In this document: piece by piece, positions 1 to 64,000 of the stretch
Position numbering within the stretch: position 1 is the stretch's first letter
How the letters are laid out: every line of letters starts with the position of its first letter
Source: Citrobacter gillenii
Lineage (GTDB): Bacteria > Pseudomonadota > Gammaproteobacteria > Enterobacterales > Enterobacteriaceae
Direction: 5' to 3'
Length of the DNA: 64,000 nucleotides
Assembly: GCF_013337685.1 (NCBI RefSeq)
Contig: NZ_SUQN01000013.1
Span: forward strand, 1-64,000
Translations under genes and position numbers: made by a program
Notes under the pieces: generated by a model
What the model saw: the letters and a program-made list of their open reading frames with translations, nothing else
Databases searched by the model: none
Told to the model about the DNA's origin: nothing

Positions 1-136
1 TATGCAGCACCGTCCGGTGCCTGAGACGGCGCGTTTTGCAGAGCACCCGCAACAATGGGGTCATATCCACTGGCCGGAAGCGCTTGACGTTGAATCACGG
101 ACGGCACCGAATAATGATTCAATCACCGGTGTGTAA
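1..136 (+). CDS. C-terminal end of an unidentified gene, probably part of the T6SS cluster
   Basis: An open frame enters from the left edge and stops at 134-136 (TAA). About 44 residues are visible, hydrophilic and rich in His, Pro and Glu, with no domain that I recognise. It runs in the same direction as the T6SS genes that follow and ends 59 bases before the next start, so it is probably a cluster member. The rest lies outside the window, so its function cannot be assigned. Confidence 0.45.
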   Translation, partial: MQHRPVPETARFAEHPQQWGHIHWPEALDVESRTAPNNDSITGV

Positions 137-195
137 GAATGTAATCACACCTTTCCGCAATCAAGTCTTATTTATCTCTGTCGCAATAATAAATC

Positions 196-1407
196 ATGCC
201 CGTAAATTTAAAATTGATTCCACCTGTGGCTCAGAAACCCAAATTTCCGATCGGCAGACGCTGGTTGAAAGGTCTGACTGGATTACTGGTGATAGGTTCC
301 GGTTGGTCTTATTTTACCGGATTGTCATTTTATGCGCCGGTATTCTGGATATTTTCAGCCGGGCTTCCCCTTACCGTGTGGTTGGTTGCAATATGGCTGC
401 GCATTATGGTTTATCATCCCGTGTTAATTCAGGCCCAAGCCTGGGATCGGCGTAGAGAGGAATTATTACTACGTAAAATTCGTCGTGGTCGTCGCGCATT
501 GCAGATATTGCATAGCGCATTTATTACGCCACACAGTGACAACCAGCCAACGGGCAACTCTTCTGCAAATATGTTGAAACAGAATAAGCCGCTCCTGCAT
601 ATGCAGCCATCATGGCATGGAATTGAACGTTTTCGCCATAGTCGCTTGCCCCTGGAGCCAGGGATGAAGCGAGATGACCTGATTAAGCAGATATTTGACA
701 GATTAATGACTGGAATTGCACGACATCTTAACCAACTGCCGGACCATCAGCCCATAGCGCTATTGTTTGAAACCAATACCTCACTATCCCGCCAACGGTT
801 GCACACGCTGTGGTGCAATACCTGGCAACAATGTGATATTCGTCAACCCATCGAGTCTGTGACCGGGTACGGGTTGAACGTTATTGATAGCTGGATGGAC
901 AGTCGAACCCACGAAGAAACAGTATTATTGGTCATCGCGCTGCAGGTCGCTCCAGACGATCCTGATGGGACCGGGGAGGCGGCCGTTGCACTGCTGCTTG
1001 GCAATCGCATGACCCAAAATATCCTTCCTCCTCTGGCATGGGTTCATCGACCGGAAGCGAGTTTTGCCGACACGTTGGCAGAGAACATTGCTCAAGCGTT
1101 GGATTGGGTGCCCGTTCAACCTGAAGATATCCACGATCTCTGGTCATCCGGTCTGTCACACCAGCAGCAAAGTACGATAGCTGCGCTGAATGCGCACCCG
1201 CCTCTGCAGGGGATAGAGATGAATAGCCGGTTATATAACCTTGACCGAACGCTAGGTGAAACGGGGTGCGTCGCCCCCTGGCTGGCTATCGCTGCCGCAG
1301 CACAAGGTACAAAAGAGTCGCAACTGATTATGAGTGGTGAAACAGGGAGCACAAAAATGTGGAGCGTGGTGGTTTCACCTTGTCAGACTGCAAAGGAGAA
1401 GGACTAA
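196..1407 (+). CDS. T6SS-associated membrane protein of unknown function (thiolase-like region?)
   Basis: 403 residues. The N-terminus holds two hydrophobic segments (about residues 27-46 and 48-70) followed by a basic stretch (RRGRR), so it should be an inner-membrane protein with a large soluble domain. The C-terminal part has a run near residues 349-365 (LDRTLGETGCVAPWLAIAAA) that resembles the GDTLGAsG region near the end of beta-ketoacyl synthases. A degenerate thiolase-like fold is therefore possible, but this is a weak inference. The gene sits directly before tssM, whose start abuts its stop codon, implying co-translation and a role beside the TssJLM membrane complex. There is no strong ribosome-binding site before the ATG at 196. 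The family occurs next to tssM in some enterobacterial T6SS clusters, but its job is not known to me. Confidence 0.6.
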   Translation: MPVNLKLIPPVAQKPKFPIGRRWLKGLTGLLVIGSGWSYFTGLSFYAPVFWIFSAGLPLTVWLVAIWLRIMVYHPVLIQAQAWDRRREELLLRKIRRGRRALQILHSAFITPHSDNQPTGNSSANMLKQNKPLLHMQPSWHGIERFRHSRLPLEPGMKRDDLIKQIFDRLMTGIARHLNQLPDHQPIALLFETNTSLSRQRLHTLWCNTWQQCDIRQPIESVTGYGLNVIDSWMDSRTHEETVLLVIALQVAPDDPDGTGEAAVALLLGNRMTQNILPPLAWVHRPEASFADTLAENIAQALDWVPVQPEDIHDLWSSGLSHQQQSTIAALNAHPPLQGIEMNSRLYNLDRTLGETGCVAPWLAIAAAAQGTKESQLIMSGETGSTKMWSVVVSPCQTAKEKD

Positions 1408-4400
1408 GTGATGCGGTTTTTATTCCCGATTAACAATTCGACAGTGCGTTACTGGCTGATAGCAATAGCACCTATGCTGATTTCGGCAGTTGCCTGCCTG
1501 ATAATCTGGCACTGGCCAGAAAAAGTCGGCATGTTGCCGGGAAGCCTGAAACACTCTCGCTGGATAACCGGGTTAGGGGTGACGACTGCGGTAACCGGCG
1601 TTTATGCGGTGTTGACCTGGTTTAGCGCGCGATCTTCTGGGCGTCAGAGTTTCGACCTTACCCGGGCGCATATCCAGGGGGATGATCAACCTCGCATTAG
1701 TGAGAGTTACCAACATCACCAGCAGTCGACCCCATTTGCGGATATGTACGCGTATCTACGCCGTCAGTATGGACTCTTCTGGCGTCAGAGGGTGCGTGTC
1801 ATTCTTGTCATCGGGGAGGAGGCCAAAGTCGCATCGATTGCGCCAACGCTTGCCGAGAAACAATGGCTGGAAGGTGAGGGTACCGTACTGATTTATGGCG
1901 GTAGCCCGCAGGAATCAGCAGATCTCGGACCTTTATCGACGTTGCGTAAATTACGCAGTGCCCGACCTGTGGACGGAATAATTTTGTCGCTCAGCTGCGA
2001 ACAAGCATCAAGCGCTCAATGGATGAGTGATTCGCGACGAAGCCTGGAGCTCACAGGTAACGCATATCACTGGCTACCGTCAATATGGTTGTGGCAAACG
2101 GACCAGAGCATGCAAGGGACCCGCATTACTCAGCCGGTAGGTATTTTCTTTCACGAAAAGACTACCCCAGAGAGTGTGGGCCGCGAATTAACCCGTTTGC
2201 TGCCGCAGCTATGTGAACAAGGGATGCGTCAGATTTTTACTGATAACCACCACGATTATCTATTACGACTTGGGCAGTGGCTGAAGTTGGGTGGGATTGA
2301 AAGCTGGCAGCGGAGCCTCACGCCGTGGCTGTCTGGTAAGCAATGGCGGATGCCCATATGTGGGCTGATGTTTAGTCCCTCTGTAACTGTCGCGGCGGCG
2401 TCGGTTATTCATGCGCATTACTGGTCTCCACCAGCCGTGTTTCGTGGCGTACTGAAAATGGGGGCTCAGGCAACTGGGCGGCATATGGGGTTATCCCGAG
2501 GTCGGATAATGTGTTACGTGGTGGCGGTAGCTATCGGTCTGTGGGGCGTCGGCAGCCTGATATCGTTTGCCGCCAATTATTATCAAATGACGTCCCTGAC
2601 AGACAAAGCACAGCAGTTGGCGATCGGTGAGCAGGTATCAGATGCTGAACTGATACAACTGAATGAACTGCGTAATGATATTGGCCGCATTCAGACACAA
2701 AAAAACACAATAGGGTGGCGTCATTTTGGTCTGAATCATGATGCTGAATTATTGGCCGTTTTACTCCCGATTTATGGGGTGGCAAATAATCGCCTGATGA
2801 GAGATGAAGCTGCGCGGGTGTTGTCTGAAAAACTCAATGCTCTGACGCATCTTCCTCCAGGAAGTCAGCAACGCGCTGACCTGGCAAAAACCGCATACGA
2901 TCAGCTTAAAGCCTGGCTGATGATGGGCCACCCGGAAAAGGCCGACCCCGCCTTTTTTTCTCAGGTCATGACGCTGACACAACCGACGCGCAAAGGGATT
3001 TCTACCGGTATCTGGCAGAGTCTGTCGCCGGACTTGTGGGGATTTTATATGCAAACTTTACCTGGGCAGCCTGACTGGAAAATTACCCCAGATACACCGG
3101 TGATGATAGCAACCCGACAGATCCTGCTAGCGCAGATTGAACAACGTAATAGCGATAATGCTATATATCGGAAAATGCTGGCAGCCGTATCTCGCAATTT
3201 TCCGGATATGCCTTTGGCGCAGATGACGAATGATACGGATGCCGCACAATTGTTTACCACTTCGGAAACCGTTCCTGGGGTATTTACCCGCCAGGCATGG
3301 GAAGGGCAGGTGAAGCAGGCAATTGCTGACGCAGTGGTATCACGCCGTGAAGAACTTGACTGGGTGTTGAGCGACAATAAAAAAAATATTAGTGCCGATG
3401 CTTCTCCTGAAGCATTAAAACAACGACTGACAGATCGCTATTTTAGCGAATACTCGGGATCATGGCTTAAGTTCCTCAACAGTTTACGCTGGAAGCCAGC
3501 GCAAAATCTTTCAGATGTTGTGGATCAGCTTACGCTAATGAGCGATGTGCGCCAGTCACCGGTAGTCGCACTGATGAACACTGTTGCCTGGCAGGGGCAG
3601 ACAGGAAAAAAACGTGAAGATCTGTCCGATTCGTTGATGAAATCGGCAGAAAAAATATTGCAGAAAGCAGAGGATGCACCGGTTATTGACCAACATGTAA
3701 ACGATATGACCGGTCCGTTAGATGAAACGTTTGGCCCATTACTGGCGATAACCGGTAAGGGTGATACGCTGAATAACCTAACGACTGAAACCTCATTAAG
3801 TTTTCAAACATTTCTCACTCGCGTGACCCGAGTCCGCCTGAAGTTGCGCCAGGTCACTAATTCAGCCGATCCGCAGGTCATGATGCAGCAACTGGCACAG
3901 ACGGTGTTTCAGGGCAAAAATATTGATCTTACCGATACGCGGGAATATGGCAGTTTGTTAGCTGCGGGATTAGGAGAGGAGTGGAGTGGTTTTGGCGACG
4001 CGCTTTTTGTGCAACCTCTGACGCAGGCATGGGAGCAGGTCCTGCAACCATCGGCTGCGGGAATTAATGAGAGCTGGCAACGTGTGGTTGTCTCTGATTG
4101 GCAGGAGGCAACAGACGGCCGATATCCGGTGAGTGAGGGGCGCAGTGACATTCCATTGCCGGTTCTGGCTGAGTTTATTCGGCGTGATACCGGAAAGATC
4201 GACCAATTTCTTCATGAGAATCTCGCGGGTTTAATTCACCGTGAGGGGCGTCGCTGGGAAGTAGACGAAATGAATACCCAGGGATTAATTATTAATCCGG
4301 AATTTATTCATGCCGTTAACCGTCTAGGTGAGGTTCGCGATGCCTTATTCGCCGATGGTAGCCAGGGGATGCGTTTTGAGCTGCGCGCCCGTCCGGTACC

Positions 4401-4794
4401 GGACGTTGTGGAGACGGTACTTTCCATTGACGGACAGCGACTGCACTACTTTAACCAGATGGAAAGCTGGCAGAGTTTCCGTTGGCCAGGAGAAAGCCAG
4501 AGACCCGGCGCCATGTTGACCTGGACGACAACGCTGGGAGGGGCAAATCTTTACGGGGACTATCCGGGAGAATTAGGCTTAATTCGTTGGCTGGAACAAG
4601 GACGAGCGGAGAAACGTGATGATGGTATGTGGCAACTCACGCTCAGTGCGCCAGACGGTAAAAAGCTGTGTTGGCTAATGCGTACCGGGCCGGGCGGTGG
4701 GCCACTGGCATTATTAAAACTGCGAGGTTTTGTCCTGCCGAAGGATATCTTTTTGGTGAATCGCCAACAGAATTCAGACGCCGGAATAAACTAG
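1408..4794 (+). CDS. tssM: T6SS inner-membrane core protein TssM (IcmF/VasK family)
   Basis: 1128 residues, normal for TssM. The protein bridges the inner membrane and periplasm and, with TssJ and TssL, forms the membrane complex that anchors the contractile tail. Two hydrophobic segments lie near residues 13-33 and 50-71 and a third near 368-390. The cytoplasmic domain lies between the second and third, and a long periplasmic part follows. The site where many TssM proteins have a Walker A P-loop reads VIGEEAKVAS (about residues 134-143) and lacks the GKT/S, so nucleotide binding looks lost. The frame opens at GTG 1408, with an ATG at 1411; AAGGAGAAGG just upstream serves either start. It immediately follows the stop of the preceding gene. 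tssF, tssG and tssJ follow downstream. Confidence 0.93.
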   Translation: MMRFLFPINNSTVRYWLIAIAPMLISAVACLIIWHWPEKVGMLPGSLKHSRWITGLGVTTAVTGVYAVLTWFSARSSGRQSFDLTRAHIQGDDQPRISESYQHHQQSTPFADMYAYLRRQYGLFWRQRVRVILVIGEEAKVASIAPTLAEKQWLEGEGTVLIYGGSPQESADLGPLSTLRKLRSARPVDGIILSLSCEQASSAQWMSDSRRSLELTGNAYHWLPSIWLWQTDQSMQGTRITQPVGIFFHEKTTPESVGRELTRLLPQLCEQGMRQIFTDNHHDYLLRLGQWLKLGGIESWQRSLTPWLSGKQWRMPICGLMFSPSVTVAAASVIHAHYWSPPAVFRGVLKMGAQATGRHMGLSRGRIMCYVVAVAIGLWGVGSLISFAANYYQMTSLTDKAQQLAIGEQVSDAELIQLNELRNDIGRIQTQKNTIGWRHFGLNHDAELLAVLLPIYGVANNRLMRDEAARVLSEKLNALTHLPPGSQQRADLAKTAYDQLKAWLMMGHPEKADPAFFSQVMTLTQPTRKGISTGIWQSLSPDLWGFYMQTLPGQPDWKITPDTPVMIATRQILLAQIEQRNSDNAIYRKMLAAVSRNFPDMPLAQMTNDTDAAQLFTTSETVPGVFTRQAWEGQVKQAIADAVVSRREELDWVLSDNKKNISADASPEALKQRLTDRYFSEYSGSWLKFLNSLRWKPAQNLSDVVDQLTLMSDVRQSPVVALMNTVAWQGQTGKKREDLSDSLMKSAEKILQKAEDAPVIDQHVNDMTGPLDETFGPLLAITGKGDTLNNLTTETSLSFQTFLTRVTRVRLKLRQVTNSADPQVMMQQLAQTVFQGKNIDLTDTREYGSLLAAGLGEEWSGFGDALFVQPLTQAWEQVLQPSAAGINESWQRVVVSDWQEATDGRYPVSEGRSDIPLPVLAEFIRRDTGKIDQFLHENLAGLIHREGRRWEVDEMNTQGLIINPEFIHAVNRLGEVRDALFADGSQGMRFELRARPVPDVVETVLSIDGQRLHYFNQMESWQSFRWPGESQRPGAMLTWTTTLGGANLYGDYPGELGLIRWLEQGRAEKRDDGMWQLTLSAPDGKKLCWLMRTGPGGGPLALLKLRGFVLPKDIFLVNRQQNSDAGIN

Positions 4795-4921
4795 CTCAGC
4801 CTTCAGATGCTTAAATCCGTTCCTGGACGAATGTATCCCTCTCATGTTGCCTCAACGCAACTCGAAATATATCGATATACAAAAAGAATACGCTGACGAT
4901 AAATAGCAGTAAGGAGAATAT

Positions 4922-5197
4922 ATGGCTGGATGTTATTTGGTTATGGGTGATAAAACCACCTGCGGAGGGGTAATTATTGAAGGTGATCCCACGCATACTA
5001 TTATGGGAATGCCTGTAGCAAGAGAATTTGACCGGGTTACCTGTGGGCGTTTTATTGGCATATTCAGCATTATCGGCGGAATTGTGCCCGATACTATCAA
5101 CGGTCGAATCCCTGCCGGCTCGCAGGAAAGTCAAAGTACCTGTCCATGTCAGTCTTTGTTTATTCCTTCCATGATAACCGACATCTACACTATTTAA
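4922..5197 (+). CDS. PAAR-domain spike-tip protein of the T6SS
   Basis: 91 residues. PAAR proteins cap the VgrG spike of the T6SS tail tube and can carry effectors. The sequence begins with the usual MAGCYLVMGDKTTCGG pattern, in which a glycine-rich start and paired Cys/His residues coordinate a metal ion at the tip. There is no C-terminal extension, so it is a bare PAAR rather than an evolved PAAR-toxin; an effector would have to bind non-covalently or be encoded elsewhere. A clear ribosome-binding site, AAGGAG, lies 6-7 bases before the ATG. The 127 bases between tssM and this gene hold no other gene. It ends 14 bases before the chosen tssF start, so it belongs to the same transcription unit. 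Confidence 0.9.
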   Translation: MAGCYLVMGDKTTCGGVIIEGDPTHTIMGMPVAREFDRVTCGRFIGIFSIIGGIVPDTINGRIPAGSQESQSTCPCQSLFIPSMITDIYTI

Positions 5198-5211
5198 TAA
5201 ATGAGTATTCC

Positions 5212-6975
5212 ATGGATGATTTAACCCTGCGTTACTTTGACGCCGAAATGCGTTACCTGCGCGAAGCGGGTGAGGAGTTTGCCCGCGCCCATCCTGACCG
5301 GGCGGTGATGTTGAATCTGGATCGCCCCGGTGCTCGAGACCCTTATGTCGAGCGATTGTTTGAAGGCTTCGCTTTTCTTATGGGGCGGTTGCGGGAAAAA
5401 CTGGATGACGACCTACCGGAACTGACCGAAGGGTTGGTGAGTTTGCTATGGCCGCATTATCTGCGAACGATCCCTTCGTTAGCGATCGTGGAGTTGACGC
5501 CACAATGGCGCGAGATGAAAGAGCGGATGGTTGTAGAGAAAGGATTTGAGGTGCTTTCAGGCCCGGTAGGTGATAAGCGCACCCGCTGTCGTTACACCAC
5601 GACCCGGGATGTCACATTGCTGCCGTTGTCGCTGGAGATGGCGCGACTGGACACCGATCCGGACGGACGTTCCGTGATCAAACTGCGTTTTTCCTGCGGT
5701 GAGCTGGCCGACTGGCAGCAGGTTGACCTGAGTCGACTTGCATTTTATCTCAATGCCGATGCACCGCTGGCCTGTGCATTACATGAAGCGTTGTCACTAA
5801 ATGTGGCGACAATACGTTTGCGATTGCCTGGACAGACAGATGATCAACCGCTGGAGGCATGGTTCAGCCCAGGGGGATTTGGCAATGAGGATAACCTCTG
5901 GCCGAAGGATAGCGGTGCGTTTAGCGGCTATCAGCTGTTGTTGGAGTACTTCACTTTTCGGGAAAAATTTATGGCGCTGGCGCTCTGCGGACTTGAACAG
6001 GTTGCTCTCCCGCAAACGCTCCCCTGGTTCGAACTTGATGTCGTTTTGAAACGCCGCTGGGATTATGACTTCACCTTCAGTGAAAAACATATCCGCCTGC
6101 ACTGTGTGCCAGTGATCAACCTTTTTCCTCTGGAGTCTGACCCGCTGACCCCCGATGCCTTGCAGACCGAATATTTGTTACGTCCGATGCGTATTCAGGA
6201 TGGCCACACTGAAATTTACTCTGTAGATTCCGTTATTTCGTCAAAGCACTCCGGGCATCAGGTTTTTGTGCCATTCACCAGTTTTCGCCACAAGGGGGGA
6301 ATGTTACGCCATGACGCACCAGAGTATTATTATCACACCCGAGTAAAACGTGGTCCTTCCGGTCTACATGATACCTGGCTAATCCTCGGTGGTGAGGCTT
6401 TTGATAACCACAGCGTACCTGAAGGCGAAAGCCTGTCATTAAGCCTTACCGGTACGAACGGTCAACTACCTCGTCGGGTATTACGCAGTACGTTGCTCGA
6501 CACCGTTGTAAAGTCTACCGCGGCGAATGTCCGAGTCCGTAATCTGACGGCGCCAACGCTTCCCTGTTATCCACCAAACCGTGACCGCTTTCACTGGCGT
6601 GTATTAAGCCATTTGGGGAGCAGTTTTCTGTGGATGATGGATAACCCGGAAGTATTGCGTGGAACTCTGGCGCTTTATGACTGGACGGACGATGAAATGA
6701 ATCGACGCCGTCTGGCCGCTATTGTTGACGTTAAGCACAGCGAAACGGAGCGTTTCGAGCGGGGGCATCTGCTACGCGGTGTGCAGATAGAGGTCACCAT
6801 TGATAGCAATGGTTTTGCCGGCCGCGGAGACATCAGCCTGTTTGGTGAAATGCTCAATCGCTTTTTTGCACTCTATACCGACATCCACCTGTTTAATCGG
6901 TTGATTCTGATCTTACAACCTACGGGGGAGCAGCTTGCATGGGACGAAAATCCGCGCAACCCAGGGATGCGCTAA
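5212..6975 (+). CDS. tssF: T6SS baseplate subunit TssF
   Basis: 587 residues from the ATG at 5212. TssF with TssG, TssE and TssK forms the wedges of the T6SS baseplate in the cytoplasm. The start is set by the family N-terminus MDDLTLRYFDAEMRYLREAG. The open frame extends upstream to 5146, but that would overlap the PAAR gene and add residues unlike the family. Typical TssF features follow: LPELTEGLVSLLWPHYLR near residue 70 and a C-terminal region with GRGDISLFGEMLNRFF. The 3' end overlaps the tssG start by 37 bases, which suggests translational coupling of these two partners. No frameshift is seen. Confidence 0.95.
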   Translation: MDDLTLRYFDAEMRYLREAGEEFARAHPDRAVMLNLDRPGARDPYVERLFEGFAFLMGRLREKLDDDLPELTEGLVSLLWPHYLRTIPSLAIVELTPQWREMKERMVVEKGFEVLSGPVGDKRTRCRYTTTRDVTLLPLSLEMARLDTDPDGRSVIKLRFSCGELADWQQVDLSRLAFYLNADAPLACALHEALSLNVATIRLRLPGQTDDQPLEAWFSPGGFGNEDNLWPKDSGAFSGYQLLLEYFTFREKFMALALCGLEQVALPQTLPWFELDVVLKRRWDYDFTFSEKHIRLHCVPVINLFPLESDPLTPDALQTEYLLRPMRIQDGHTEIYSVDSVISSKHSGHQVFVPFTSFRHKGGMLRHDAPEYYYHTRVKRGPSGLHDTWLILGGEAFDNHSVPEGESLSLSLTGTNGQLPRRVLRSTLLDTVVKSTAANVRVRNLTAPTLPCYPPNRDRFHWRVLSHLGSSFLWMMDNPEVLRGTLALYDWTDDEMNRRRLAAIVDVKHSETERFERGHLLRGVQIEVTIDSNGFAGRGDISLFGEMLNRFFALYTDIHLFNRLILILQPTGEQLAWDENPRNPGMR

Positions 6976-8009
6976 CATCACGTCTGAAAGAAGATATTAG
7001 TCGTATTAATTTTTATCGATTTTGCCAGCTTCTGGAAAGCCACGGCGCTCACCGACTGGGGGAAAGTGATAACCCGCATGATGATATGGTGCGTTTTCGC
7101 CCCCATCCTGGAGTAGGGTTTCCCGCTAGTGAACTGAAAGCGATTGAGTGCGATCCAGATCATCCCGATGCCCCTCTTACGGTCCGCTCAACCTTCATGG
7201 GGCTTTACGGTGTGGATTCACCGCTGCCAACGACATACATAGATGACATCACGCAAAGGCGCGATGGCCACGAGGTACTGGAAACCTTCCTCGATATTTT
7301 CAACCATCGTATTTTGACGCAGTTTTACCGCATCTGGCGGAAATACAGTTACCCGGCCACCTTTGAAGCGGGGGGAAGCGATAGTACTTCTCGCTGCTTA
7401 TTGGGACTCATTGGCTTAGGGATCGCCGGTACACAGGAGCATATTGCCACACCGTCATCGCGTTTCCTCGCCCTGTTGGGGATCATGCGCCAGCCTGGGA
7501 GAACGGCAGAGGGCATTGCACGGCTGGTCAACTTACTGGCACCGAACACGCGTACCGACGTCACACCACACGATCTGCGTACAGTGGCAATACGACAACC
7601 TGCAGGGCTGCTTGATGAACAGCCATTAAGGCTGGATGGTCATACGGTACTGGGGGATGAAGCAACCGATGCAGCCAGTCAGTTGTTAATTTCACTCGTT
7701 ACTGATGATGCAACGGAAACGGAAGGCTGGTTACCCGATGGGGCGCTTTTGACCGACTTGTTGGTATTGCTGCGCGTTTATCTGGGGTGGCGCTATCGGG
7801 CGCGGATTATGTTGACTCTACCCACCCATCTGCTTCCTGTGCCTGTGCTGGGTGAGTCACCCGTGCGGCTGGGTCTTACCTGTGTTAATGGTCTGCAACA
7901 AGGAGACAGGGACTTACCGGACGACTTCACTGTAGAACTGGGACATTACCGTGGTCTGACATCCGCTATAATAAATAAGGACATACAGCGTGTTCATTAC
8001 CGTTTTTAA
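6939..8009 (+). CDS. tssG: T6SS baseplate subunit TssG
   Basis: 356 residues. TssG pairs with TssF in the baseplate wedge. The family pattern is seen in INFYRFCQLLE near residue 25, in the FRPHPGVGFPASE stretch near 55, and in TFMGLYGVDSPLPTTY near 88. The C-terminus carries the usual LGHYRG segment. The ATG at 6939 lies inside the end of tssF, and the gene overlaps tssJ by 20 bases, so tssF-tssG-tssJ form an overlapping set typical of one polycistronic unit. Confidence 0.94.
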   Translation: MGRKSAQPRDALTSRLKEDISRINFYRFCQLLESHGAHRLGESDNPHDDMVRFRPHPGVGFPASELKAIECDPDHPDAPLTVRSTFMGLYGVDSPLPTTYIDDITQRRDGHEVLETFLDIFNHRILTQFYRIWRKYSYPATFEAGGSDSTSRCLLGLIGLGIAGTQEHIATPSSRFLALLGIMRQPGRTAEGIARLVNLLAPNTRTDVTPHDLRTVAIRQPAGLLDEQPLRLDGHTVLGDEATDAASQLLISLVTDDATETEGWLPDGALLTDLLVLLRVYLGWRYRARIMLTLPTHLLPVPVLGESPVRLGLTCVNGLQQGDRDLPDDFTVELGHYRGLTSAIINKDIQRVHYRF

Positions 8010-8526
8010 ATTGAAATACATTTTTCCCGTACTGGCATTAATACTCAGTGGCTGCGGCCTACTTCAGTCAGTGAGTGACGGTACTCGTTCCGCCGCAAGC
8101 TCTCTTTTTTATAAACAGATTAAGGTATTACATCTTGATATCTCTGGCCGGGCCGCGCTCAATACTGACAGCCGCGAGCAAAACAGCGCGCCGCAGTCGG
8201 TTATAGTGCGTATTTACCAGTTAAAAGATGAGAAGCGTTTTAATCAAACTCAGTACGAACAACTGGTCGGTGACGGGGCTAACTTATTAAAAGAGGATTT
8301 ACTGGCTGAGCAGTTTGTGGTGGTGAAACCCAATAGCGCCGTGACGCTGGATATGCCGATGGAGGAGGGAACACAATTTGTGGCGATTGCGGCTCTGTTT
8401 CGCGATCCTGATATGGCCCAGGGAAACTGGCGCTTGGTAGTCAAACGCCACGATCTCGATCCCGATGAGGCACGTAAAATCGTGCTTGATGACCATACTA
8501 TGACGATGCAGACAGAGGAAAAGTAA
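7990..8526 (+). CDS. tssJ: T6SS outer-membrane lipoprotein TssJ
   Basis: 178 residues starting at GTG 7990. An AAGGA ribosome-binding site lies about 9 bases upstream, inside tssG. The N-terminus is a lipoprotein signal peptide with lipobox LSGC, Cys22 being the lipidated residue. The mature part contains the TssJ transthyretin-like beta-sandwich pattern (VIVRIYQLKDEKRF; then FVAIAALFRD). TssJ sits in the outer membrane and binds the periplasmic end of TssM. It is the last T6SS gene here; a terminator follows within 11 bases. The rest of a working system (tssBCKLAEH, hcp, vgrG) must lie left of the window if present. Confidence 0.93.
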   Translation: MFITVFKLKYIFPVLALILSGCGLLQSVSDGTRSAASSLFYKQIKVLHLDISGRAALNTDSREQNSAPQSVIVRIYQLKDEKRFNQTQYEQLVGDGANLLKEDLLAEQFVVVKPNSAVTLDMPMEEGTQFVAIAALFRDPDMAQGNWRLVVKRHDLDPDEARKIVLDDHTMTMQTEEK

Positions 8527-8536
8527 CCTCTGATAG

Positions 8537-8559
8537 AAAAGGGCGCTGATGCGCCCTTT
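8537..8559. terminator. Terminator between tssJ and yceB
   Basis: A GC-rich hairpin, AAAGGGCGC-TGAT-GCGCCCTTT, lies between the converging tssJ and yceB stop codons. A-rich and T-rich flanks on both sides mean it can act in both directions. It marks the border between the T6SS cluster and core genes. Confidence 0.8.
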
Positions 8560-8565
8560 GGTGTG

Positions 8566-9126
8566 TTAATCGGTGAACGGGATGATGATTTCACCCGGTT
8601 TTACTTCAATTCCTTTTGCCAGCTTTTTCGCCAGCGCTTCGCCTTCACTGCTGTCTTCACGCAGGACGTATGCCGGTTGCTGGTTGAAATAATTGCGCAG
8701 CGACTGGTTTAAATACGGCATCAGGGTTTGCAAAACCGACTGCATTTTTTCTGGTGTGACGGTCGCATCAACCACTTCCATCTCTTGCAGATAAATCGCG
8801 CCTTTATCTTTATTGAACACCGGTAATGCTTTTAACTTCAGCTTCATTGTCGCTTTCTGGCTGCCAAATAGTGAGTTCATGTCCAGGTTGGCGTCGCCGG
8901 TCAGGGTCACTTTATTGGGTTCTTCACGACCGATCTGGCTGGTCAGATTGCTCAGCACGATGTGGGCTTCAGCAACGCCGGGCAAACCGATATCTTTCGA
9001 AAAATTATTATGCTTTGCCAGCGCCTGGTTAATTTCTTGCTCGCTTACCGTGTATTGTGTGAGTTGATTACAACCAACCAACAGGCCGCTGACAATGAGT
9101 GCAGCAGCAAAAAAAAACTTTTTCAT
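8566..9126 (-). CDS. yceB: YceB family lipoprotein (DUF1439)
   Basis: 186 residues. The start is taken at 9126, where MKKFFFAAALIVSGLLVGC gives a full lipoprotein signal with Cys19 in the lipobox; a longer open frame upstream has no signal peptide. Proteins of this family are small periplasm-facing lipoproteins with a lipid-binding (TULIP/SMP-like) fold. No specific function is established to my knowledge. The gene order differs from E. coli: grxB, normally found between yceB and mdtH, is missing here. Confidence 0.9.
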   Translation of the reverse strand: MKKFFFAAALIVSGLLVGCNQLTQYTVSEQEINQALAKHNNFSKDIGLPGVAEAHIVLSNLTSQIGREEPNKVTLTGDANLDMNSLFGSQKATMKLKLKALPVFNKDKGAIYLQEMEVVDATVTPEKMQSVLQTLMPYLNQSLRNYFNQQPAYVLREDSSEGEALAKKLAKGIEVKPGEIIIPFTD

Positions 9127-9189
9127 GGGGTTCCTCAACATGATGCTTATGGCGTAATCGTGACACAAAGCAGCATCCAGTACCAGCGC

Positions 9190-9227
9190 CCCGGACACCA
9201 GCAGAAAAAACTGAAAAGGTGTCCGGG
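9190..9227 (-). terminator. Hairpin downstream of mdtH
   Basis: CCCGGACACC and GGTGTCCGGG form a perfect 10-bp stem around an 18-base A-rich loop, just past the mdtH stop on the - strand. It probably ends mdtH transcription. It occupies much of the space where grxB would be expected. Confidence 0.6.
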
Positions 9228-9241
9228 CTGAGGGTTACGCG

Positions 9242-10450
9242 TCAGGCATCAGGCTCCAGCATGCCACGCGTCGTGCGTTTGTGGCTGAACTGCCAGCCCA
9301 GCGCCAGGAAGGTGATAATGCCGATAACACCCAGCATCATCCACGGTAACTCGGGCTGCGACAGTGCCTTACCCATATCAAACAGCCAGCCGCCGCCGAT
9401 GTAGCCTATGGCGCCGCCGATGGCGAGTCCCAGCCGACTAAAACCCATATAGCTCCCCCGGGCCCGTGCGCTCGCCAGCGAGGCGCTGAGCGTTTCACGT
9501 GCTGGCTCAGCAATAATGGAGCCGATATAGAACGTGCAGATCAGGGTGAAGAGCTGCTGTAGGTTTCCGACCAACCCAATAGGCATCATGCTGACTGACA
9601 TGATTAACAGACCGGCCATCAGGCGGTGTTCAAGGCGAAAACGTTTTTCGCTCCAGCGGGCAATCGGGTAGAGCAACGTTAATGAGAGGCACGCCTCGAT
9701 GGCATACATCCATTTGACGGCCGCCGGGGATCCTGCAATGTCGTTAACCATAATCGGCAGCATCAGCATCACCTGGACTGCCAGCATGTAGTAACCTGCC
9801 AGCGTCAGCACGTAAGTGACAAATCGCTTGTCACGCATCACGTGGTTCATCCCTTCACGCACCGGAATTTTCACTGTCGATAGTTTCCACGCAGGAAGCA
9901 ACCAGGCGTTAAAGGCGGCGCACAGGATGAAGATAATGGCCCCGGTGGCGCAGACCAGCCTGAAGTCATACTGTAACAGCCAGCTTCCCAGTAATGCCCC
10001 AATGACCGCCCCGGCGCTGTCCTGCATCATCAGGATGGAGAAGAAGCGCCCGCGCTTTTCCGGGCGGATCAGTTTGACCACCAGCGCCGAACGGGGGGGA
10101 TCGAACAGCGTGCCGCCCAGCCCGGAGAGAAAACAGGAAAACCACAGAAGCCAGGGTTCATGGGCGATTCCCATCGTCGCAAACCCGGCGGCGCGCATCA
10201 GCATGCCGGTGACAATCATCGGTTTTGCGCCAAAACGGTCGGCAATGGCCCCGCCAAAAATTCCCAAACCCTGCTGAATAAATTGACGTAACCCGAGCGC
10301 GATGCCGACCATCACGGCGGCCCAACCCATTTGGTCGACGAAACGAATCGAGATCAGCGGGAAGACGACGAAGAAGCCCAGCACGACCAGCATATTATCG
10401 ATAAGCAGGAAATATTTACCCAGGTTCCTCGCCTGCGAGACTTGCGACAT
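9242..10450 (-). CDS. mdtH: Multidrug efflux MFS transporter MdtH
   Basis: 402 residues, the same length as E. coli MdtH and near-identical in character. It is a 12-helix proton-driven exporter of the major facilitator superfamily in the inner membrane, linked to quinolone resistance when overexpressed. The motif A region [12 protein letters not shown] lies near residues 66-77, between helices 2 and 3. The gene is divergent from rimJ, with 258 bases between them holding both promoters. Confidence 0.96.
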
Positions 10451-10708
10451 TTCCCCTCCAGGGAAAAACTCGTCACTCTGTTTAGAGTTTTAACGGTAAG
10501 CCTGTCTATTCTGCGGGGTTGTCTGACCTTTTCCCACCCTCGGTGGGACAATATTTTTTTATCAAAAGTCGGTCTTGATAGAGAGTTTTCATCAAAATGT
10601 GTGAATAATTCAAGAAATGGTGTTTTGCTCTTTTCATCGGGCATATTTGTACAGGTATAGTATCGCGAATAGCGTATTGAAAACGGTGCGGGAAGGAGTA
10701 GGTATAGA

Positions 10709-11293
10709 ATGTTTGGCTATCGCAGTAACGTGCCAAAAGTGCGCTTAACCACGGACCGCCTGGTCGTGCGTTTAGTGCATGAGCGTGATGCCTGGCGTCT
10801 GGCAGATTATTACGCAGAGAATCGTCATTTCTTAAAGCCCTGGGAGCCTATTCGCGATGAAAGCCACTGCTATCCCTCTGGCTGGCAGGCGCGTCTGAGT
10901 ATGATCACCGAGTTTCATAAACAAGGCTCTGCCTATTACTTTGCGCTGCTCGACCCGGAAGAGAAAGAGATTATCGGTGTTGCAAATTTCTCCAACGTTG
11001 TGCGTGGATCGTTTCACGCCTGCTATCTCGGCTATTCCATTGCGCAAAAGTGGCAAGGGCAGGGATTGATGTACGAGGCATTGGTTGCAGCCATTCGTTA
11101 TATGCAGCGTACACAGCATATTCATCGCATTATGGCGAACTATATGCCACACAATAAACGTAGCGGCGATTTGCTGGCGCGGCTTGGATTTGAAAAAGAA
11201 GGTTATGCCAAAGACTATCTGCTGATAGATGGGCAGTGGCGCGATCATGTGCTGACGGCGTTAACAACATCAGAATGGACCCCCGGTCGCTAA
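10709..11293 (+). CDS. rimJ: Ribosomal protein S5 N-acetyltransferase RimJ
   Basis: 194 residues. It is a GNAT-family enzyme that acetylates the N-terminal alanine of ribosomal protein S5 using acetyl-CoA. The acetyl-CoA loop is seen as [12 protein letters not shown] near residues 112-123, and the conserved C-terminal GLFEKEGYA-like segment as [20 protein letters not shown] precedes the ATG closely. It opens the rimJ-yceH-mviM run; yceH starts 35 bases later. Confidence 0.96.
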
Positions 11294-11328
11294 GTTTCAG
11301 CTGTATTGGCTGATGAATGGAGAAGACG

Positions 11329-11979
11329 ATGAAATATGAATTAACCGCTACCGAAGCACGCGTGATTGGCTGTTTGCTGGAAAAACAGGTGACTACGCCG
11401 GAACAATATCCGCTCTCCGTGAATGGTGTCGTGACCGCCTGTAACCAAAAAACCAATCGTGAACCGGTGATGAATCTGTCGGAATCGGAGGTGCAGGATC
11501 AGCTCGATAATCTGGTGAAACGCCATTTCTTGCGTACGGTGAGCGGATTCGGCAATCGTGTGACCAAGTACGAACAGCGCTTCTGCAATTCAGAGTTTGG
11601 TAACCTTAAGCTCAGCGCCGGTGAGGTGGCCTTGATCACCACGCTGTTACTGCGCGGTGCGCAGACGCCGGGCGAACTGCGTAGTCGCGCATCCCGCATG
11701 TATGAATTCAGCGATGTGGCGGAAGTGGAGTCAACGCTGGAACAGCTGGCCACCCGCGAAGATGGTCCTTACGTGGTCCGTCTGGCGCGTGAACCGGGAA
11801 AACGCGAAAGCCGCTATATGCATCTGTTCTGTGGCGACGTCGATCTGACGATGGTGACAACCGCCGATGAGCCTCAGGCGGCATCCTGCGATTTGCAGGC
11901 GCGCGTTGAGGTGCTGGAAAGCGAAGTCGCTGAGTTAAAACAGCGGCTCGAATCCTTGCTGGCGCATCTGGGAGAGTAA
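11329..11979 (+). CDS. yceH: YceH family protein (DUF480)
   Basis: 216 residues from the ATG at 11329, preceded by GGAGAAGACG as ribosome-binding site. An upstream in-frame ATG at 11317 would add four residues that include that site, so it is rejected. The protein has two winged-helix-like repeats (start: [16 protein letters not shown]) and a C-terminal coiled coil ([19 protein letters not shown]). No biochemical role is established. It is followed one base later by mviM, so the two are surely co-transcribed. Confidence 0.93.
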
Positions 11980-11980
11980 C

Positions 11981-12904
11981 GTGAAAAAACTTCGTATCGG
12001 TGTCGTCGGGTTGGGCGGCATCGCGCAAAAGGCCTGGCTACCCGTGTTGGGCGCCGCTGCGGACTGGACGTTACAGGGGGCCTGGTCACCTTCGCGTGAG
12101 AAAGCAGAACGGATTTGTGCAGCCTGGCGCATGCCGTATGTTGATTCATTACAAAACCTGGCGGCAACCTGTGATGCGGTTTTCGTACACTCCAGTACTG
12201 CGACGCACCATGCGGTAGTCAGCGAATTGCTTCATGCCGGGGTCCACGTTTGCGTGGATAAACCGCTGGCGGAAAACCTGCGTGATGCGGAACAACTGGT
12301 GGAGCTGGCGGCGCGAAAAAAACTGACGTTGATGGTCGGATTTAACCGCCGGTTTGCGCCGCTGTATCGCGAGTTAAAGTCGCAGTTAAGCCAGCCAGCC
12401 TCCATCCGCATGGATAAGCATCGCAGCGATAGCGTCGGGCCACACGATCTGCGTTTTACGCTGCTGGATGACTATCTGCATGTGGTGGACACCGCGCTGT
12501 GGCTGGCAGGGGGAAAGGCACAGCTAAATAGCGGCACGCTGTTAACCAACGAGTCCGGAGCAATGCTGTATGCAGAACACCATTTCTGCGTCGACCGGCT
12601 GCAGATAACGACCAGTATGCATCGCCGTGCGGGCAGTCAGCGCGAGAGCGTGCAGGCGGTTATCGACGGTGGGTTAATTGATGTCACGGATATGCGTGAA
12701 TGGCGTGAGGAGCGCGGACACGGTGTCGTTCAGCAACCGATACCCGGCTGGCAAACGACGCTGGAGCAGAGAGGCTTTACCGGATGTGCGCGCCATTTTA
12801 TTGAATGCGTGCAAAATCAGACAGTTCCTGAGACAGCGGGTGAGCAGGCTATTCTGGCGCAGCGCGTGGTGGAAAAGCTGTGGCGGGATGCGATGGACGA
12901 ATAA
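11981..12904 (+). CDS. mviM: Gfo/Idh/MocA family oxidoreductase MviM
   Basis: 307 residues, GTG start directly after the yceH stop. The N-terminal Rossmann fold shows GVVGLGGIAQKAW near residues 6-18 for NAD(P) binding. The VDKPLAEN stretch near residue 91 matches the family's EKP catalytic motif, with Asp for Glu. The substrate is unknown. The name comes from its position before mviN/murJ; no role in virulence is demonstrated by sequence. Confidence 0.93.
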   Translation: MKKLRIGVVGLGGIAQKAWLPVLGAAADWTLQGAWSPSREKAERICAAWRMPYVDSLQNLAATCDAVFVHSSTATHHAVVSELLHAGVHVCVDKPLAENLRDAEQLVELAARKKLTLMVGFNRRFAPLYRELKSQLSQPASIRMDKHRSDSVGPHDLRFTLLDDYLHVVDTALWLAGGKAQLNSGTLLTNESGAMLYAEHHFCVDRLQITTSMHRRAGSQRESVQAVIDGGLIDVTDMREWREERGHGVVQQPIPGWQTTLEQRGFTGCARHFIECVQNQTVPETAGEQAILAQRVVEKLWRDAMDE

Positions 12905-12949
12905 CCCCCTGTAACATCTGGCGGTAGTAATTCAGCATAATCCAGGTAC

Positions 12950-13077
<128 letters not shown>

Positions 13078-13120
13078 TGCCCACTCAAAATAACACCTCT
13101 TTTCAACCATAGGCTGGCTT

Positions 13121-13180
13121 GTAGGCCTGATAAGACGCTGCGGCGTCGCCATCAGGCACAGTGACATTGCCGGATGGCGA
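13121..13180. repeat. REP/BIME cluster upstream of murJ
   Basis: GTAGGCCTGATAAGACGC and GCGTCGCCATCAGGC form a REP palindrome; a second half-unit, TGCCGGATGGCGA, follows at 13168-13180. Together with the ERIC element this fills most of the 322-base mviM-murJ gap. The murJ promoter probably lies in the last 45 bases. Confidence 0.85.
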
Positions 13181-13226
13181 TGTTGGTTATACGGGGTTTT
13201 GCCTCAGAGTCTGGAATACAACATAG

Positions 13227-14762
<1,536 letters not shown>

Positions 14763-14771
14763 TGAACATAC

Positions 14772-14803
14772 TGCCGGATGAGGGGATCACCTTATCCGGC
14801 CTG
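14772..14803. terminator. REP-like hairpin between murJ and flgN
   Basis: TGCCGGAT and ATCCGGC(CTGC) arms pair around a short centre, in the pattern of a REP unit. It lies between two convergent genes and could end transcription or protect 3' ends. There is no long T tract, so intrinsic termination is uncertain. Confidence 0.5.
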
Positions 14804-14845
14804 CAAAACACGCAGGCCTGAAAGCTACGAGCCGTCAGGCATTCG

Positions 14846-15268
14846 TCAAATTGAGAATTTCTTTCCGCCGCGATGGGCTGAAGATGTTTGGCCGTTAGCG
14901 CCATACAGCGTGGGTTCCTGATGCGGTTTAAGCACCTCGAGCGCCTGTTGATTGCGCTCGATTTGTCCTTCCAACAGCCAACCATTATGCTGGTTGAGAT
15001 CGCGTAAATGCTGCGTTTTAGTGGTAATCGTCTGCCAGCGTTGGGCAATATCATCATTAGCGCTGCGCGTCGCGTCGTGCTCAAGACGTCGCTGCTGCTC
15101 CAGGTAATCCAGGGTTGCCAGCAAAGAACTTTTTTCTTCTGTAATACGCTGTAGCTGGCTACCGTGAATGTGGCCTGCGGAAAGTTGCTGCTGCTCAGCA
15201 TCCATCACCGTTTTCAGGTCATTCAGGACAGTCGTCATCTGATCAAGTATTTCTGACAAACGCGTCAT
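14846..15268 (-). CDS. flgN: Flagellar export chaperone FlgN
   Basis: 140 residues, close to the E. coli length. FlgN is a cytoplasmic helical chaperone that binds the hook-filament junction proteins FlgK and FlgL and brings them to the flagellar export gate. Long amphipathic helices are visible (LSEILDQMTTVLNDLKTVMDAE). It lies 3 bases downstream of flgM in the flgA-flgM-flgN direction. Confidence 0.94.
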   Translation of the reverse strand: MTRLSEILDQMTTVLNDLKTVMDAEQQQLSAGHIHGSQLQRITEEKSSLLATLDYLEQQRRLEHDATRSANDDIAQRWQTITTKTQHLRDLNQHNGWLLEGQIERNQQALEVLKPHQEPTLYGANGQTSSAHRGGKKFSI

Positions 15269-15271
15269 ACT

Positions 15272-15565
15272 TTATTTACTCTGTAAGTAGCTCTGCGCCT
15301 CGCGGATCAGCGAGTCGGCAATTTTTCCGGTATCCATTTTCAACTCACCGTTACGGATGGCGGTTTTCAGTGCTTCAACGCGCTCCATATTGATGTCGTT
15401 GGTGCCGGGTTGCATCAGCTTTGCCTGCGCGTCGCTCAACATGACGCTAGTGCTGTTGGTCGTGGACGTTTTTTCCTTACGCGTTTTTTGGACCAACGTG
15501 TCGCTGGCTTCGCGCGGCTGGACAGTACTAACTGGCTTCAATGGTGAGGTACGATCAATACTCAT
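15272..15565 (-). CDS. flgM: Anti-sigma-28 factor FlgM
   Basis: 97 residues from the ATG at 15565; five extra upstream codons in the open frame are not expected from the family. FlgM binds FliA (sigma-28) and blocks late flagellar genes until it is exported through the finished hook-basal body. The N-terminus is the disordered, Ser/Thr/Lys-rich export part. The C-terminal half carries the sigma-binding helices ([28 protein letters not shown]). A sigma-28 promoter lies upstream at 15627-15653, giving the known feedback on its own gene. Confidence 0.95.
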
Positions 15566-15626
15566 TTTTTTTATCCTCATCGAGGGGTTACGCTATAGCG
15601 GCCCGCTTTAATCATTGGTTGATTAT

Positions 15627-15653
15627 CTATCGGCATCCGCAAAAAAATCTTTA
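15627..15653 (-). promoter_or_regulatory. Sigma-28 (FliA) promoter of flgM-flgN
   Basis: Read on the - strand: TAAAGATT, an 11-base spacer, then GCCGATAG. The sigma-28 consensus is TAAAGTTT-N11-GCCGATAA, so spacing is exact and the -10 differs at one position. It lies 62 bases before the flgM start, between flgM and flgA, as in Salmonella class 3 regulation. Confidence 0.88.
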
Positions 15654-15658
15654 ACCTA

Positions 15659-16318
15659 TTATAGGTTAATAAGAATATTCCCATCAGAATCGACGACGCC
15701 GCTGACGACCTGGCCTGAAAGCATCCGTACCCTGGCGTTCTGGGCAACCGCCGCATTATTCAGCGCCTTACCTTCCGCATTCACGCGAAAACCGTCTCCA
15801 TTGGCGATAACCAGCACGCGCTGACCCGCTTTTATCCGCCATGCTTGACGCAGCATGGTGAGCTGGATCGGCTGGCCAGCGACCACATCACGCAGACTCA
15901 CCGCTTCCTGCACCTGGTTAATGTCCAGCACGGTACGTGGCGGCAGTTGGTCCAGACGACCGCGTTTTAGCGTTACGCTGGCTGAGTTAAGCGCGCTTCC
16001 CCGCGCGATGGGGGCAGCGGCAACCACGTAGTCGCCCGTGGCCTGCACGTTCACCTGTAGGTAACGTTTTTCATTGCCGCATCTCGCCAGCACATTCACA
16101 TTGCCCCATAACTTCGCGCTACCGGCCACGCTGAGTGCCGGTTGCTCACAGGCAGGCAGCAGGTTGGGTGGGGTCCGGAGGGTAACGACCACCTCGTCAC
16201 TGAACCCTGCCAGTCGCTCGGAAAACCACGCCGTAAGCTGCGAATTCAGGTCTTGCGCCAGCGTCAGGGGGCTGAACAGCAGTGCGACCACCGCTATTCC
16301 GCGTTTGAACGTTTGCAT
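15659..16318 (-). CDS. flgA: Flagellar P-ring assembly chaperone FlgA
   Basis: 219 residues, as in E. coli, starting at 16318; the open frame extends further upstream but without a signal peptide. The N-terminus MQTFKRGIAVVALLFSPLTLAQ is a Sec signal. The mature periplasmic protein has an SAF-type C-terminal domain (DVVAGQPIQLTMLR; AGQRVLVIANGDGFRV) and helps FlgI polymerise around the rod. It is divergent from flgB, with 157 bases between. Confidence 0.94.
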   Translation of the reverse strand: MQTFKRGIAVVALLFSPLTLAQDLNSQLTAWFSERLAGFSDEVVVTLRTPPNLLPACEQPALSVAGSAKLWGNVNVLARCGNEKRYLQVNVQATGDYVVAAAPIARGSALNSASVTLKRGRLDQLPPRTVLDINQVQEAVSLRDVVAGQPIQLTMLRQAWRIKAGQRVLVIANGDGFRVNAEGKALNNAAVAQNARVRMLSGQVVSGVVDSDGNILINL

Positions 16319-16475
16319 CAATACCTCTCGCTTTTTCAGGCTGTGGCTGGATTTTACCTGTGTGACGCCGCCATCAACGCAACAAATAGCGACGCATTTT
16401 GCGCTTATTCCAGCGATAACGCGCGCGTAATGGGATTTAAGCTGTCGGCTGAATTTTGTCATTTGCGGAGGAGAT
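16319..16475. promoter_or_regulatory. Divergent flgA / flgB promoter region
   Basis: 157 bases lie between the divergent starts of flgA and flgB. In E. coli and Salmonella this interval carries the class 2 promoters activated by FlhDC. I could not fix the FlhDC boxes by eye. GGAGGAG just upstream of the flgB ATG is a strong ribosome-binding site. Confidence 0.6.
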
Positions 16476-16892
16476 ATGCTCGATAAGCTCGACGCCGCCT
16501 TACGTTTTCAACAGGAAGCGCTGAATCTGCGCGCCCAACGCCAGGAAGTATTAGCGGCCAACATTGCCAACGCCGACACGCCGGGGTATCAGGCGCGCGA
16601 CCTGGATTTCGCCAGTGAATTAAAAAAAGTCATGGTGCGTGGACGGGAAGAAACCGGCGGTGTCTCGTTGACGCTGACCTCTGCACAACATATTCCGGCC
16701 CAGACACTTTCTGCACCTTCGACTGAGTTGCTTTATCGCATTCCGGACCAACCGTCGCTGGATGGCAATACGGTGGATATGGACCGCGAGCGTACGCAGT
16801 TTGCCGATAACAGTCTGAAGTATCAGATGGGGCTCACCGCATTGGGTGGACAAATCAAGGGCATGATGACCGTGCTGCAAGGAGGGAACTAA
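16476..16892 (+). CDS. flgB: Flagellar proximal rod protein FlgB
   Basis: 138 residues. FlgB is one of the four proximal rod subunits. The rod-type N-terminal motif [17 protein letters not shown] is present near residues 29-45, and the C-terminal helix ends with the usual [15 protein letters not shown]. It is first in the flgBCDEFGHIJ operon and lies three bases before flgC. Confidence 0.97.
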
Positions 16893-16895
16893 TTC

Positions 16896-17300
16896 GTGGC
16901 GTTGTTAAATATTTTTGATATCGCAGGTTCGGCGCTGACCGCGCAATCCCAGCGCCTGAACGTGGCGGCGAGCAATATGGCGAATGCGGACAGCGTGACG
17001 GGACCTGACGGTCAACCGTATCGCGCGAAGCAGGTTGTTTTTCAGGTTAACGCCGCGCCGGGTGCGGCTACCGGTGGCGTAAAAGTCGCTGATGTGATTG
17101 AGAGCCAGGCGCCGGACAAGCTGGTTTATGAACCGGGTAATCCGCTGGCCGATGCGAACGGTTACGTCAAAATGCCCAATGTGGATGTGGTCGGAGAGAT
17201 GGTCAACACCATGTCAGCCTCACGCAGCTATCAGGCAAACGTCGAAGTGCTCAATACCGTAAAAAGTTTGATGCTTAAAACGCTGACGCTAGGCCAGTAA
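16896..17300 (+). CDS. flgC: Flagellar proximal rod protein FlgC
   Basis: 134 residues, GTG start with GGAGG upstream. It has the rod/hook consensus ASNMANADS near residue 28 and the C-terminal [23 protein letters not shown] that packs in the rod D0 coiled coil. It stacks with FlgB, FlgF and FlgG to make the drive shaft. Confidence 0.97.
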
Positions 17301-17311
17301 AGGAGCCGCAC

Positions 17312-18010
17312 ATGTCAATTTCGGTAAAAATGAATGACCCGAGCAGCACGGGCGTGAATGCAGCCAGTAACAACAGTTCACTGACGGGCAGCAATGCCGC
17401 CGATCTGCAAAGCAGCTTTCTGACGCTGTTAGTCGCGCAGCTGAAAAACCAGGATCCGACCAACCCCTTGCAAAACAACGAACTCACCACCCAGTTGGCG
17501 CAAATCAGTACCGTCAGCGGGATTGAGAAGCTGAATACTACGCTGGGGTCGATTTCTGGACAGATAGACAACAGTCAGTCGCTGCAGGCCAGTACCTTGA
17601 TTGGTCATGGCGTGATGATTCCAGGTACCACGATCCTGACCGGGAAAGGGACGGAAGAGGGGGCGACCACCACCACGACACCGTTTGGCGTTGAGCTGCA
17701 GCAGCCAGCCGATAAGGTCACTGCCACCATTACCGATAAAGACGGCAAGGTCGTGCGCACGATCGATATTGGTGAGCTGAAGGCGGGGGTTCACACCTTC
17801 ACTTGGGACGGCACCATGACGGATGGCACGGCGGCCCCAAGCGGTTCCTACAACGTGGCGATATCCGCCAGCAATGGGGGGACGCAGCTTGTGGCGCAGC
17901 CACTTCAGTTTGCGTTGGTGCAGGGGGTTATTCGCAGCAACGGCGGTAACACGCTGGACCTCGGCACCTATGGAACCACCACCCTCGACGAAGTACGGCA
18001 GATCATCTAA
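17312..18010 (+). CDS. flgD: Hook cap (scaffold) protein FlgD
   Basis: 232 residues. FlgD caps the growing hook and is removed when the hook is complete. The N-terminus (LQSSFLTLLVAQLKNQDPTNPL, in two adjoining parts) is the conserved export/cap segment, followed by the FLN-like and Tudor-like domains. The gene is preceded by AAAGGAG and lies between flgC and flgE in the operon. Confidence 0.96.
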   Translation: MSISVKMNDPSSTGVNAASNNSSLTGSNAADLQSSFLTLLVAQLKNQDPTNPLQNNELTTQLAQISTVSGIEKLNTTLGSISGQIDNSQSLQASTLIGHGVMIPGTTILTGKGTEEGATTTTTPFGVELQQPADKVTATITDKDGKVVRTIDIGELKAGVHTFTWDGTMTDGTAAPSGSYNVAISASNGGTQLVAQPLQFALVQGVIRSNGGNTLDLGTYGTTTLDEVRQII

Positions 18011-18036
18011 GCCTTCACACTTATCAGGAGTAAGTC

Positions 18037-19323
18037 ATGGCCTTTTCTCAAGCGGTCAGCGGTCTGAACGCTGCAGCGACCAACCTCGATGTCATTGGTA
18101 ATAACATCGCCAACTCCGCGACCTACGGGTTTAAATCCGGAACCGCTTCCTTTGCGGATATGTTTGCCGGTTCTAAAGTGGGCCTGGGCGTTAAAGTTGC
18201 GGGTATTACCCAGGACTTTACCGATGGCACTACCACCAACACCGGCCGTGGGCTGGACGTTGCCATTAGCCAGAACGGATTCTTCCGTATGGTCGACAGC
18301 AATGGGTCTGTTTTCTTCAGCCGAAACGGTCAGTTCAAGCTCGATGAAAACCGTAATATCGTCAACATGCAGGGGCTGCAGTTGACGGGTTATCCGGCCA
18401 CCGGCACACCGCCGACGGTACAGCAGGGCGCAAACCCGGCACCGATCACGATTCCGAATACGCTGATGGCGGCGAAATCCACGACCACCGCGTCTATGCA
18501 GATCAACCTGAACTCCACTGACAAGATTCCGGCGAATAAACCTTTTAGCGCAAGTGATGCGGACTCGTACAACAAAAAAGGCACCGTGACCGTATTTGAT
18601 AGTCAGGGTAATGCCCATGACATGAATGTTTTTTATGTCAAAACGACGGATAACAAATGGGATGTTTACACCCAGGATGCCAGCGTGGCGGGCTCTCCCG
18701 CGACTAAAAATGCGGTGATGAACTTCAGCGCTAATGGCACGCTGGCCTCGGTGAATAACTATGTCGAAGAGCCAGTAGATCCCTTAAATCCAACTGGGCC
18801 AAAACATCTCGTGGAAGGCCCCGCCAACGCCCAGCCGCAAATTCAGATAACCACCGGTGCTATCAATGGCGCGGTCCCTGCGGGTTTCTCTCTGAGTTTC
18901 CTCAATTCCATGCAGCAGAATACCGGCGCCAATAACATCGTTGCGACGAATCAGAACGGCTACAAACCGGGCGATCTGGTGAGCTACCAGATTAACGATG
19001 ACGGCACGGTGGTGGGTAACTACTCCAACGAACAGAAGCAACTTCTGGGACAGATCGTGCTGGCTAACTTTGCCAACAACGAAGGTCTGGCTTCTCAGGG
19101 CGATAACGTCTGGGCCGCGACACAGTCTTCTGGCGTCGCGCTGCTGGGCACCGCGGGCACCGGTAACTTCGGCAAGCTGACGAACGGCGCGCTGGAAGCA
19201 TCGAACGTGGATTTGAGTAAAGAACTGGTGAACATGATCGTCGCCCAGCGTAACTATCAGTCGAACGCGCAGACCATCAAAACCCAGGATCAGATCCTCA
19301 ACACGCTGGTCAACCTGCGCTAA
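18037..19323 (+). CDS. flgE: Flagellar hook protein FlgE
   Basis: 428 residues, about 25 more than the roughly 403 known for E. coli and Salmonella. FlgE polymerises into the universal-joint hook. The N-terminal ATNLDVIGNNIANSATYGFK and C-terminal VNMIVAQRNYQSNAQTIKT segments (D0) are intact. The extra length lies in the variable middle (about residues 225-300, including EEPVDPLNPTGPKHLVEGPA), which faces outward. This looks like normal variation of the surface domain rather than damage. Confidence 0.96.
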   Translation: MAFSQAVSGLNAAATNLDVIGNNIANSATYGFKSGTASFADMFAGSKVGLGVKVAGITQDFTDGTTTNTGRGLDVAISQNGFFRMVDSNGSVFFSRNGQFKLDENRNIVNMQGLQLTGYPATGTPPTVQQGANPAPITIPNTLMAAKSTTTASMQINLNSTDKIPANKPFSASDADSYNKKGTVTVFDSQGNAHDMNVFYVKTTDNKWDVYTQDASVAGSPATKNAVMNFSANGTLASVNNYVEEPVDPLNPTGPKHLVEGPANAQPQIQITTGAINGAVPAGFSLSFLNSMQQNTGANNIVATNQNGYKPGDLVSYQINDDGTVVGNYSNEQKQLLGQIVLANFANNEGLASQGDNVWAATQSSGVALLGTAGTGNFGKLTNGALEASNVDLSKELVNMIVAQRNYQSNAQTIKTQDQILNTLVNLR

Positions 19324-19343
19324 GCGCTTGACGGGATGGCTTA

Positions 19344-20895
<1,552 letters not shown>

Positions 20896-20952
20896 CGTGT
20901 TGTCCGGTGGGGTGAAAACCTCACCGGCACACTGATGTAGAAGATGAAGGCA

Positions 20953-21651
20953 ATGCGAAAAAACGCGCTTCACCCATATCCGATTACGGCCCTGCTGGTG
21001 GTGTCACTGACAGGATGTGCCTGGATCCCGGCCACGCCGCTGGTTCAGGGGGCGACCTCTGCCCAGCCGATACCTGGCCCAACGCCGGTGGCGAATGGAT
21101 CAATTTTTCAGTCTGCGCAGCCAGTTAACTATGGCTACCAGCCGCTATTTGAAGACCGCCGTCCGCGCAATGTTGGCGATACGCTAACTATCGTATTGCA
21201 GGAAAACGTCAGTGCGAGCAAAAGCTCTTCTGCTAACGCCAGCCGTGATGGCAAAACAAACTTTGGTTTCGACACGGTGCCGCGCTACCTGCAGGGACTG
21301 TTTGGCAACGAGCGTGCTGACGTAGAAGCGTCCGGTGGGAACTCCTTTAACGGTAAAGGTGGCGCCAATGCCCGTAACACCTTTAGCGGTACGCTGACCG
21401 TGACCGTCGATCAGGTTCTGGTCAACGGCAATTTACACGTTGTGGGTGAAAAGCAGATCGCCATAAACCAGGGCACTGAATTTATCCGCTTCTCCGGGGT
21501 GGTTAACCCGCGCACCATCAGCGGCAGCAACTCTGTTCCGTCAACCCAGGTGGCGGATGCACGTATTGAGTATGTCGGTAACGGCTATATCAACGAAGCG
21601 CAGAATATGGGCTGGTTGCAGCGTTTCTTCCTTAATTTGTCACCGATGTAA
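20953..21651 (+). CDS. flgH: Flagellar L-ring lipoprotein FlgH
   Basis: 232 residues from the ATG at 20953. An in-frame ATG at 20944 would add three residues, but GAAGG lies just before the second ATG and the family length is 232. The signal peptide ends in LTGC with Cys22 lipidated. FlgH forms the outer-membrane bushing of the basal body. The signature [21 protein letters not shown] (two adjoining parts) lies near the C-terminus. Confidence 0.95.
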
Positions 21652-21663
21652 GCGAGGCTTTCT

Positions 21664-22761
21664 GTGTTTAAAACTCTTGTTGCAATGGTCCTGATGCTGG
21701 CAACCACGTTGGCCCATGCCGATCGTATTCGCGATCTGACCAGCGTTCAGGGTGTGCGTGAAAACTCGCTGATTGGCTACGGGCTGGTGGTGGGGCTGGA
21801 CGGCACGGGTGACCAGACCACCCAGACGCCGTTCACCACCCAAACGCTCAATAACATGCTCTCTCAGCTGGGGATCACCGTGCCGACCGGCACCAATATG
21901 CAGTTGAAAAACGTGGCGGCGGTGATGGTGACTGCATCCTTTCCGGCGTTTGGACGTCAGGGACAAACCATTGACGTTGTGGTCTCTTCAATGGGTAATG
22001 CCAAAAGCCTGCGAGGCGGGACGCTGCTGATGACCCCGATGAAAGGGGTTGATAGCCAGGTGTATGCGCTGGCGCAGGGCAATATTTTAGTCGGCGGCGC
22101 AGGTGCGGCGGCGGGCGGCAGTAGCGTTCAGGTGAACCAACTCAATGGTGGGCGGATCACCAACGGGGCCACTATTGAACGCGAACTTCCTAGCCAGTTT
22201 GGTGGCGGAAACACCCTCAATCTGCAGCTGAATAATGAAGACTTCACCCTGGCACAGCAGATAACCGACACCATTAACCGTTCGCGTGGGTTTGGCAGCG
22301 CCACGGCGCTGGATGCGCGTACGATTCAGGTGCGTGTGCCGAGCGGCAATAGCTCGCAGGTGCGCTTCCTCGCTGATATCCAGAATATAGAAGTGAACGT
22401 AACGCCGCAGGATGCGAAGGTGATTATCAACTCCCGTACGGGATCGGTAGTGATGAACCGCGAAGTTACGTTGGACAGTTGCGCGGTTGCGCAGGGCAAC
22501 TTGTCTATCACGGTGAATCGCCAGGCCAACGTTAGTCAGCCCGATACGCCGTTTGGCGGTGGGCAAACCGTGGTTACCCCGCAAACCCAAATCGATATGC
22601 GTCAAAGCGGCGGCTCATTGCAGAGCGTGCGCTCCAGCGCCAATCTGAACAATGTGGTTCGCGCCCTCAATGCGCTCGGTGCCACGCCAATGGATTTGAT
22701 GTCAATTCTGCAATCCATGCAAAGTGCGGGTTGTTTACGCGCCAAACTGGAAATTATCTGA
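21664..22761 (+). CDS. flgI: Flagellar P-ring protein FlgI
   Basis: 365 residues, GTG start. The Sec signal peptide [19 protein letters not shown] is cleaved before DRIRDL. FlgI builds the periplasmic P ring with help from FlgA. The conserved [17 protein letters not shown] and [13 protein letters not shown] stretches are present. Its stop shares a base with the flgJ start (TGATG). Confidence 0.96.
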
Positions 22762-23711
22762 TGATTGGCGACAGCAAACTGCTGACCAGCGCCGCCTGGG
22801 ATGCGCAATCGCTGAACGAACTGAAAGCGAAGGCGGGTCAGGACCCGGCGGCAAATATTCGCCCGGTCGCCCGCCAGGTTGAAGGGATGTTTGTCCAGAT
22901 GATGCTGAAAAGCATGCGTGAAGCGCTGCCAAAAGATGGCGTCTTTAGCAGCGACTCGACGCGCTTGTACACCAGCATGTATGACCAGCAGGTAGCCCAG
23001 CAGATGACGGCAGGCAAAGGTCTGGGGCTGGCTGAAATGATGGTTAAGCAGATGACCGAAGGCCAGGGGACGCCTGCGGATGATGCGCCGCAGGTACCGA
23101 TGAAGTTTTCACTGGAAACGGTGACCAGCTATCAAAACCAGGCACTGACGCAGATGGTGCGTAAAGCGCTACCGAAAGCGGCGGAAGGGAACGACGAACC
23201 GCTGTCGGGGGACAGTAAAGACTTCCTTGCTCAGCTATCGCTACCAGCAAAACTGGCGAGTCAACAAAGTGGGGTACCGCATCATCTGATCCTGGCGCAG
23301 GCGGCGCTGGAATCCGGTTGGGGGCAACGCCAAATCCGCCGTGAGAACGGTGAGCCGAGCTTTAACATTTTCGGCGTGAAGGCTTCGGGGAGCTGGAAAG
23401 GGCCGACCACCGAAATCACCACTACCGAATATGAAAACGGTGAGGCGAAAAAAGTGAAAGCCCGATTCCGCGTCTATAGCTCGTACCTTGAGGCGCTGTC
23501 GGATTATGTCGGGCTGATATCGCGTAATCCGCGCTACGCCGCGGTAACCGGTGCGGCGACTGCCGAACAGGGTGCGCAGGCCTTGCAGAATGCAGGCTAC
23601 GCCACCGATCCGCACTATGCGCGTAAATTAACCACCATGATCCAGCAGCTGAAGTCGATGAGCGAGAAAGTGAGTAAAACTTACAGTAGCAATCTCGACA
23701 ATCTGTTTTAA
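22761..23711 (+). CDS. flgJ: Rod cap and peptidoglycan hydrolase FlgJ
   Basis: 316 residues from the ATG at 22761. Residues 1-150 are the rod-cap domain and about 150-316 the beta-N-acetylglucosaminidase domain that opens the cell wall for the rod. The catalytic glutamate is Glu184 in QAALESGWGQ, the position known in Salmonella FlgJ. Overlap with the flgI stop implies translational coupling. Last gene before the flgK promoter. Confidence 0.96.
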   Translation: MIGDSKLLTSAAWDAQSLNELKAKAGQDPAANIRPVARQVEGMFVQMMLKSMREALPKDGVFSSDSTRLYTSMYDQQVAQQMTAGKGLGLAEMMVKQMTEGQGTPADDAPQVPMKFSLETVTSYQNQALTQMVRKALPKAAEGNDEPLSGDSKDFLAQLSLPAKLASQQSGVPHHLILAQAALESGWGQRQIRRENGEPSFNIFGVKASGSWKGPTTEITTTEYENGEAKKVKARFRVYSSYLEALSDYVGLISRNPRYAAVTGAATAEQGAQALQNAGYATDPHYARKLTTMIQQLKSMSEKVSKTYSSNLDNLF

Positions 23712-23716
23712 ATAAC

Positions 23717-23743
23717 TCAAGTCTACCCATCCGCTGCCGATAA
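23717..23743 (+). promoter_or_regulatory. Sigma-28 (FliA) promoter of flgKL
   Basis: TCAAGTCT, an 11-base spacer, then GCCGATAA. The -10 matches the sigma-28 consensus fully and the -35 at six of eight places. It lies 32 bases before the flgK start, so flgK and flgL can be made as late genes besides readthrough from flgB. Confidence 0.88.
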
Positions 23744-23775
23744 TAACCAGTATTGAAGGATTACAAGGAACCTCC

Positions 23776-25440
23776 ATGTCCAGCTTGATTAACAACGCCA
23801 TGAGTGGTCTTAGCGCAGCGCAGGCCGCGTTGAACACAGCCAGTAATAACATCTCCAGCTATAACGTGGCAGGGTATACCCGCCAGACGACCATTATGGC
23901 GCAAGCAAACAGCACGCTGGGTGCGGGGGGCTGGGTTGGCAATGGCGTCTATGTTTCTGGCGTGCAGCGTGAGTATGATTCATTCATCAGTAATCAGTTA
24001 CGCGCTGCGCAGAACCAAAGCAGCGGTCTGACAACGCGTTATGAGCAAATGTCGAAAATCGATAACCTGCTCGCCAGCAAGACCAGCTCTATTTCTACCT
24101 CGATGCAGGGCTTTTTCACCAGCTTACAAACGTTGGTCAGTAACGCAGAAGACCCGGCGGCGCGTCAGGCATTGATTGGCAAAGCAGACGGCTTAGTCAA
24201 CCAGTTTAAAACCACCGATCAGTATCTGCGCGATCAGGATAAACAGGTTAATACCGCGATTTCCGCCAGTGTTGACCAGATCAATAACTACTCGAAGCAA
24301 ATTGCCAGTCTCAACGATCAAATCTCTCGTCTGACCGGCGTCGGCGCGGGCGCTTCACCGAACGATCTGCTGGACCAGCGCGACCAGTTGGTGAGCGAAT
24401 TAAACAAGATTGTCGGCGTTGAAGTCAGCGTTCAAGACGGCGGCACCTATAACGTCACCATGGCGAATGGCTATTCGCTGGTGCAGGGCAGTAGCGCACG
24501 TCAGCTTGCTGCCGTACCGTCCAGTGCCGATACCACCCGCACCACCGTGGCCTATGTCGATGGGGTTGCGGGTAATATTGAAATTCCAGAAAAACTGCTC
24601 AATACCGGCTCACTGGGTGGGTTGCTGACGTTTCGCTCTCAGGAACTTGACCAGACGCGTAATACGCTGGGCCAATTGGCACTGGCTTTTGCCGACGCCT
24701 TTAACACACAGCATAAAGCCGGTTTTGATACTGATGGTGTTGCGGGTAAGGATTTCTTTGCCATCGGCGATCCGTCGGTGACCAGTAATGCTAAAAACAC
24801 CGGCAAAGCGGAGTTAACCGCTGAAGTTGATGATAGTTCGAAAGTGCAGGCGACTGACTATAAAGTTGTGTTTAACGGTGGCAAATGGCAAGTCACGCGC
24901 CTGGCGGATAATACGACGTTTGAAGCAAAACCGGATGCCAGCGGTAAACTGGATATTGATGGCCTGAAAGTGACGGTGACGAATAAACCAACCGGAGCTA
25001 ACGATAATGACAGTTTTATTCTGAAGCCGGTTAGCGACGCTATCGTCAATATGAAAGTGATGGTGACCGACGAGTCAAAAATTGCCATGGCGTCAGAGAA
25101 AAAGACCGATCCTGCTGCGGAGACGGGCGCAAGCGACAACCGTAACGGTCAGAAACTGTTGGATCTACAAAATAAGGCCACCGTCGGGAATAAAACCTTC
25201 AACGATGCCTATGCCACGCTGGTAAGCGATGTCGGTAACAAAACCGCGACGCTGAAAACCAGCAGCACCACGCAAAACAACGTGGTCACGCAGCTTTCTA
25301 ATCAGCAGCAGTCCATCTCCGGGGTGAATCTCGACGAAGAGTACGGCAATTTGCAGCGCTATCAGCAGTACTACCTGGCTAACGCCCAGGTGCTGCAAAC
25401 CGCGAATGCGTTGTTTGATGCACTGATTAATATTCGCTAA
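23776..25440 (+). CDS. flgK: Hook-filament junction protein FlgK (HAP1)
   Basis: 554 residues, close to Salmonella FlgK. It forms the first junction ring between hook and filament and is a FlgN client. The N-terminal LNTASNNISSYNVAGYTRQT and C-terminal EYGNLQRYQQYYLANAQVLQ segments are complete. AAGGAACC precedes the ATG. The middle domain is Ala/Lys/Asp rich and variable. Confidence 0.97.
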   Translation: MSSLINNAMSGLSAAQAALNTASNNISSYNVAGYTRQTTIMAQANSTLGAGGWVGNGVYVSGVQREYDSFISNQLRAAQNQSSGLTTRYEQMSKIDNLLASKTSSISTSMQGFFTSLQTLVSNAEDPAARQALIGKADGLVNQFKTTDQYLRDQDKQVNTAISASVDQINNYSKQIASLNDQISRLTGVGAGASPNDLLDQRDQLVSELNKIVGVEVSVQDGGTYNVTMANGYSLVQGSSARQLAAVPSSADTTRTTVAYVDGVAGNIEIPEKLLNTGSLGGLLTFRSQELDQTRNTLGQLALAFADAFNTQHKAGFDTDGVAGKDFFAIGDPSVTSNAKNTGKAELTAEVDDSSKVQATDYKVVFNGGKWQVTRLADNTTFEAKPDASGKLDIDGLKVTVTNKPTGANDNDSFILKPVSDAIVNMKVMVTDESKIAMASEKKTDPAAETGASDNRNGQKLLDLQNKATVGNKTFNDAYATLVSDVGNKTATLKTSSTTQNNVVTQLSNQQQSISGVNLDEEYGNLQRYQQYYLANAQVLQTANALFDALINIR

Positions 25441-25454
25441 GGGAGAGGGAATCA

Positions 25455-26408
25455 ATGCGTATCAGTACCCAGATGATGTACCAGCAGAACATGCGGGGCA
25501 TCACCAACTCTCAGGCGGAATGGATGAAATTCGGCGAGCAAATGTCGACGGGTAAACGGGTCATTAATCCGTCTGACGATCCGATTGCCGCCTCACAGGC
25601 CGTGGTGCTGTCTCAGGCTCAGGCACAAAACAGCCAGTACACGCTGGCGCGCTCTTTCGCCACGCAAAAAGTCTCACTGGAAGAAAACGTGTTGGGACAG
25701 GTAACGACGGCTATTCAGAGCGCGCAGGAAAAAATTGTCCATGCTGCTAACGGGACGTTAAGTGATGATGACCGTGCATCGTTGGCAACTGATTTACAGG
25801 GGATCCGCGATCAGCTGATGAACCTGGCGAACAGCACCGATGGCAACGGGCGCTATATTTTCGGTGGATATAAAACAGAAAGTGCACCATTTGCCCAGGC
25901 TGATGGTACCTATACTGGCGGAACCCAAAACGTGACCCAGCAGGTCGATGCTGCCCGTACCATGGTGATTGGCCATACCGGGGATAAAATATTTGCCGAA
26001 TTGACCAGTAATGCGGTGCCGGAACCCGCGGGTGGAACCCAGGAAAAGAGCCTGTTCAAAATGCTGGATACCGCTATTGATGCCCTCAATACGCCGGTTG
26101 CTGGGGATGATGTGGCAAAAGATAAAGCGGCAGCCGCTATTGATAAAACCAGCCGTGGCCTGAAGAACTCGCTTAATAACGTCCTGTCTGTGCGTGCTGA
26201 ATTAGGCACACAACTCAGTGAGTTGAGCTCGCTGGATTCACTGGGTACCGATCGCGCATTAGGGCAAACTCAGCAGATGAGTAACCTGGTGGATGTCGAC
26301 TGGAACGCAGCGATTTCGTCCTATGTTATGCAGCAGGCTGCGCTGCAGGCATCCTATAAAGCGTTTACCGATATGCAGGGAATGTCGTTGTTCCAGTTAA
26401 ATCGTTAA
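25455..26408 (+). CDS. flgL: Hook-filament junction protein FlgL (HAP3)
   Basis: 317 residues. FlgL makes the second junction ring and shares flagellin-like termini: MRISTQMMYQQNMRGITNSQ at the start and QQAALQASYKAFTDMQGMSL at the end. It is 14 bases after flgK and ends the flagellar cluster; a strong terminator follows at 26451. Confidence 0.97.
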   Translation: MRISTQMMYQQNMRGITNSQAEWMKFGEQMSTGKRVINPSDDPIAASQAVVLSQAQAQNSQYTLARSFATQKVSLEENVLGQVTTAIQSAQEKIVHAANGTLSDDDRASLATDLQGIRDQLMNLANSTDGNGRYIFGGYKTESAPFAQADGTYTGGTQNVTQQVDAARTMVIGHTGDKIFAELTSNAVPEPAGGTQEKSLFKMLDTAIDALNTPVAGDDVAKDKAAAAIDKTSRGLKNSLNNVLSVRAELGTQLSELSSLDSLGTDRALGQTQQMSNLVDVDWNAAISSYVMQQAALQASYKAFTDMQGMSLFQLNR

Positions 26409-26450
26409 CGCCTTTTTTTGAAACATATCATGAAACTGGATATGTTTGTC

Positions 26451-26488
26451 TGCCCGCGCCACTTACACCCCGGCGCGGGCATTTTTTT
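26451..26488 (+). terminator. Terminator of the flg operon
   Basis: TGCCCGCGCC and GGCGCGGGCA pair perfectly around an 11-base loop and are followed by seven T. It ends flgL transcription, and its T tract touches the stop codon of the opposing MFS gene. Confidence 0.9.
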
Positions 26489-27686
26489 AGGCCGTTTTTG
26501 TCCGACTCACTACGGTGTTACCCGTCAGTCTGATCATCAGAGCAATCGCACCGCTGACGGTTGCCAACCCGACAACGCCTTGCCAGTTTGCCAGGGCGTA
26601 AACTTGGGTGCCGAGAACTGAACCCAGCGCCATGCCAATGAACACCAGGGTAAACAGCAGGGCGTTCAGGCGGCCCCGCGCCTGAGGCTCAAGGCTATAG
26701 ACCAGATTCTGGTGAGCTACCAGGCTGGATTGTAGCCCAAGATCAAAGCCGACCGCAGAAAGGGCTATTAGCAGCCACTGTCCCTCAACCGGCAGGGCGG
26801 GCAGTAAAAACATCAGCGCGAAAGAAAGCGTCACTAATAATGCCCCCAGTTGCGTGACCTTTTCGCCGCCAACTCTGTCTGCAAGATGTCCAGCTAGCGG
26901 TGCGGCAAGCGCGCCTGCTGCTCCTGCAATACCAAAACCCCCGGCTACTGCGCTGCCCATGTGATAATGCTCGGATAACATCACCGCCAGCGTTGACCAG
27001 AAGGCACTGAAGGCAATTGACAAGAATCCCTGTGCCAGCGCCGCCCGGCGCAGTACAGGATACCGTTGCCAGAGTTTGGCCATTGAGAGCATTAACGACG
27101 GATAGCTCAGCGTGGAATTGGCCGCAAAGTGAGGCAGCATTTTCCACATCACCACAGTAATAATGGCAATACTGATGGCGGCGAGTTGATACATCTCGCG
27201 CCAGCCAAACGCTTCGCCCACCAGACCACTGACGGTGCGGGAGAGCAAAATGCCCAGCAACAGGCCGGTCATCACCGTACCGACCATTTTTCCCTGTTTC
27301 CCCGCGGGGGCGAGTATGGCTGCTGCGGGAACGATGTCCTGTGCCATGGTTGCCGCCATTCCCATCAGCAAGCTAATCAACAGCAGTGAATGCAGTTGCC
27401 CGCTAAAGCTGCAGGCCAGAAGCAGCACGGCAAGTGAGATGCTTTTCAGCAAGATTAAAGTCCGGCGGTCATAGCGGTCGCCAAGCGGCAAGAGAAACAA
27501 AATCCCCAGCGCGTACCCGGCCTGGGTAAGCGTCGGCACCAGCCCCATACCGGTGAGACTTAAGGTCAGGTCCTGACCGATCAGCGGCAGAAGAGGCTGG
27601 GCATAGTAGATAGCCGCCACGCTGAAACCGGCGCCAAGTGCCAGTACAAAGATGACCCAACGGGAAAGTGCGGTAGATGTGTTCAC
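26487..27686 (-). CDS. MFS transporter (YnfM/arabinose-efflux-like family)
   Basis: About 399 residues from GTG 27686, preceded by GAGGA at good spacing; a GTG at 27704 is in frame but has no ribosome-binding site. Twelve hydrophobic helices are seen, with the motif-A loop LPLGDRYDRRTLI between helices 2 and 3, so it is a proton-driven exporter of the major facilitator superfamily. The substrate cannot be told from sequence. It is divergent from a LysR-type gene, which probably controls it. In E. coli flgL is followed directly by rne, so this pair is an insertion relative to that order. Confidence 0.85.
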   Translation of the reverse strand: MNTSTALSRWVIFVLALGAGFSVAAIYYAQPLLPLIGQDLTLSLTGMGLVPTLTQAGYALGILFLLPLGDRYDRRTLILLKSISLAVLLLACSFSGQLHSLLLISLLMGMAATMAQDIVPAAAILAPAGKQGKMVGTVMTGLLLGILLSRTVSGLVGEAFGWREMYQLAAISIAIITVVMWKMLPHFAANSTLSYPSLMLSMAKLWQRYPVLRRAALAQGFLSIAFSAFWSTLAVMLSEHYHMGSAVAGGFGIAGAAGALAAPLAGHLADRVGGEKVTQLGALLVTLSFALMFLLPALPVEGQWLLIALSAVGFDLGLQSSLVAHQNLVYSLEPQARGRLNALLFTLVFIGMALGSVLGTQVYALANWQGVVGLATVSGAIALMIRLTGNTVVSRTKTA

Positions 27687-27782
27687 AAATGATTCCTCAA
27701 TCACAGGATGTACGGCTATTTTTATCTTTCGCTCATTGGCACGGTAGCGGGCGTGGTGGTAAAACAGTTATACGTTTGACGT

Positions 27783-28733
27783 ATGATGAAAGTGGTTATC
27801 TTGAAAAATGAGCGTATAGACAGAGTGGAGCTGATGCGGACGTTTGTGCGCATCGTTGAGGCAGGATCGCTCTCTGCGGCGGCAAAACAGATGGGGACCA
27901 CCCAGGCGACCGTCAGTCGGAGACTGCAATCCCTGGAAACGCTGCTGGGTGTGAAACTGATTTTACGCACCACCCACGCGATGAAATTGACCGATGACGG
28001 AGAGCGGGGATATCAGCATGCTAAGCATATTATCGATGCCTGGTTAGCGCTGGAAGATGGGCTGAATATCACGGAGGATGAACCCGTCGGTACGCTGCGG
28101 GTACGAGCGCCTCATGCGTTTGGTCAGCAACAACTGCTTGAACCGCTGCTGCAATTTCTGGCCCGTTATCCGCAGTTATCGGTGGAGTGGATGCTCAATG
28201 ACAAAACGGTGGATTTCCTTAGCGACAATATTGATTGCGCGATCCGAGTGGGTGCGGAAGTTGATCCGGCAACGGTCTCCGTTCTGCTGGCCGAAGTGCC
28301 CCGAAGCATTGTGGCCAGCCCGGCATTGCTGGCGCAGTATGGCGATACTACGCATCCCGAACAGTTATCAACGCTGCCGTGGATTGCTGTAAACACGTTT
28401 TATCAGCATAGTGTGTCGCTGCGCCATCAACAGCGAAATGAACTCATCACGATAAATATCTCTCCCCGATTAAGCACGGACAGTATTTATGTTGCCAGAA
28501 ATGCGGCTCTGGCAGGGCTGGGGGTAGCCATTGTGTCAAGCTGGATGGTGGAAGAAGATATTGTTCACGGGCGTTTAGTCGAGCTATTCGCAGACTGGCC
28601 TGCGGCATCGCTGCCGGTGCATCTGGTGTATCCCTGGGCGCGTTATTATCCGGTCCGACTGCGTAAATTTCTGGCGCTGATGAAGGATGTGATGCCGCAG
28701 CTGACGGGAATGAAACAAATCGATAAGAAATAA
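27783..28733 (+). CDS. LysR-type transcriptional regulator
   Basis: 316 residues. The winged helix-turn-helix is at about residues 16-75 (TFVRIVEAGSLSAAAKQMGT, then TQATVSRRLQSLE), and the effector-binding domain follows (GTLRVRAPHAFGQQQLLEPL). Start ATG 27783 or 27786 is uncertain, because no clear ribosome-binding site is seen; a start at the Met near residue 18 would cut into the DNA-binding domain and is unlikely. It is divergent from the MFS gene with about 96 bases between, the usual LysR regulator-target arrangement. It converges on rne with a shared terminator. Confidence 0.85.
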   Translation: MMKVVILKNERIDRVELMRTFVRIVEAGSLSAAAKQMGTTQATVSRRLQSLETLLGVKLILRTTHAMKLTDDGERGYQHAKHIIDAWLALEDGLNITEDEPVGTLRVRAPHAFGQQQLLEPLLQFLARYPQLSVEWMLNDKTVDFLSDNIDCAIRVGAEVDPATVSVLLAEVPRSIVASPALLAQYGDTTHPEQLSTLPWIAVNTFYQHSVSLRHQQRNELITINISPRLSTDSIYVARNAALAGLGVAIVSSWMVEEDIVHGRLVELFADWPAASLPVHLVYPWARYYPVRLRKFLALMKDVMPQLTGMKQIDKK

Positions 28734-28734
28734 A

Positions 28735-28758
28735 AAAGCCGACCCGAAGGTCGGCTTT
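28735..28758. terminator. Bidirectional terminator between the lysR gene and rne
   Basis: AAAGCCGACC-CGAA-GGTCGGCTTT is a perfect 10-bp stem with a CGAA tetraloop, A-rich on the left and T-rich on the right. It can end both the + strand regulator gene and the - strand rne mRNA. Confidence 0.88.
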
Positions 28759-28773
28759 GATGTTGATTACGGC

Positions 28774-31700
28774 TTACTCAACAGGCTGCGGGCGTGTGGC
28801 TGGGGCAGTAGCCTGATGCGTGGCGCTGTGACCGCCTGCGGCACCTTTGCCTTCGAAGTCGAAAGCAGGGCGCTGCCAGTCGCTCTGACGCGGCGCTTCT
28901 GGTTCGTAGTCCGGCGCAGGTGCGCGGGTCATCGGTGCGGTTGCGTGGCTGTGAACCGTTACGGGTACAGCGGCAACAGACGCAGGTTCTACCACAGCTT
29001 CAGCGACAACGACTGGTGCAACCGGTGCGACTTCTTCCTGCGTAACCGGGGCAATTGGCGCGGCCTCGATAACCGGTTCAGCAACGTCTGGCTGGGCGAC
29101 AGCGACGTCAACCTGGACAGGTTCTTCGGTAATCGGTGCTTCTACCACGTTTGCTACGGGCTCAGCTTCAGCAACAACCTCTTCTGCAACCGGGACGTCA
29201 GCGTCAACGATGAACTGCGGTTGTTCCTCAACAGCCGTCTCGATAACCTCCGGATGTGTGGTTTCAACCGCCACAACCTGAGGTTCGACAACGACGGTTT
29301 CGGTGACTACCGGCGCTTCTGTGACCGCGACAGATGCCGCTACGGTTTCCACTGCTGGTGCAACGACCGCTGCAATGGTTTGCTGCTCGGCGATAACCGG
29401 CTGCACCTGGGCCACTTCCTGCTGATGCTGCTCTTCAACCTGCAGTTCCTGTGCACGGGCAACAGGGTAACGGATCCAGACTTTACCAGAGGCTAATTCA
29501 GGAGATGCACAGGCGACAGTAATCGGCATTGGCGACTGCGTCGGGTAACGTTCGTCACGATAGCGACGACGACGCTGTCCGCTTACGCGCAGATGGCGAG
29601 GCGAGCGGCGAGAACGACGCGGCATACCGTTGCTATCACGTGCATCGTTGTTATCACGCGCATCGTTGTTATCTTCATGCTCGGTAGTGACAACGGCAGG
29701 CAGGTCGACTTTCGCCAGTTCAGTTCGCTGGGCAACAGCGGCCTGAACCACAGGCTCAGCCACAACCGTTTCGGTAACCACGGCAGCGGTTACGGCTTCG
29801 GTTTCGACGGTTGCGCTATCGGTGTAACGAACCTTCTGGTTCAACTGACGCTGTTTACGGCGAGTCTGAGGCTGGCGAACGCGCTCTTCCTGATCCGTAT
29901 CCTGTGCCGGTTGTTCAACCAGGTTCAGTTCTTTAACTTCCTGCGGTGCCTGACGCTTGTCGTCGTTACGACGGCGGTTGCGTTCACGACGCGGAGCCTG
30001 CTGCTCGTCACCTGACTTCGCTTTATCAGCAACATCGGTGGATTGCTGGCGGGTATCGCGCGCTTCGGCATTCTGCGGCTGGCGACGGTTACGGCGATTT
30101 TCATCGCGGTTTTCGCTGCTATCAGAACGTTCATTACGGTTGTCACGATCGCGGTTATCACGTTCGCCACGGTTATCGCGATTATCACGACGATCGTTAC
30201 GATCGTTACGATCGTTGCGGTCACGGCGATTGTTCTGACGAGGCTTACGACGATCCTGCTGGCGTTCAGAAGATTTCTCTTCCGCTTTCGGTGCTGGCTG
30301 CTCAACCGGCTTGGCTTCTTCATTGCCACCAAAGATGGACTTCAGTGCGCCGAGGAAACGACCAAACAAACCAGGCTGTTCGGATCCTGCTGCGACTGCG
30401 GCTGCTTTTGGTGCGGCAGCAACGGCTGTAACGGCAGGCTCCTGCAGAGCAGGTTCTGGCGGTACGTCTGGCATGGCGAAGGTCGCCAGCGCAGGCTGTT
30501 CCGGCTGTTTACGCTCGACGTACTCTTCTTCCGTCGGTAACGCCATCTCTTCTTCGTGCAGTTTCGGCAGCAGATAGCTCAGGGTCGATGTCTCTTCACC
30601 TTTGCGAACACGCAGAACAGAGTAGTGCGGTGTTTCCATTTGATCGTTGGGCACGATCACACAGCGTACGCCGTTCTGTCGGGTTTCAATGGCATTGACC
30701 GCAGTACGTTTTTCGTTAAGCAGATAAGACGCAATCGGCACCGGGACAATCGCATGGACTTCCTGGGTGTTTTCCTTCAGCGCTTCTTCTTCAATCAGGC
30801 GCAGAATAGACAGCGACAGCGATTCGTTATCACGCACTGTACCTGTGCCGGAGCAACGCGGGCAGACGTGATGGCTGGATTCGCCTAATGACGGACTCAG
30901 ACGCTGACGGGACATCTCCAGCAAGCCGAAGCGAGAAATATGGCTAATCTGGATACGCGCGCGGTCCTGACGAACGGCTTCACGCAGACGGTTCTCAACG
31001 GCACGTTGGTGACGAACCGGCGTCATGTCGATGAAGTCGATAACAATCAGGCCGCCGAGGTCACGAAGACGCAGCTGGCGAGCGATTTCATCGGCCGCTT
31101 CAAGGTTGGTATTAAATGCGGTCTCTTCGATATCGCCGCCGCGCGTGGCACGTGCGGAGTTGATATCAATTGCGGTCAGTGCTTCGGTGCTATCGATAAC
31201 GATAGAACCCCCAGAAGGCAGGCGTACTTCACGCTGGAACGCAGACTCAATCTGAGACTCTATTTGATAGTGGCTGAACAGCGGGATTTCACCGGTGTAG
31301 AGCTTAATTTTGCTGCTGAAATCCGGACGACCCAACGCGGCGATGTGCTGACGCGCCATCTCCATGACTTTTGGGTTATCAATGAGGATTTCGCCGATAT
31401 CCTGACGTAAATAGTCGCGGAATGCGCGAACGATGACATTACTTTCCTGATGGATCAGGAACGGAGCAGGGCGGCTGTCAGCGGCCTTTTTAATCGCTTC
31501 CCAGTGCTTCAGACGGAAACTCAGGTCCCACTGCAGCGCTTCTGCGGATTTACCAACACCCGCAGTGCGTACGATGAGCCCCATGCCATCAGGCAGTTCC
31601 AGGCTTGCCAGCGCTTCTTTGAGTTCTGTCCGGTCATCGCCTTCGATGCGACGAGAGATACCACCCGCACGCGGGTTGTTAGGCATCAGAACCAAATAAC

Positions 31701-32073
31701 TACCCGCCAGGCTGATAAAGGTGGTCAGTGCAGCACCTTTGTTGCCGCGTTCTTCTTTATCAATCTGAACAATCACTTCCTGACCTTCGCGCAACACATC
31801 TTTAATGTTGGGACGGCCATGGGAGTTGTAGTTAGCGGGGAAGTATTCGCGGGCAATTTCTTTTAACGGGAGGAAACCGTGACGTTCAGCGCCATAATCA
31901 ACAAAAGCGGCTTCCAGACTCGGTTCAATACGGGTAATTTTACCTTTATAGATGTTGGCTTTTTTCTGCTCGTGTCCAGGACTTTCGATATCCAGATCGT
32001 ACAGACGCTGCCCATCTACAAGGGCGACACGCAACTCTTCCTGCTGAGTCGCGTTAATTAACATTCTTTTCAT
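28774..32073 (-). CDS. rne: Ribonuclease E
   Basis: 1099 residues against about 1061 in E. coli. RNase E is the endonuclease that starts most mRNA decay and processes rRNA and tRNA, and it scaffolds the degradosome at the inner membrane. The N-terminal half has the S1 domain (about 36-120), catalytic Asp303 and Asp346, and zinc-link Cys404 and Cys407 (CPRC). The C-terminal half is disordered: Arg/Asn/Asp-rich RNA-binding stretches near 610-680, then Val/Ala/Glu/Pro-rich sequence. The extra length sits in this half, which carries short in-frame tandem repeats. The E. coli order rne-rluC (divergent) is kept. Confidence 0.97.
30191..30217. repeat. 9-bp tandem repeat inside rne
   Basis: Three direct 9-base units (CGATCGTTA, CGATCGTTA, CGATCGTTG on the + strand) encode an Arg-Asn-Asp repeat near residues 619-628 of RNase E. 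Imperfect related units continue on both sides. The unit length keeps frame, so copy-number changes would only alter the length of the arginine-rich RNA-binding segment. Confidence 0.8.
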
Positions 32074-32772
32074 CGTAACTTACTCATTATTCTTACATTG
32101 ACGACTAAGCTGCGGGCAGAGTAATGCCTTTCCGGGTGTGAACCGATGGCCTCGTGTCTATTCGCGTCGCCAACCTCACGGTTATCGTCAGCTCAAAGAG
32201 GCGCAGAGTGTCGGTTGCCTGTATTTCATACGGAAACACAGCGCAATTATCAGGGGAACAGTCTGGGTGTTACTCTCCAGAAACGCTTCCATTATGCTCG
32301 TCGTCTTTCACGCTATCGGTGCGTTGGCTTCATCTACTCACCCCAGTCACTCACCGGAGTAAATTCTTGGGGGTTCCCAGACTTGCCGTCTTCCTACAAC
32401 GCGAAATTCATAGAGCACTTACCGGTAAGGACTGCAACCCGCAGCCCGCTAACTGCCTGAAAGATCAATACGTCTTACGCCATTGCTGCGTTGATGATCG
32501 GTCGGGCAAAATTGGGTCATTCCGGAAAAGTTCTTGTTTTAACAAGATTCAACACGGAGACGACCTCATTATTCCACTGCTAACCTTGTTATAGCAAGAT
32601 GACTTTTGCCATTTACCACCCGGTTACTCACAGTTTTTACACTTCCGTACAGTGATTGGTTTAATAACCACCAAATCGAAACTGTCAAACCTGTGTAATA
32701 GGGTATAGCAGTTAATATAAGCATAGAAAAATGTGTGGCGCGAATCTTGATGGCTATTTAAAATCGGCACCC
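32074..32772. promoter_or_regulatory. rne leader and divergent rne / rluC control region
   Basis: Nearly 700 bases separate the divergent rne and rluC starts and hold no convincing gene. In E. coli the rne mRNA has a 5' leader of about 361 nt, folded into hairpins through which RNase E limits its own mRNA. The conserved spacing here fits the same feedback. Several short inverted repeats can be seen, but I could not fold the leader. The part nearest rluC should hold its promoter. Small open frames in the gap look accidental. Confidence 0.6.
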
Positions 32773-33726
32773 ATGAAAACAGAGACTCCAGCCGTAAAAA
32801 TTGTTGCCATTACTGCCGACGAAGCAGGGCAACGCATCGACAACTTTCTGCGCACCCAGCTTAAAGGTGTGCCAAAAAGTATGATTTATCGCATTTTGCG
32901 TAAGGGCGAAGTGCGGGTGAATAAAAAACGCATCAAACCCGAGTACAAGCTCGAAGACGGAGATATTGTGCGTATTCCGCCAGTGCGTGTCGCTGAGCGC
33001 GAAGAAGAAGCTATTTCACCGCATCTGCAGAAGGTCGCCGCGCTGGCCGATGTTATTCTGTATGAAGATGACCATATTCTGGTGCTCAACAAACCGTCAG
33101 GCACGGCCGTGCATGGCGGCAGTGGATTAAGCTTTGGGGTAATTGAAGGTCTGCGAGCGTTACGCCCGGAGGCACGTTTCCTTGAATTGGTGCATCGCCT
33201 CGACCGTGACACGTCTGGCGTGCTGTTGGTTGCCAAAAAACGTTCCGCACTGCGTTCGCTGCATGAACAGTTGCGCGAAAAGGGAATGCAAAAAGATTAC
33301 CTGGCGCTGGTAAGAGGTCAGTGGCAGTCGCATGTCAAAACCGTACAGGCGCCGCTGTTAAAGAATATTCTGCAAAGCGGTGAGCGAATCGTGCGGGTAA
33401 ATCAGGAAGGTAAACCGTCGGAGACGCGATTTAAAGTGGAAGAGCGCTATGCGTTTTCCACGCTTGTGCGCTGTAGTCCGGTAACCGGGCGGACCCACCA
33501 GATTCGCGTGCATACCCAGTATGCTGGACATCCTATTGCTTTTGACGATCGCTATGGCGACCGTGAGTTCGACAAGCAGTTGGCCGGTACGGGGCTGAAC
33601 CGACTGTTTCTGCATGCCGCAGCATTGAAGTTTACCCATCCGGGGACCGGTGAGGTCATGCGTGTTGAAGCCCCGATGGATAATCAGCTGAAACGCTGCC
33701 TTGAAATATTACGCAGCAAAGCCTGA
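32773..33726 (+). CDS. rluC: 23S rRNA pseudouridine synthase RluC
   Basis: 317 residues from the ATG at 32773 (MKTETPAVKIVAITADEAG), the family start; the frame extends 14 codons upstream without support. It makes pseudouridines 955, 2504 and 2580 in 23S rRNA. The S4-like RNA-binding domain is at residues 20-80, and the catalytic motif HRLDRDTSGVLL lies near 141-152 with the nucleophilic Asp. The C-terminal TGRTHQIRVH motif is present. Confidence 0.96.
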   Translation: MKTETPAVKIVAITADEAGQRIDNFLRTQLKGVPKSMIYRILRKGEVRVNKKRIKPEYKLEDGDIVRIPPVRVAEREEEAISPHLQKVAALADVILYEDDHILVLNKPSGTAVHGGSGLSFGVIEGLRALRPEARFLELVHRLDRDTSGVLLVAKKRSALRSLHEQLREKGMQKDYLALVRGQWQSHVKTVQAPLLKNILQSGERIVRVNQEGKPSETRFKVEERYAFSTLVRCSPVTGRTHQIRVHTQYAGHPIAFDDRYGDREFDKQLAGTGLNRLFLHAAALKFTHPGTGEVMRVEAPMDNQLKRCLEILRSKA

Positions 33727-33800
33727 TGCGCGTTGCTTATCAGGCCTACCATTGCGTTATGCGCCGTAGGCCTGATAAGACGCACCGCGTCGCCATCAGG
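33723..33800. repeat. BIME (paired REP units) between rluC and yceF
   Basis: Two inverted REP units: one around 33723-33749 ending in ATCAGGCCTAC, and one at 33766-33800 (GTAGGCCTGATAAGACGC ... GCGTCGCCATCAGG). It begins within the rluC stop region and lies between converging genes, the usual place for such elements. Confidence 0.88.
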
Positions 33801-33808
33801 AAGATTAA

Positions 33809-34393
33809 TCAGGCTTTCAGCGGATTCATCTCTTCCCGGCGTAGCATTTGACACAACGCAATCAGCGGCAGGCCAACCAACGTATTAGGATCGCGACCCT
33901 CCAGACGCTCAAAGAGCGCAATACCTAATCCCTCGCTTTTAAAACTGCCGGCACAATGTAACGGACGTTCTTTGCGTACGTAATCGTCAATTTCCGTCTC
34001 GCTTAAATGACGGAAATGAACATCGAACGGTTCGACTTCGGTTTGTAAATGTCCGTTTGCAGAATTATACAGCGCCAGTCCGGTGTAAAACGTCACAATA
34101 TTGCCGCTGGCTTTGGTTAATTGTTGTCTGGCCTTTTCTTCTGTTAACGGTTTTCCGGTTATTTCTCCATCAAGTACACAGATTTGATCGGATCCAATAA
34201 TGAGGTGTGATGTGTAGCGGTGGGCAAGAGATTGCGCTTTTTCCTGGGCCAGACGTAACACCAAATGCCGAGGTGTTTCGCCAGGCTGCGGTGTTTCATC
34301 AACCTCAGGTGCTGCACATTCGAACGGGATGGCCAGTTTTTCAAGCAAGGCGCGACGCCAGGGAGAGGTAGACGCAAGAATGAGTTGAGGCAT
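33809..34393 (-). CDS. yceF: Maf-family nucleotide pyrophosphatase YceF
   Basis: 194 residues. Maf-like enzymes hydrolyse non-canonical or modified nucleoside triphosphates; the E. coli protein prefers 7-methyl-GTP. Motifs seen are [17 protein letters not shown] at the N-terminus, the phosphate-binding region, [11 protein letters not shown] near residue 67 with the catalytic Asp, and the [19 protein letters not shown] segment (two adjoining parts) near the C-terminus. It is divergent from yceD. Confidence 0.95.
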
Positions 34394-34590
34394 ATTTTTT
34401 CCCTCGCATATAGCGTAATGATGAGAGCCATTTTAAACTAGGGCTCTCGACCTTCAAGTTGGCTGCTATGGCCAGACTTGAGTGATTTTAAGTCGATGAC
34501 CCGCAATGTGTGCGAATTATTGGCAAAAGGCAACCTCAGGCTGCCTTTTTCTTTGACTCTATGACGTTACAAAGTTAATATGCGCGCCCT

Positions 34591-35112
34591 ATGCAAAAGG
34601 TAAAATTACCCCTGACTCTTGATCCGGTTCGTACGGCTCAAAAACGCCTCGATTATGAAGGTATCTATACTTCTGATCTGTTAGAGCGCGTCACCGATTT
34701 TGTAGTCAGTGTGGACAGTGATGTGGAATGCTCCATGTCGTTCGCGATCGATAACCAACGTCTTGCCGTTATTACCGGTGATGCGAAGGTCTCGGTTACG
34801 CTCGCATGCCAGCGTTGCGGGAAACCGTTCCCACTCCATGTCCACACAACATATTGTTTTAGTCCTGTCCGTTCTGACGAGCAGGCTGAAGCACTGCCGG
34901 AAGCGTATGAACCGATTGAGGTTAACGAATTCGGTGAAATCGATCTGCTTGCAATGGTTGAAGATGAGATTATCCTCTCCTTGCCGGTAGTTCCGGTGCA
35001 TGATTCTGAACACTGTGAAGTGTCCGAGGCGGACATGGTCTTTGGTGAATTGCCTGATGAAGCGCAAAAACCAAATCCATTTGCCGTATTAGCCAGCTTA
35101 AAGCGTAAGTAA
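34591..35112 (+). CDS. yceD: YceD family protein (DUF177), 23S rRNA accumulation protein
   Basis: 173 residues, with a zinc-ribbon-like CQRCGKP (about residues 73-79). In bacteria this family is needed for normal 23S rRNA levels and is nearly always next to rpmF. The rpmF start follows 16 bases later, so the two are co-expressed. The upstream 197-base gap from yceF should hold the promoter of the rpmF-fab cluster. Confidence 0.95.
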
Positions 35113-35116
35113 TTGA

Positions 35117-35302
<186 letters not shown>

Positions 35303-35424
35303 TCACGCATGGCTCAATGAATTTCCCACCTCGGTGAGAAAGACAAAGAGAACCAGCGTGATGAAGCTTAGTGAGGCTTTCCCCGGGTAACTGGGGAAAC
35401 ACCTAGCCGAGCAGCGACGATACC

Positions 35425-36504
35425 TTGACACGTCTAACCCTGGCGTTAGATGTCATGGGGGGCGATTTTGGCCCTACCGTGACAGTGCCTGCAGCACTGC
35501 AGGCACTGAATTCTAATTCGCAACTCACACTTCTTTTAGTCGGGGATCCCGATACAATCACGCCATTACTTGCCAAAGCTGACTTCGAACAACGTTCACG
35601 TCTGCAGATTATCCCTGCTCAGTCAGTTATTGCCAGTGATGCCCGGCCCTCGCAGGCTATCCGCGCCAGTCGTGGTAGCTCTATGCGTGTTGCCCTGGAG
35701 CTCGTGAAAGAAGGTCGTGCAGAAGCCTGTGTGAGCGCCGGTAATACGGGCGCGCTAATGGGACTTGCGAAGTTATTACTCAAACCCCTTGAGGGGATTG
35801 AGCGACCTGCGTTGGTGACGGTGTTGCCGCATCAGCAGAAGGGCAAAACGGTGGTGCTGGATCTCGGCGCTAACGTTGATTGCGACAGTACGATGTTGGT
35901 GCAATTTGCCGTCATGGGTTCCGTGCTGGCAGAAGAGGTGGTTGGGATTGCCAGCCCTCGCGTTGCATTGCTTAATATCGGTGAAGAAGAAACTAAGGGT
36001 CTCGACAGTATTCGGGATGCTTCTGCTGTGCTAAAAACAATCCCTTCCATTAACTATATCGGCTATCTTGAAGCCAATGAGTTGTTGACTGGCAAAACCG
36101 ATGTGTTGGTTTGTGACGGCTTTACAGGCAATGTCACATTAAAGACGATGGAAGGTGTTGTAAGAATGTTCCTTTCACTGCTGAAATCTCAGGGTGAGGG
36201 CAAAAAACGGTCGTGGTGGCTGCTGTTATTAAAACGTTGGTTACAAAAAAGCCTAACGAGGCGATTCAGTCACCTCAACCCCGACCAGTATAATGGCGCC
36301 TGTCTGTTAGGATTGCGCGGCACAGTGATAAAAAGTCATGGTGCGGCCAATCAGCGAGCATTTGAAGTCGCGATTGAACAGGCAGTGCAGGCGGTGCAGC
36401 GACAAGTTCCTCAGCGAATTGCCGCTCGCCTGGAATCTGTATACCCAGCTGGATTCGAACTGCTGGATGGTGGCGAAACGACACGCTCGCGGGCGCGCAG
36501 ATGA
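35425..36504 (+). CDS. plsX: Phosphate acyltransferase PlsX
   Basis: 359 residues, with the TTG start known for E. coli plsX. It converts acyl-ACP to acyl-phosphate for phospholipid synthesis at the membrane surface. The start [16 protein letters not shown] and the glycine-rich [13 protein letters not shown] stretch are typical. A 122-base gap from rpmF, with a possible hairpin (CCCCGGGTAACTGGGG), may tune readthrough. Confidence 0.96.
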
Positions 36505-36581
36505 TAGTGCGGTCGAGAGCGTAGCCTACCTACCCGTGATTTGTTCGTAGCGGTATATAACCAAAAAGTGACTGAGCGTAC

Positions 36582-37535
36582 ATGTATACGAAGATTATTG
36601 GTACTGGCAGCTATCTGCCTGAACAAGTGCGTACTAACGCCGATTTGGAAAAAATGGTCGAGACATCTGATGAGTGGATTGTCACTCGTACAGGTATCCG
36701 TGAACGCCATATTGCCGCGCCCAATGAAACCGTTGCGACGATGGGCTTTGCCGCCGCAAACCGCGCACTTGAAATGGCTGGCATCGATAAAGATCAAATT
36801 GGTCTGATTGTGGTTGCGACCACATCATCAACGCACGCTTTTCCGAGTGCGGCGTGCCAGATCCAAAGTATGCTGGAAATTAAAGGCTGCCCGGCGTTTG
36901 ACGTCGCGGCTGCCTGCGCCGGTTTTACTTATGCCCTGAGCGTGGCTGACCTGTACGTTAAGTCCGGCGCAGTGAAGCACGCGCTGGTGATCGGGTCTGA
37001 TGTGCTGGCGCGTACTTGTGATCCGACCGATCGCGGGACGATCATTATTTTTGGTGATGGTGCTGGCGCGGTGGTACTGAGTGCCTCAGAAGAGCCAGGC
37101 ATTCTCTCCACACATTTGCATGCTGATGGTCGCTATGGCGAACTGTTGACACTGCCGAATGCCGATCGTGTGAATCCGGAGAACCCGATTCATCTGACCA
37201 TGGCGGGTAACGAAGTCTTTAAAGTGGCGGTTAGCGAGCTTGCACACATCGTTGATGAAACGCTGGCAGCGAATAATCTCGACCGTTCTGCCCTGGACTG
37301 GTTGGTACCGCACCAGGCAAACTTGCGCATTATCAGCGCGACGGCGAAAAAGCTGGGCATGTCGATGGATAATGTCGTGGTTACGCTGGACAGACATGGC
37401 AATACGTCAGCCGCTTCCGTTCCATGTGCGTTGGACGAAGCCGTCCGCGACGGGCGAATTAAAGCCGGTCAGCTGATATTGCTTGAGGCCTTCGGGGGTG
37501 GATTCACCTGGGGCTCGGCGCTGGTTCGTTTCTAG
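36582..37535 (+). CDS. fabH: Beta-ketoacyl-ACP synthase III
   Basis: 317 residues. It condenses acetyl-CoA with malonyl-ACP to start fatty-acid synthesis. The catalytic triad is intact: Cys112 ([10 protein letters not shown]), His244 (PHQANLRI) and Asn274 (GNTSAASVP). It lies 77 bases after plsX and 15 before fabD. Confidence 0.98.
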
Positions 37536-37550
37536 TATAAGGATTTTAAC

Positions 37551-38480
37551 ATGACGCAATTTGCATTTGTGTTCCCGGGTCAGGGATCTCAAACCGTTGG
37601 GATGTTGTCTGAAATGGCTGCAGCCTACCCCATTGTTGAAGAAACTTTTGCTGAAGCTTCAGCTGCGCTGGGCTATGATCTGTGGGCACTTACCCAGCAG
37701 GGACCAGCAGAAGAACTGAATAAAACCTGGCAAACGCAGCCAGCGCTGTTAACGGCCTCTGTTGCATTGTACCGCGTGTGGCAGCAGCAGGGTGGCGCAA
37801 CGCCTGCGCTGATGGCCGGGCATAGCCTGGGTGAATACTCCGCGTTGGTATGCGCGGGTGTCATCAACTTTGCTGATGCCGTACGCCTGGTTGAACTGCG
37901 TGGCAAATTCATGCAGGAAGCGGTGCCGGAAGGTACGGGCGGCATGTCTGCTATCATCGGCCTGGACGATGCGTCCATCGCGAAAGCCTGTGAAGAGTCA
38001 GCAGAAGGTCAGGTTGTATCACCGGTTAACTTTAACTCACCGGGCCAGGTGGTGATTGCCGGGCATAAAGAAGCCGTAGAACGTGCAGGTGCAGCATGTA
38101 AAGCTGCAGGTGCGAAACGTGCTCTGCCGCTGCCGGTTAGCGTGCCGTCTCACTGCGCGTTGATGAAACCAGCAGCAGAAAAACTGGCCGTTGAACTGCA
38201 GAAGATTACTTTTAACGCACCGACCGTTCCGGTTGTGAACAATGTCGATGTGAAGTGCGAAACCCACGCAGACGCGATCCGCGATGCGCTGGTTCGCCAA
38301 CTGTACAGCCCGGTTCAGTGGACCAAAACCGTCGAGTTTATGGCGTCCCAGGGCGTAGAGCATCTGTATGAAGTGGGGTCGGGTAAAGTCCTCACGGGTC
38401 TGACAAAACGTATTGTTGATACCCTGACTGCTTCGGCATTGAATGAGCCGGCGGCGCTGACTGCGGCGCTTGCGCAATAA
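37551..38480 (+). CDS. fabD: Malonyl-CoA:ACP transacylase
   Basis: 309 residues. It loads malonyl groups on ACP. The nucleophile Ser92 is in GHSLGEYSAL, with the partner His near 201 (VPSHCALM). The N-terminal FPGQGSQ motif is present. The gene is in line with fabH and fabG with short gaps. Confidence 0.98.
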   Translation: MTQFAFVFPGQGSQTVGMLSEMAAAYPIVEETFAEASAALGYDLWALTQQGPAEELNKTWQTQPALLTASVALYRVWQQQGGATPALMAGHSLGEYSALVCAGVINFADAVRLVELRGKFMQEAVPEGTGGMSAIIGLDDASIAKACEESAEGQVVSPVNFNSPGQVVIAGHKEAVERAGAACKAAGAKRALPLPVSVPSHCALMKPAAEKLAVELQKITFNAPTVPVVNNVDVKCETHADAIRDALVRQLYSPVQWTKTVEFMASQGVEHLYEVGSGKVLTGLTKRIVDTLTASALNEPAALTAALAQ

Positions 38481-38492
38481 AAGAGGAAAACC

Positions 38493-39227
38493 ATGAGTTT
38501 TGAAGGAAAAATCGCGCTGGTTACCGGTGCAAGCCGTGGCATTGGCCGCGCAATTGCTGAAACACTCGTTGCCCGTGGCGCGAAAGTGATCGGCACTGCA
38601 ACCAGCGAAAGCGGTGCGCAGGCCATTAGCGATTACTTAGGTGCAAATGGTAAAGGTCTGGTGTTGAATGTGACCGATCCTGCATCTATCGAATCTGTTC
38701 TGGGAAATATTCGCGCAGAATTTGGGGAAGTCGATATTCTGGTTAATAATGCCGGGATTACTCGTGATAACCTGTTAATGCGCATGAAAGATGACGAGTG
38801 GAACGATATCATCGAAACCAACCTGTCATCTGTTTTCCGTCTGTCAAAAGCGGTAATGCGCGCTATGATGAAAAAGCGTCATGGTCGTATTATCACTATT
38901 GGTTCTGTGGTTGGTACCATGGGAAATGCGGGTCAGGCCAACTACGCTGCGGCGAAAGCGGGTTTGATCGGCTTCAGTAAATCACTGGCGCGTGAAGTTG
39001 CGTCTCGTGGCATTACTGTAAACGTTGTTGCTCCGGGCTTTATTGAAACGGACATGACGCGTGCGCTGACTGATGAGCAGCGTGCGGGTACGCTGGCGGC
39101 AGTTCCTGCGGGGCGCCTTGGCTCCCCAAATGAAATCGCCAATGCGGTTGCATTTTTAGCTTCTGACGAAGCAAGTTACATCACAGGTGAGACTTTGCAT
39201 GTCAACGGCGGGATGTACATGGTTTAA
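38493..39227 (+). CDS. fabG: 3-oxoacyl-ACP reductase FabG
   Basis: 244 residues, short-chain dehydrogenase fold. It reduces 3-oxoacyl-ACP with NADPH. The cofactor loop GASRGIGRA is at residues 12-20, and the catalytic Ser138, Tyr151 and Lys155 fall in GSVVGTMGNAGQANYAAAK. AGAGGA precedes the ATG, 12 bases after fabD. Confidence 0.98.
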   Translation: MSFEGKIALVTGASRGIGRAIAETLVARGAKVIGTATSESGAQAISDYLGANGKGLVLNVTDPASIESVLGNIRAEFGEVDILVNNAGITRDNLLMRMKDDEWNDIIETNLSSVFRLSKAVMRAMMKKRHGRIITIGSVVGTMGNAGQANYAAAKAGLIGFSKSLAREVASRGITVNVVAPGFIETDMTRALTDEQRAGTLAAVPAGRLGSPNEIANAVAFLASDEASYITGETLHVNGGMYMV

Positions 39228-39243
39228 CCACGAGATAAAAAAA

Positions 39244-39282
39244 TTTGCGTTATTAGGGTGAATGCCCTCAAAATAACGCAAA
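39244..39282. promoter_or_regulatory. Nested inverted repeat between fabG and acpP
   Basis: TTTGCGTTATT and AATAACGCAAA form a perfect 11-bp outer arm, with AGGG/CCCT nested inside. It starts 17 bases after the fabG stop. Its position suggests a fabG terminator or an mRNA-stabilising hairpin; the acpP promoter must lie in the following 100 bases. The T tract is absent on the + strand, so pure intrinsic termination is uncertain. Confidence 0.55.
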
Positions 39283-39382
39283 ATCGTGGTAAGACCTGCC
39301 GGGATTTAGTTGCAAATTTTTCAACATTTTATACACTACGAAAACCATCGCGAAAGCGAGTTTTGATAGGAAATTTAAGAGT

Positions 39383-39619
39383 ATGAGCACTATCGAAGAA
39401 CGCGTTAAGAAAATTATCGGCGAACAGCTGGGCGTTAAGCAGGAAGAAGTAACCAACAATGCTTCCTTCGTTGAAGACCTGGGCGCAGATTCTCTTGACA
39501 CCGTTGAGCTGGTAATGGCTCTGGAAGAAGAGTTTGATACTGAGATTCCGGACGAAGAAGCTGAGAAAATCACTACCGTTCAGGCTGCCATTGATTACAT
39601 CAACGGTCACCAGGCGTAA
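39383..39619 (+). CDS. acpP: Acyl carrier protein
   Basis: 78 residues, acidic four-helix protein, practically the E. coli sequence. The phosphopantetheine attachment site is Ser37 (counting Met) in [12 protein letters not shown]. It carries all acyl intermediates of fatty-acid synthesis. It has its own 155-base upstream region and is followed by a terminator-like hairpin. Confidence 0.99.
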
Positions 39620-39630
39620 GTGAACATCTC

Positions 39631-39661
39631 CAGGCGGTCATTCGACCGCCTGAGTTTTATC
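39631..39661 (+). terminator. Hairpin terminator/attenuator after acpP
   Basis: CAGGCGGTC-ATTC-GACCGCCTG is a perfect 9-bp stem followed by AGTTTTATCTTTTT. It lies between acpP and fabF and should keep acpP mRNA far above fabF mRNA. Confidence 0.85.
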
Positions 39662-39677
39662 TTTTTATCCCACTTGA

Positions 39678-40946
<1,269 letters not shown>

Positions 40947-40976
40947 GTCCCGCAGGTAACTTACCTGGCGTCATAA

Positions 40977-41002
40977 AAAAGGTCCGCTTGCGGGCCTTTT
41001 TT
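40977..41002 (+). terminator. Terminator after fabF
   Basis: AAAAGGTCCGC and GCGGGCCTTTT pair (one G-U) with a run of T. It separates the fab genes from the pabC transcription unit. Confidence 0.8.
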
Positions 41003-41073
41003 TATTCGATTTTTCGACCTTGTCCTGGCTTTGGCATCCTGCCAAACTAGCGGACCACGAATAAGGAGCCACC

Positions 41074-41883
41074 ATGTTCTTAATTAATGGCCGTGAGCAG
41101 GGCACGTTGGTTGCAAACGATCGTGCGACGCAGTTTGGTGACGGATGTTTTACCACTGCGCGAATTGTCGATGGTAATGTGTGTTTTCTTTCGGCGCATC
41201 TCCAGCGTTTAGACGACGCATGCAAAAAATTGCTGATCCCCTTCGATAAGTGGTCAGAACTGCAAGATGAAATGCAAATGCTGGCGGTCGGGCATACACG
41301 TGGTGTACTGAAAGTGATCATCAGTCGTGGTAGCGGGGGCAGGGGCTATAGTGGCGCGAACTGTCATTCGCCTACGCGTATTCTCTCTACTTCTGCCTTT
41401 CCCACACATTACGCTTGTTGGCAGAACGATGGGATTGTTCTGGCTGTAAGTCCTGTGCGTCTGGGGCGCAATCCGATGCTTGCCGGAATTAAACACTTGA
41501 ACCGACTGGAGCAGGTGCTGATTCGTTCTCATCTTGAGCAGACAGACGCCGATGAAGCGCTGGTTCTTGACAGTGAGGGATGGGTTACGGAATGCTGTGC
41601 GGCTAATGTGTTCTGGCGTAAAGACGATGTCGTTTATACTCCTCGACTGGATCAGGCTGGCGTGAACGGCATTATGCGACAATTCTGTATGCGGATGCTG
41701 GCACAATCACCGTTCAAGATTGTCGACGTGTATGCGCGGGAAGAGGACGTGATGCAGGCGGATGAGATGGTTGTCTGTAATGCATTAATGCCGGTGGTTC
41801 CTGTGCGTGCCTGTGGTGACAGGATGTTGTCTTCACGTTTGTTATTCGATTTTTTAGCCCCACTTTGTGAGCACCCAAATTAG
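41074..41883 (+). CDS. pabC: Aminodeoxychorismate lyase
   Basis: 269 residues. It is a PLP enzyme that releases pyruvate to give 4-aminobenzoate for folate. The Schiff-base lysine is Lys140 in [12 protein letters not shown]. The class IV aminotransferase pattern ([20 protein letters not shown], near residue 160) is present. AAGGAGCC precedes the ATG. mltG follows two bases after the stop. Confidence 0.95.
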
Positions 41884-41885
41884 TC

Positions 41886-42908
41886 ATGAAAAAATTGTTA
41901 CGCGTTGTTGTTTTATTGCTGGTTGTGCTGGGCATTGCCACGGGTGTGGGAATGTGGAAAGTTCGCCATCTGGCGGACAGTAAATTATTGATTAAAGATG
42001 AAACGATTTTTACGCTGAAAGCGGGCACGGGTCGTCTGGCTCTGGGTGAGCAGCTGTATGCAGATAAGGTGATTAATCGTCCACGCGTATTCCAGTGGTT
42101 ACTGCGTATTGAACCCGACCTTTCGCATTTTAAAGCCGGGACCTACCGGTTGACGCCTGATATGACTGTACGGGAAATGTTGCAACTGCTGGAAAGCGGA
42201 AAAGAAGCACAGTTCCCATTACGTCTGGTTGAGGGCATGCGCCTGAGTGATTACCTTAAACAGCTGCGCGATGCGCCCTATATCAAGCACACATTGAGCG
42301 ACGACAACTACGCTACCGTTGCCGAGGCGCTGAAGCTGGAGAACCCGGAATGGGTGGAAGGCTGGTTCTGGCCGGATACCTGGATGTATACCGCCAACAC
42401 CTCGGATGTGGCGCTGCTGAAGCGTGCACACCAGAAAATGGTCAAAGCTGTTGATACTGCCTGGGAAGGGCGTGCCGAAGGTCTACCGTATACCGACAAA
42501 AATCAGCTGGTGACCATGGCCTCTATTATTGAAAAAGAAACCGCTGTCGCCAGCGAGCGCGATCAGGTGGCCTCGGTGTTTATAAACCGTTTACGTATTG
42601 GCATGCGCTTACAGACCGATCCGACCGTGATTTACGGGATGGGCACACGGTATAATGGTAAATTGTCGCGCGCCGACCTGGAAACGCCGACTGCGTATAA
42701 CACCTACACCATTACCGGGCTGCCGCCAGGCCCGATTGCTATGCCGGGCGAAGCCTCATTGCAGGCCGCCGCGCATCCGGCAAAAACACCGTATCTCTAT
42801 TTCGTGGCTGACGGTAAAGGTGGTCACACGTTTAATACCAATCTTGCCAGCCACAACCGATCTGTGCAGGATTATCTGAAAGTGCTTAAGGAAAAAAATG
42901 GGCAGTAA
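41886..42908 (+). CDS. mltG: Endolytic murein transglycosylase MltG
   Basis: 340 residues. A single N-terminal membrane helix (about residues 5-20) anchors a periplasmic lytic transglycosylase that cuts new glycan strands and helps set their length. The LysM-like part comes first. The catalytic Glu is in [20 protein letters not shown] near residue 218, followed by [10 protein letters not shown] and the C-terminal [15 protein letters not shown]. It overlaps tmk by 11 bases. Confidence 0.96.
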
Positions 42909-43539
42909 TTATATCGTCATCGAGGGCCTGGAAGGCGCCGGAAAAACTACCGCGCGGGATGTAGTGGTGGAGACACTTGAGCAACTCGGTATCCGCGACA
43001 TGGTGTTTACCCGCGAGCCAGGTGGGACCCAGCTGGCAGAGAAATTAAGAAGCCTGGTGCTGGACATCAAGTCGGTCGGTGACGAAGTGATTACCGATAA
43101 AGCGGAAGTGCTGATGTTCTACGCCGCACGTGTTCAGCTGGTCGAAACCGTCATTAAGCCTGCGTTGGCAAAAGGTGCCTGGGTGATTGGCGACCGTCAC
43201 GATCTGTCGACCCAGGCCTATCAGGGCGGTGGCCGTGGCATCGACCAAACGATGCTGGCCACTCTGCGTGATGCGGTACTCGGTGATTTTCGCCCGGACC
43301 TGACGCTCTATCTGGATGTGACGCCTGAAGTGGGTTTAAAGCGTGCCCGTGCTCGTGGTGAGCTGGACCGCATTGAACAGGAGTCTTTTGACTTCTTTAA
43401 TCGCACCCGTGCCCGCTATCTGGAACTGGCGGCGATAGATCCCAGTATCCGTACCATAGATGCCACGCAGCCGCTTGAAGCTGTCATGAATGATATCCGT
43501 AGCACCATTACCCACTGGGTACAGGAGCAGGGCGCATGA
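42898..43539 (+). CDS. tmk: Thymidylate kinase
   Basis: 213 residues. It phosphorylates dTMP to dTDP. The P-loop GLEGAGKTT is at residues 10-18, the DRH (GDRHDLST) motif is near 98, and the arginine-rich [15 protein letters not shown] is near 147. It overlaps mltG at its start and holB (ATGA) at its end. Confidence 0.97.
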
Positions 43540-44540
43540 AATGGTATCCATGGTTACGACCCGATTTTGAAAAACTTGTCGCCAGTTACCAGGCGGGTCG
43601 CGGTCACCATGCGTTACTGATTCAGGCGTTACCCGGTATGGGTGACGACGCGCTGATTTACGCCCTGAGTCGCTATCTGATGTGCCAGCAGCCGGAAGGG
43701 CATAAAAGCTGCGGACGTTGCCGTGGTTGCCAGTTGATGCAGGCAGGAACGCATCCTGACTATTATTCTCTGCTGCCGGAAAAAGGAAAGAACACGCTGG
43801 GTGTTGACGCGGTGCGTGAAGTCACTGAAAAGCTGTACGAACATTCGCGTCTGGGCGGTGCCAAAGTGGTGTGGATCCCCGATGCTGCCCAGTTAACGGA
43901 TGCGGCAGCCAATGCCCTGCTAAAGACGTTAGAAGAGCCGCCGGCGCAAACGTGGTTTTTCCTGGCTACTACCGAGCCGGCACGCTTACTTGCCACATTA
44001 CGCAGCCGTTGTCGATTGCATCACCTTGCTCCCCCGGAGGAATCGTATGCGGTTTCCTGGTTGGCCCGCGAAGTGACTGCCCCGCAGGATGCACTTCTTA
44101 GCGCACTACGCCTGAGCGCCGGGTCTCCTGGGGCGGCACTAATGTTGCTTCAGGCAGAAAGCTGGGCGCACCGTAGCGATTTTTGCGCGGCACTGGCGAA
44201 CACCTTGCATTCCGGCGACTGGTATCAGCTGCTGGCGGCGCTCAACCATGAACAAGCTGCAGCCCGCTTACACTGGCTGGCAACGCTGTTTACGGATGCG
44301 CTCAAACGTCCGTATGGTGCTGCCCATTTAACTAACCCTGATGCACTGGCGTTGATTTCATCCATTGCTGAACGGTTCTCCGTGGCGCAGATTCAGGCGA
44401 TGCTGGGTGATGTGTGCCACTGCCGTCAGCAACTGCTCAACGTGACGGGTGTCAATCGTGAACTGGTATTAACCGATCTTATCCTGCGTATTGAGCATTA
44501 CCTGCAACCAGGCGCCGTACTGCCTGTTCCCCATCTTTGA
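43536..44540 (+). CDS. holB: DNA polymerase III delta-prime subunit
   Basis: 334 residues. It is part of the clamp loader. The zinc-binding cysteines Cys50, Cys59, Cys62 and Cys65 are present. There is no true P-loop, as expected for delta-prime, and the SRC-type motif reads [10 protein letters not shown] near 157. The start overlaps the tmk stop by four bases. Confidence 0.97.
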
Positions 44541-44550
44541 GAGAGACATT

Positions 44551-45348
44551 ATGTTTTTAGTCGACTCACACTGCCATCTTGATGGCCTGGATTATCAATC
44601 TTTGCATAAGGACGTGGATGACGTGCTGGCGAAAGCGGCAGCGCGTGATGTGAAGTTTTGTCTTGCCGTAGCGACCACCTTACCCGGATACCGCAATATG
44701 CGCGACCTGGTTGGCGAGCGCGATAATGTGGTGTTCTCCTGCGGTGTACATCCGTTAAATCAGGATGAAACCTATGATGTAGAAGACCTGCGTCGCTTTG
44801 CCGCGGAAGACGGCGTGGTGGCGATGGGGGAAACCGGGCTGGACTATTTCTACACCCCGGAAACCAAAGTGCGTCAGCAGGAGTCGTTCATTCATCACAT
44901 TCAGATTGGCCGCGAACTGCAAAAACCAGTGATCGTCCATACCCGTGATGCGCGAGCCGATACGCTATCGATTCTGCGAGAAGAAAACGTGACGGATTGT
45001 GGCGGCGTACTACACTGTTTTACAGAGGACAGGGAAACTGCGGGCAAATTGCTGGATCTCGGATTCTATATCTCTTTTTCCGGCATTGTCACGTTCCGTA
45101 ACGCCGAACAGTTACGCGACGCCGCGCGCTATGTTCCTTTGGATCGCTTGTTAGTTGAGACTGACTCTCCGTACCTTGCGCCGGTACCGCATCGTGGTAA
45201 AGAGAACCAGCCCGCCATGGTTCGTGATGTCGCAGAGTATATGGCCGTATTGAAAGGTGTTGCCGTTGAAGAACTGGCGCAAATCACCACTGATAACTTT
45301 GCCCGCCTGTTTCACATCAACGCTTCTCGCCTGCAATCTATCCGTTAA
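44551..45348 (+). CDS. ycfH: TatD-family metal-dependent hydrolase YcfH
   Basis: 265 residues from the ATG at 44551 (MFLVDSHCHLDG), with GAGAGACA upstream; the frame continues into holB but the family starts here. It is a TIM-barrel TatD-type hydrolase. Metal-binding HxH (SHCHLDG), Glu in GETGLDYFY, His in VIVHTRDA and LLVETDSPYLAP are intact. TatD relatives are DNases, but the exact substrate of YcfH is not set. Order holB-ycfH-ptsG is as in E. coli. Confidence 0.95.
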   Translation: MFLVDSHCHLDGLDYQSLHKDVDDVLAKAAARDVKFCLAVATTLPGYRNMRDLVGERDNVVFSCGVHPLNQDETYDVEDLRRFAAEDGVVAMGETGLDYFYTPETKVRQQESFIHHIQIGRELQKPVIVHTRDARADTLSILREENVTDCGGVLHCFTEDRETAGKLLDLGFYISFSGIVTFRNAEQLRDAARYVPLDRLLVETDSPYLAPVPHRGKENQPAMVRDVAEYMAVLKGVAVEELAQITTDNFARLFHINASRLQSIR

Positions 45349-45608
45349 TTGAGTTTTTTTAAAGCTCGTAATTAATAAGTAAACCGAGTAAAGTTCACCG
45401 CCATAAAATGGGCGGTGAATAACCAGTTAGACACATTCAGATACTCATTTTATCGGATTGTGCGAATTTTACGGCTATCCACAGCTGAATTGTGATAGCC
45501 GTCAAACAAAAATAAGCTGAATTATTTTACTCTGTGTAATAAATAAAGGGTACTTAGATGCCCTGTTCACGGCGAGGTTCTCCCCCCTCGCCAATGCGTG
45601 AGAACGTA
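45349..45608 (+). promoter_or_regulatory. ptsG promoter region
   Basis: No gene is seen. The ACTCTGTGTAATAAATAAAG stretch at 45529-45548 matches the E. coli ptsG P1 promoter region, where Mlc represses. TTGTGATAGCCGTCAAAC near 45491 resembles a CRP site. The downstream CCCTGTTCACGGCGAGG segment is the conserved start of the E. coli leader. Confidence 0.7.
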
Positions 45609-45734
45609 GAATACGCAAAATCATTCAAGCAGCATCAAGGCGGCAAGTGAGTGAATTGCAGGAGCTTACTTAAGTAAGTGACTGGGATGAACGAGCGCAG
45701 CCAACACTGAGGCGGTTTGAAGGATGAAGTGTAT
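45609..45734. repeat. ERIC element (126 bp) inside the ptsG mRNA leader
   Basis: Aligns along its whole length with the copy at 12950-13075: GGCGGCAAGTGAGTGAATT, GGAGCTTACTTAAGTAAGTG and GCGCAGCCAACA are clear, with more divergence at the ends. It lies after the predicted ptsG transcription start and ends only about 10 bases before the SgrS pairing region. By my recollection of the E. coli leader, the sequence on either side matches and the ERIC is extra. Confidence 0.85.
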
Positions 45735-45744
45735 AAGCACAAAT

Positions 45745-45758
45745 ACTCAGGAGCACTC
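45745..45758 (+). promoter_or_regulatory. SgrS small-RNA pairing site and ribosome-binding site of ptsG
   Basis: ACTCAGGAGCACTC just before the ptsG start matches the E. coli site where SgrS pairs to block translation under sugar-phosphate stress. It contains the AGGAG ribosome-binding site. Confidence 0.8.
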
Positions 45759-45764
45759 CTAATT

Positions 45765-47198
45765 ATGTTTAAGAATGCATTTGCTAACCTGCAAAAGGTC
45801 GGTAAATCGCTGATGCTGCCGGTATCCGTACTCCCGATCGCAGGTATCCTGCTGGGCGTCGGTTCCGCTAACTTCAGCTGGCTGCCAGCCGTTGTATCGC
45901 ACGTTATGGCAGAAGCAGGCGGTTCTGTTTTTGCAAACATGCCGTTGATTTTTGCCATCGGTGTCGCGTTAGGCTTCACCAACAATGACGGTGTTTCCGC
46001 ACTGGCTTCAGTGGTTGCCTACGGCATCATGGTCAAGACCATGGCTGTGGTTGCGCCGCTGGTTCTGCATTTACCTGCTGAAGAGATCGCAGCTAAACAC
46101 CTTGCTGATACGGGTGTTCTCGGGGGGATTATCTCCGGTGCGATAGCAGCGTATATGTTCAACCGTTTCTACCGTATCAAACTGCCTGAGTATCTTGGCT
46201 TCTTTGCCGGTAAGCGCTTCGTTCCAATTATTTCTGGTCTGGCTGCCATCTTTACGGGTGTGGTCCTGTCCTTTATTTGGCCGCCGATCGGTACTGCTAT
46301 CCAGACATTCTCCCAATGGGCTGCATACCAGAACCCGGTTGTGGCGTTCGGTATCTACGGCTTCATTGAACGCTGCCTGGTACCGTTTGGTCTGCACCAT
46401 ATCTGGAACGTTCCATTCCAGATGCAGATTGGCGAATACACCAACGCTGCGGGCCAGGTGTTCCACGGCGATATCCCTCGCTATATGGCGGGTGACCCGA
46501 CTGCGGGCATGCTGTCTGGTGGCTTCCTGTTCAAAATGTACGGTCTGCCGGCTGCCGCTATTGCTATCTGGCATTCTGCAAAACCAGAAAACCGCGCGAA
46601 AGTGGGCGGTATCATGATCTCCGCGGCGCTGACCTCGTTCCTGACCGGTATTACCGAGCCGATCGAGTTCTCCTTCATGTTCGTGGCGCCGATCCTGTAC
46701 ATCATCCACGCGATTCTGGCAGGCCTGGCATTCCCGATCTGTATCCTGCTGGGTATGCGTGACGGTACGTCGTTCTCTCATGGTCTGATCGACTTTATCG
46801 TTCTGTCCGGTAACAGCAGCAAACTGTGGCTGTTCCCAATTGTCGGTGCTGGCTATGCTATCGCCTACTACACCATCTTCCGTGTGCTGATCAAAGCGCT
46901 GGACCTGAAAACACCGGGTCGTGAAGACGCGACTGAAGACAGCAAAGCGGGCGCAACGGGTGAAATGGCTCCGGCCCTGGTTGCTGCGTTCGGCGGAAAA
47001 GAAAACATCACTAACCTCGATGCGTGCATTACGCGTCTGCGTGTCAGCGTGGCTGACGTCGCCAAAGTGGATCAGGCTGGCCTGAAGAAACTGGGTGCAG
47101 CAGGCGTGGTGGTTGCGGGTTCTGGTGTTCAGGCTATTTTCGGCACCAAGTCCGATAACCTGAAAACTGAAATGGATGAATACATCCGTAACAGTTAA
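45765..47198 (+). CDS. ptsG: Glucose-specific PTS enzyme IIBC
   Basis: 477 residues from the ATG at 45765; an upstream in-frame ATG lies within the ERIC element and is not used by the family. The membrane EIIC domain covers about residues 1-390, then a linker and the EIIB domain with phospho-accepting Cys421 in [11 protein letters not shown]. It takes up and phosphorylates glucose with EIIA-Glc. Expression should depend on CRP, Mlc and SgrS. Confidence 0.97.
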
Positions 47199-47221
47199 GC
47201 CGTAAGATGTTGGGGAGAACT

Positions 47222-47247
47222 AAGGCAGCCTGCGGGCTGCCTTTTTT
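47222..47247. terminator. Terminator between ptsG and the M24 peptidase gene
   Basis: AAGGCAGCC-TGCG-GGCTGCCTT followed by T residues is a perfect 9-bp stem usable from both converging genes. Confidence 0.88.
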
Positions 47248-47253
47248 AATGCA

Positions 47254-49032
47254 TTAATTGGCCTGAACACGAATCGGCGCGGTGGCAGCAAATAGCCATG
47301 GACGAGCATCACTGTTTACGCGCGGTGACAAGGTTTCTCTGACTTGCTGATGGTAATCATCAATCCACTGCTTTTCGCTCTCGCTCAGCAGATGCAACTC
47401 AACCAGATTCAAATCAATGGGCACCAGCGTCAACGTGGAGAAGCGGCAAAAACCAGGGCGACTGTCGATAATTTCCACCTGATTCTCAATACGGATACCG
47501 TATTGTCCGGCCAGATAATATCCTGGTTCGATGGTAATAATGTTGCCCGCAACCAGAGGCCAGGGATTCACTTTCTTCGCAATGCGGTGCGGCTGCTCGT
47601 GGATCAACAACTGATGTCCGACACCGTGGCCGGTGCCATGATCGTAATCCAGGCCCAGCGCCCAAAGTGCCCGACGGCTAAACGCATCCAGTTGATGCCC
47701 CTGAGTACCGCTCGGGAATTGCAAAGTGATCAGCGATAAAAAGCCTTTCAGCACCGCAGTGTAATGCAGTCGACGCTGTGGATCCTGCGGGCCAAAGGCG
47801 AGGGTGCGCGTTGTATCCGTAGTGCCGTTCTGATACTGACCACCAGAATCATTTAAATACATCGCCTGAGAGGTGATGGGGGTATTGGTTTTTTCGCTGG
47901 AATGATAATGACACATTGCCGCATTGCTGGCTGATGCTGAGATCGTACCAAAACTTTGCTCAATAAACCCAGGCTGCTGCTGGCGAAACGCCAACTGTTT
48001 TTCCTGGGCTTCCAGTTCGGTTACCGGATTACCCGCAGCCTCACGTAAGGGGACTTCATGCGCCAGCCAGGCGAGGAAGTTCACCCAAGCGGCACCATCC
48101 TGCTCATGACATTCGCGATAACCCGCCAGTTCTGTGTCATTTTTATGTGCTTTGATAAGCGTTATGGGATCGGGTGCCCAGAGGAGTTCGCCGCCGTGCT
48201 GTTCAATGGCGAATCGCAGTGCAACCGGTGCATAGTCTTTATCGACCAGGAAGCGTTTCCCGTGGGCAAGTTGCTGGCAGCGAGACAGAAAATCCTCTTG
48301 TGGCGAAATCGTTAATGCGTTCAGTAGCGCTTCGGGTAACTGCTGCGTTTTGTTGGCATCCACAAACCACTCCAGTTCACCACTGCGATGCAGCAAGGCA
48401 AACGAAAAAGGCACCGGAACCATATTGAGATCTGAACCGCGCACATTGAGCAGCCAGGCGATGTTATCGGGCAGGGTGATTGCCAGAAAGTCAGCCTGAT
48501 GCTGAGCAAGTTGCTCGACGATCCGTGCGCGTTTCTGCGCACTGCTTTCGCCGCTGATCTCAATGGGCATTTCGCGGATGATGCCACAGGGGGCAGCCGG
48601 ACGGTCGAGCCAAACTGTATCGAAGGGGTCGGTTTCCAGCGCGACCAGTTCGCAATGAGTGGCCGAAAGCGCCTCAAACTGGCTGTTGACCATCAGCAGA
48701 GGCTCAAAGCCAATGCGGGTACCTGCTGGCACATGCGTCTGCAAATAATCGGCCAGCGGCTCGTCGTGTAAATGATGAATCTCGAAATCGTCCAGGGAGA
48801 CTTCGTTACGGACCTGGACCTGGTAACGTCCATCGACAAACATCAATGCGCGATCGCGAAGCACCAGTGCCAGACCGGCTGAGCCGCTAAAGCCGGTAAG
48901 CCAGGCCAGTTTATTGTCGTGTGGTGTGCAATCCTCACTCTGATGAGCGTCGGCGCGTGGAACAATCATACCATCCAGTCCCTGTGCTAACAGGAGATTG
49001 CGCAGGGCGGAAAGGGGCGTTGAGTTATGCAT
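47254..49032 (-). CDS. Xaa-Pro aminopeptidase (M24B family, long APP1-like form)
   Basis: 592 residues, three-domain form like eukaryotic XPNPEP1, not the shorter bacterial PepP. Two creatinase-like N-terminal domains precede the pita-bread catalytic domain. The five metal ligands are in place: Asp395 (LNDSGGQY), Asp406 (GTTDTTRT), His469 (HGTGHGVGH), Glu502 (TIEPGYY) and Glu516 (RIENQ). It should cut N-terminal residues before proline in the cytoplasm. It lies 15 bases downstream of amn on the same strand. In E. coli ptsG has other neighbours, so this is a local rearrangement. Confidence 0.9.
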   Translation of the reverse strand: MHNSTPLSALRNLLLAQGLDGMIVPRADAHQSEDCTPHDNKLAWLTGFSGSAGLALVLRDRALMFVDGRYQVQVRNEVSLDDFEIHHLHDEPLADYLQTHVPAGTRIGFEPLLMVNSQFEALSATHCELVALETDPFDTVWLDRPAAPCGIIREMPIEISGESSAQKRARIVEQLAQHQADFLAITLPDNIAWLLNVRGSDLNMVPVPFSFALLHRSGELEWFVDANKTQQLPEALLNALTISPQEDFLSRCQQLAHGKRFLVDKDYAPVALRFAIEQHGGELLWAPDPITLIKAHKNDTELAGYRECHEQDGAAWVNFLAWLAHEVPLREAAGNPVTELEAQEKQLAFRQQQPGFIEQSFGTISASASNAAMCHYHSSEKTNTPITSQAMYLNDSGGQYQNGTTDTTRTLAFGPQDPQRRLHYTAVLKGFLSLITLQFPSGTQGHQLDAFSRRALWALGLDYDHGTGHGVGHQLLIHEQPHRIAKKVNPWPLVAGNIITIEPGYYLAGQYGIRIENQVEIIDSRPGFCRFSTLTLVPIDLNLVELHLLSESEKQWIDDYHQQVRETLSPRVNSDARPWLFAATAPIRVQAN

Positions 49033-49047
49033 AGTTACCTTCAGGCC

Positions 49048-50502
49048 TTAACGGAACGGCGGTTCGTTGAACGTACGTAGTTTGCGGGAATGCAGGCGAT
49101 CGCCTTCGGCGCGAAGCCGATCGATTGCCCGAATACCGATTTGCAGATGCTCGGAAATTGCACCTTCATAAAAACGGTTGGCCTGGCCTGGCAGTTTAAT
49201 CTCTCCGTGCAGCGGTTTATCGGAGACGCAAAGCAGGGTGCCGTAAGGTACGCGGAAACGGTAACCCTGCGCGGCAATCGTGGCGCTCTCCATATCGATA
49301 GCGACGGCACGACTGAGGTTAAAACGCAGCGCAGAGGCAGAATAGCGTAGCTCCCAGTTACGGTCGTCAGTGGTGACGACCGTGCCGGTACGCAGTCGCT
49401 GTTTGACCTCTTCACCGGGCATGCCGCTGACCTCTTTGGTCGCGTCATACAGCGCGCGCTGGACTTCGGCGATGCTCGGAATCGGAATATCTGGCGGCAG
49501 TACGGCATCCAGCACGTGGTCGTCGCGTAGGTAGGCGTGGGCGAGAACGTAATCACCTATGGCCTGGCTCTCACGCAGGCCGCCACAGTGGCCAATCATT
49601 AGCCAGACGTCAGGACGCAGGACCGCCAGGTGATCGCAAATGGTTTTGGCGTTTGACGGGCCAACGCCGATATTCACCAGTGTGATCCCCTGACCGTCGG
49701 CGGTGATTAAATGCCAGGCGGGCATCTGGTGCTTCTTCCAGGCAAGATCGGAAATAGCCTCTTCCGGTGCCTCAGTTTCTGCGGTAATCCAAATTCCACC
49801 TGCGCATGACAGCGCAATATACGGACTGTCCGGGTCGAGGATCTGGCTACAGCCCCAGCGCACAAACTCATCGACATAGCGAGTGTAGTTGGTGAACAGT
49901 ACGAAAGGCTGAAAATGTTCTACCGGTGTGCCGGTGTAATGGCGCAGGCGTGCAAGTGAAAAATCAACGCGTCGGGCGTCGAAGTGCGACAGGGGAGAAA
50001 ATTCTGCCGGGTGAAATGTTCCATCCGCGGTTTCATCGCCAATCTGCGACAGTTCGGTAGTGGGGAAATGGCGCGTTAATCCGGCGCTCATGGAGCGGTC
50101 GAGCGTCAACTCAGAACCGTCTATCACGTAGGGGTAGGGGATCTCGTGCTGGGACGGTTCGACAGAGATATGCGCATCGTAATCCTGGTACAGCAGGGTG
50201 AGCTGTTCTTCAAGATAAGGTCGGAACAGAGACGGGCGAGTAATGGTCGTGGTATAGCAGCCAGCATGGGTAAAACGGCCATAGGCGCGTGTTTTTGGAG
50301 GATTCGTTGCGCTGCCATCCCAGGTCACAGAAAGTGAAGGGTAAACAAAAAGACCTTTATCTCGGGCGATGATGTCAGGAAGCGTCCCGGTTTCAATGTA
50401 CTTGCCAATGGCGCTACGCAGAGCCTTAACTGATTGCTCATACAATGCGTCCAGTTTATCCAGTGCCTGAGCCGGGGTCAGGCTGGAGCCCTTATTGTTC
50501 AT
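49048..50502 (-). CDS. amn: AMP nucleosidase
   Basis: 484 residues, as in E. coli. It splits AMP into adenine and ribose 5-phosphate and so controls AMP pools. The C-terminal part is a nucleoside-phosphorylase-like fold (MIGHCGGLRESQAIGDYVLA near 324; AIDMESATIAAQGYRFRVPY near 415). GGAGACAGACATG gives the ribosome-binding site. The upstream shiA is on the same strand, the order known in E. coli. Confidence 0.97.
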   Translation of the reverse strand: MNNKGSSLTPAQALDKLDALYEQSVKALRSAIGKYIETGTLPDIIARDKGLFVYPSLSVTWDGSATNPPKTRAYGRFTHAGCYTTTITRPSLFRPYLEEQLTLLYQDYDAHISVEPSQHEIPYPYVIDGSELTLDRSMSAGLTRHFPTTELSQIGDETADGTFHPAEFSPLSHFDARRVDFSLARLRHYTGTPVEHFQPFVLFTNYTRYVDEFVRWGCSQILDPDSPYIALSCAGGIWITAETEAPEEAISDLAWKKHQMPAWHLITADGQGITLVNIGVGPSNAKTICDHLAVLRPDVWLMIGHCGGLRESQAIGDYVLAHAYLRDDHVLDAVLPPDIPIPSIAEVQRALYDATKEVSGMPGEEVKQRLRTGTVVTTDDRNWELRYSASALRFNLSRAVAIDMESATIAAQGYRFRVPYGTLLCVSDKPLHGEIKLPGQANRFYEGAISEHLQIGIRAIDRLRAEGDRLHSRKLRTFNEPPFR

Positions 50503-50620
50503 GTCTGTCTCCTTGTTCCACAGATGTGCTGCTCTCCCGATAGTATGTCACAGGAATGTGAAACAAAAGTCAGACGTTAAGGAAGAATCTGCGAAGGCCG
50601 AACGGCCTTCGCAGAACGGC

Positions 50621-51943
50621 TTAGCCGTGTGGTTTATCTTTCATCAGAATTGCGGTCGCGGCAGAAATAAGACACCCCGCCATCAGGTATATGGCTACGC
50701 TGTGCCAGTTTCCGCCCGAGAAGGTCACCAGTGCCGCGGCAATAAACGGGGTAAAGCCGCCGCCAACGACGCTGGCTACCTGATAGCCAACGCCAGCACC
50801 GCTGTAACGGTAACTGGCGCCAAACAACCCGGTAAACATTGGCTGTTGCACGCAGACCACCATGTCGTGGGCGATGTTTGCCAGCATAATGGCGAAGAAT
50901 ACAATCCAAAAGATAGACTGTGCCTCAAGGGCCATAAAGAACGGAAAGGCACAGAGCGTGCCGACCAGAGCGCCGGTAATGTAGACCCGTCGGCGGCCGA
51001 AGCGGTCAGCAAGCCAGGCGAAACAGGGGATGGTCAGACAGCTCAACCCACCAACTAACAGACCGATATTCAGAAATAGCTCGCGCGGTAGACCCAGATT
51101 TTGCGTGGAATAGTTGAGTGCAAACGCGGTGACGATATACATGGTCAGCAGCTCACACAGGCGCAGGGCGATTATCTTTAAAAATGCGCCCGGATGGCGG
51201 ATTAACGCCTCAACGACCGGCAGCCGCTTTTTCTCGGGCAGAGGTTCCTGTTTTTGCTGCTCGAACTCAGCTGATTCATCCATGCGGTTACGCATCCATA
51301 ATGCACCAAGTACCAGCACGATGCTGAACAGGAATGGGATGCGCCAGCCCCAACTCAGGAACTGCTCATCGGTTGTTTGCGAACTGATCAGCGAAACCAA
51401 TCCGGTCGAGAGCAATAGGCCAACGCCATAACCCACCTGCACGCCGCTGCTGTAGAAGGCTTTTTTATTTTTTGGCGCGCTTTCGACAGAGAGTAACGCC
51501 GCGCCGCCCCATTCGCCGCCGACGGCAAAACCCTGAATGGCGCGTAGTGTTACCAGCAGTACTGGAGCCCACCAACCGATAGTGTCAAAAGAGGGGATGA
51601 TGCCAATCAACGCCGTGGCAATACCCATCACCCAGACGGTAAGCATCAGCATACGTTTGCGGCCAAGACGATCGCCGAAGTGACCGAAGATAACTCCGCC
51701 TAATGGGCGGAATAAAAATCCGACACCAAAGGTGGCAAAGGCCGCGAGCGTGCCCATCGCCGGGCTGACTTGCGGGAAAAACTCGCGGTTAAAGACTAAC
51801 GCGGCGGTGATGCCATACAGAAGAAAATCATACCAATCGACCACGGCACCGGCGAAGCTGCCCAGTGCGGCACGTCGAGCGCGATCGCGATGATGTAAAG
51901 AGGAGTCCTCCTGAGGACTCGCGGAGATGAGGGTGGAATCCAT
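50621..51943 (-). CDS. shiA: Shikimate transporter ShiA (MFS, MHS family)
   Basis: 440 residues, against 438 in E. coli. It is a proton symporter with 12 membrane helices. The metabolite:H+ symporter signature is seen as FRPLGGVIFGHFGDRLGRKR near residue 76. In enterobacteria shiA lies next to asn tRNA genes used by integrating islands, and here an asn att core follows 213 bases upstream of the gene. Confidence 0.95.
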   Translation of the reverse strand: MDSTLISASPQEDSSLHHRDRARRAALGSFAGAVVDWYDFLLYGITAALVFNREFFPQVSPAMGTLAAFATFGVGFLFRPLGGVIFGHFGDRLGRKRMLMLTVWVMGIATALIGIIPSFDTIGWWAPVLLVTLRAIQGFAVGGEWGGAALLSVESAPKNKKAFYSSGVQVGYGVGLLLSTGLVSLISSQTTDEQFLSWGWRIPFLFSIVLVLGALWMRNRMDESAEFEQQKQEPLPEKKRLPVVEALIRHPGAFLKIIALRLCELLTMYIVTAFALNYSTQNLGLPRELFLNIGLLVGGLSCLTIPCFAWLADRFGRRRVYITGALVGTLCAFPFFMALEAQSIFWIVFFAIMLANIAHDMVVCVQQPMFTGLFGASYRYSGAGVGYQVASVVGGGFTPFIAAALVTFSGGNWHSVAIYLMAGCLISAATAILMKDKPHG

Positions 51944-52121
51944 AGCTATCCTGTCTGTACTGATTTTTTGTTATTAGTATTGGAATAAGGTTACGCACAT
52001 TGCAGTCGATATATTAGCGACTGTGATGAGACTACCGCGACAGGCGGGAAGAGAAAACGATTTTATCTGTTACAACGGAGTAAGATGATAAATAGGACGA
52101 AAGATAAAGTAGAAAAGCAAA

Positions 52122-52149
52122 AAGCCTGCTTAGTTTCCTAAGCAGGCTT
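52122..52149 (-). terminator. Terminator of the displaced tRNA-Asn
   Basis: AAGCCTGCTTAG-TTTC-CTAAGCAGGCTT is a perfect 12-bp stem; read on the - strand it is followed by T residues. It lies directly beyond the tRNA-Asn 3' end, so it is the original tRNA terminator left on the chromosome side of the island. Confidence 0.85.
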
Positions 52150-52156
52150 CTTAAAT

Positions 52157-52173
52157 TTGGCTCCTCTGACTGG
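52157..52173 (-). other. Attachment site: 17-bp 3' end of tRNA-Asn (distal island junction)
   Basis: TTGGCTCCTCTGACTGG on the + strand is the reverse complement of the last bases of tRNA-Asn with the CCA. It is the 17-bp core used by the high-pathogenicity island and other asn-tRNA islands. The bases to the right (GATCGCCCTTG) do not continue the tRNA, so this is the duplicated core at the far end of an island. The intact tRNA and, by precedent, the integrase lie beyond the right edge of the window. Confidence 0.9.
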
Positions 52174-52670
52174 GATCGCCCTTGCCAGTAACTGGCTAAT
52201 AAATAAGCTAAACCTGAATTCCGTTTCTGTCAAGACCACCATAATGACCACCCAATAGGCCGGGTTACATAAATTGATTTGAGCGGTCTACGTTCATTTG
52301 GTAATCGTTACTATGGTTTTATCTACGAGGGTAGTGTTGTTTCTGTCCTCGTAGTGGAATTGTACCCGTGAAAATGCCCTGGGAGCCTGTTCTGTGCATA
52401 TGTTGTGTGAAAAGGTGTTTGGTCAAAGAGAGACGGCCGAAAATAGAGCTTAAAACCGTGCTCGTGTGTAAAATTTGGCCCTAACTATCCAATTGAGCAA
52501 TTTCATATTTTGCGTAGACGCGCGCCCTAAGTTTATGGCAAGGGTTTTCACACAGTCTGCGCCAATAGCGGATATTAAAGGTATTCAAGTAGTTACAATA
52601 GTATGTTCTGGCTTAGGTCTCTAAACGTGGATATGGTGAAATAAAATAATTTTTAAGGGTCAAGATTTCT
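52174..52670. other. Island leftmost non-coding stretch
   Basis: 497 bases with no supported gene. An 8-bp inverted repeat, CTACGAGG/CCTCGTAG, lies at 52323-52354. The last part is AT-rich before the big gene and probably holds its promoter. No integrase, RNA gene or IS end was recognised. Confidence 0.6.
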
Positions 52671-55600
52671 ATGAATATAGCAGTAAGGAGCGTAGACAAA
52701 GTCAGAGTATCACGTGCGGGACACACTTTTCATGAACGGTGGGCAGCGCGGCGAGCTCTTCAGCTTGTGTTCCCGAAGGATGATCTTTTCGCGATAGTGA
52801 TCGAAGGCCTATCCCCTAACGAAGATCTAAAGCTTGGAAAAGAGGCAGAGGATATAGCTGACCTTGTTCTTTATTATGGCAATGGAGATACTTTCGAGAC
52901 CTGCATAGCCCAGCAGATTTTGCAGTTCAAATACAAGGAAGCTTCCGAGCCCGTCACATCATCCTATCTGAAAAAAACGATCAAGAAATTCGCTGCAACA
53001 CTGCGAAACTTTAAGGCCAGCATTTCGGATGAAGATATAGCGAAGAAATTGTCATTCGGGTTCGTGACGAATGCGGAATTTTCTTGTGAGCTTTGGGATG
53101 CTATCGCGTGCTTGAAATCGGGTCGTGCACCGGGGTCCAGTAGCGCCAAGAAGCAACTTGAGTACCTCAAAACCTGGTGCAAGGAAGAGAAGGTCGAAGC
53201 GAAGGATATTTTCCTGCTCATCGAGTTTCGTGCTGCAACAAATGATTTACCTGCGCAGAACCGATTCTTGCGACGAACAATCAGTGATTGGTCGGCTGAC
53301 TCAAGCGGACTGGCTGCAAGGAGGCTGTTTGCACTCGTAGAGCTTGTCCGAGAGAAGTCGCAAATCGAGGGGCAGGGCAAGAATTCTATCAGGCGTGAAG
53401 ATATCCTCGATGCTCTTGAATGTGATGAGGATCAGTTATTTCCAGCGGATACGCGGTTTGTTGATGTTGGTGATGTCGTTGAGCGCAGCGCCTCGCAAGA
53501 TGTCAAAGACGAGATCGAAGCCAGCAATCTTCCCGTATTCCTCCATGCTGACGGCGGTGTTGGAAAAACCGTCTTCATCCAGAGCCTGACCACATATCTG
53601 ACAGATACTTTCGAAATCGTGGTGTTCGACTGTTTCGGTGGCGGGTCGTATCGCTCTGAAGCCCAGGCACGTCACCTTCCTCGGGTTGGCCTTCTGCAAA
53701 TCGTCAATGAACTGGCGACCCGCGGACTCTGCGATCCACTTTTTCCAACCGACAGCGATCAATATGGGTTGATCGAAATTGCCCGCAAGCGTTTCAAGCA
53801 GGCGAGCGAGACTGTCAAAAGTCAGTCTTCACTGCAAGGTATACTGGTTGTTTTGGACGCAGCAGACAATGCGCAGTTGGAAGCTGAGGCGCGAAATGAA
53901 ATCGCCTTCCCTAGACTTCTCCTTGCATCGCTGAGCGCAGAACCTATCGAAGGTGTGAAGCTTCTGCTTACTGCGCGTCCTCACAGGATGGAAAGTGTAA
54001 TCGGAAAGAGCCAGACGAAGCGTCTCGCGCTCGAACCATTCACGAAGGAGGAAACTTGGAGCTTTCTTGAAACAAGGCGTAAAAATATCACCGATGTGGA
54101 ATTTTCCGCAGTTTTTGCGCGATCGCAAGGAAATGCCCGCGTCCTTGAGTACCTCGTCGAAAGTTGGGACTCGCATGTGTCCGGCAATGCGCCGCAGAGC
54201 GAAATATCCGTCGAAGAATTGATCGCACAAAAATGCGTGAAGATATTCCGGGATCTACATATGGCAGGCTGGCTTGAGAGCGAGATTCGCGAATTCTTCG
54301 CCGCTTTATCGCTTCTTCCACCACCCATTCCGTTAACTGAACTTGCTGAGGCTCTGGGCTGGTCAGAAACGCAAGTCAAAAGCGCGGCATCCGATCTTGC
54401 GCCGATGCTTGAGCTGGTCAAACATGGTGTGATTTTTCGCGACGAACCCACTGAAACCTATATCAAGGATCACTATGCAAGAGAGGCAGCAGCCCAGCAG
54501 TCCATTGCACATAGGCTTCTAACGCGCCAGAAAGATTCAATGTACGCTGCAGAAGCGCTTCCGCATTTCCTTGTGGTAATTGGCGACAGCGACAGAGCTT
54601 ATCAGCTTGCTGGCTCCGATGAGTTTCCTTCTATGATCGAGACTGAATATGGACGGCGAAAATTGAAACTTGCGCGCCTTTATGCGGCATTCTCGCTTGC
54701 CATACGAGGCGACAACCTAGACAGAGTTCTGAGCTTGACCATGCAACTCTCACAGGTAGCTTCGGCAAATGCGAGGGGTGATCAGTTTATCCGGCGTTCT
54801 CCGGCACTGGCGACGATCCTTGGAGATTCTGATGCCTCTCGCCGCCTGTTCAATGATCGATCTGGCTGGCGCGGTGGGCGTGATGCACGTCTGATCGTCG
54901 CTTACAGTTTTACCGATGAACTAGACGAAGCGCGCATTCATCAAAACAGGGCCATTGGGTGGATAAATTGGCATCTTAATAAAGATGATGAGACCAAACG
55001 GTTTGACCGCTCGGGGCCGGAAGCATCTGACGTCGCGGCGATTATGTTCTTGAGTGTACTGAAGAACGAGTACTCGTCGTTTAACCGGAATATCCAGATA
55101 TGGAGTTTCAAGTTTGCACTTTCCGTAATTGAAGAACTGATCACTCTTTGCGCACAACACGAAGTCTCGAATGGAAGTGATGCTTTGCAGGCCCTCGCCA
55201 AATTCGCAGCATCGAAAAGGTGCCTGTCTCTTACCTTGCAAATCGGTCTCCTGTCTAAGGAGTATGGCCTTTCGAAAAGCCAACTCAAGGCTGTTTCGCT
55301 AGCGACGAGTTTGCTTTCACAGAGTTACAAGAACAAAGTTCCGCAAGATAACTCCGACTATAAAATGGAGCTGCAGGGGGCTATTGCTGGTGCGGCGATG
55401 GACTCCTTAATCGTGAATTCAAGGCAGGCCGCGAAGCGGTTGCTCAAGTTATGTCGATACCGTAGGCCATCATGCTACGACTATGGCGAACGTCATGGCA
55501 TTAACGGTGTTTGGATGTCTGTTCAATCGGCTTGCATCACGTCCTGGTCGTCAGGCAAAGAGCTGTCTTTTCATCGCCTTTTGCCGGAGGAAGTGAAAAC

Positions 55601-58600
55601 AGGGCGAAAGGCAAAATCTATAGCCACCGAAGCTGACTTCAGCGCGTTCCTTGATAACCTCATCATCACAAGAGACCACAACAGGGGGCGAAAGGGTCGG
55701 AAGCCAGAGAAACGCAAGCAGTTTTCCGGGCATGAACGAGAAGATATTGTGAAGGGCGTGGCCTGCGTCCTGCAGCTAGTCAAACCTATTGAGTCAGCCC
55801 TTCTGTCGAAGGTTACGCTTTCAAATGACGTTCTGGCCGAGTTCTTGACTGTCTGGAAATCTTCGTTGAGACCCGATGTCCACTGGAGAGCTGAAACCGG
55901 AAGAGACAATGTTGCGCGACACGTCGGCATTGGACTTGCCAGACTGCTGCTTCGCCATTGCGAAACGGTCGAAAAGAAAGAGGCTGAAGAGCTCATTCAA
56001 ATCATTGGCTTGAACCGGTTTTCGCTGGGTGACAAGCTAAGCGTACTCGCTCTTATCGCTAGGTGCCCCAATCTGTCCGATGTCGCAGGAGCGTACTCCG
56101 CGATGATTTCCAGCGACATAGTAAAGGATGACTACATCGAACAACGCGGCGAGTCCTACCAGGATTTGGCTGCATCGTTGCTACCGATGAGCATTGGCGA
56201 AGCACAGGAGTACTACGCACAAGGTTTGGTTGAACTTGATCAGATGGGTGGTAATGACTTCGACTTGATTTACTCCGCCTTGCACTACGCCGCAGAACAG
56301 CCTGGAGGGTTTGTGAAGCCGGAGGTCTCGCACCGGCTCATGAACCTTTGTCAGACGATCTTCCAGCATGAGCCATCAAAGTTCGGATGGACACTGTTCG
56401 GACGTGCCGCCGCTTCATCCATCGGCTTTCCGGCGATATATAAGCTGATACGCTGGGATGATCAGGATGTTGTGGATTATTCCTACGGACTTCCACAGCT
56501 TGCCTGCTACCTCGCGAAAGCGGGACATCTTGATGCGCGCCGTGCGGCGGTGCTTCTCACAATATGTGAAGATCATGGCTGGCATGAGTGGCAGGTCGGT
56601 AAGGGTTTGCACGATCTGCTTTCGGTTGCCAATCCCAAGGAAAAGGCTGCAATCTTCTCTCTTGTGGCAACGAAGCTCGATCAAGAGCACAGTTTTGGTG
56701 GGTGGGAAGGGCTCTGGGAGAGCCTGCTGGGCTGTGTGGATGCCATTGAAGAGATCAATGACTTGAGTTTACGTGATCATCTCCAAGGTCAGCGGGAAGC
56801 TGCGCGGCGTAGGCGCGTCATCGAAAATACCAAAAGAAATTATGGTGGGGCGAGCGCTGAATACGGAGTACAGGAGCGTAGCAAGAAGCAGGATGAACAG
56901 GCTCGAAACAAAGCCGTCGCGACGATTGTTGCCAAATGTGACTTTACATCTGCATCATCGGTGGATGAGGCAATTCAAAAAATTAAGTCCAGTGATGGGC
57001 TGCTATTCGTTAGCAGAGGTCGCCTGCTAGAGGAACTCCGGACTGCTTGCCCGTATGCCAAAAGGGTCAAGTTTCTTGAGGCACTTTGTGAGTCTACCGA
57101 GCTTGAATTTGATCGCGCACTCGACCTTATAATCGAATGCGTGGAGGTTTGGGGCAATAGTTCGGTGCATGCAAGGAAGAGCGCACCTGATCTGATCAAG
57201 AAGCTTTTTGCATTCAAGGGATCCGAGCTTTTCGAGCTCCAATATTCGGGCATCTCCAGACACATCCTTCGTCTATCCAAACTTTGCGGCGATCCAAAAT
57301 TCGTGTTGCAAACCGTTTTAGAAACGGTAGCGAAGGAGCGCCTTGAGCTCGGAGGAGACGAATGGCTTCAACTGGCGACCAGTCTATCTCGCCACACTGA
57401 CCCTTCGACGGCTTTAGATGCCTTTGAGGACTTGCTTTCCAGTTCAGTTGCAAAGGTTGGTGATGAAATTGGCGAAGGTGAGTATCGCGCTGCGTTCGCA
57501 GGTAAGAGTGACGAAAGTGACGTCCTCGCTGATATCATCTGGCATCTGCTTGGTGATAGTGATGCCTTTGTCAGATGGAGTGCCGCACGAAGTCTGAAGG
57601 GCATGCTTGATGTCGGATTGACAGAAGATATAGGGTGCTTGCTTGATCGTTTTGATTCGGTTGACAACTCATCTCTGGCCTCAGATGAGCATCATTTTGC
57701 TTTTCTGAATGCACAGCAATGGCTGTTGATGGGATTGGCGCGCGCGGCTCTGCACAATGGAGAAAAGCTCAAACCTCTGAGTTCAAAAATTGCAGCGCTA
57801 GCTAAGCGAACCGATTTGCACGTGCTCAACAAACTTCATCTTGCCCGATGCCTCAGACATATTGAAGGCGATAAATTCATGAGTTCCGAACTGGAGAAAC
57901 TGTGGGTAGATGTTCAAATGCCTCTAAAAGGTATCGTTGAACGCGATGGCTGGCCGGTCAATAAAGACCGACGAACTGATTTTGATTTTGGATATGAATT
58001 TGATAAAACCGATATTCCAAGCTTGGCAAGACTTTTTGATATATCGAAAAATGAAGCCAGTGATTACATAACCGATGAAGTGATCAAACGTTGGCCAAGT
58101 GCAAAAAGCATTTCCGATTTTCCCGAAACGACTCGCTACCGTCCCGACGAACAGTTCGAGACCTATGCTGAACACATTCAACGGCATGCTCGCCTTTTTG
58201 CAGCAACCACACTCGTGAAGACCTTACCCGTGGCACGACAATGCTATTATTTGGATGGCCTGAACCCTTGGCAAGAATTCCTACAAGACGAAGATGTTTC
58301 GTTTGATGATGGCTCATGGTTATCAGATCATAAAGACTGTGTTCCAGAAGAGGCTCGGGTATATCTACTCGGGGAACGCAAAGAAAATCAAGAAACGCTT
58401 CTTGGCAAAGAGTCGCTGTTTGCAAAGGTCGGTTTTTCCCAAGACTCGGATGATCAGTTCCTACCGCTTTACGGTTACTGGACTTCACCGGATGGCGTAC
58501 ATGTCCGTATAGATTCCGCGCTGATTAAGGGGCGTGGTGCGGTCGGGCAATGTACAAAGTTTTCTAGGTCCCCTGATTACGATCTTTGGTTGCCACGTTT

Positions 58601-59084
58601 TGGTTCAGATGGACATGTTGATCGCTACACTGCGAATAATCCGTTCAACCCATTGATTTGGGAACCGGAGAAATATCCCATTGGTATTGACGAGGGTGAA
58701 GAGTGGGCCGCTCGGGGAGCTAAAGCCCGTCCAAAACTAGGGCTGTCTCTCAACAAGTTGCTTGGACTGGTCTCCGATGATGATGAACGGCTGTGGCATG
58801 ACCATATGAATAGACTGGTATTGAAGAGCGGAGTCTGGGGTGAGTGGAGGCAAGAACCAGATGCTCGTAGTAAATATCGGGATGAGGGGGCTATCCTGTG
58901 GGCAGAACGTGAGTGGCTCGATGAAGTGCTCAAATCCAGCAAACGAGGCCTCATCTTCACGCTCAGTTTCTCAAAATATAAATCAAGCGACTCATCTGGC
59001 ATCCGAGAACGATATGTAATCTTGAAACGAGGTGGTGTTTCCTCCCGCATTTGGTATGCCAAGAAGGCATCTAAAAGGGAGTAA
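52671..59084 (+). CDS. Giant STAND/NACHT-like NTPase with N-terminal nuclease-like domain (Avs-like, probable antiphage protein)
   Basis: 2137 residues in one intact frame. Residues about 10-240 look like a Cap4/DUF4297-type PD-(D/E)XK nuclease: GHTFHERWAARRA at the start, then Glu45, Asp64 (EDIADLVLYYG) and Gln85-Phe-Lys87 (LQFKYK) as candidate active-site residues. The NTPase core follows: Walker A GGVGKT 295-300 (Lys299), Walker B LVVLDAAD 392-399 (Asp396, Asp399) and LLLTARPHR near 431-439 with a sensor-like Arg436. A winged-helix-like region comes near 540-610. The remaining 1500 residues are mostly helical repeats of unknown fold, plus a C-terminal beta-rich part (FLPLYGYWTSP; WAEREWLDEV). 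This layout is that of Avs/AVAST proteins that sense phage proteins and then cut DNA. Class assignment is inference. The AGGG ribosome-binding site is about 15 bases upstream, hence weak. It stands alone, with no partner gene. Confidence 0.75.
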   Translation: MNIAVRSVDKVRVSRAGHTFHERWAARRALQLVFPKDDLFAIVIEGLSPNEDLKLGKEAEDIADLVLYYGNGDTFETCIAQQILQFKYKEASEPVTSSYLKKTIKKFAATLRNFKASISDEDIAKKLSFGFVTNAEFSCELWDAIACLKSGRAPGSSSAKKQLEYLKTWCKEEKVEAKDIFLLIEFRAATNDLPAQNRFLRRTISDWSADSSGLAARRLFALVELVREKSQIEGQGKNSIRREDILDALECDEDQLFPADTRFVDVGDVVERSASQDVKDEIEASNLPVFLHADGGVGKTVFIQSLTTYLTDTFEIVVFDCFGGGSYRSEAQARHLPRVGLLQIVNELATRGLCDPLFPTDSDQYGLIEIARKRFKQASETVKSQSSLQGILVVLDAADNAQLEAEARNEIAFPRLLLASLSAEPIEGVKLLLTARPHRMESVIGKSQTKRLALEPFTKEETWSFLETRRKNITDVEFSAVFARSQGNARVLEYLVESWDSHVSGNAPQSEISVEELIAQKCVKIFRDLHMAGWLESEIREFFAALSLLPPPIPLTELAEALGWSETQVKSAASDLAPMLELVKHGVIFRDEPTETYIKDHYAREAAAQQSIAHRLLTRQKDSMYAAEALPHFLVVIGDSDRAYQLAGSDEFPSMIETEYGRRKLKLARLYAAFSLAIRGDNLDRVLSLTMQLSQVASANARGDQFIRRSPALATILGDSDASRRLFNDRSGWRGGRDARLIVAYSFTDELDEARIHQNRAIGWINWHLNKDDETKRFDRSGPEASDVAAIMFLSVLKNEYSSFNRNIQIWSFKFALSVIEELITLCAQHEVSNGSDALQALAKFAASKRCLSLTLQIGLLSKEYGLSKSQLKAVSLATSLLSQSYKNKVPQDNSDYKMELQGAIAGAAMDSLIVNSRQAAKRLLKLCRYRRPSCYDYGERHGINGVWMSVQSACITSWSSGKELSFHRLLPEEVKTGRKAKSIATEADFSAFLDNLIITRDHNRGRKGRKPEKRKQFSGHEREDIVKGVACVLQLVKPIESALLSKVTLSNDVLAEFLTVWKSSLRPDVHWRAETGRDNVARHVGIGLARLLLRHCETVEKKEAEELIQIIGLNRFSLGDKLSVLALIARCPNLSDVAGAYSAMISSDIVKDDYIEQRGESYQDLAASLLPMSIGEAQEYYAQGLVELDQMGGNDFDLIYSALHYAAEQPGGFVKPEVSHRLMNLCQTIFQHEPSKFGWTLFGRAAASSIGFPAIYKLIRWDDQDVVDYSYGLPQLACYLAKAGHLDARRAAVLLTICEDHGWHEWQVGKGLHDLLSVANPKEKAAIFSLVATKLDQEHSFGGWEGLWESLLGCVDAIEEINDLSLRDHLQGQREAARRRRVIENTKRNYGGASAEYGVQERSKKQDEQARNKAVATIVAKCDFTSASSVDEAIQKIKSSDGLLFVSRGRLLEELRTACPYAKRVKFLEALCESTELEFDRALDLIIECVEVWGNSSVHARKSAPDLIKKLFAFKGSELFELQYSGISRHILRLSKLCGDPKFVLQTVLETVAKERLELGGDEWLQLATSLSRHTDPSTALDAFEDLLSSSVAKVGDEIGEGEYRAAFAGKSDESDVLADIIWHLLGDSDAFVRWSAARSLKGMLDVGLTEDIGCLLDRFDSVDNSSLASDEHHFAFLNAQQWLLMGLARAALHNGEKLKPLSSKIAALAKRTDLHVLNKLHLARCLRHIEGDKFMSSELEKLWVDVQMPLKGIVERDGWPVNKDRRTDFDFGYEFDKTDIPSLARLFDISKNEASDYITDEVIKRWPSAKSISDFPETTRYRPDEQFETYAEHIQRHARLFAATTLVKTLPVARQCYYLDGLNPWQEFLQDEDVSFDDGSWLSDHKDCVPEEARVYLLGERKENQETLLGKESLFAKVGFSQDSDDQFLPLYGYWTSPDGVHVRIDSALIKGRGAVGQCTKFSRSPDYDLWLPRFGSDGHVDRYTANNPFNPLIWEPEKYPIGIDEGEEWAARGAKARPKLGLSLNKLLGLVSDDDERLWHDHMNRLVLKSGVWGEWRQEPDARSKYRDEGAILWAEREWLDEVLKSSKRGLIFTLSFSKYKSSDSSGIRERYVILKRGGVSSRIWYAKKASKRE

Positions 59085-59459
59085 TAGTTGAGTAATACAC
59101 TCTTTGTCGTGAGGCGTGGCTGGTTGACTGAAAAAATCTGAAGACCTTCTAACCCTGCAAACAGGAAATGCCGGGTTAGGAGAATTTGCTTACACCCGCT
59201 TAGGTAAATGACGGTGTTAATGAGCTGCCTCGATAAAATCAAATGAGAATACGAAGAAATTTCAAAAATACCGCTTGATTCTGACGCGTCCGCTAAGCGG
59301 GATACTTAAACTCTGTGTATAAATCTTATCGGAAGACATATTAAATATTTCAGGAAATATGTTGCCAAAGATGTATCTCGACGTTAATTTTGTATGAGTA
59401 ATGATCAGGAAAGAAGGTGGGGAGTGCATCACTTACGGGTGAGGCACCATCTATTAAAT
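59085..59459. other. Non-coding stretch between the giant gene and the IS1-family element
   Basis: 375 bases with no supported gene. CTAACCC...GGGTTAG near 59149-59177 is a 7-bp inverted repeat that may end transcription of the giant gene. The last 110 bases are read in frame by the frameshifted IS transposase (see 59350-60165), but this is not a gene of its own. Confidence 0.55.
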
Positions 59460-60165
59460 GGTGATGATTCCAATTAGTAAAACATGTATTTTCAATGAAG
59501 GCCCCGATGACTTTTTCATGCAGCTCAACAGAACGTGAGAAGCAGATAGTTCGGCGAGCCAGACGCTTAATGCGGGTTCTTAGCGTCAAATTGTTACGCT
59601 CAATACGTTGAGTAAATATTTTACCAGTTAGATGCATCTCTTTCGGTACTTCGCTGGCATAATTGCCCCAGTCATCGCTGGTTATCATGCCGATATTAAA
59701 CGGTGTGAGCAGGGCTAGCAGTTCACGGCAGGTTTCATCCGTCCGTTGCCCGAACCTATAAGCCAGAACACCACCTGTTTTGGTGTTGTATGCATACCAG
59801 AGCCAGTGCTGACTGACTTTACTGCCGACAAAACTCCATTGCTCATCGAGTTCACAAATAAACGCCACATCGGCATGAGCGACCGGAGATGAGGTTATTC
59901 GCTTGGCGCGAGTTTCTAAAGTGCGAATGACGGTGTCAATGCCTATTTTGAGCGTCCTTGCCGTATCCCGGACACCGGCCACGTTGAAGGCCATTTCGGT
60001 AATTTGCTCTTTGACGCCGGGCTTGCGGGCCTCATAGGTATAGGTGAGCCGAAATACGCGATAGCAGTCACGACAGCGGAACCGGTCATGGCCTTTAGGG
60101 TCTTGCCCATGACGGTAAAGCTGAGCAGACTCACAACGGGGACAATGAACATTAACGCTAGCCAT
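59350..60165 (-). pseudogene. IS1-family transposase, single fused frame, C-terminus altered by a frameshift
   Basis: 271 residues from ATG 60165 (MASVNVHCPRCESAQLYRHG). The InsA-like zinc finger and helix-turn-helix and the InsB-like catalytic part are in one continuous frame, unlike IS1 itself, which needs a -1 ribosomal frameshift. Catalytic candidates are Asp in CELDEQW, Asp in TSDDWGNY and Glu in QRIERNN. Near the end the frame reads IENTCFTNWNHH and runs through the terminal repeat at 59460 into flanking DNA, stopping at 59350. One extra A would give IEKYMFY and a stop inside the element, so one base has probably been lost. About 37 residues are foreign; activity is doubtful but not excluded. 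Confidence 0.85.
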
Positions 60166-60221
60166 GAGAAAATCGCAAAAGCAGGTATTATACATCAATT
60201 CAACTAATTAGAGGCATCACC
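59460..60221 (-). mobile_element. IS1-family insertion sequence (762 bp)
   Basis: Ends are GGTGATGATTCC at 59460 and, on the other strand, GGTGATGCCTCT ending at 60221; the first 23 bases of the two ends match at 18 places. Size is close to the 768 bp of IS1, and the left end continues with the IS1-like CCCGATGACTTTTTCATGCAGCTC. The 8-9 bases flanking each side (CTATTAAAT and TAACTTGTT) do not form a target duplication. It lies between the two defence-like genes. Confidence 0.9.
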
Positions 60222-60323
60222 TAACTTGTTATCCAAATGAGATCATGAGTCTGTTACATTTTTGTGTGCTTTTCGACATTTCCTAAAAAAAATTATGGAA
60301 AAAATTTCTTTCCAGTATTAATT

Positions 60324-60346
60324 TGGGATAATGAAATATTTTTCAT
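60324..60346 (+). promoter_or_regulatory. Extended -10 promoter with overlapping palindrome before the TIGR04141 gene
   Basis: TGGGATAAT at 60324-60332 fits an extended -10 element. ATGAAA-TATT-TTTCAT at 60331-60346 is a 6-bp palindrome just where transcription should start and might be an operator. AAGGA lies 9-10 bases before the ATG at 60365. The upstream 100 bases are very AT-rich. The IS1-family element ends 102 bases before this site. Confidence 0.45.
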
Positions 60347-60364
60347 CATCAAGGATCCTTTTTT

Positions 60365-61999
60365 ATGGACGATAAAAAACCATATCTATATTTAAACGCG
60401 TTTTTGGTAAAAAGTGAGTACGCCTCAATAAAATATTCAGACTTTCTTAAAGCATCGTCTCAAGTGAATGCTTACGAGTTAGATAATAAATATGAGCTTG
60501 ACGGAATGTTATTCATAAAAATACCGGAAGAAAAAAGTCCAATATGGAGGGGGTTCACTGAAAAACTTATCGGTTCGCCACTTGGTGAGCTTGCTAATCG
60601 TTCTAGCTCTGCAGTGCTTATTATCAAAACAGCAAAGGCAACAATGGCTTTCACATTCGGCTATGGTCGATTCTTAATAGATACACAATATTTTGTACAT
60701 GATTTTGGTATCAAAACTGCTCTTAATACACTTAAACATGATAGTTTGCGTAGTGTTGATCTATTCACTCTGGAGGATCAGGCTGTTCAGAAAAAGTCAC
60801 AAGCTTCAAGAGAATCATCGATTGGTGTATTTGGAATTGATATTTCAAGGGATGTTCTACGGGCTGTTACTGGATCACCAAAATCGGGTATAAATTTAAA
60901 AAATATCTCTGGTGGTGACTCTGTATATTCATTCGGTATCGAAATTAACATAAGTGAAATAGCATGCCTTGTTGATTTGCTTTCTGGTTATTATAATAAT
61001 GAATCATATAAAAAAGATTTTTTGTGGGTCGATAACATTAGAAAAGTCAAAGTTAGATCTGAAATTGAAAATTTGGACAAAAACTTACTAGATAATATAA
61101 AGTTAAAAAGTGAAGGAATAATAATCACTATCCCTGAAATTGTTCAATGGGATACTATCTATGGTTTCAGTTTTACGCGTGCCAAAAACTCAATTAAACC
61201 AATAATTGAGAAGGATGAATATCTTAATAATATTGATGTTGCAACGATTTCAATTGATTCAATTAAGCGAGATCGTTTATTTATGTATGATGTTCACGAA
61301 AATGAATTTGAGTATCAGATATATAAGTGTATATATTTTGAATATAAAGAGAAAAGCAAAACTTATATCTTGTTTTCTGGTGTATGGTATGAGATTGATA
61401 ATGTATTCATTTCCAGAGTAGATGCAATACTTGCGCGAATAAATGTGTCGAAATTAACCTTTCCAAGCGTTTATGTATGGGAAGAAACTAAAGATAAAGA
61501 GAAAAAACTAAAAATAGAAACTGAAGGTGATTATAACGAAAGGGCTGCTAGTAGCCAGGGGTATTATTTACTGGATAAAAAACTGATAAAAAGCAATAGA
61601 ACAACTACCTCTATTGAACTTTGTGATTTGATGACAAAAAATAAACAGTTTATTCATGTAAAGCATAGAAAAGGTGGTTCGGCTGGTTTAAGCCATTTAT
61701 TTGCTCAAGGTAGTGTTTCTGCTGAGATTTTACTTGGTGATAAAGAATTCAGAAAAGAGACTAGAAAAGTTTTAAAGAAAGTAAGCGAAGGTTTGCAGGA
61801 TAGTGTTCCGCTTAACAACTTCAAAAGCGATGGGGTTGAAATCGTTTTTTTAATTTTAGGTGAAGAATCCGCGAGCTTAAAAAACAACTTACCATTTTTT
61901 AGTAAGGTAAATTTATCTAAGGCTTTTGAGAATCTTTCCCAAAGAGGATTTGATGTTACTATTGCTGGTGTTGATACAGAGGAAAAACCAAGTTTATAA
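60365..61999 (+). CDS. TIGR04141/DUF6119 family sporadically distributed protein (probable defence gene)
   Basis: 544 residues, strongly AT-rich, unlike every other gene in the window. The family pattern is clear: FTFGYGRFLID near residue 100, then FGIKTALNTLKHDSLRSVDL, QASRESSIGVFGIDISRDVL and AVTGSPKSG up to about 180. Near the C-terminus comes IELCDLMTKNKQFIHVKHRK followed by GGSAGLSHLFAQG (about 417-450). The family is found patchily in mobile and defence islands, and its biochemistry is not settled to my knowledge. The Glu418/Asp421...His-Val-Lys433 arrangement looks like the core of a PD-(D/E)XK nuclease; this is my inference. It stands alone, with its own promoter-like sequence. Confidence 0.8.
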   Translation: MDDKKPYLYLNAFLVKSEYASIKYSDFLKASSQVNAYELDNKYELDGMLFIKIPEEKSPIWRGFTEKLIGSPLGELANRSSSAVLIIKTAKATMAFTFGYGRFLIDTQYFVHDFGIKTALNTLKHDSLRSVDLFTLEDQAVQKKSQASRESSIGVFGIDISRDVLRAVTGSPKSGINLKNISGGDSVYSFGIEINISEIACLVDLLSGYYNNESYKKDFLWVDNIRKVKVRSEIENLDKNLLDNIKLKSEGIIITIPEIVQWDTIYGFSFTRAKNSIKPIIEKDEYLNNIDVATISIDSIKRDRLFMYDVHENEFEYQIYKCIYFEYKEKSKTYILFSGVWYEIDNVFISRVDAILARINVSKLTFPSVYVWEETKDKEKKLKIETEGDYNERAASSQGYYLLDKKLIKSNRTTTSIELCDLMTKNKQFIHVKHRKGGSAGLSHLFAQGSVSAEILLGDKEFRKETRKVLKKVSEGLQDSVPLNNFKSDGVEIVFLILGEESASLKNNLPFFSKVNLSKAFENLSQRGFDVTIAGVDTEEKPSL

Positions 62000-62014
62000 C
62001 AAAGTGCTGTCGTA

Positions 62015-62048
62015 GCCCCCCTGGTAATTGTCATATTTTATGGGGGGC
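62015..62048. repeat. G/C-rich inverted repeat after the TIGR04141 gene
   Basis: GCCCCCC and GGGGGGC pair around a 20-base AT-rich loop, 15 bases past the stop codon. It may act as a terminator, although no T run follows. It could also belong to the end of the adjoining IS3-family element. Confidence 0.45.
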
Positions 62049-62107
62049 AGAAGTATATTATATGGGTGTAACCCTTGACCCTGGCCCAAAATCAATGCAG
62101 TGCTAAA

Positions 62108-62860
62108 TCAGAGATCCTCGTCTTTCCGGAGACTTCGGACGAATTCAGCCGGAGTCATGTCATTTAATGATGAATGCGTTCTCTCGTGATTATATTCCCT
62201 GCGCCAGTTGTTGAGTTTGTTCTGCGCATCTTCCAGCGAGAGGAACCAGTGAATGTTCAGGCATTCATCCCGCAGACTGCCGTTAAATGATTCAATAAAC
62301 GGGTTATCCGTTGGTTTTCCGGGGCGGGAGAAGTCCATTGTGACACCGTGCTCATACGCCCATTTATCCAGACTTATCGAAATAAACTTGCTGCCGTTAT
62401 CTGTCTGAATACGTACCGGCAGGCGCTTGCCCAGCACCCGCAACCCTTCCATCATACCGACCACATCCTCACCTTTCAGCGACTTTCCGGCATGGATCAC
62501 CAGACACTCCCGACTAAAATTATCGACTACAGTCAGCGCCCGGAAACGTCGTCGGTTAAACAGGTTATCCGACACGAAATCCATACTCCAGCACTGATCG
62601 ACACCGGTCAGGACGGAACGTTGCTGACGATGTGCTGCACTGACATGCCTGCGCAGGCGTTTTCTCTGCAAGTTCAGTCCTTCCAGACAATAGATCCTGT
62701 GCGTTTCCTTGTGGTTAACAGGCCAGCCTTCCCGTCGTAACTGAATATTAATACGCGGGCAACCGTAGCGGATCCGGGTTTCCGCTATTTCCCTGATGCG
62801 CAGGGTTATCGCCCGATCATCCCGCCGGCTCTGCCAGTGGTAAACGGTTCTGCTCTGCAT
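62108..62860 (-). pseudogene. IS3-family transposase orfB, N-terminus broken
   Basis: 250 residues of the DDE transposase remain from ATG 62860. The triad is intact: Asp in WSMDFVSD, Asp in QTDNGSKF and Glu in FIESFNGSLRDE. Upstream, 62861-62948 still codes for the missing N-terminal part (VLRPTQKHQAVHFLREAYRI), but a lost C near 62885 and an in-frame TGA where the family has Ala (RRACGLL) break it. The usual frameshift fusion with orfA cannot yield a full protein. Confidence 0.85.
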
Positions 62861-62948
62861 CAGCAGCCCGCATCACCGTCGACACTGATACGGTAAGCCT
62901 CCCGCAGAAAATGCACCGCCTGATGCTTCTGAGTCGGCCTCAGAACTT

Positions 62949-63206
62949 TTACTTTTGTACCTCCTGCAGCATCTCCTTGTCTAGACTCAGGTCAGCCACC
63001 AGTTTCTTCAGCCGCTGATTTTCATCCTCCAGTTGCCGCAGACGCCGCAGTTCCGTTACGCCCAGACCGGCGGATTTCTTCTTCCTGTTGTAAAAAGTGG
63101 CCTCAGAAATACCCATCTTTCGGCAGACTTCCCCGACACGAGTGCCCGTTTCGGCCTGTTTCAGCGCAAACGCAATCTGTTCTTCGGTATAGCGGGTCTT
63201 TTTCAT
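62949..63206 (-). pseudogene. IS3-family orfA (altered and truncated)
   Basis: 85 residues from ATG 63206 (MKKTRYTEEQIAFALKQAET). It has a helix-turn-helix (VGEVCRKMGISEATFYN) and a leucine-zipper-like helix (LRRLRQLEDENQRLKKLV). The family's NWKKK motif reads NRKKK, with Trp changed to Arg, and the end EMLQEVQK stops short of the usual KKL. It probably no longer works as a DNA-binding partner. Confidence 0.8.
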
Positions 63207-63291
63207 GGCGATGTCCTCTCTGTGAGATGGAAGAAAGACCAGAGACTTCAGTTTAGCCTGGCACTGTTTACAGGGATACTTACAATGGCAC

Positions 63292-63552
63292 TCATTCATT
63301 CTGGTGAAAATCGGAATCCGATTGCGTCGGGTGATTACATCCCGGAATCGGGCTAGCATTACAGCCCCCTAAGGGTGTTGTTTGCAACGGTTCATGTTTG
63401 TCTGAGTAACTATATTCCTGAATGTGTTGCTCCGAATTTACGGATTGCCTTGTAGATAAGGGCTGTTCTGGCGTTGTGCTTTGAAAGGCGTACACCTGAG
63501 TAGCACAGAGCCACAGTAAGGGGAGTAGGGTGCAGCGGGTGAGTACATTCAT
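63292..63552 (-). pseudogene. Start of a secreted protein gene, cut off near the IS3 element
   Basis: 86 residues with a good Sec signal peptide (MNVLTRCTLLPLLWLCATQVYA, cleaved before FQS) and a good ribosome-binding site, CCGGAGAATAT, before the ATG. The next 40 residues are Gln/Ser/Thr-rich; after about residue 60 the frame turns into unrelated sequence and ends 86 bases from orfA. It looks like the head of a larger exported or outer-membrane protein, possibly of a two-partner secretion system, but that is a guess. The rest is lost. Confidence 0.5.
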
Positions 63553-64000
63553 ATATTCTCCGGTCAGAAGTTACACCAATTATATGACATGCCTGATTGA
63601 CTCAATAAAGCTTTAACGAAGAACGGTATATATAAGGCTAGGTATAGATCTCAACATACCGATAATCACCGGGAAATATTGTGCTCAGATTTTTCGTTAA
63701 TGTTCATGGTCAGGTAACAAGGGGCGCTGCAGTAATGACTTATGAACCTAATAAAAAATTTCGGCACGACACTTTTATCTTTTTTTTCATAATAAAACCT
63801 CCTTTTTTTGTTTTAATTGTCCTCCGGATGTTTCGGATATTGGATGTCCGTAACATCCGGAGGCTGCGGGGGCGGGCGGCAAAGAGCCCGTAAAGATGCA
63901 CTGAATGAATGGCAAATCCCTTCAGTAATGAAGAAAATACGCAATCAATGCTGGGTGTGCTTTGTTGATCACTTTTACTGAAGTGCTTTTCTATCTCAGA
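63553..64000. other. Non-coding right end of the window
   Basis: 448 bases without a supported gene. A perfect 10-bp inverted repeat, CCTCCGGATG/CATCCGGAGG, at 63821-63830 and 63854-63863 encloses further CGGATGT-like repeats. An open frame from GTG 63681 to 63893 covers it but has no ribosome-binding site or family pattern and is not counted as a gene. Confidence 0.5.

Follow-up and report, generated by a model that had tools for sequence, protein, structure and literature searches.

An Avs3-related nuclease-STAND protein of Citrobacter gillenii on a branch without Avs3b

A single giant frame in the 64,000-nucleotide stretch of Citrobacter gillenii DNA analyzed here (the window) encodes a protein that, by its sequence homology, is a relative of Avs3 but not a canonical Avs3a. 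We consider it reasonably likely that this member of the Avs3 superfamily works as an antiphage pattern-recognition receptor in a single protein, which would sense, oligomerize and cut DNA without Avs3b. The direct basis comprises the intact gene, its conserved motifs, the relationship to Avs3 in sequence and fold across both halves, a separate branch, the missing Avs3b and an island location. Overall, the 2137 amino acids comprise an N-terminal nuclease, a STAND NTPase and a C-terminal half of helical repeats and an alpha/beta part.

Table 1 Features of the Avs3-like locus with positions in the window.
Feature	Position	Strand	Basis
Avs3-like gene	52671..59084	+	ORF; Avs3a/SeAvs3 homology; branch position in tree
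Nuclease domain, Cap4/PD-(D/E)XK-like, residues 1-256 (D64, Q85-x-K87)	52671..53440	+	Avs3a profile, conserved motif
STAND/NACHT NTPase, residues 288-470 (Walker A 295-300, Walker B D396/D399)	53532..54080	+	Pfam, model
Helical repeats (putative sensor scaffold), residues about 620-1750, approximate limits	54528..57920	+	AF2 model, Foldseek/VIA-align match to 8dgc
C-terminal alpha/beta part, residues about 1751-2137	57921..59081	+	SeAvs3 sequence homology to about residue 2104; low-confidence model
tRNA-Asn 3'-end copy, 16 bp, attachment-site-like left island boundary	52158..52173	.	flank homology to relatives stops at 52173
IS1-family element	59460..60221	-	16/20 terminal inverted repeats, no visible target duplication

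The frame starts with ATG, contains no internal stop and has its nearest in-frame stop seven codons upstream. D64, Q85-F-K87, GGVGKT (295-300) and LVVLDAAD with D396 and D399 can be read directly in the translation. Across an alignment of 26 sequences including that of the window, the invariant positions are K87, G296, G298, K299, D396, D399 and R436; conservation reaches at least 90% at D64, Q85 and G295. A copy in Ewingella shares 96% identity (dN/dS 0.28), and nine more full-length, uninterrupted homologues share 66-76%; these homologues and the dN/dS confirm that the giant nuclease-STAND frame is real, far beyond chance. Thus, the intact frame and the motifs named in an earlier note, with Walker B at 392-399, hold on both residues and alignment. 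Its view that the protein is longer than most single-gene Avs proteins does not, as the SeAvs3 chain has 2092 aa and the longest frames of full-length homologues range from 2042 to 2211 aa. A megablast search of complete E. coli genomes returned no near copies.

Avs3a was the sole model matched in a PADLOC scan at E <= 1, with no match to the Avs1, Avs2, Avs4 or Avs5 models. The NCBIfam equivalog for Avs3a (NF041816) scored 636 bits against a cut-off of 2800, compared with 3076 bits for Avs3a of K. variicola as a control; some relatives bearing Avs3b also fell below this cut-off (e.g. L026, 2748 bits; L027, 1217 bits). The NCBIfam model would therefore miss by score a widely transferred branch of receptors which the PADLOC profile catches. 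Homology to Avs3a and SeAvs3 extends across both halves, with 31% identity to K. variicola Avs3a in residues 11-777 and 21% in residues 1132-2103. The protein resembles SeAvs3 (PDB 8dgc, Avs3 with the PhiV-1 terminase) and canonical Avs3a in part order, length, nuclease and Walker residues and a homologous sensor half, but differs by low identity, the sub-cut-off score and the lack of Avs3b. Avs1 likewise combines an effector, a STAND module and repeats in general terms; the window locus, however, has no metallo-hydrolase or protease partner directly alongside, and the earlier description of a solitary gene other than Avs1 was correct. The same is true of the proposed nuclease-STAND architecture of a probable antiphage sensor. 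The subtype, which had been called unclear, is assigned to an Avs3 relative by one profile scan; Avs3, with the same order of parts and length, had not been named.

Residues 1-256 alone matched the Avs3a profile at 7.5e-38, so that the N-terminus does show the nuclease relationship on which the earlier reading had been staked, and the D64/Q85-x-K87 motif is invariant in 16 aligned members. Homology to Avs3a residues 1-250 together with conserved D64, Q85 and K87 points to a Cap4-type nuclease with a D..QxK motif, which we take to be of the PD-(D/E)XK type. Lamassu LmuA and Cap4 nucleases appear alike in nuclease type through matches in 2/16 aligned members each (LmuA at 5.9e-5; Cap4_nuclease, PF14130, weakly with a best E of 0.0032), but the window protein is a single giant STAND protein and itself matches neither profile at these limits, with no PF14130 match in its own row. 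The STAND region carries both Walker motifs and gave Pfam matches to NACHT (1.5e-5, just under the cut-off) and NPHP3_N (1.9e-5, just above it), and its model matched STAND, NLR and ORC ATPases in VIA-align, which establishes the expected STAND module. HEAT hits in the helical-repeat part were weak, and the C-terminal helical-repeat sensor follows the Avs3 fold order. The AF2 models were weak overall (mean pLDDT 54.9 and 49.3): residues 1-100 and 182-273, i.e. most of the nuclease part, lie under pLDDT 50 with no resolved nuclease fold. The structural matches had large rmsd values (32.4 and 30.4 A), and the TM-score to 8dgc was low (0.24 by query length). Local folds and their order in the models agree with 8dgc, but the overall shape does not.

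By analogy, the protein most likely works like SeAvs3, with a terminase-type trigger, oligomerization and DNA cleavage as predicted steps. The C-terminal half (about residues 620-2137) would bind a conserved phage DNA-packaging protein by its shape, most likely the large terminase subunit, as suggested by the homology to SeAvs3 in 8dgc. Binding would allow the STAND NTPase (K299, D396/D399) to take ATP and oligomerize, probably into a tetramer. The oligomers would then pair the Cap4-like nuclease domains (D64, Q85, K87), and cleavage of phage and host dsDNA might result in abortive infection. The low identity of the C-terminal half to canonical Avs3a, the score far short of the Avs3a cut-off, the missing Avs3b and the weak models with their poor overall fit to 8dgc count against this reading.

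A less likely alternative, also raised in the earlier note, is an otherwise identical machine with a different trigger, i.e. a portal or another packaging or head protein instead of the large terminase subunit. The C-terminal half shares only 10-23% identity per 100-residue block with canonical Avs3a, and the ligand may therefore have changed; the least canonical-like blocks lie here, with 11-13% in residues 801-1100 and 1301-1500 and 10% after 2100. In the one pair compared, with the Ewingella copy, dN/dS is 0.18 up to codon 840 and roughly doubles to 0.35 beyond it. Moreover, Avs types vary in trigger (terminase, portal or Ksap1; PMC12931631). However, homology in the sensor half spans SeAvs3 1056-2053, with tryptophan, histidine and aspartate positions invariant in both branches, and low identity of a repeat scaffold is expected at such a distance.

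An island at a tRNA-Asn end, next to shiA, carries the Avs3-like gene as its first cargo. In genome G996 (L067), an intact tRNA-Asn has the bases of the 16-bp boundary copy as its 3' end. The island is common to Ewingella and Lonsdalea, and the IS1-family element ends the block common to Ewingella. The nearest genes encode a sugar/MFS-type transporter, AMP nucleosidase, the M24 peptidase of the flank, IS1, a DUF6119 protein and IS3 parts. Pfam identifies two further PADLOC matches, to DrmC (62949-63359) and QatD (44491-45348), as part of a transposase and as a TatD DNase, respectively. No phage record was found in the search for prophage or phage carriage; among viral contigs, the single-protein query returned no relative and the alignment query two (L057, L058).

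The TIGR04141/DUF6119 protein at 60365-61999 could form a two-gene system with the Avs3-like protein, and an Agrobacterium homologue (L037, 48% identity) looked promising with such a gene 212 bp downstream. We regard this partnership as very unlikely and ruled it out as a conserved one: at E <= 1e-3, matches to the TIGR04141 protein of the window were confined to its own locus and L037, hence none was seen at L002-L017 (flanks of up to 9 kb, some shortened by contig ends), and the two proteins are only 27% identical. In addition, it lies behind an IS1 element without target duplication, where Ewingella synteny stops, in a stretch of 32% GC compared with 49% for the Avs3-like gene.

It is scarcely credible that the protein functions outside immunity, either as a large regulator or as a housekeeping STAND ATPase, even though Pfam alone yields generic NACHT, NPHP3_N, AAA and HEAT-type matches. 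The specific Avs3 homology contradicts this, with no housekeeping family matching better than Avs3a; so do the rarity of the gene (3/295 genomes of the order, its own counted), the island at the tRNA-Asn end, the defense genes among the neighbors of homologues and the conserved nuclease motif.

The trees, built from full-length rows only (28 in one, 34 in the other), placed the window protein on a separate branch of 16/28 rows with an SH-aLRT of 100. Its close members share 66-97% identity with the window protein and come from several bacterial classes; the branch includes gamma- and alphaproteobacteria and a desulfobacterium. Fragments and split genes (L008, L012, L013, L015, L016, L017, L041, L047, L049, L056/L074, L078, L079, L080) were left out of the trees; L008, L012, L017, L041, L047 and L049 were assigned to a side by comparing each piece with tree rows, and L078 separately.

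The avs3a-like gene is shared with the AVAST type 3 operon, in which avs3a and avs3b are normally adjacent and overlapping, but Avs3b was found at 0/22 loci on the window's branch (L055 and L005 being weak negatives with 292 and 611 bp downstream) vs 17/19 on the canonical side, where the two rows without it (L046, L054) sit on very long branches. This count excludes L013, L015, L016 and L056/L074, which lack the 3' end of the gene, and fragment L079; L075 and L003 denote one gene. Eleven of the 17 positives had contributed to the Avs3b profile itself, six are independent (L058, L072, L073, L076, L077, L078), and some score below the NCBIfam Avs3b cut-off of 200 bits (e.g. L045, 61.9; L044, 169.5). 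No avs3b lies directly downstream at the window locus, and none was detected in the whole own genome (G000) or in the genomes of L002, L003, L014, L010 and L006, with G160 and G237 as positive controls. Given these absences and the depth of the branch, a canonical system that recently lost Avs3b in this strain has next to no chance of being the explanation, despite the usual adjacency and overlap. Fusion of Avs3b into the large protein was rejected, as hhalign gave probabilities of 3.4% for the C half and 0.1% for the N half.

Taken by sequence, the data support an Avs3b-less sister of canonical Avs3a-Avs3b. The earlier suggestion of a new subtype or sister family stands in this form, without having recognized the Avs3 kinship. 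'Avs3b' and 'AVAST type 3' were not mentioned in the literature searched, outside of which the founding papers lie, and we make no claim that the branch is unpublished. As Avs3b is missing, regulation or activation may differ from canonical Avs3. It is conceivable, though doubtful, that the branch represents a functionally distinct, self-contained receptor which has dropped or absorbed the job of Avs3b (this might be restraint, folding or assistance in capturing the ligand) and has also changed its phage ligand. A branch without Avs3b next to one nearly always with it provides a natural experiment on what Avs3b is for.

No conserved neighbor gene was seen in the branch; the largest clusters of similar neighbors, Avs3-like genes aside, span 3-4 loci, and the window's IS3-type transposase belongs to one of the two four-member clusters.

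The Avs3-like gene is an intact open reading frame with an ATG start, preceded seven codons upstream by an in-frame stop, and encodes a protein of 2137 aa. The earlier note had assigned nuclease and Walker motifs to this frame, and direct reading of the residues confirmed their positions (D64, Q85-F-K87, GGVGKT at 295-300, D396 and D399). K87, G296, G298, K299, D396 and D399 do not vary across 26 aligned sequences, in which D64, Q85 and G295 show conservation of at least 90%. The product is a real, intact and probably functional immune receptor. Its architecture is already known; the interest lies in its Avs3b-less state and its predicted ligand.

In canonical loci, avs3b (NF041817) comes after avs3a. 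In a tree built on 28 full-length rows, a branch with SH-aLRT 100 separates 16 rows, including the window protein, from the canonical Avs3 rows. This split was kept with six rows added (34 rows, FastTree; 17 vs 17), while inner orders are unsure owing to long branches and biased composition in several rows. For 41 genes, up to 3 kb of downstream sequence was searched with an Avs3b profile built from 11 canonical loci, genes outside the tree being assigned to a side by a piece-by-piece check. Within this distance, Avs3b was detected in 0/22 genes of the window side and 17/19 of the canonical side; 6/17 positives are independent of the profile, L058 having come from a viral contig and L072, L073, L076, L077 and L078 from a later survey. 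The two canonical-side genes without Avs3b (L046 and L054) are both among the most divergent rows. Among 369 genomes of the class, Avs3b occurred twice, each time adjoining Avs3a. It was not found in the whole genome carrying the window or in five homologue-bearing genomes, and two control genomes were positive. Nor is Avs3b fused into the large window protein. Since Avs3b is absent downstream, from the own genome and as a fusion, this branch of the unrooted tree either never had Avs3b or lost it early. In Tistrella (L046 7878-16150), the end of the Avs3-like gene lacking Avs3b is overlapped by an ATP-binding protein gene, followed by a sigma-54 regulator; these could possibly represent another partner.

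By homology to SeAvs3 bound to the PhiV-1 terminase (8dgc), the C half would capture a packaging-motor protein, followed by NTP-driven oligomerisation and DNA cleavage by the Cap4-like domains. Previous studies describe Avs1-4 nucleases cutting phage and host genomes upon recognising terminase, portal or Ksap1 (PMC12931631), mention an Avs3 Cap4 domain tetramer (PMC11291478) and count Salmonella Avs3 among the known bacterial NLRs (PMC13236601). The trigger is the weakest step of this scheme: the C half shares 10-23% identity per block with canonical Avs3, and dN/dS against the Ewingella copy, a single pair, is 0.35 after codon 840 vs 0.18 before.

Close relatives were found at 16 loci in a collection of 84,980 species genomes. 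The gene is full-length and uninterrupted in 10/16, interrupted in L008 and L012, and present as pieces in L013, L015, L016 and L017. Apart from the Enterobacterales Ewingella (96% identity) and Lonsdalea (a piece, 97%), identities are 66-78%, and hosts include other gammaproteobacteria, Rhodobacterales and other alphaproteobacteria, a desulfobacterium and a MAG labelled Patescibacteria; members at 48-50% identity reside on Rhizobium and Agrobacterium plasmids. The family is rare: protein surveys recovered 3/295 genomes of the order and 2/369 of the class, and the Avs3a profile 8/398 of the phylum, own genome included each time; in the order of the relative L003, 8/292 genomes were positive. 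Insertion sequences or frame changes disrupt the L008, L012 and L041 genes, as would be usual for costly defence genes. Homologues elsewhere sit amid defence genes (102 neighbouring proteins, 14 loci, PADLOC): matches reached 319 models, and the 25 listed include MADS, type I and IV restriction, PbeA and BREX. In Denitrificimonas caeni (L010 695-8858), PglX, PglZ and BrxL (BREX) lie directly upstream of the Avs3-like gene on the same strand.

Features around the Avs3-like gene in the window
Feature	Position	Strand	Remark
AMP nucleosidase gene	left of gene		
Shikimate transporter	left of gene		NF007414
tRNA-Asn 3' end	52158-52173		16 bases; intact tRNA-Asn in G996
Avs3-like gene	52671-59084	+	
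IS1	59460-60221		no target duplication; terminates block common with Ewingella
TIGR04141/DUF6119 gene	60365-61999		32% GC stretch, behind IS1

The left flank was compared with 14.5-19.5 kb stretches of six congeners chosen from 16 found. Nucleotide homology ends at 52053 in one of them and at 52173 in the other five; in G996, one of these five, it reaches that point through a displaced 61-bp match. The six stretches contain no nucleotide match to the gene and no frame above 919 aa. No frame of at least 100 aa separates the shikimate transporter from the gene. In G990, of the same species, different cargo starts at the same base. The blocks common with Ewingella (52112-59459, 97%) and Lonsdalea (52114-53604, 96%, where the Lonsdalea contig stops) both begin at the same tRNA-Asn end. 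Given this boundary and these blocks, the gene most likely represents the first cargo of an island at tRNA-Asn that has travelled between genera. Neither the far end of this island nor its integrase was found up to the contig end at 68412. Within the genus, an insertion hotspot exists at the tRNA-Asn end adjoining the shikimate transporter (also L066, L067, L068, L069 and L071). Ewingella carries a second copy of the island left end (L002 3443-3609; window 52148-52314; 79% identical) roughly 5 kb ahead of the first, an arrangement resembling two tandem tRNA-Asn islands.

Beyond IS1 (TIGR04141 gene, IS3 parts), Ewingella matches are limited to 46 bases. The word TIGR04141 was not found in the literature searched. 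An Agrobacterium locus (L037) encodes a TIGR04141 protein 27% identical to that of the window, downstream of its Avs3-like gene. At the right end of the contig (L065, C5 64001-68412), some frames resemble UbiX/UbiD decarboxylases and a LysR regulator, as judged solely by eye.
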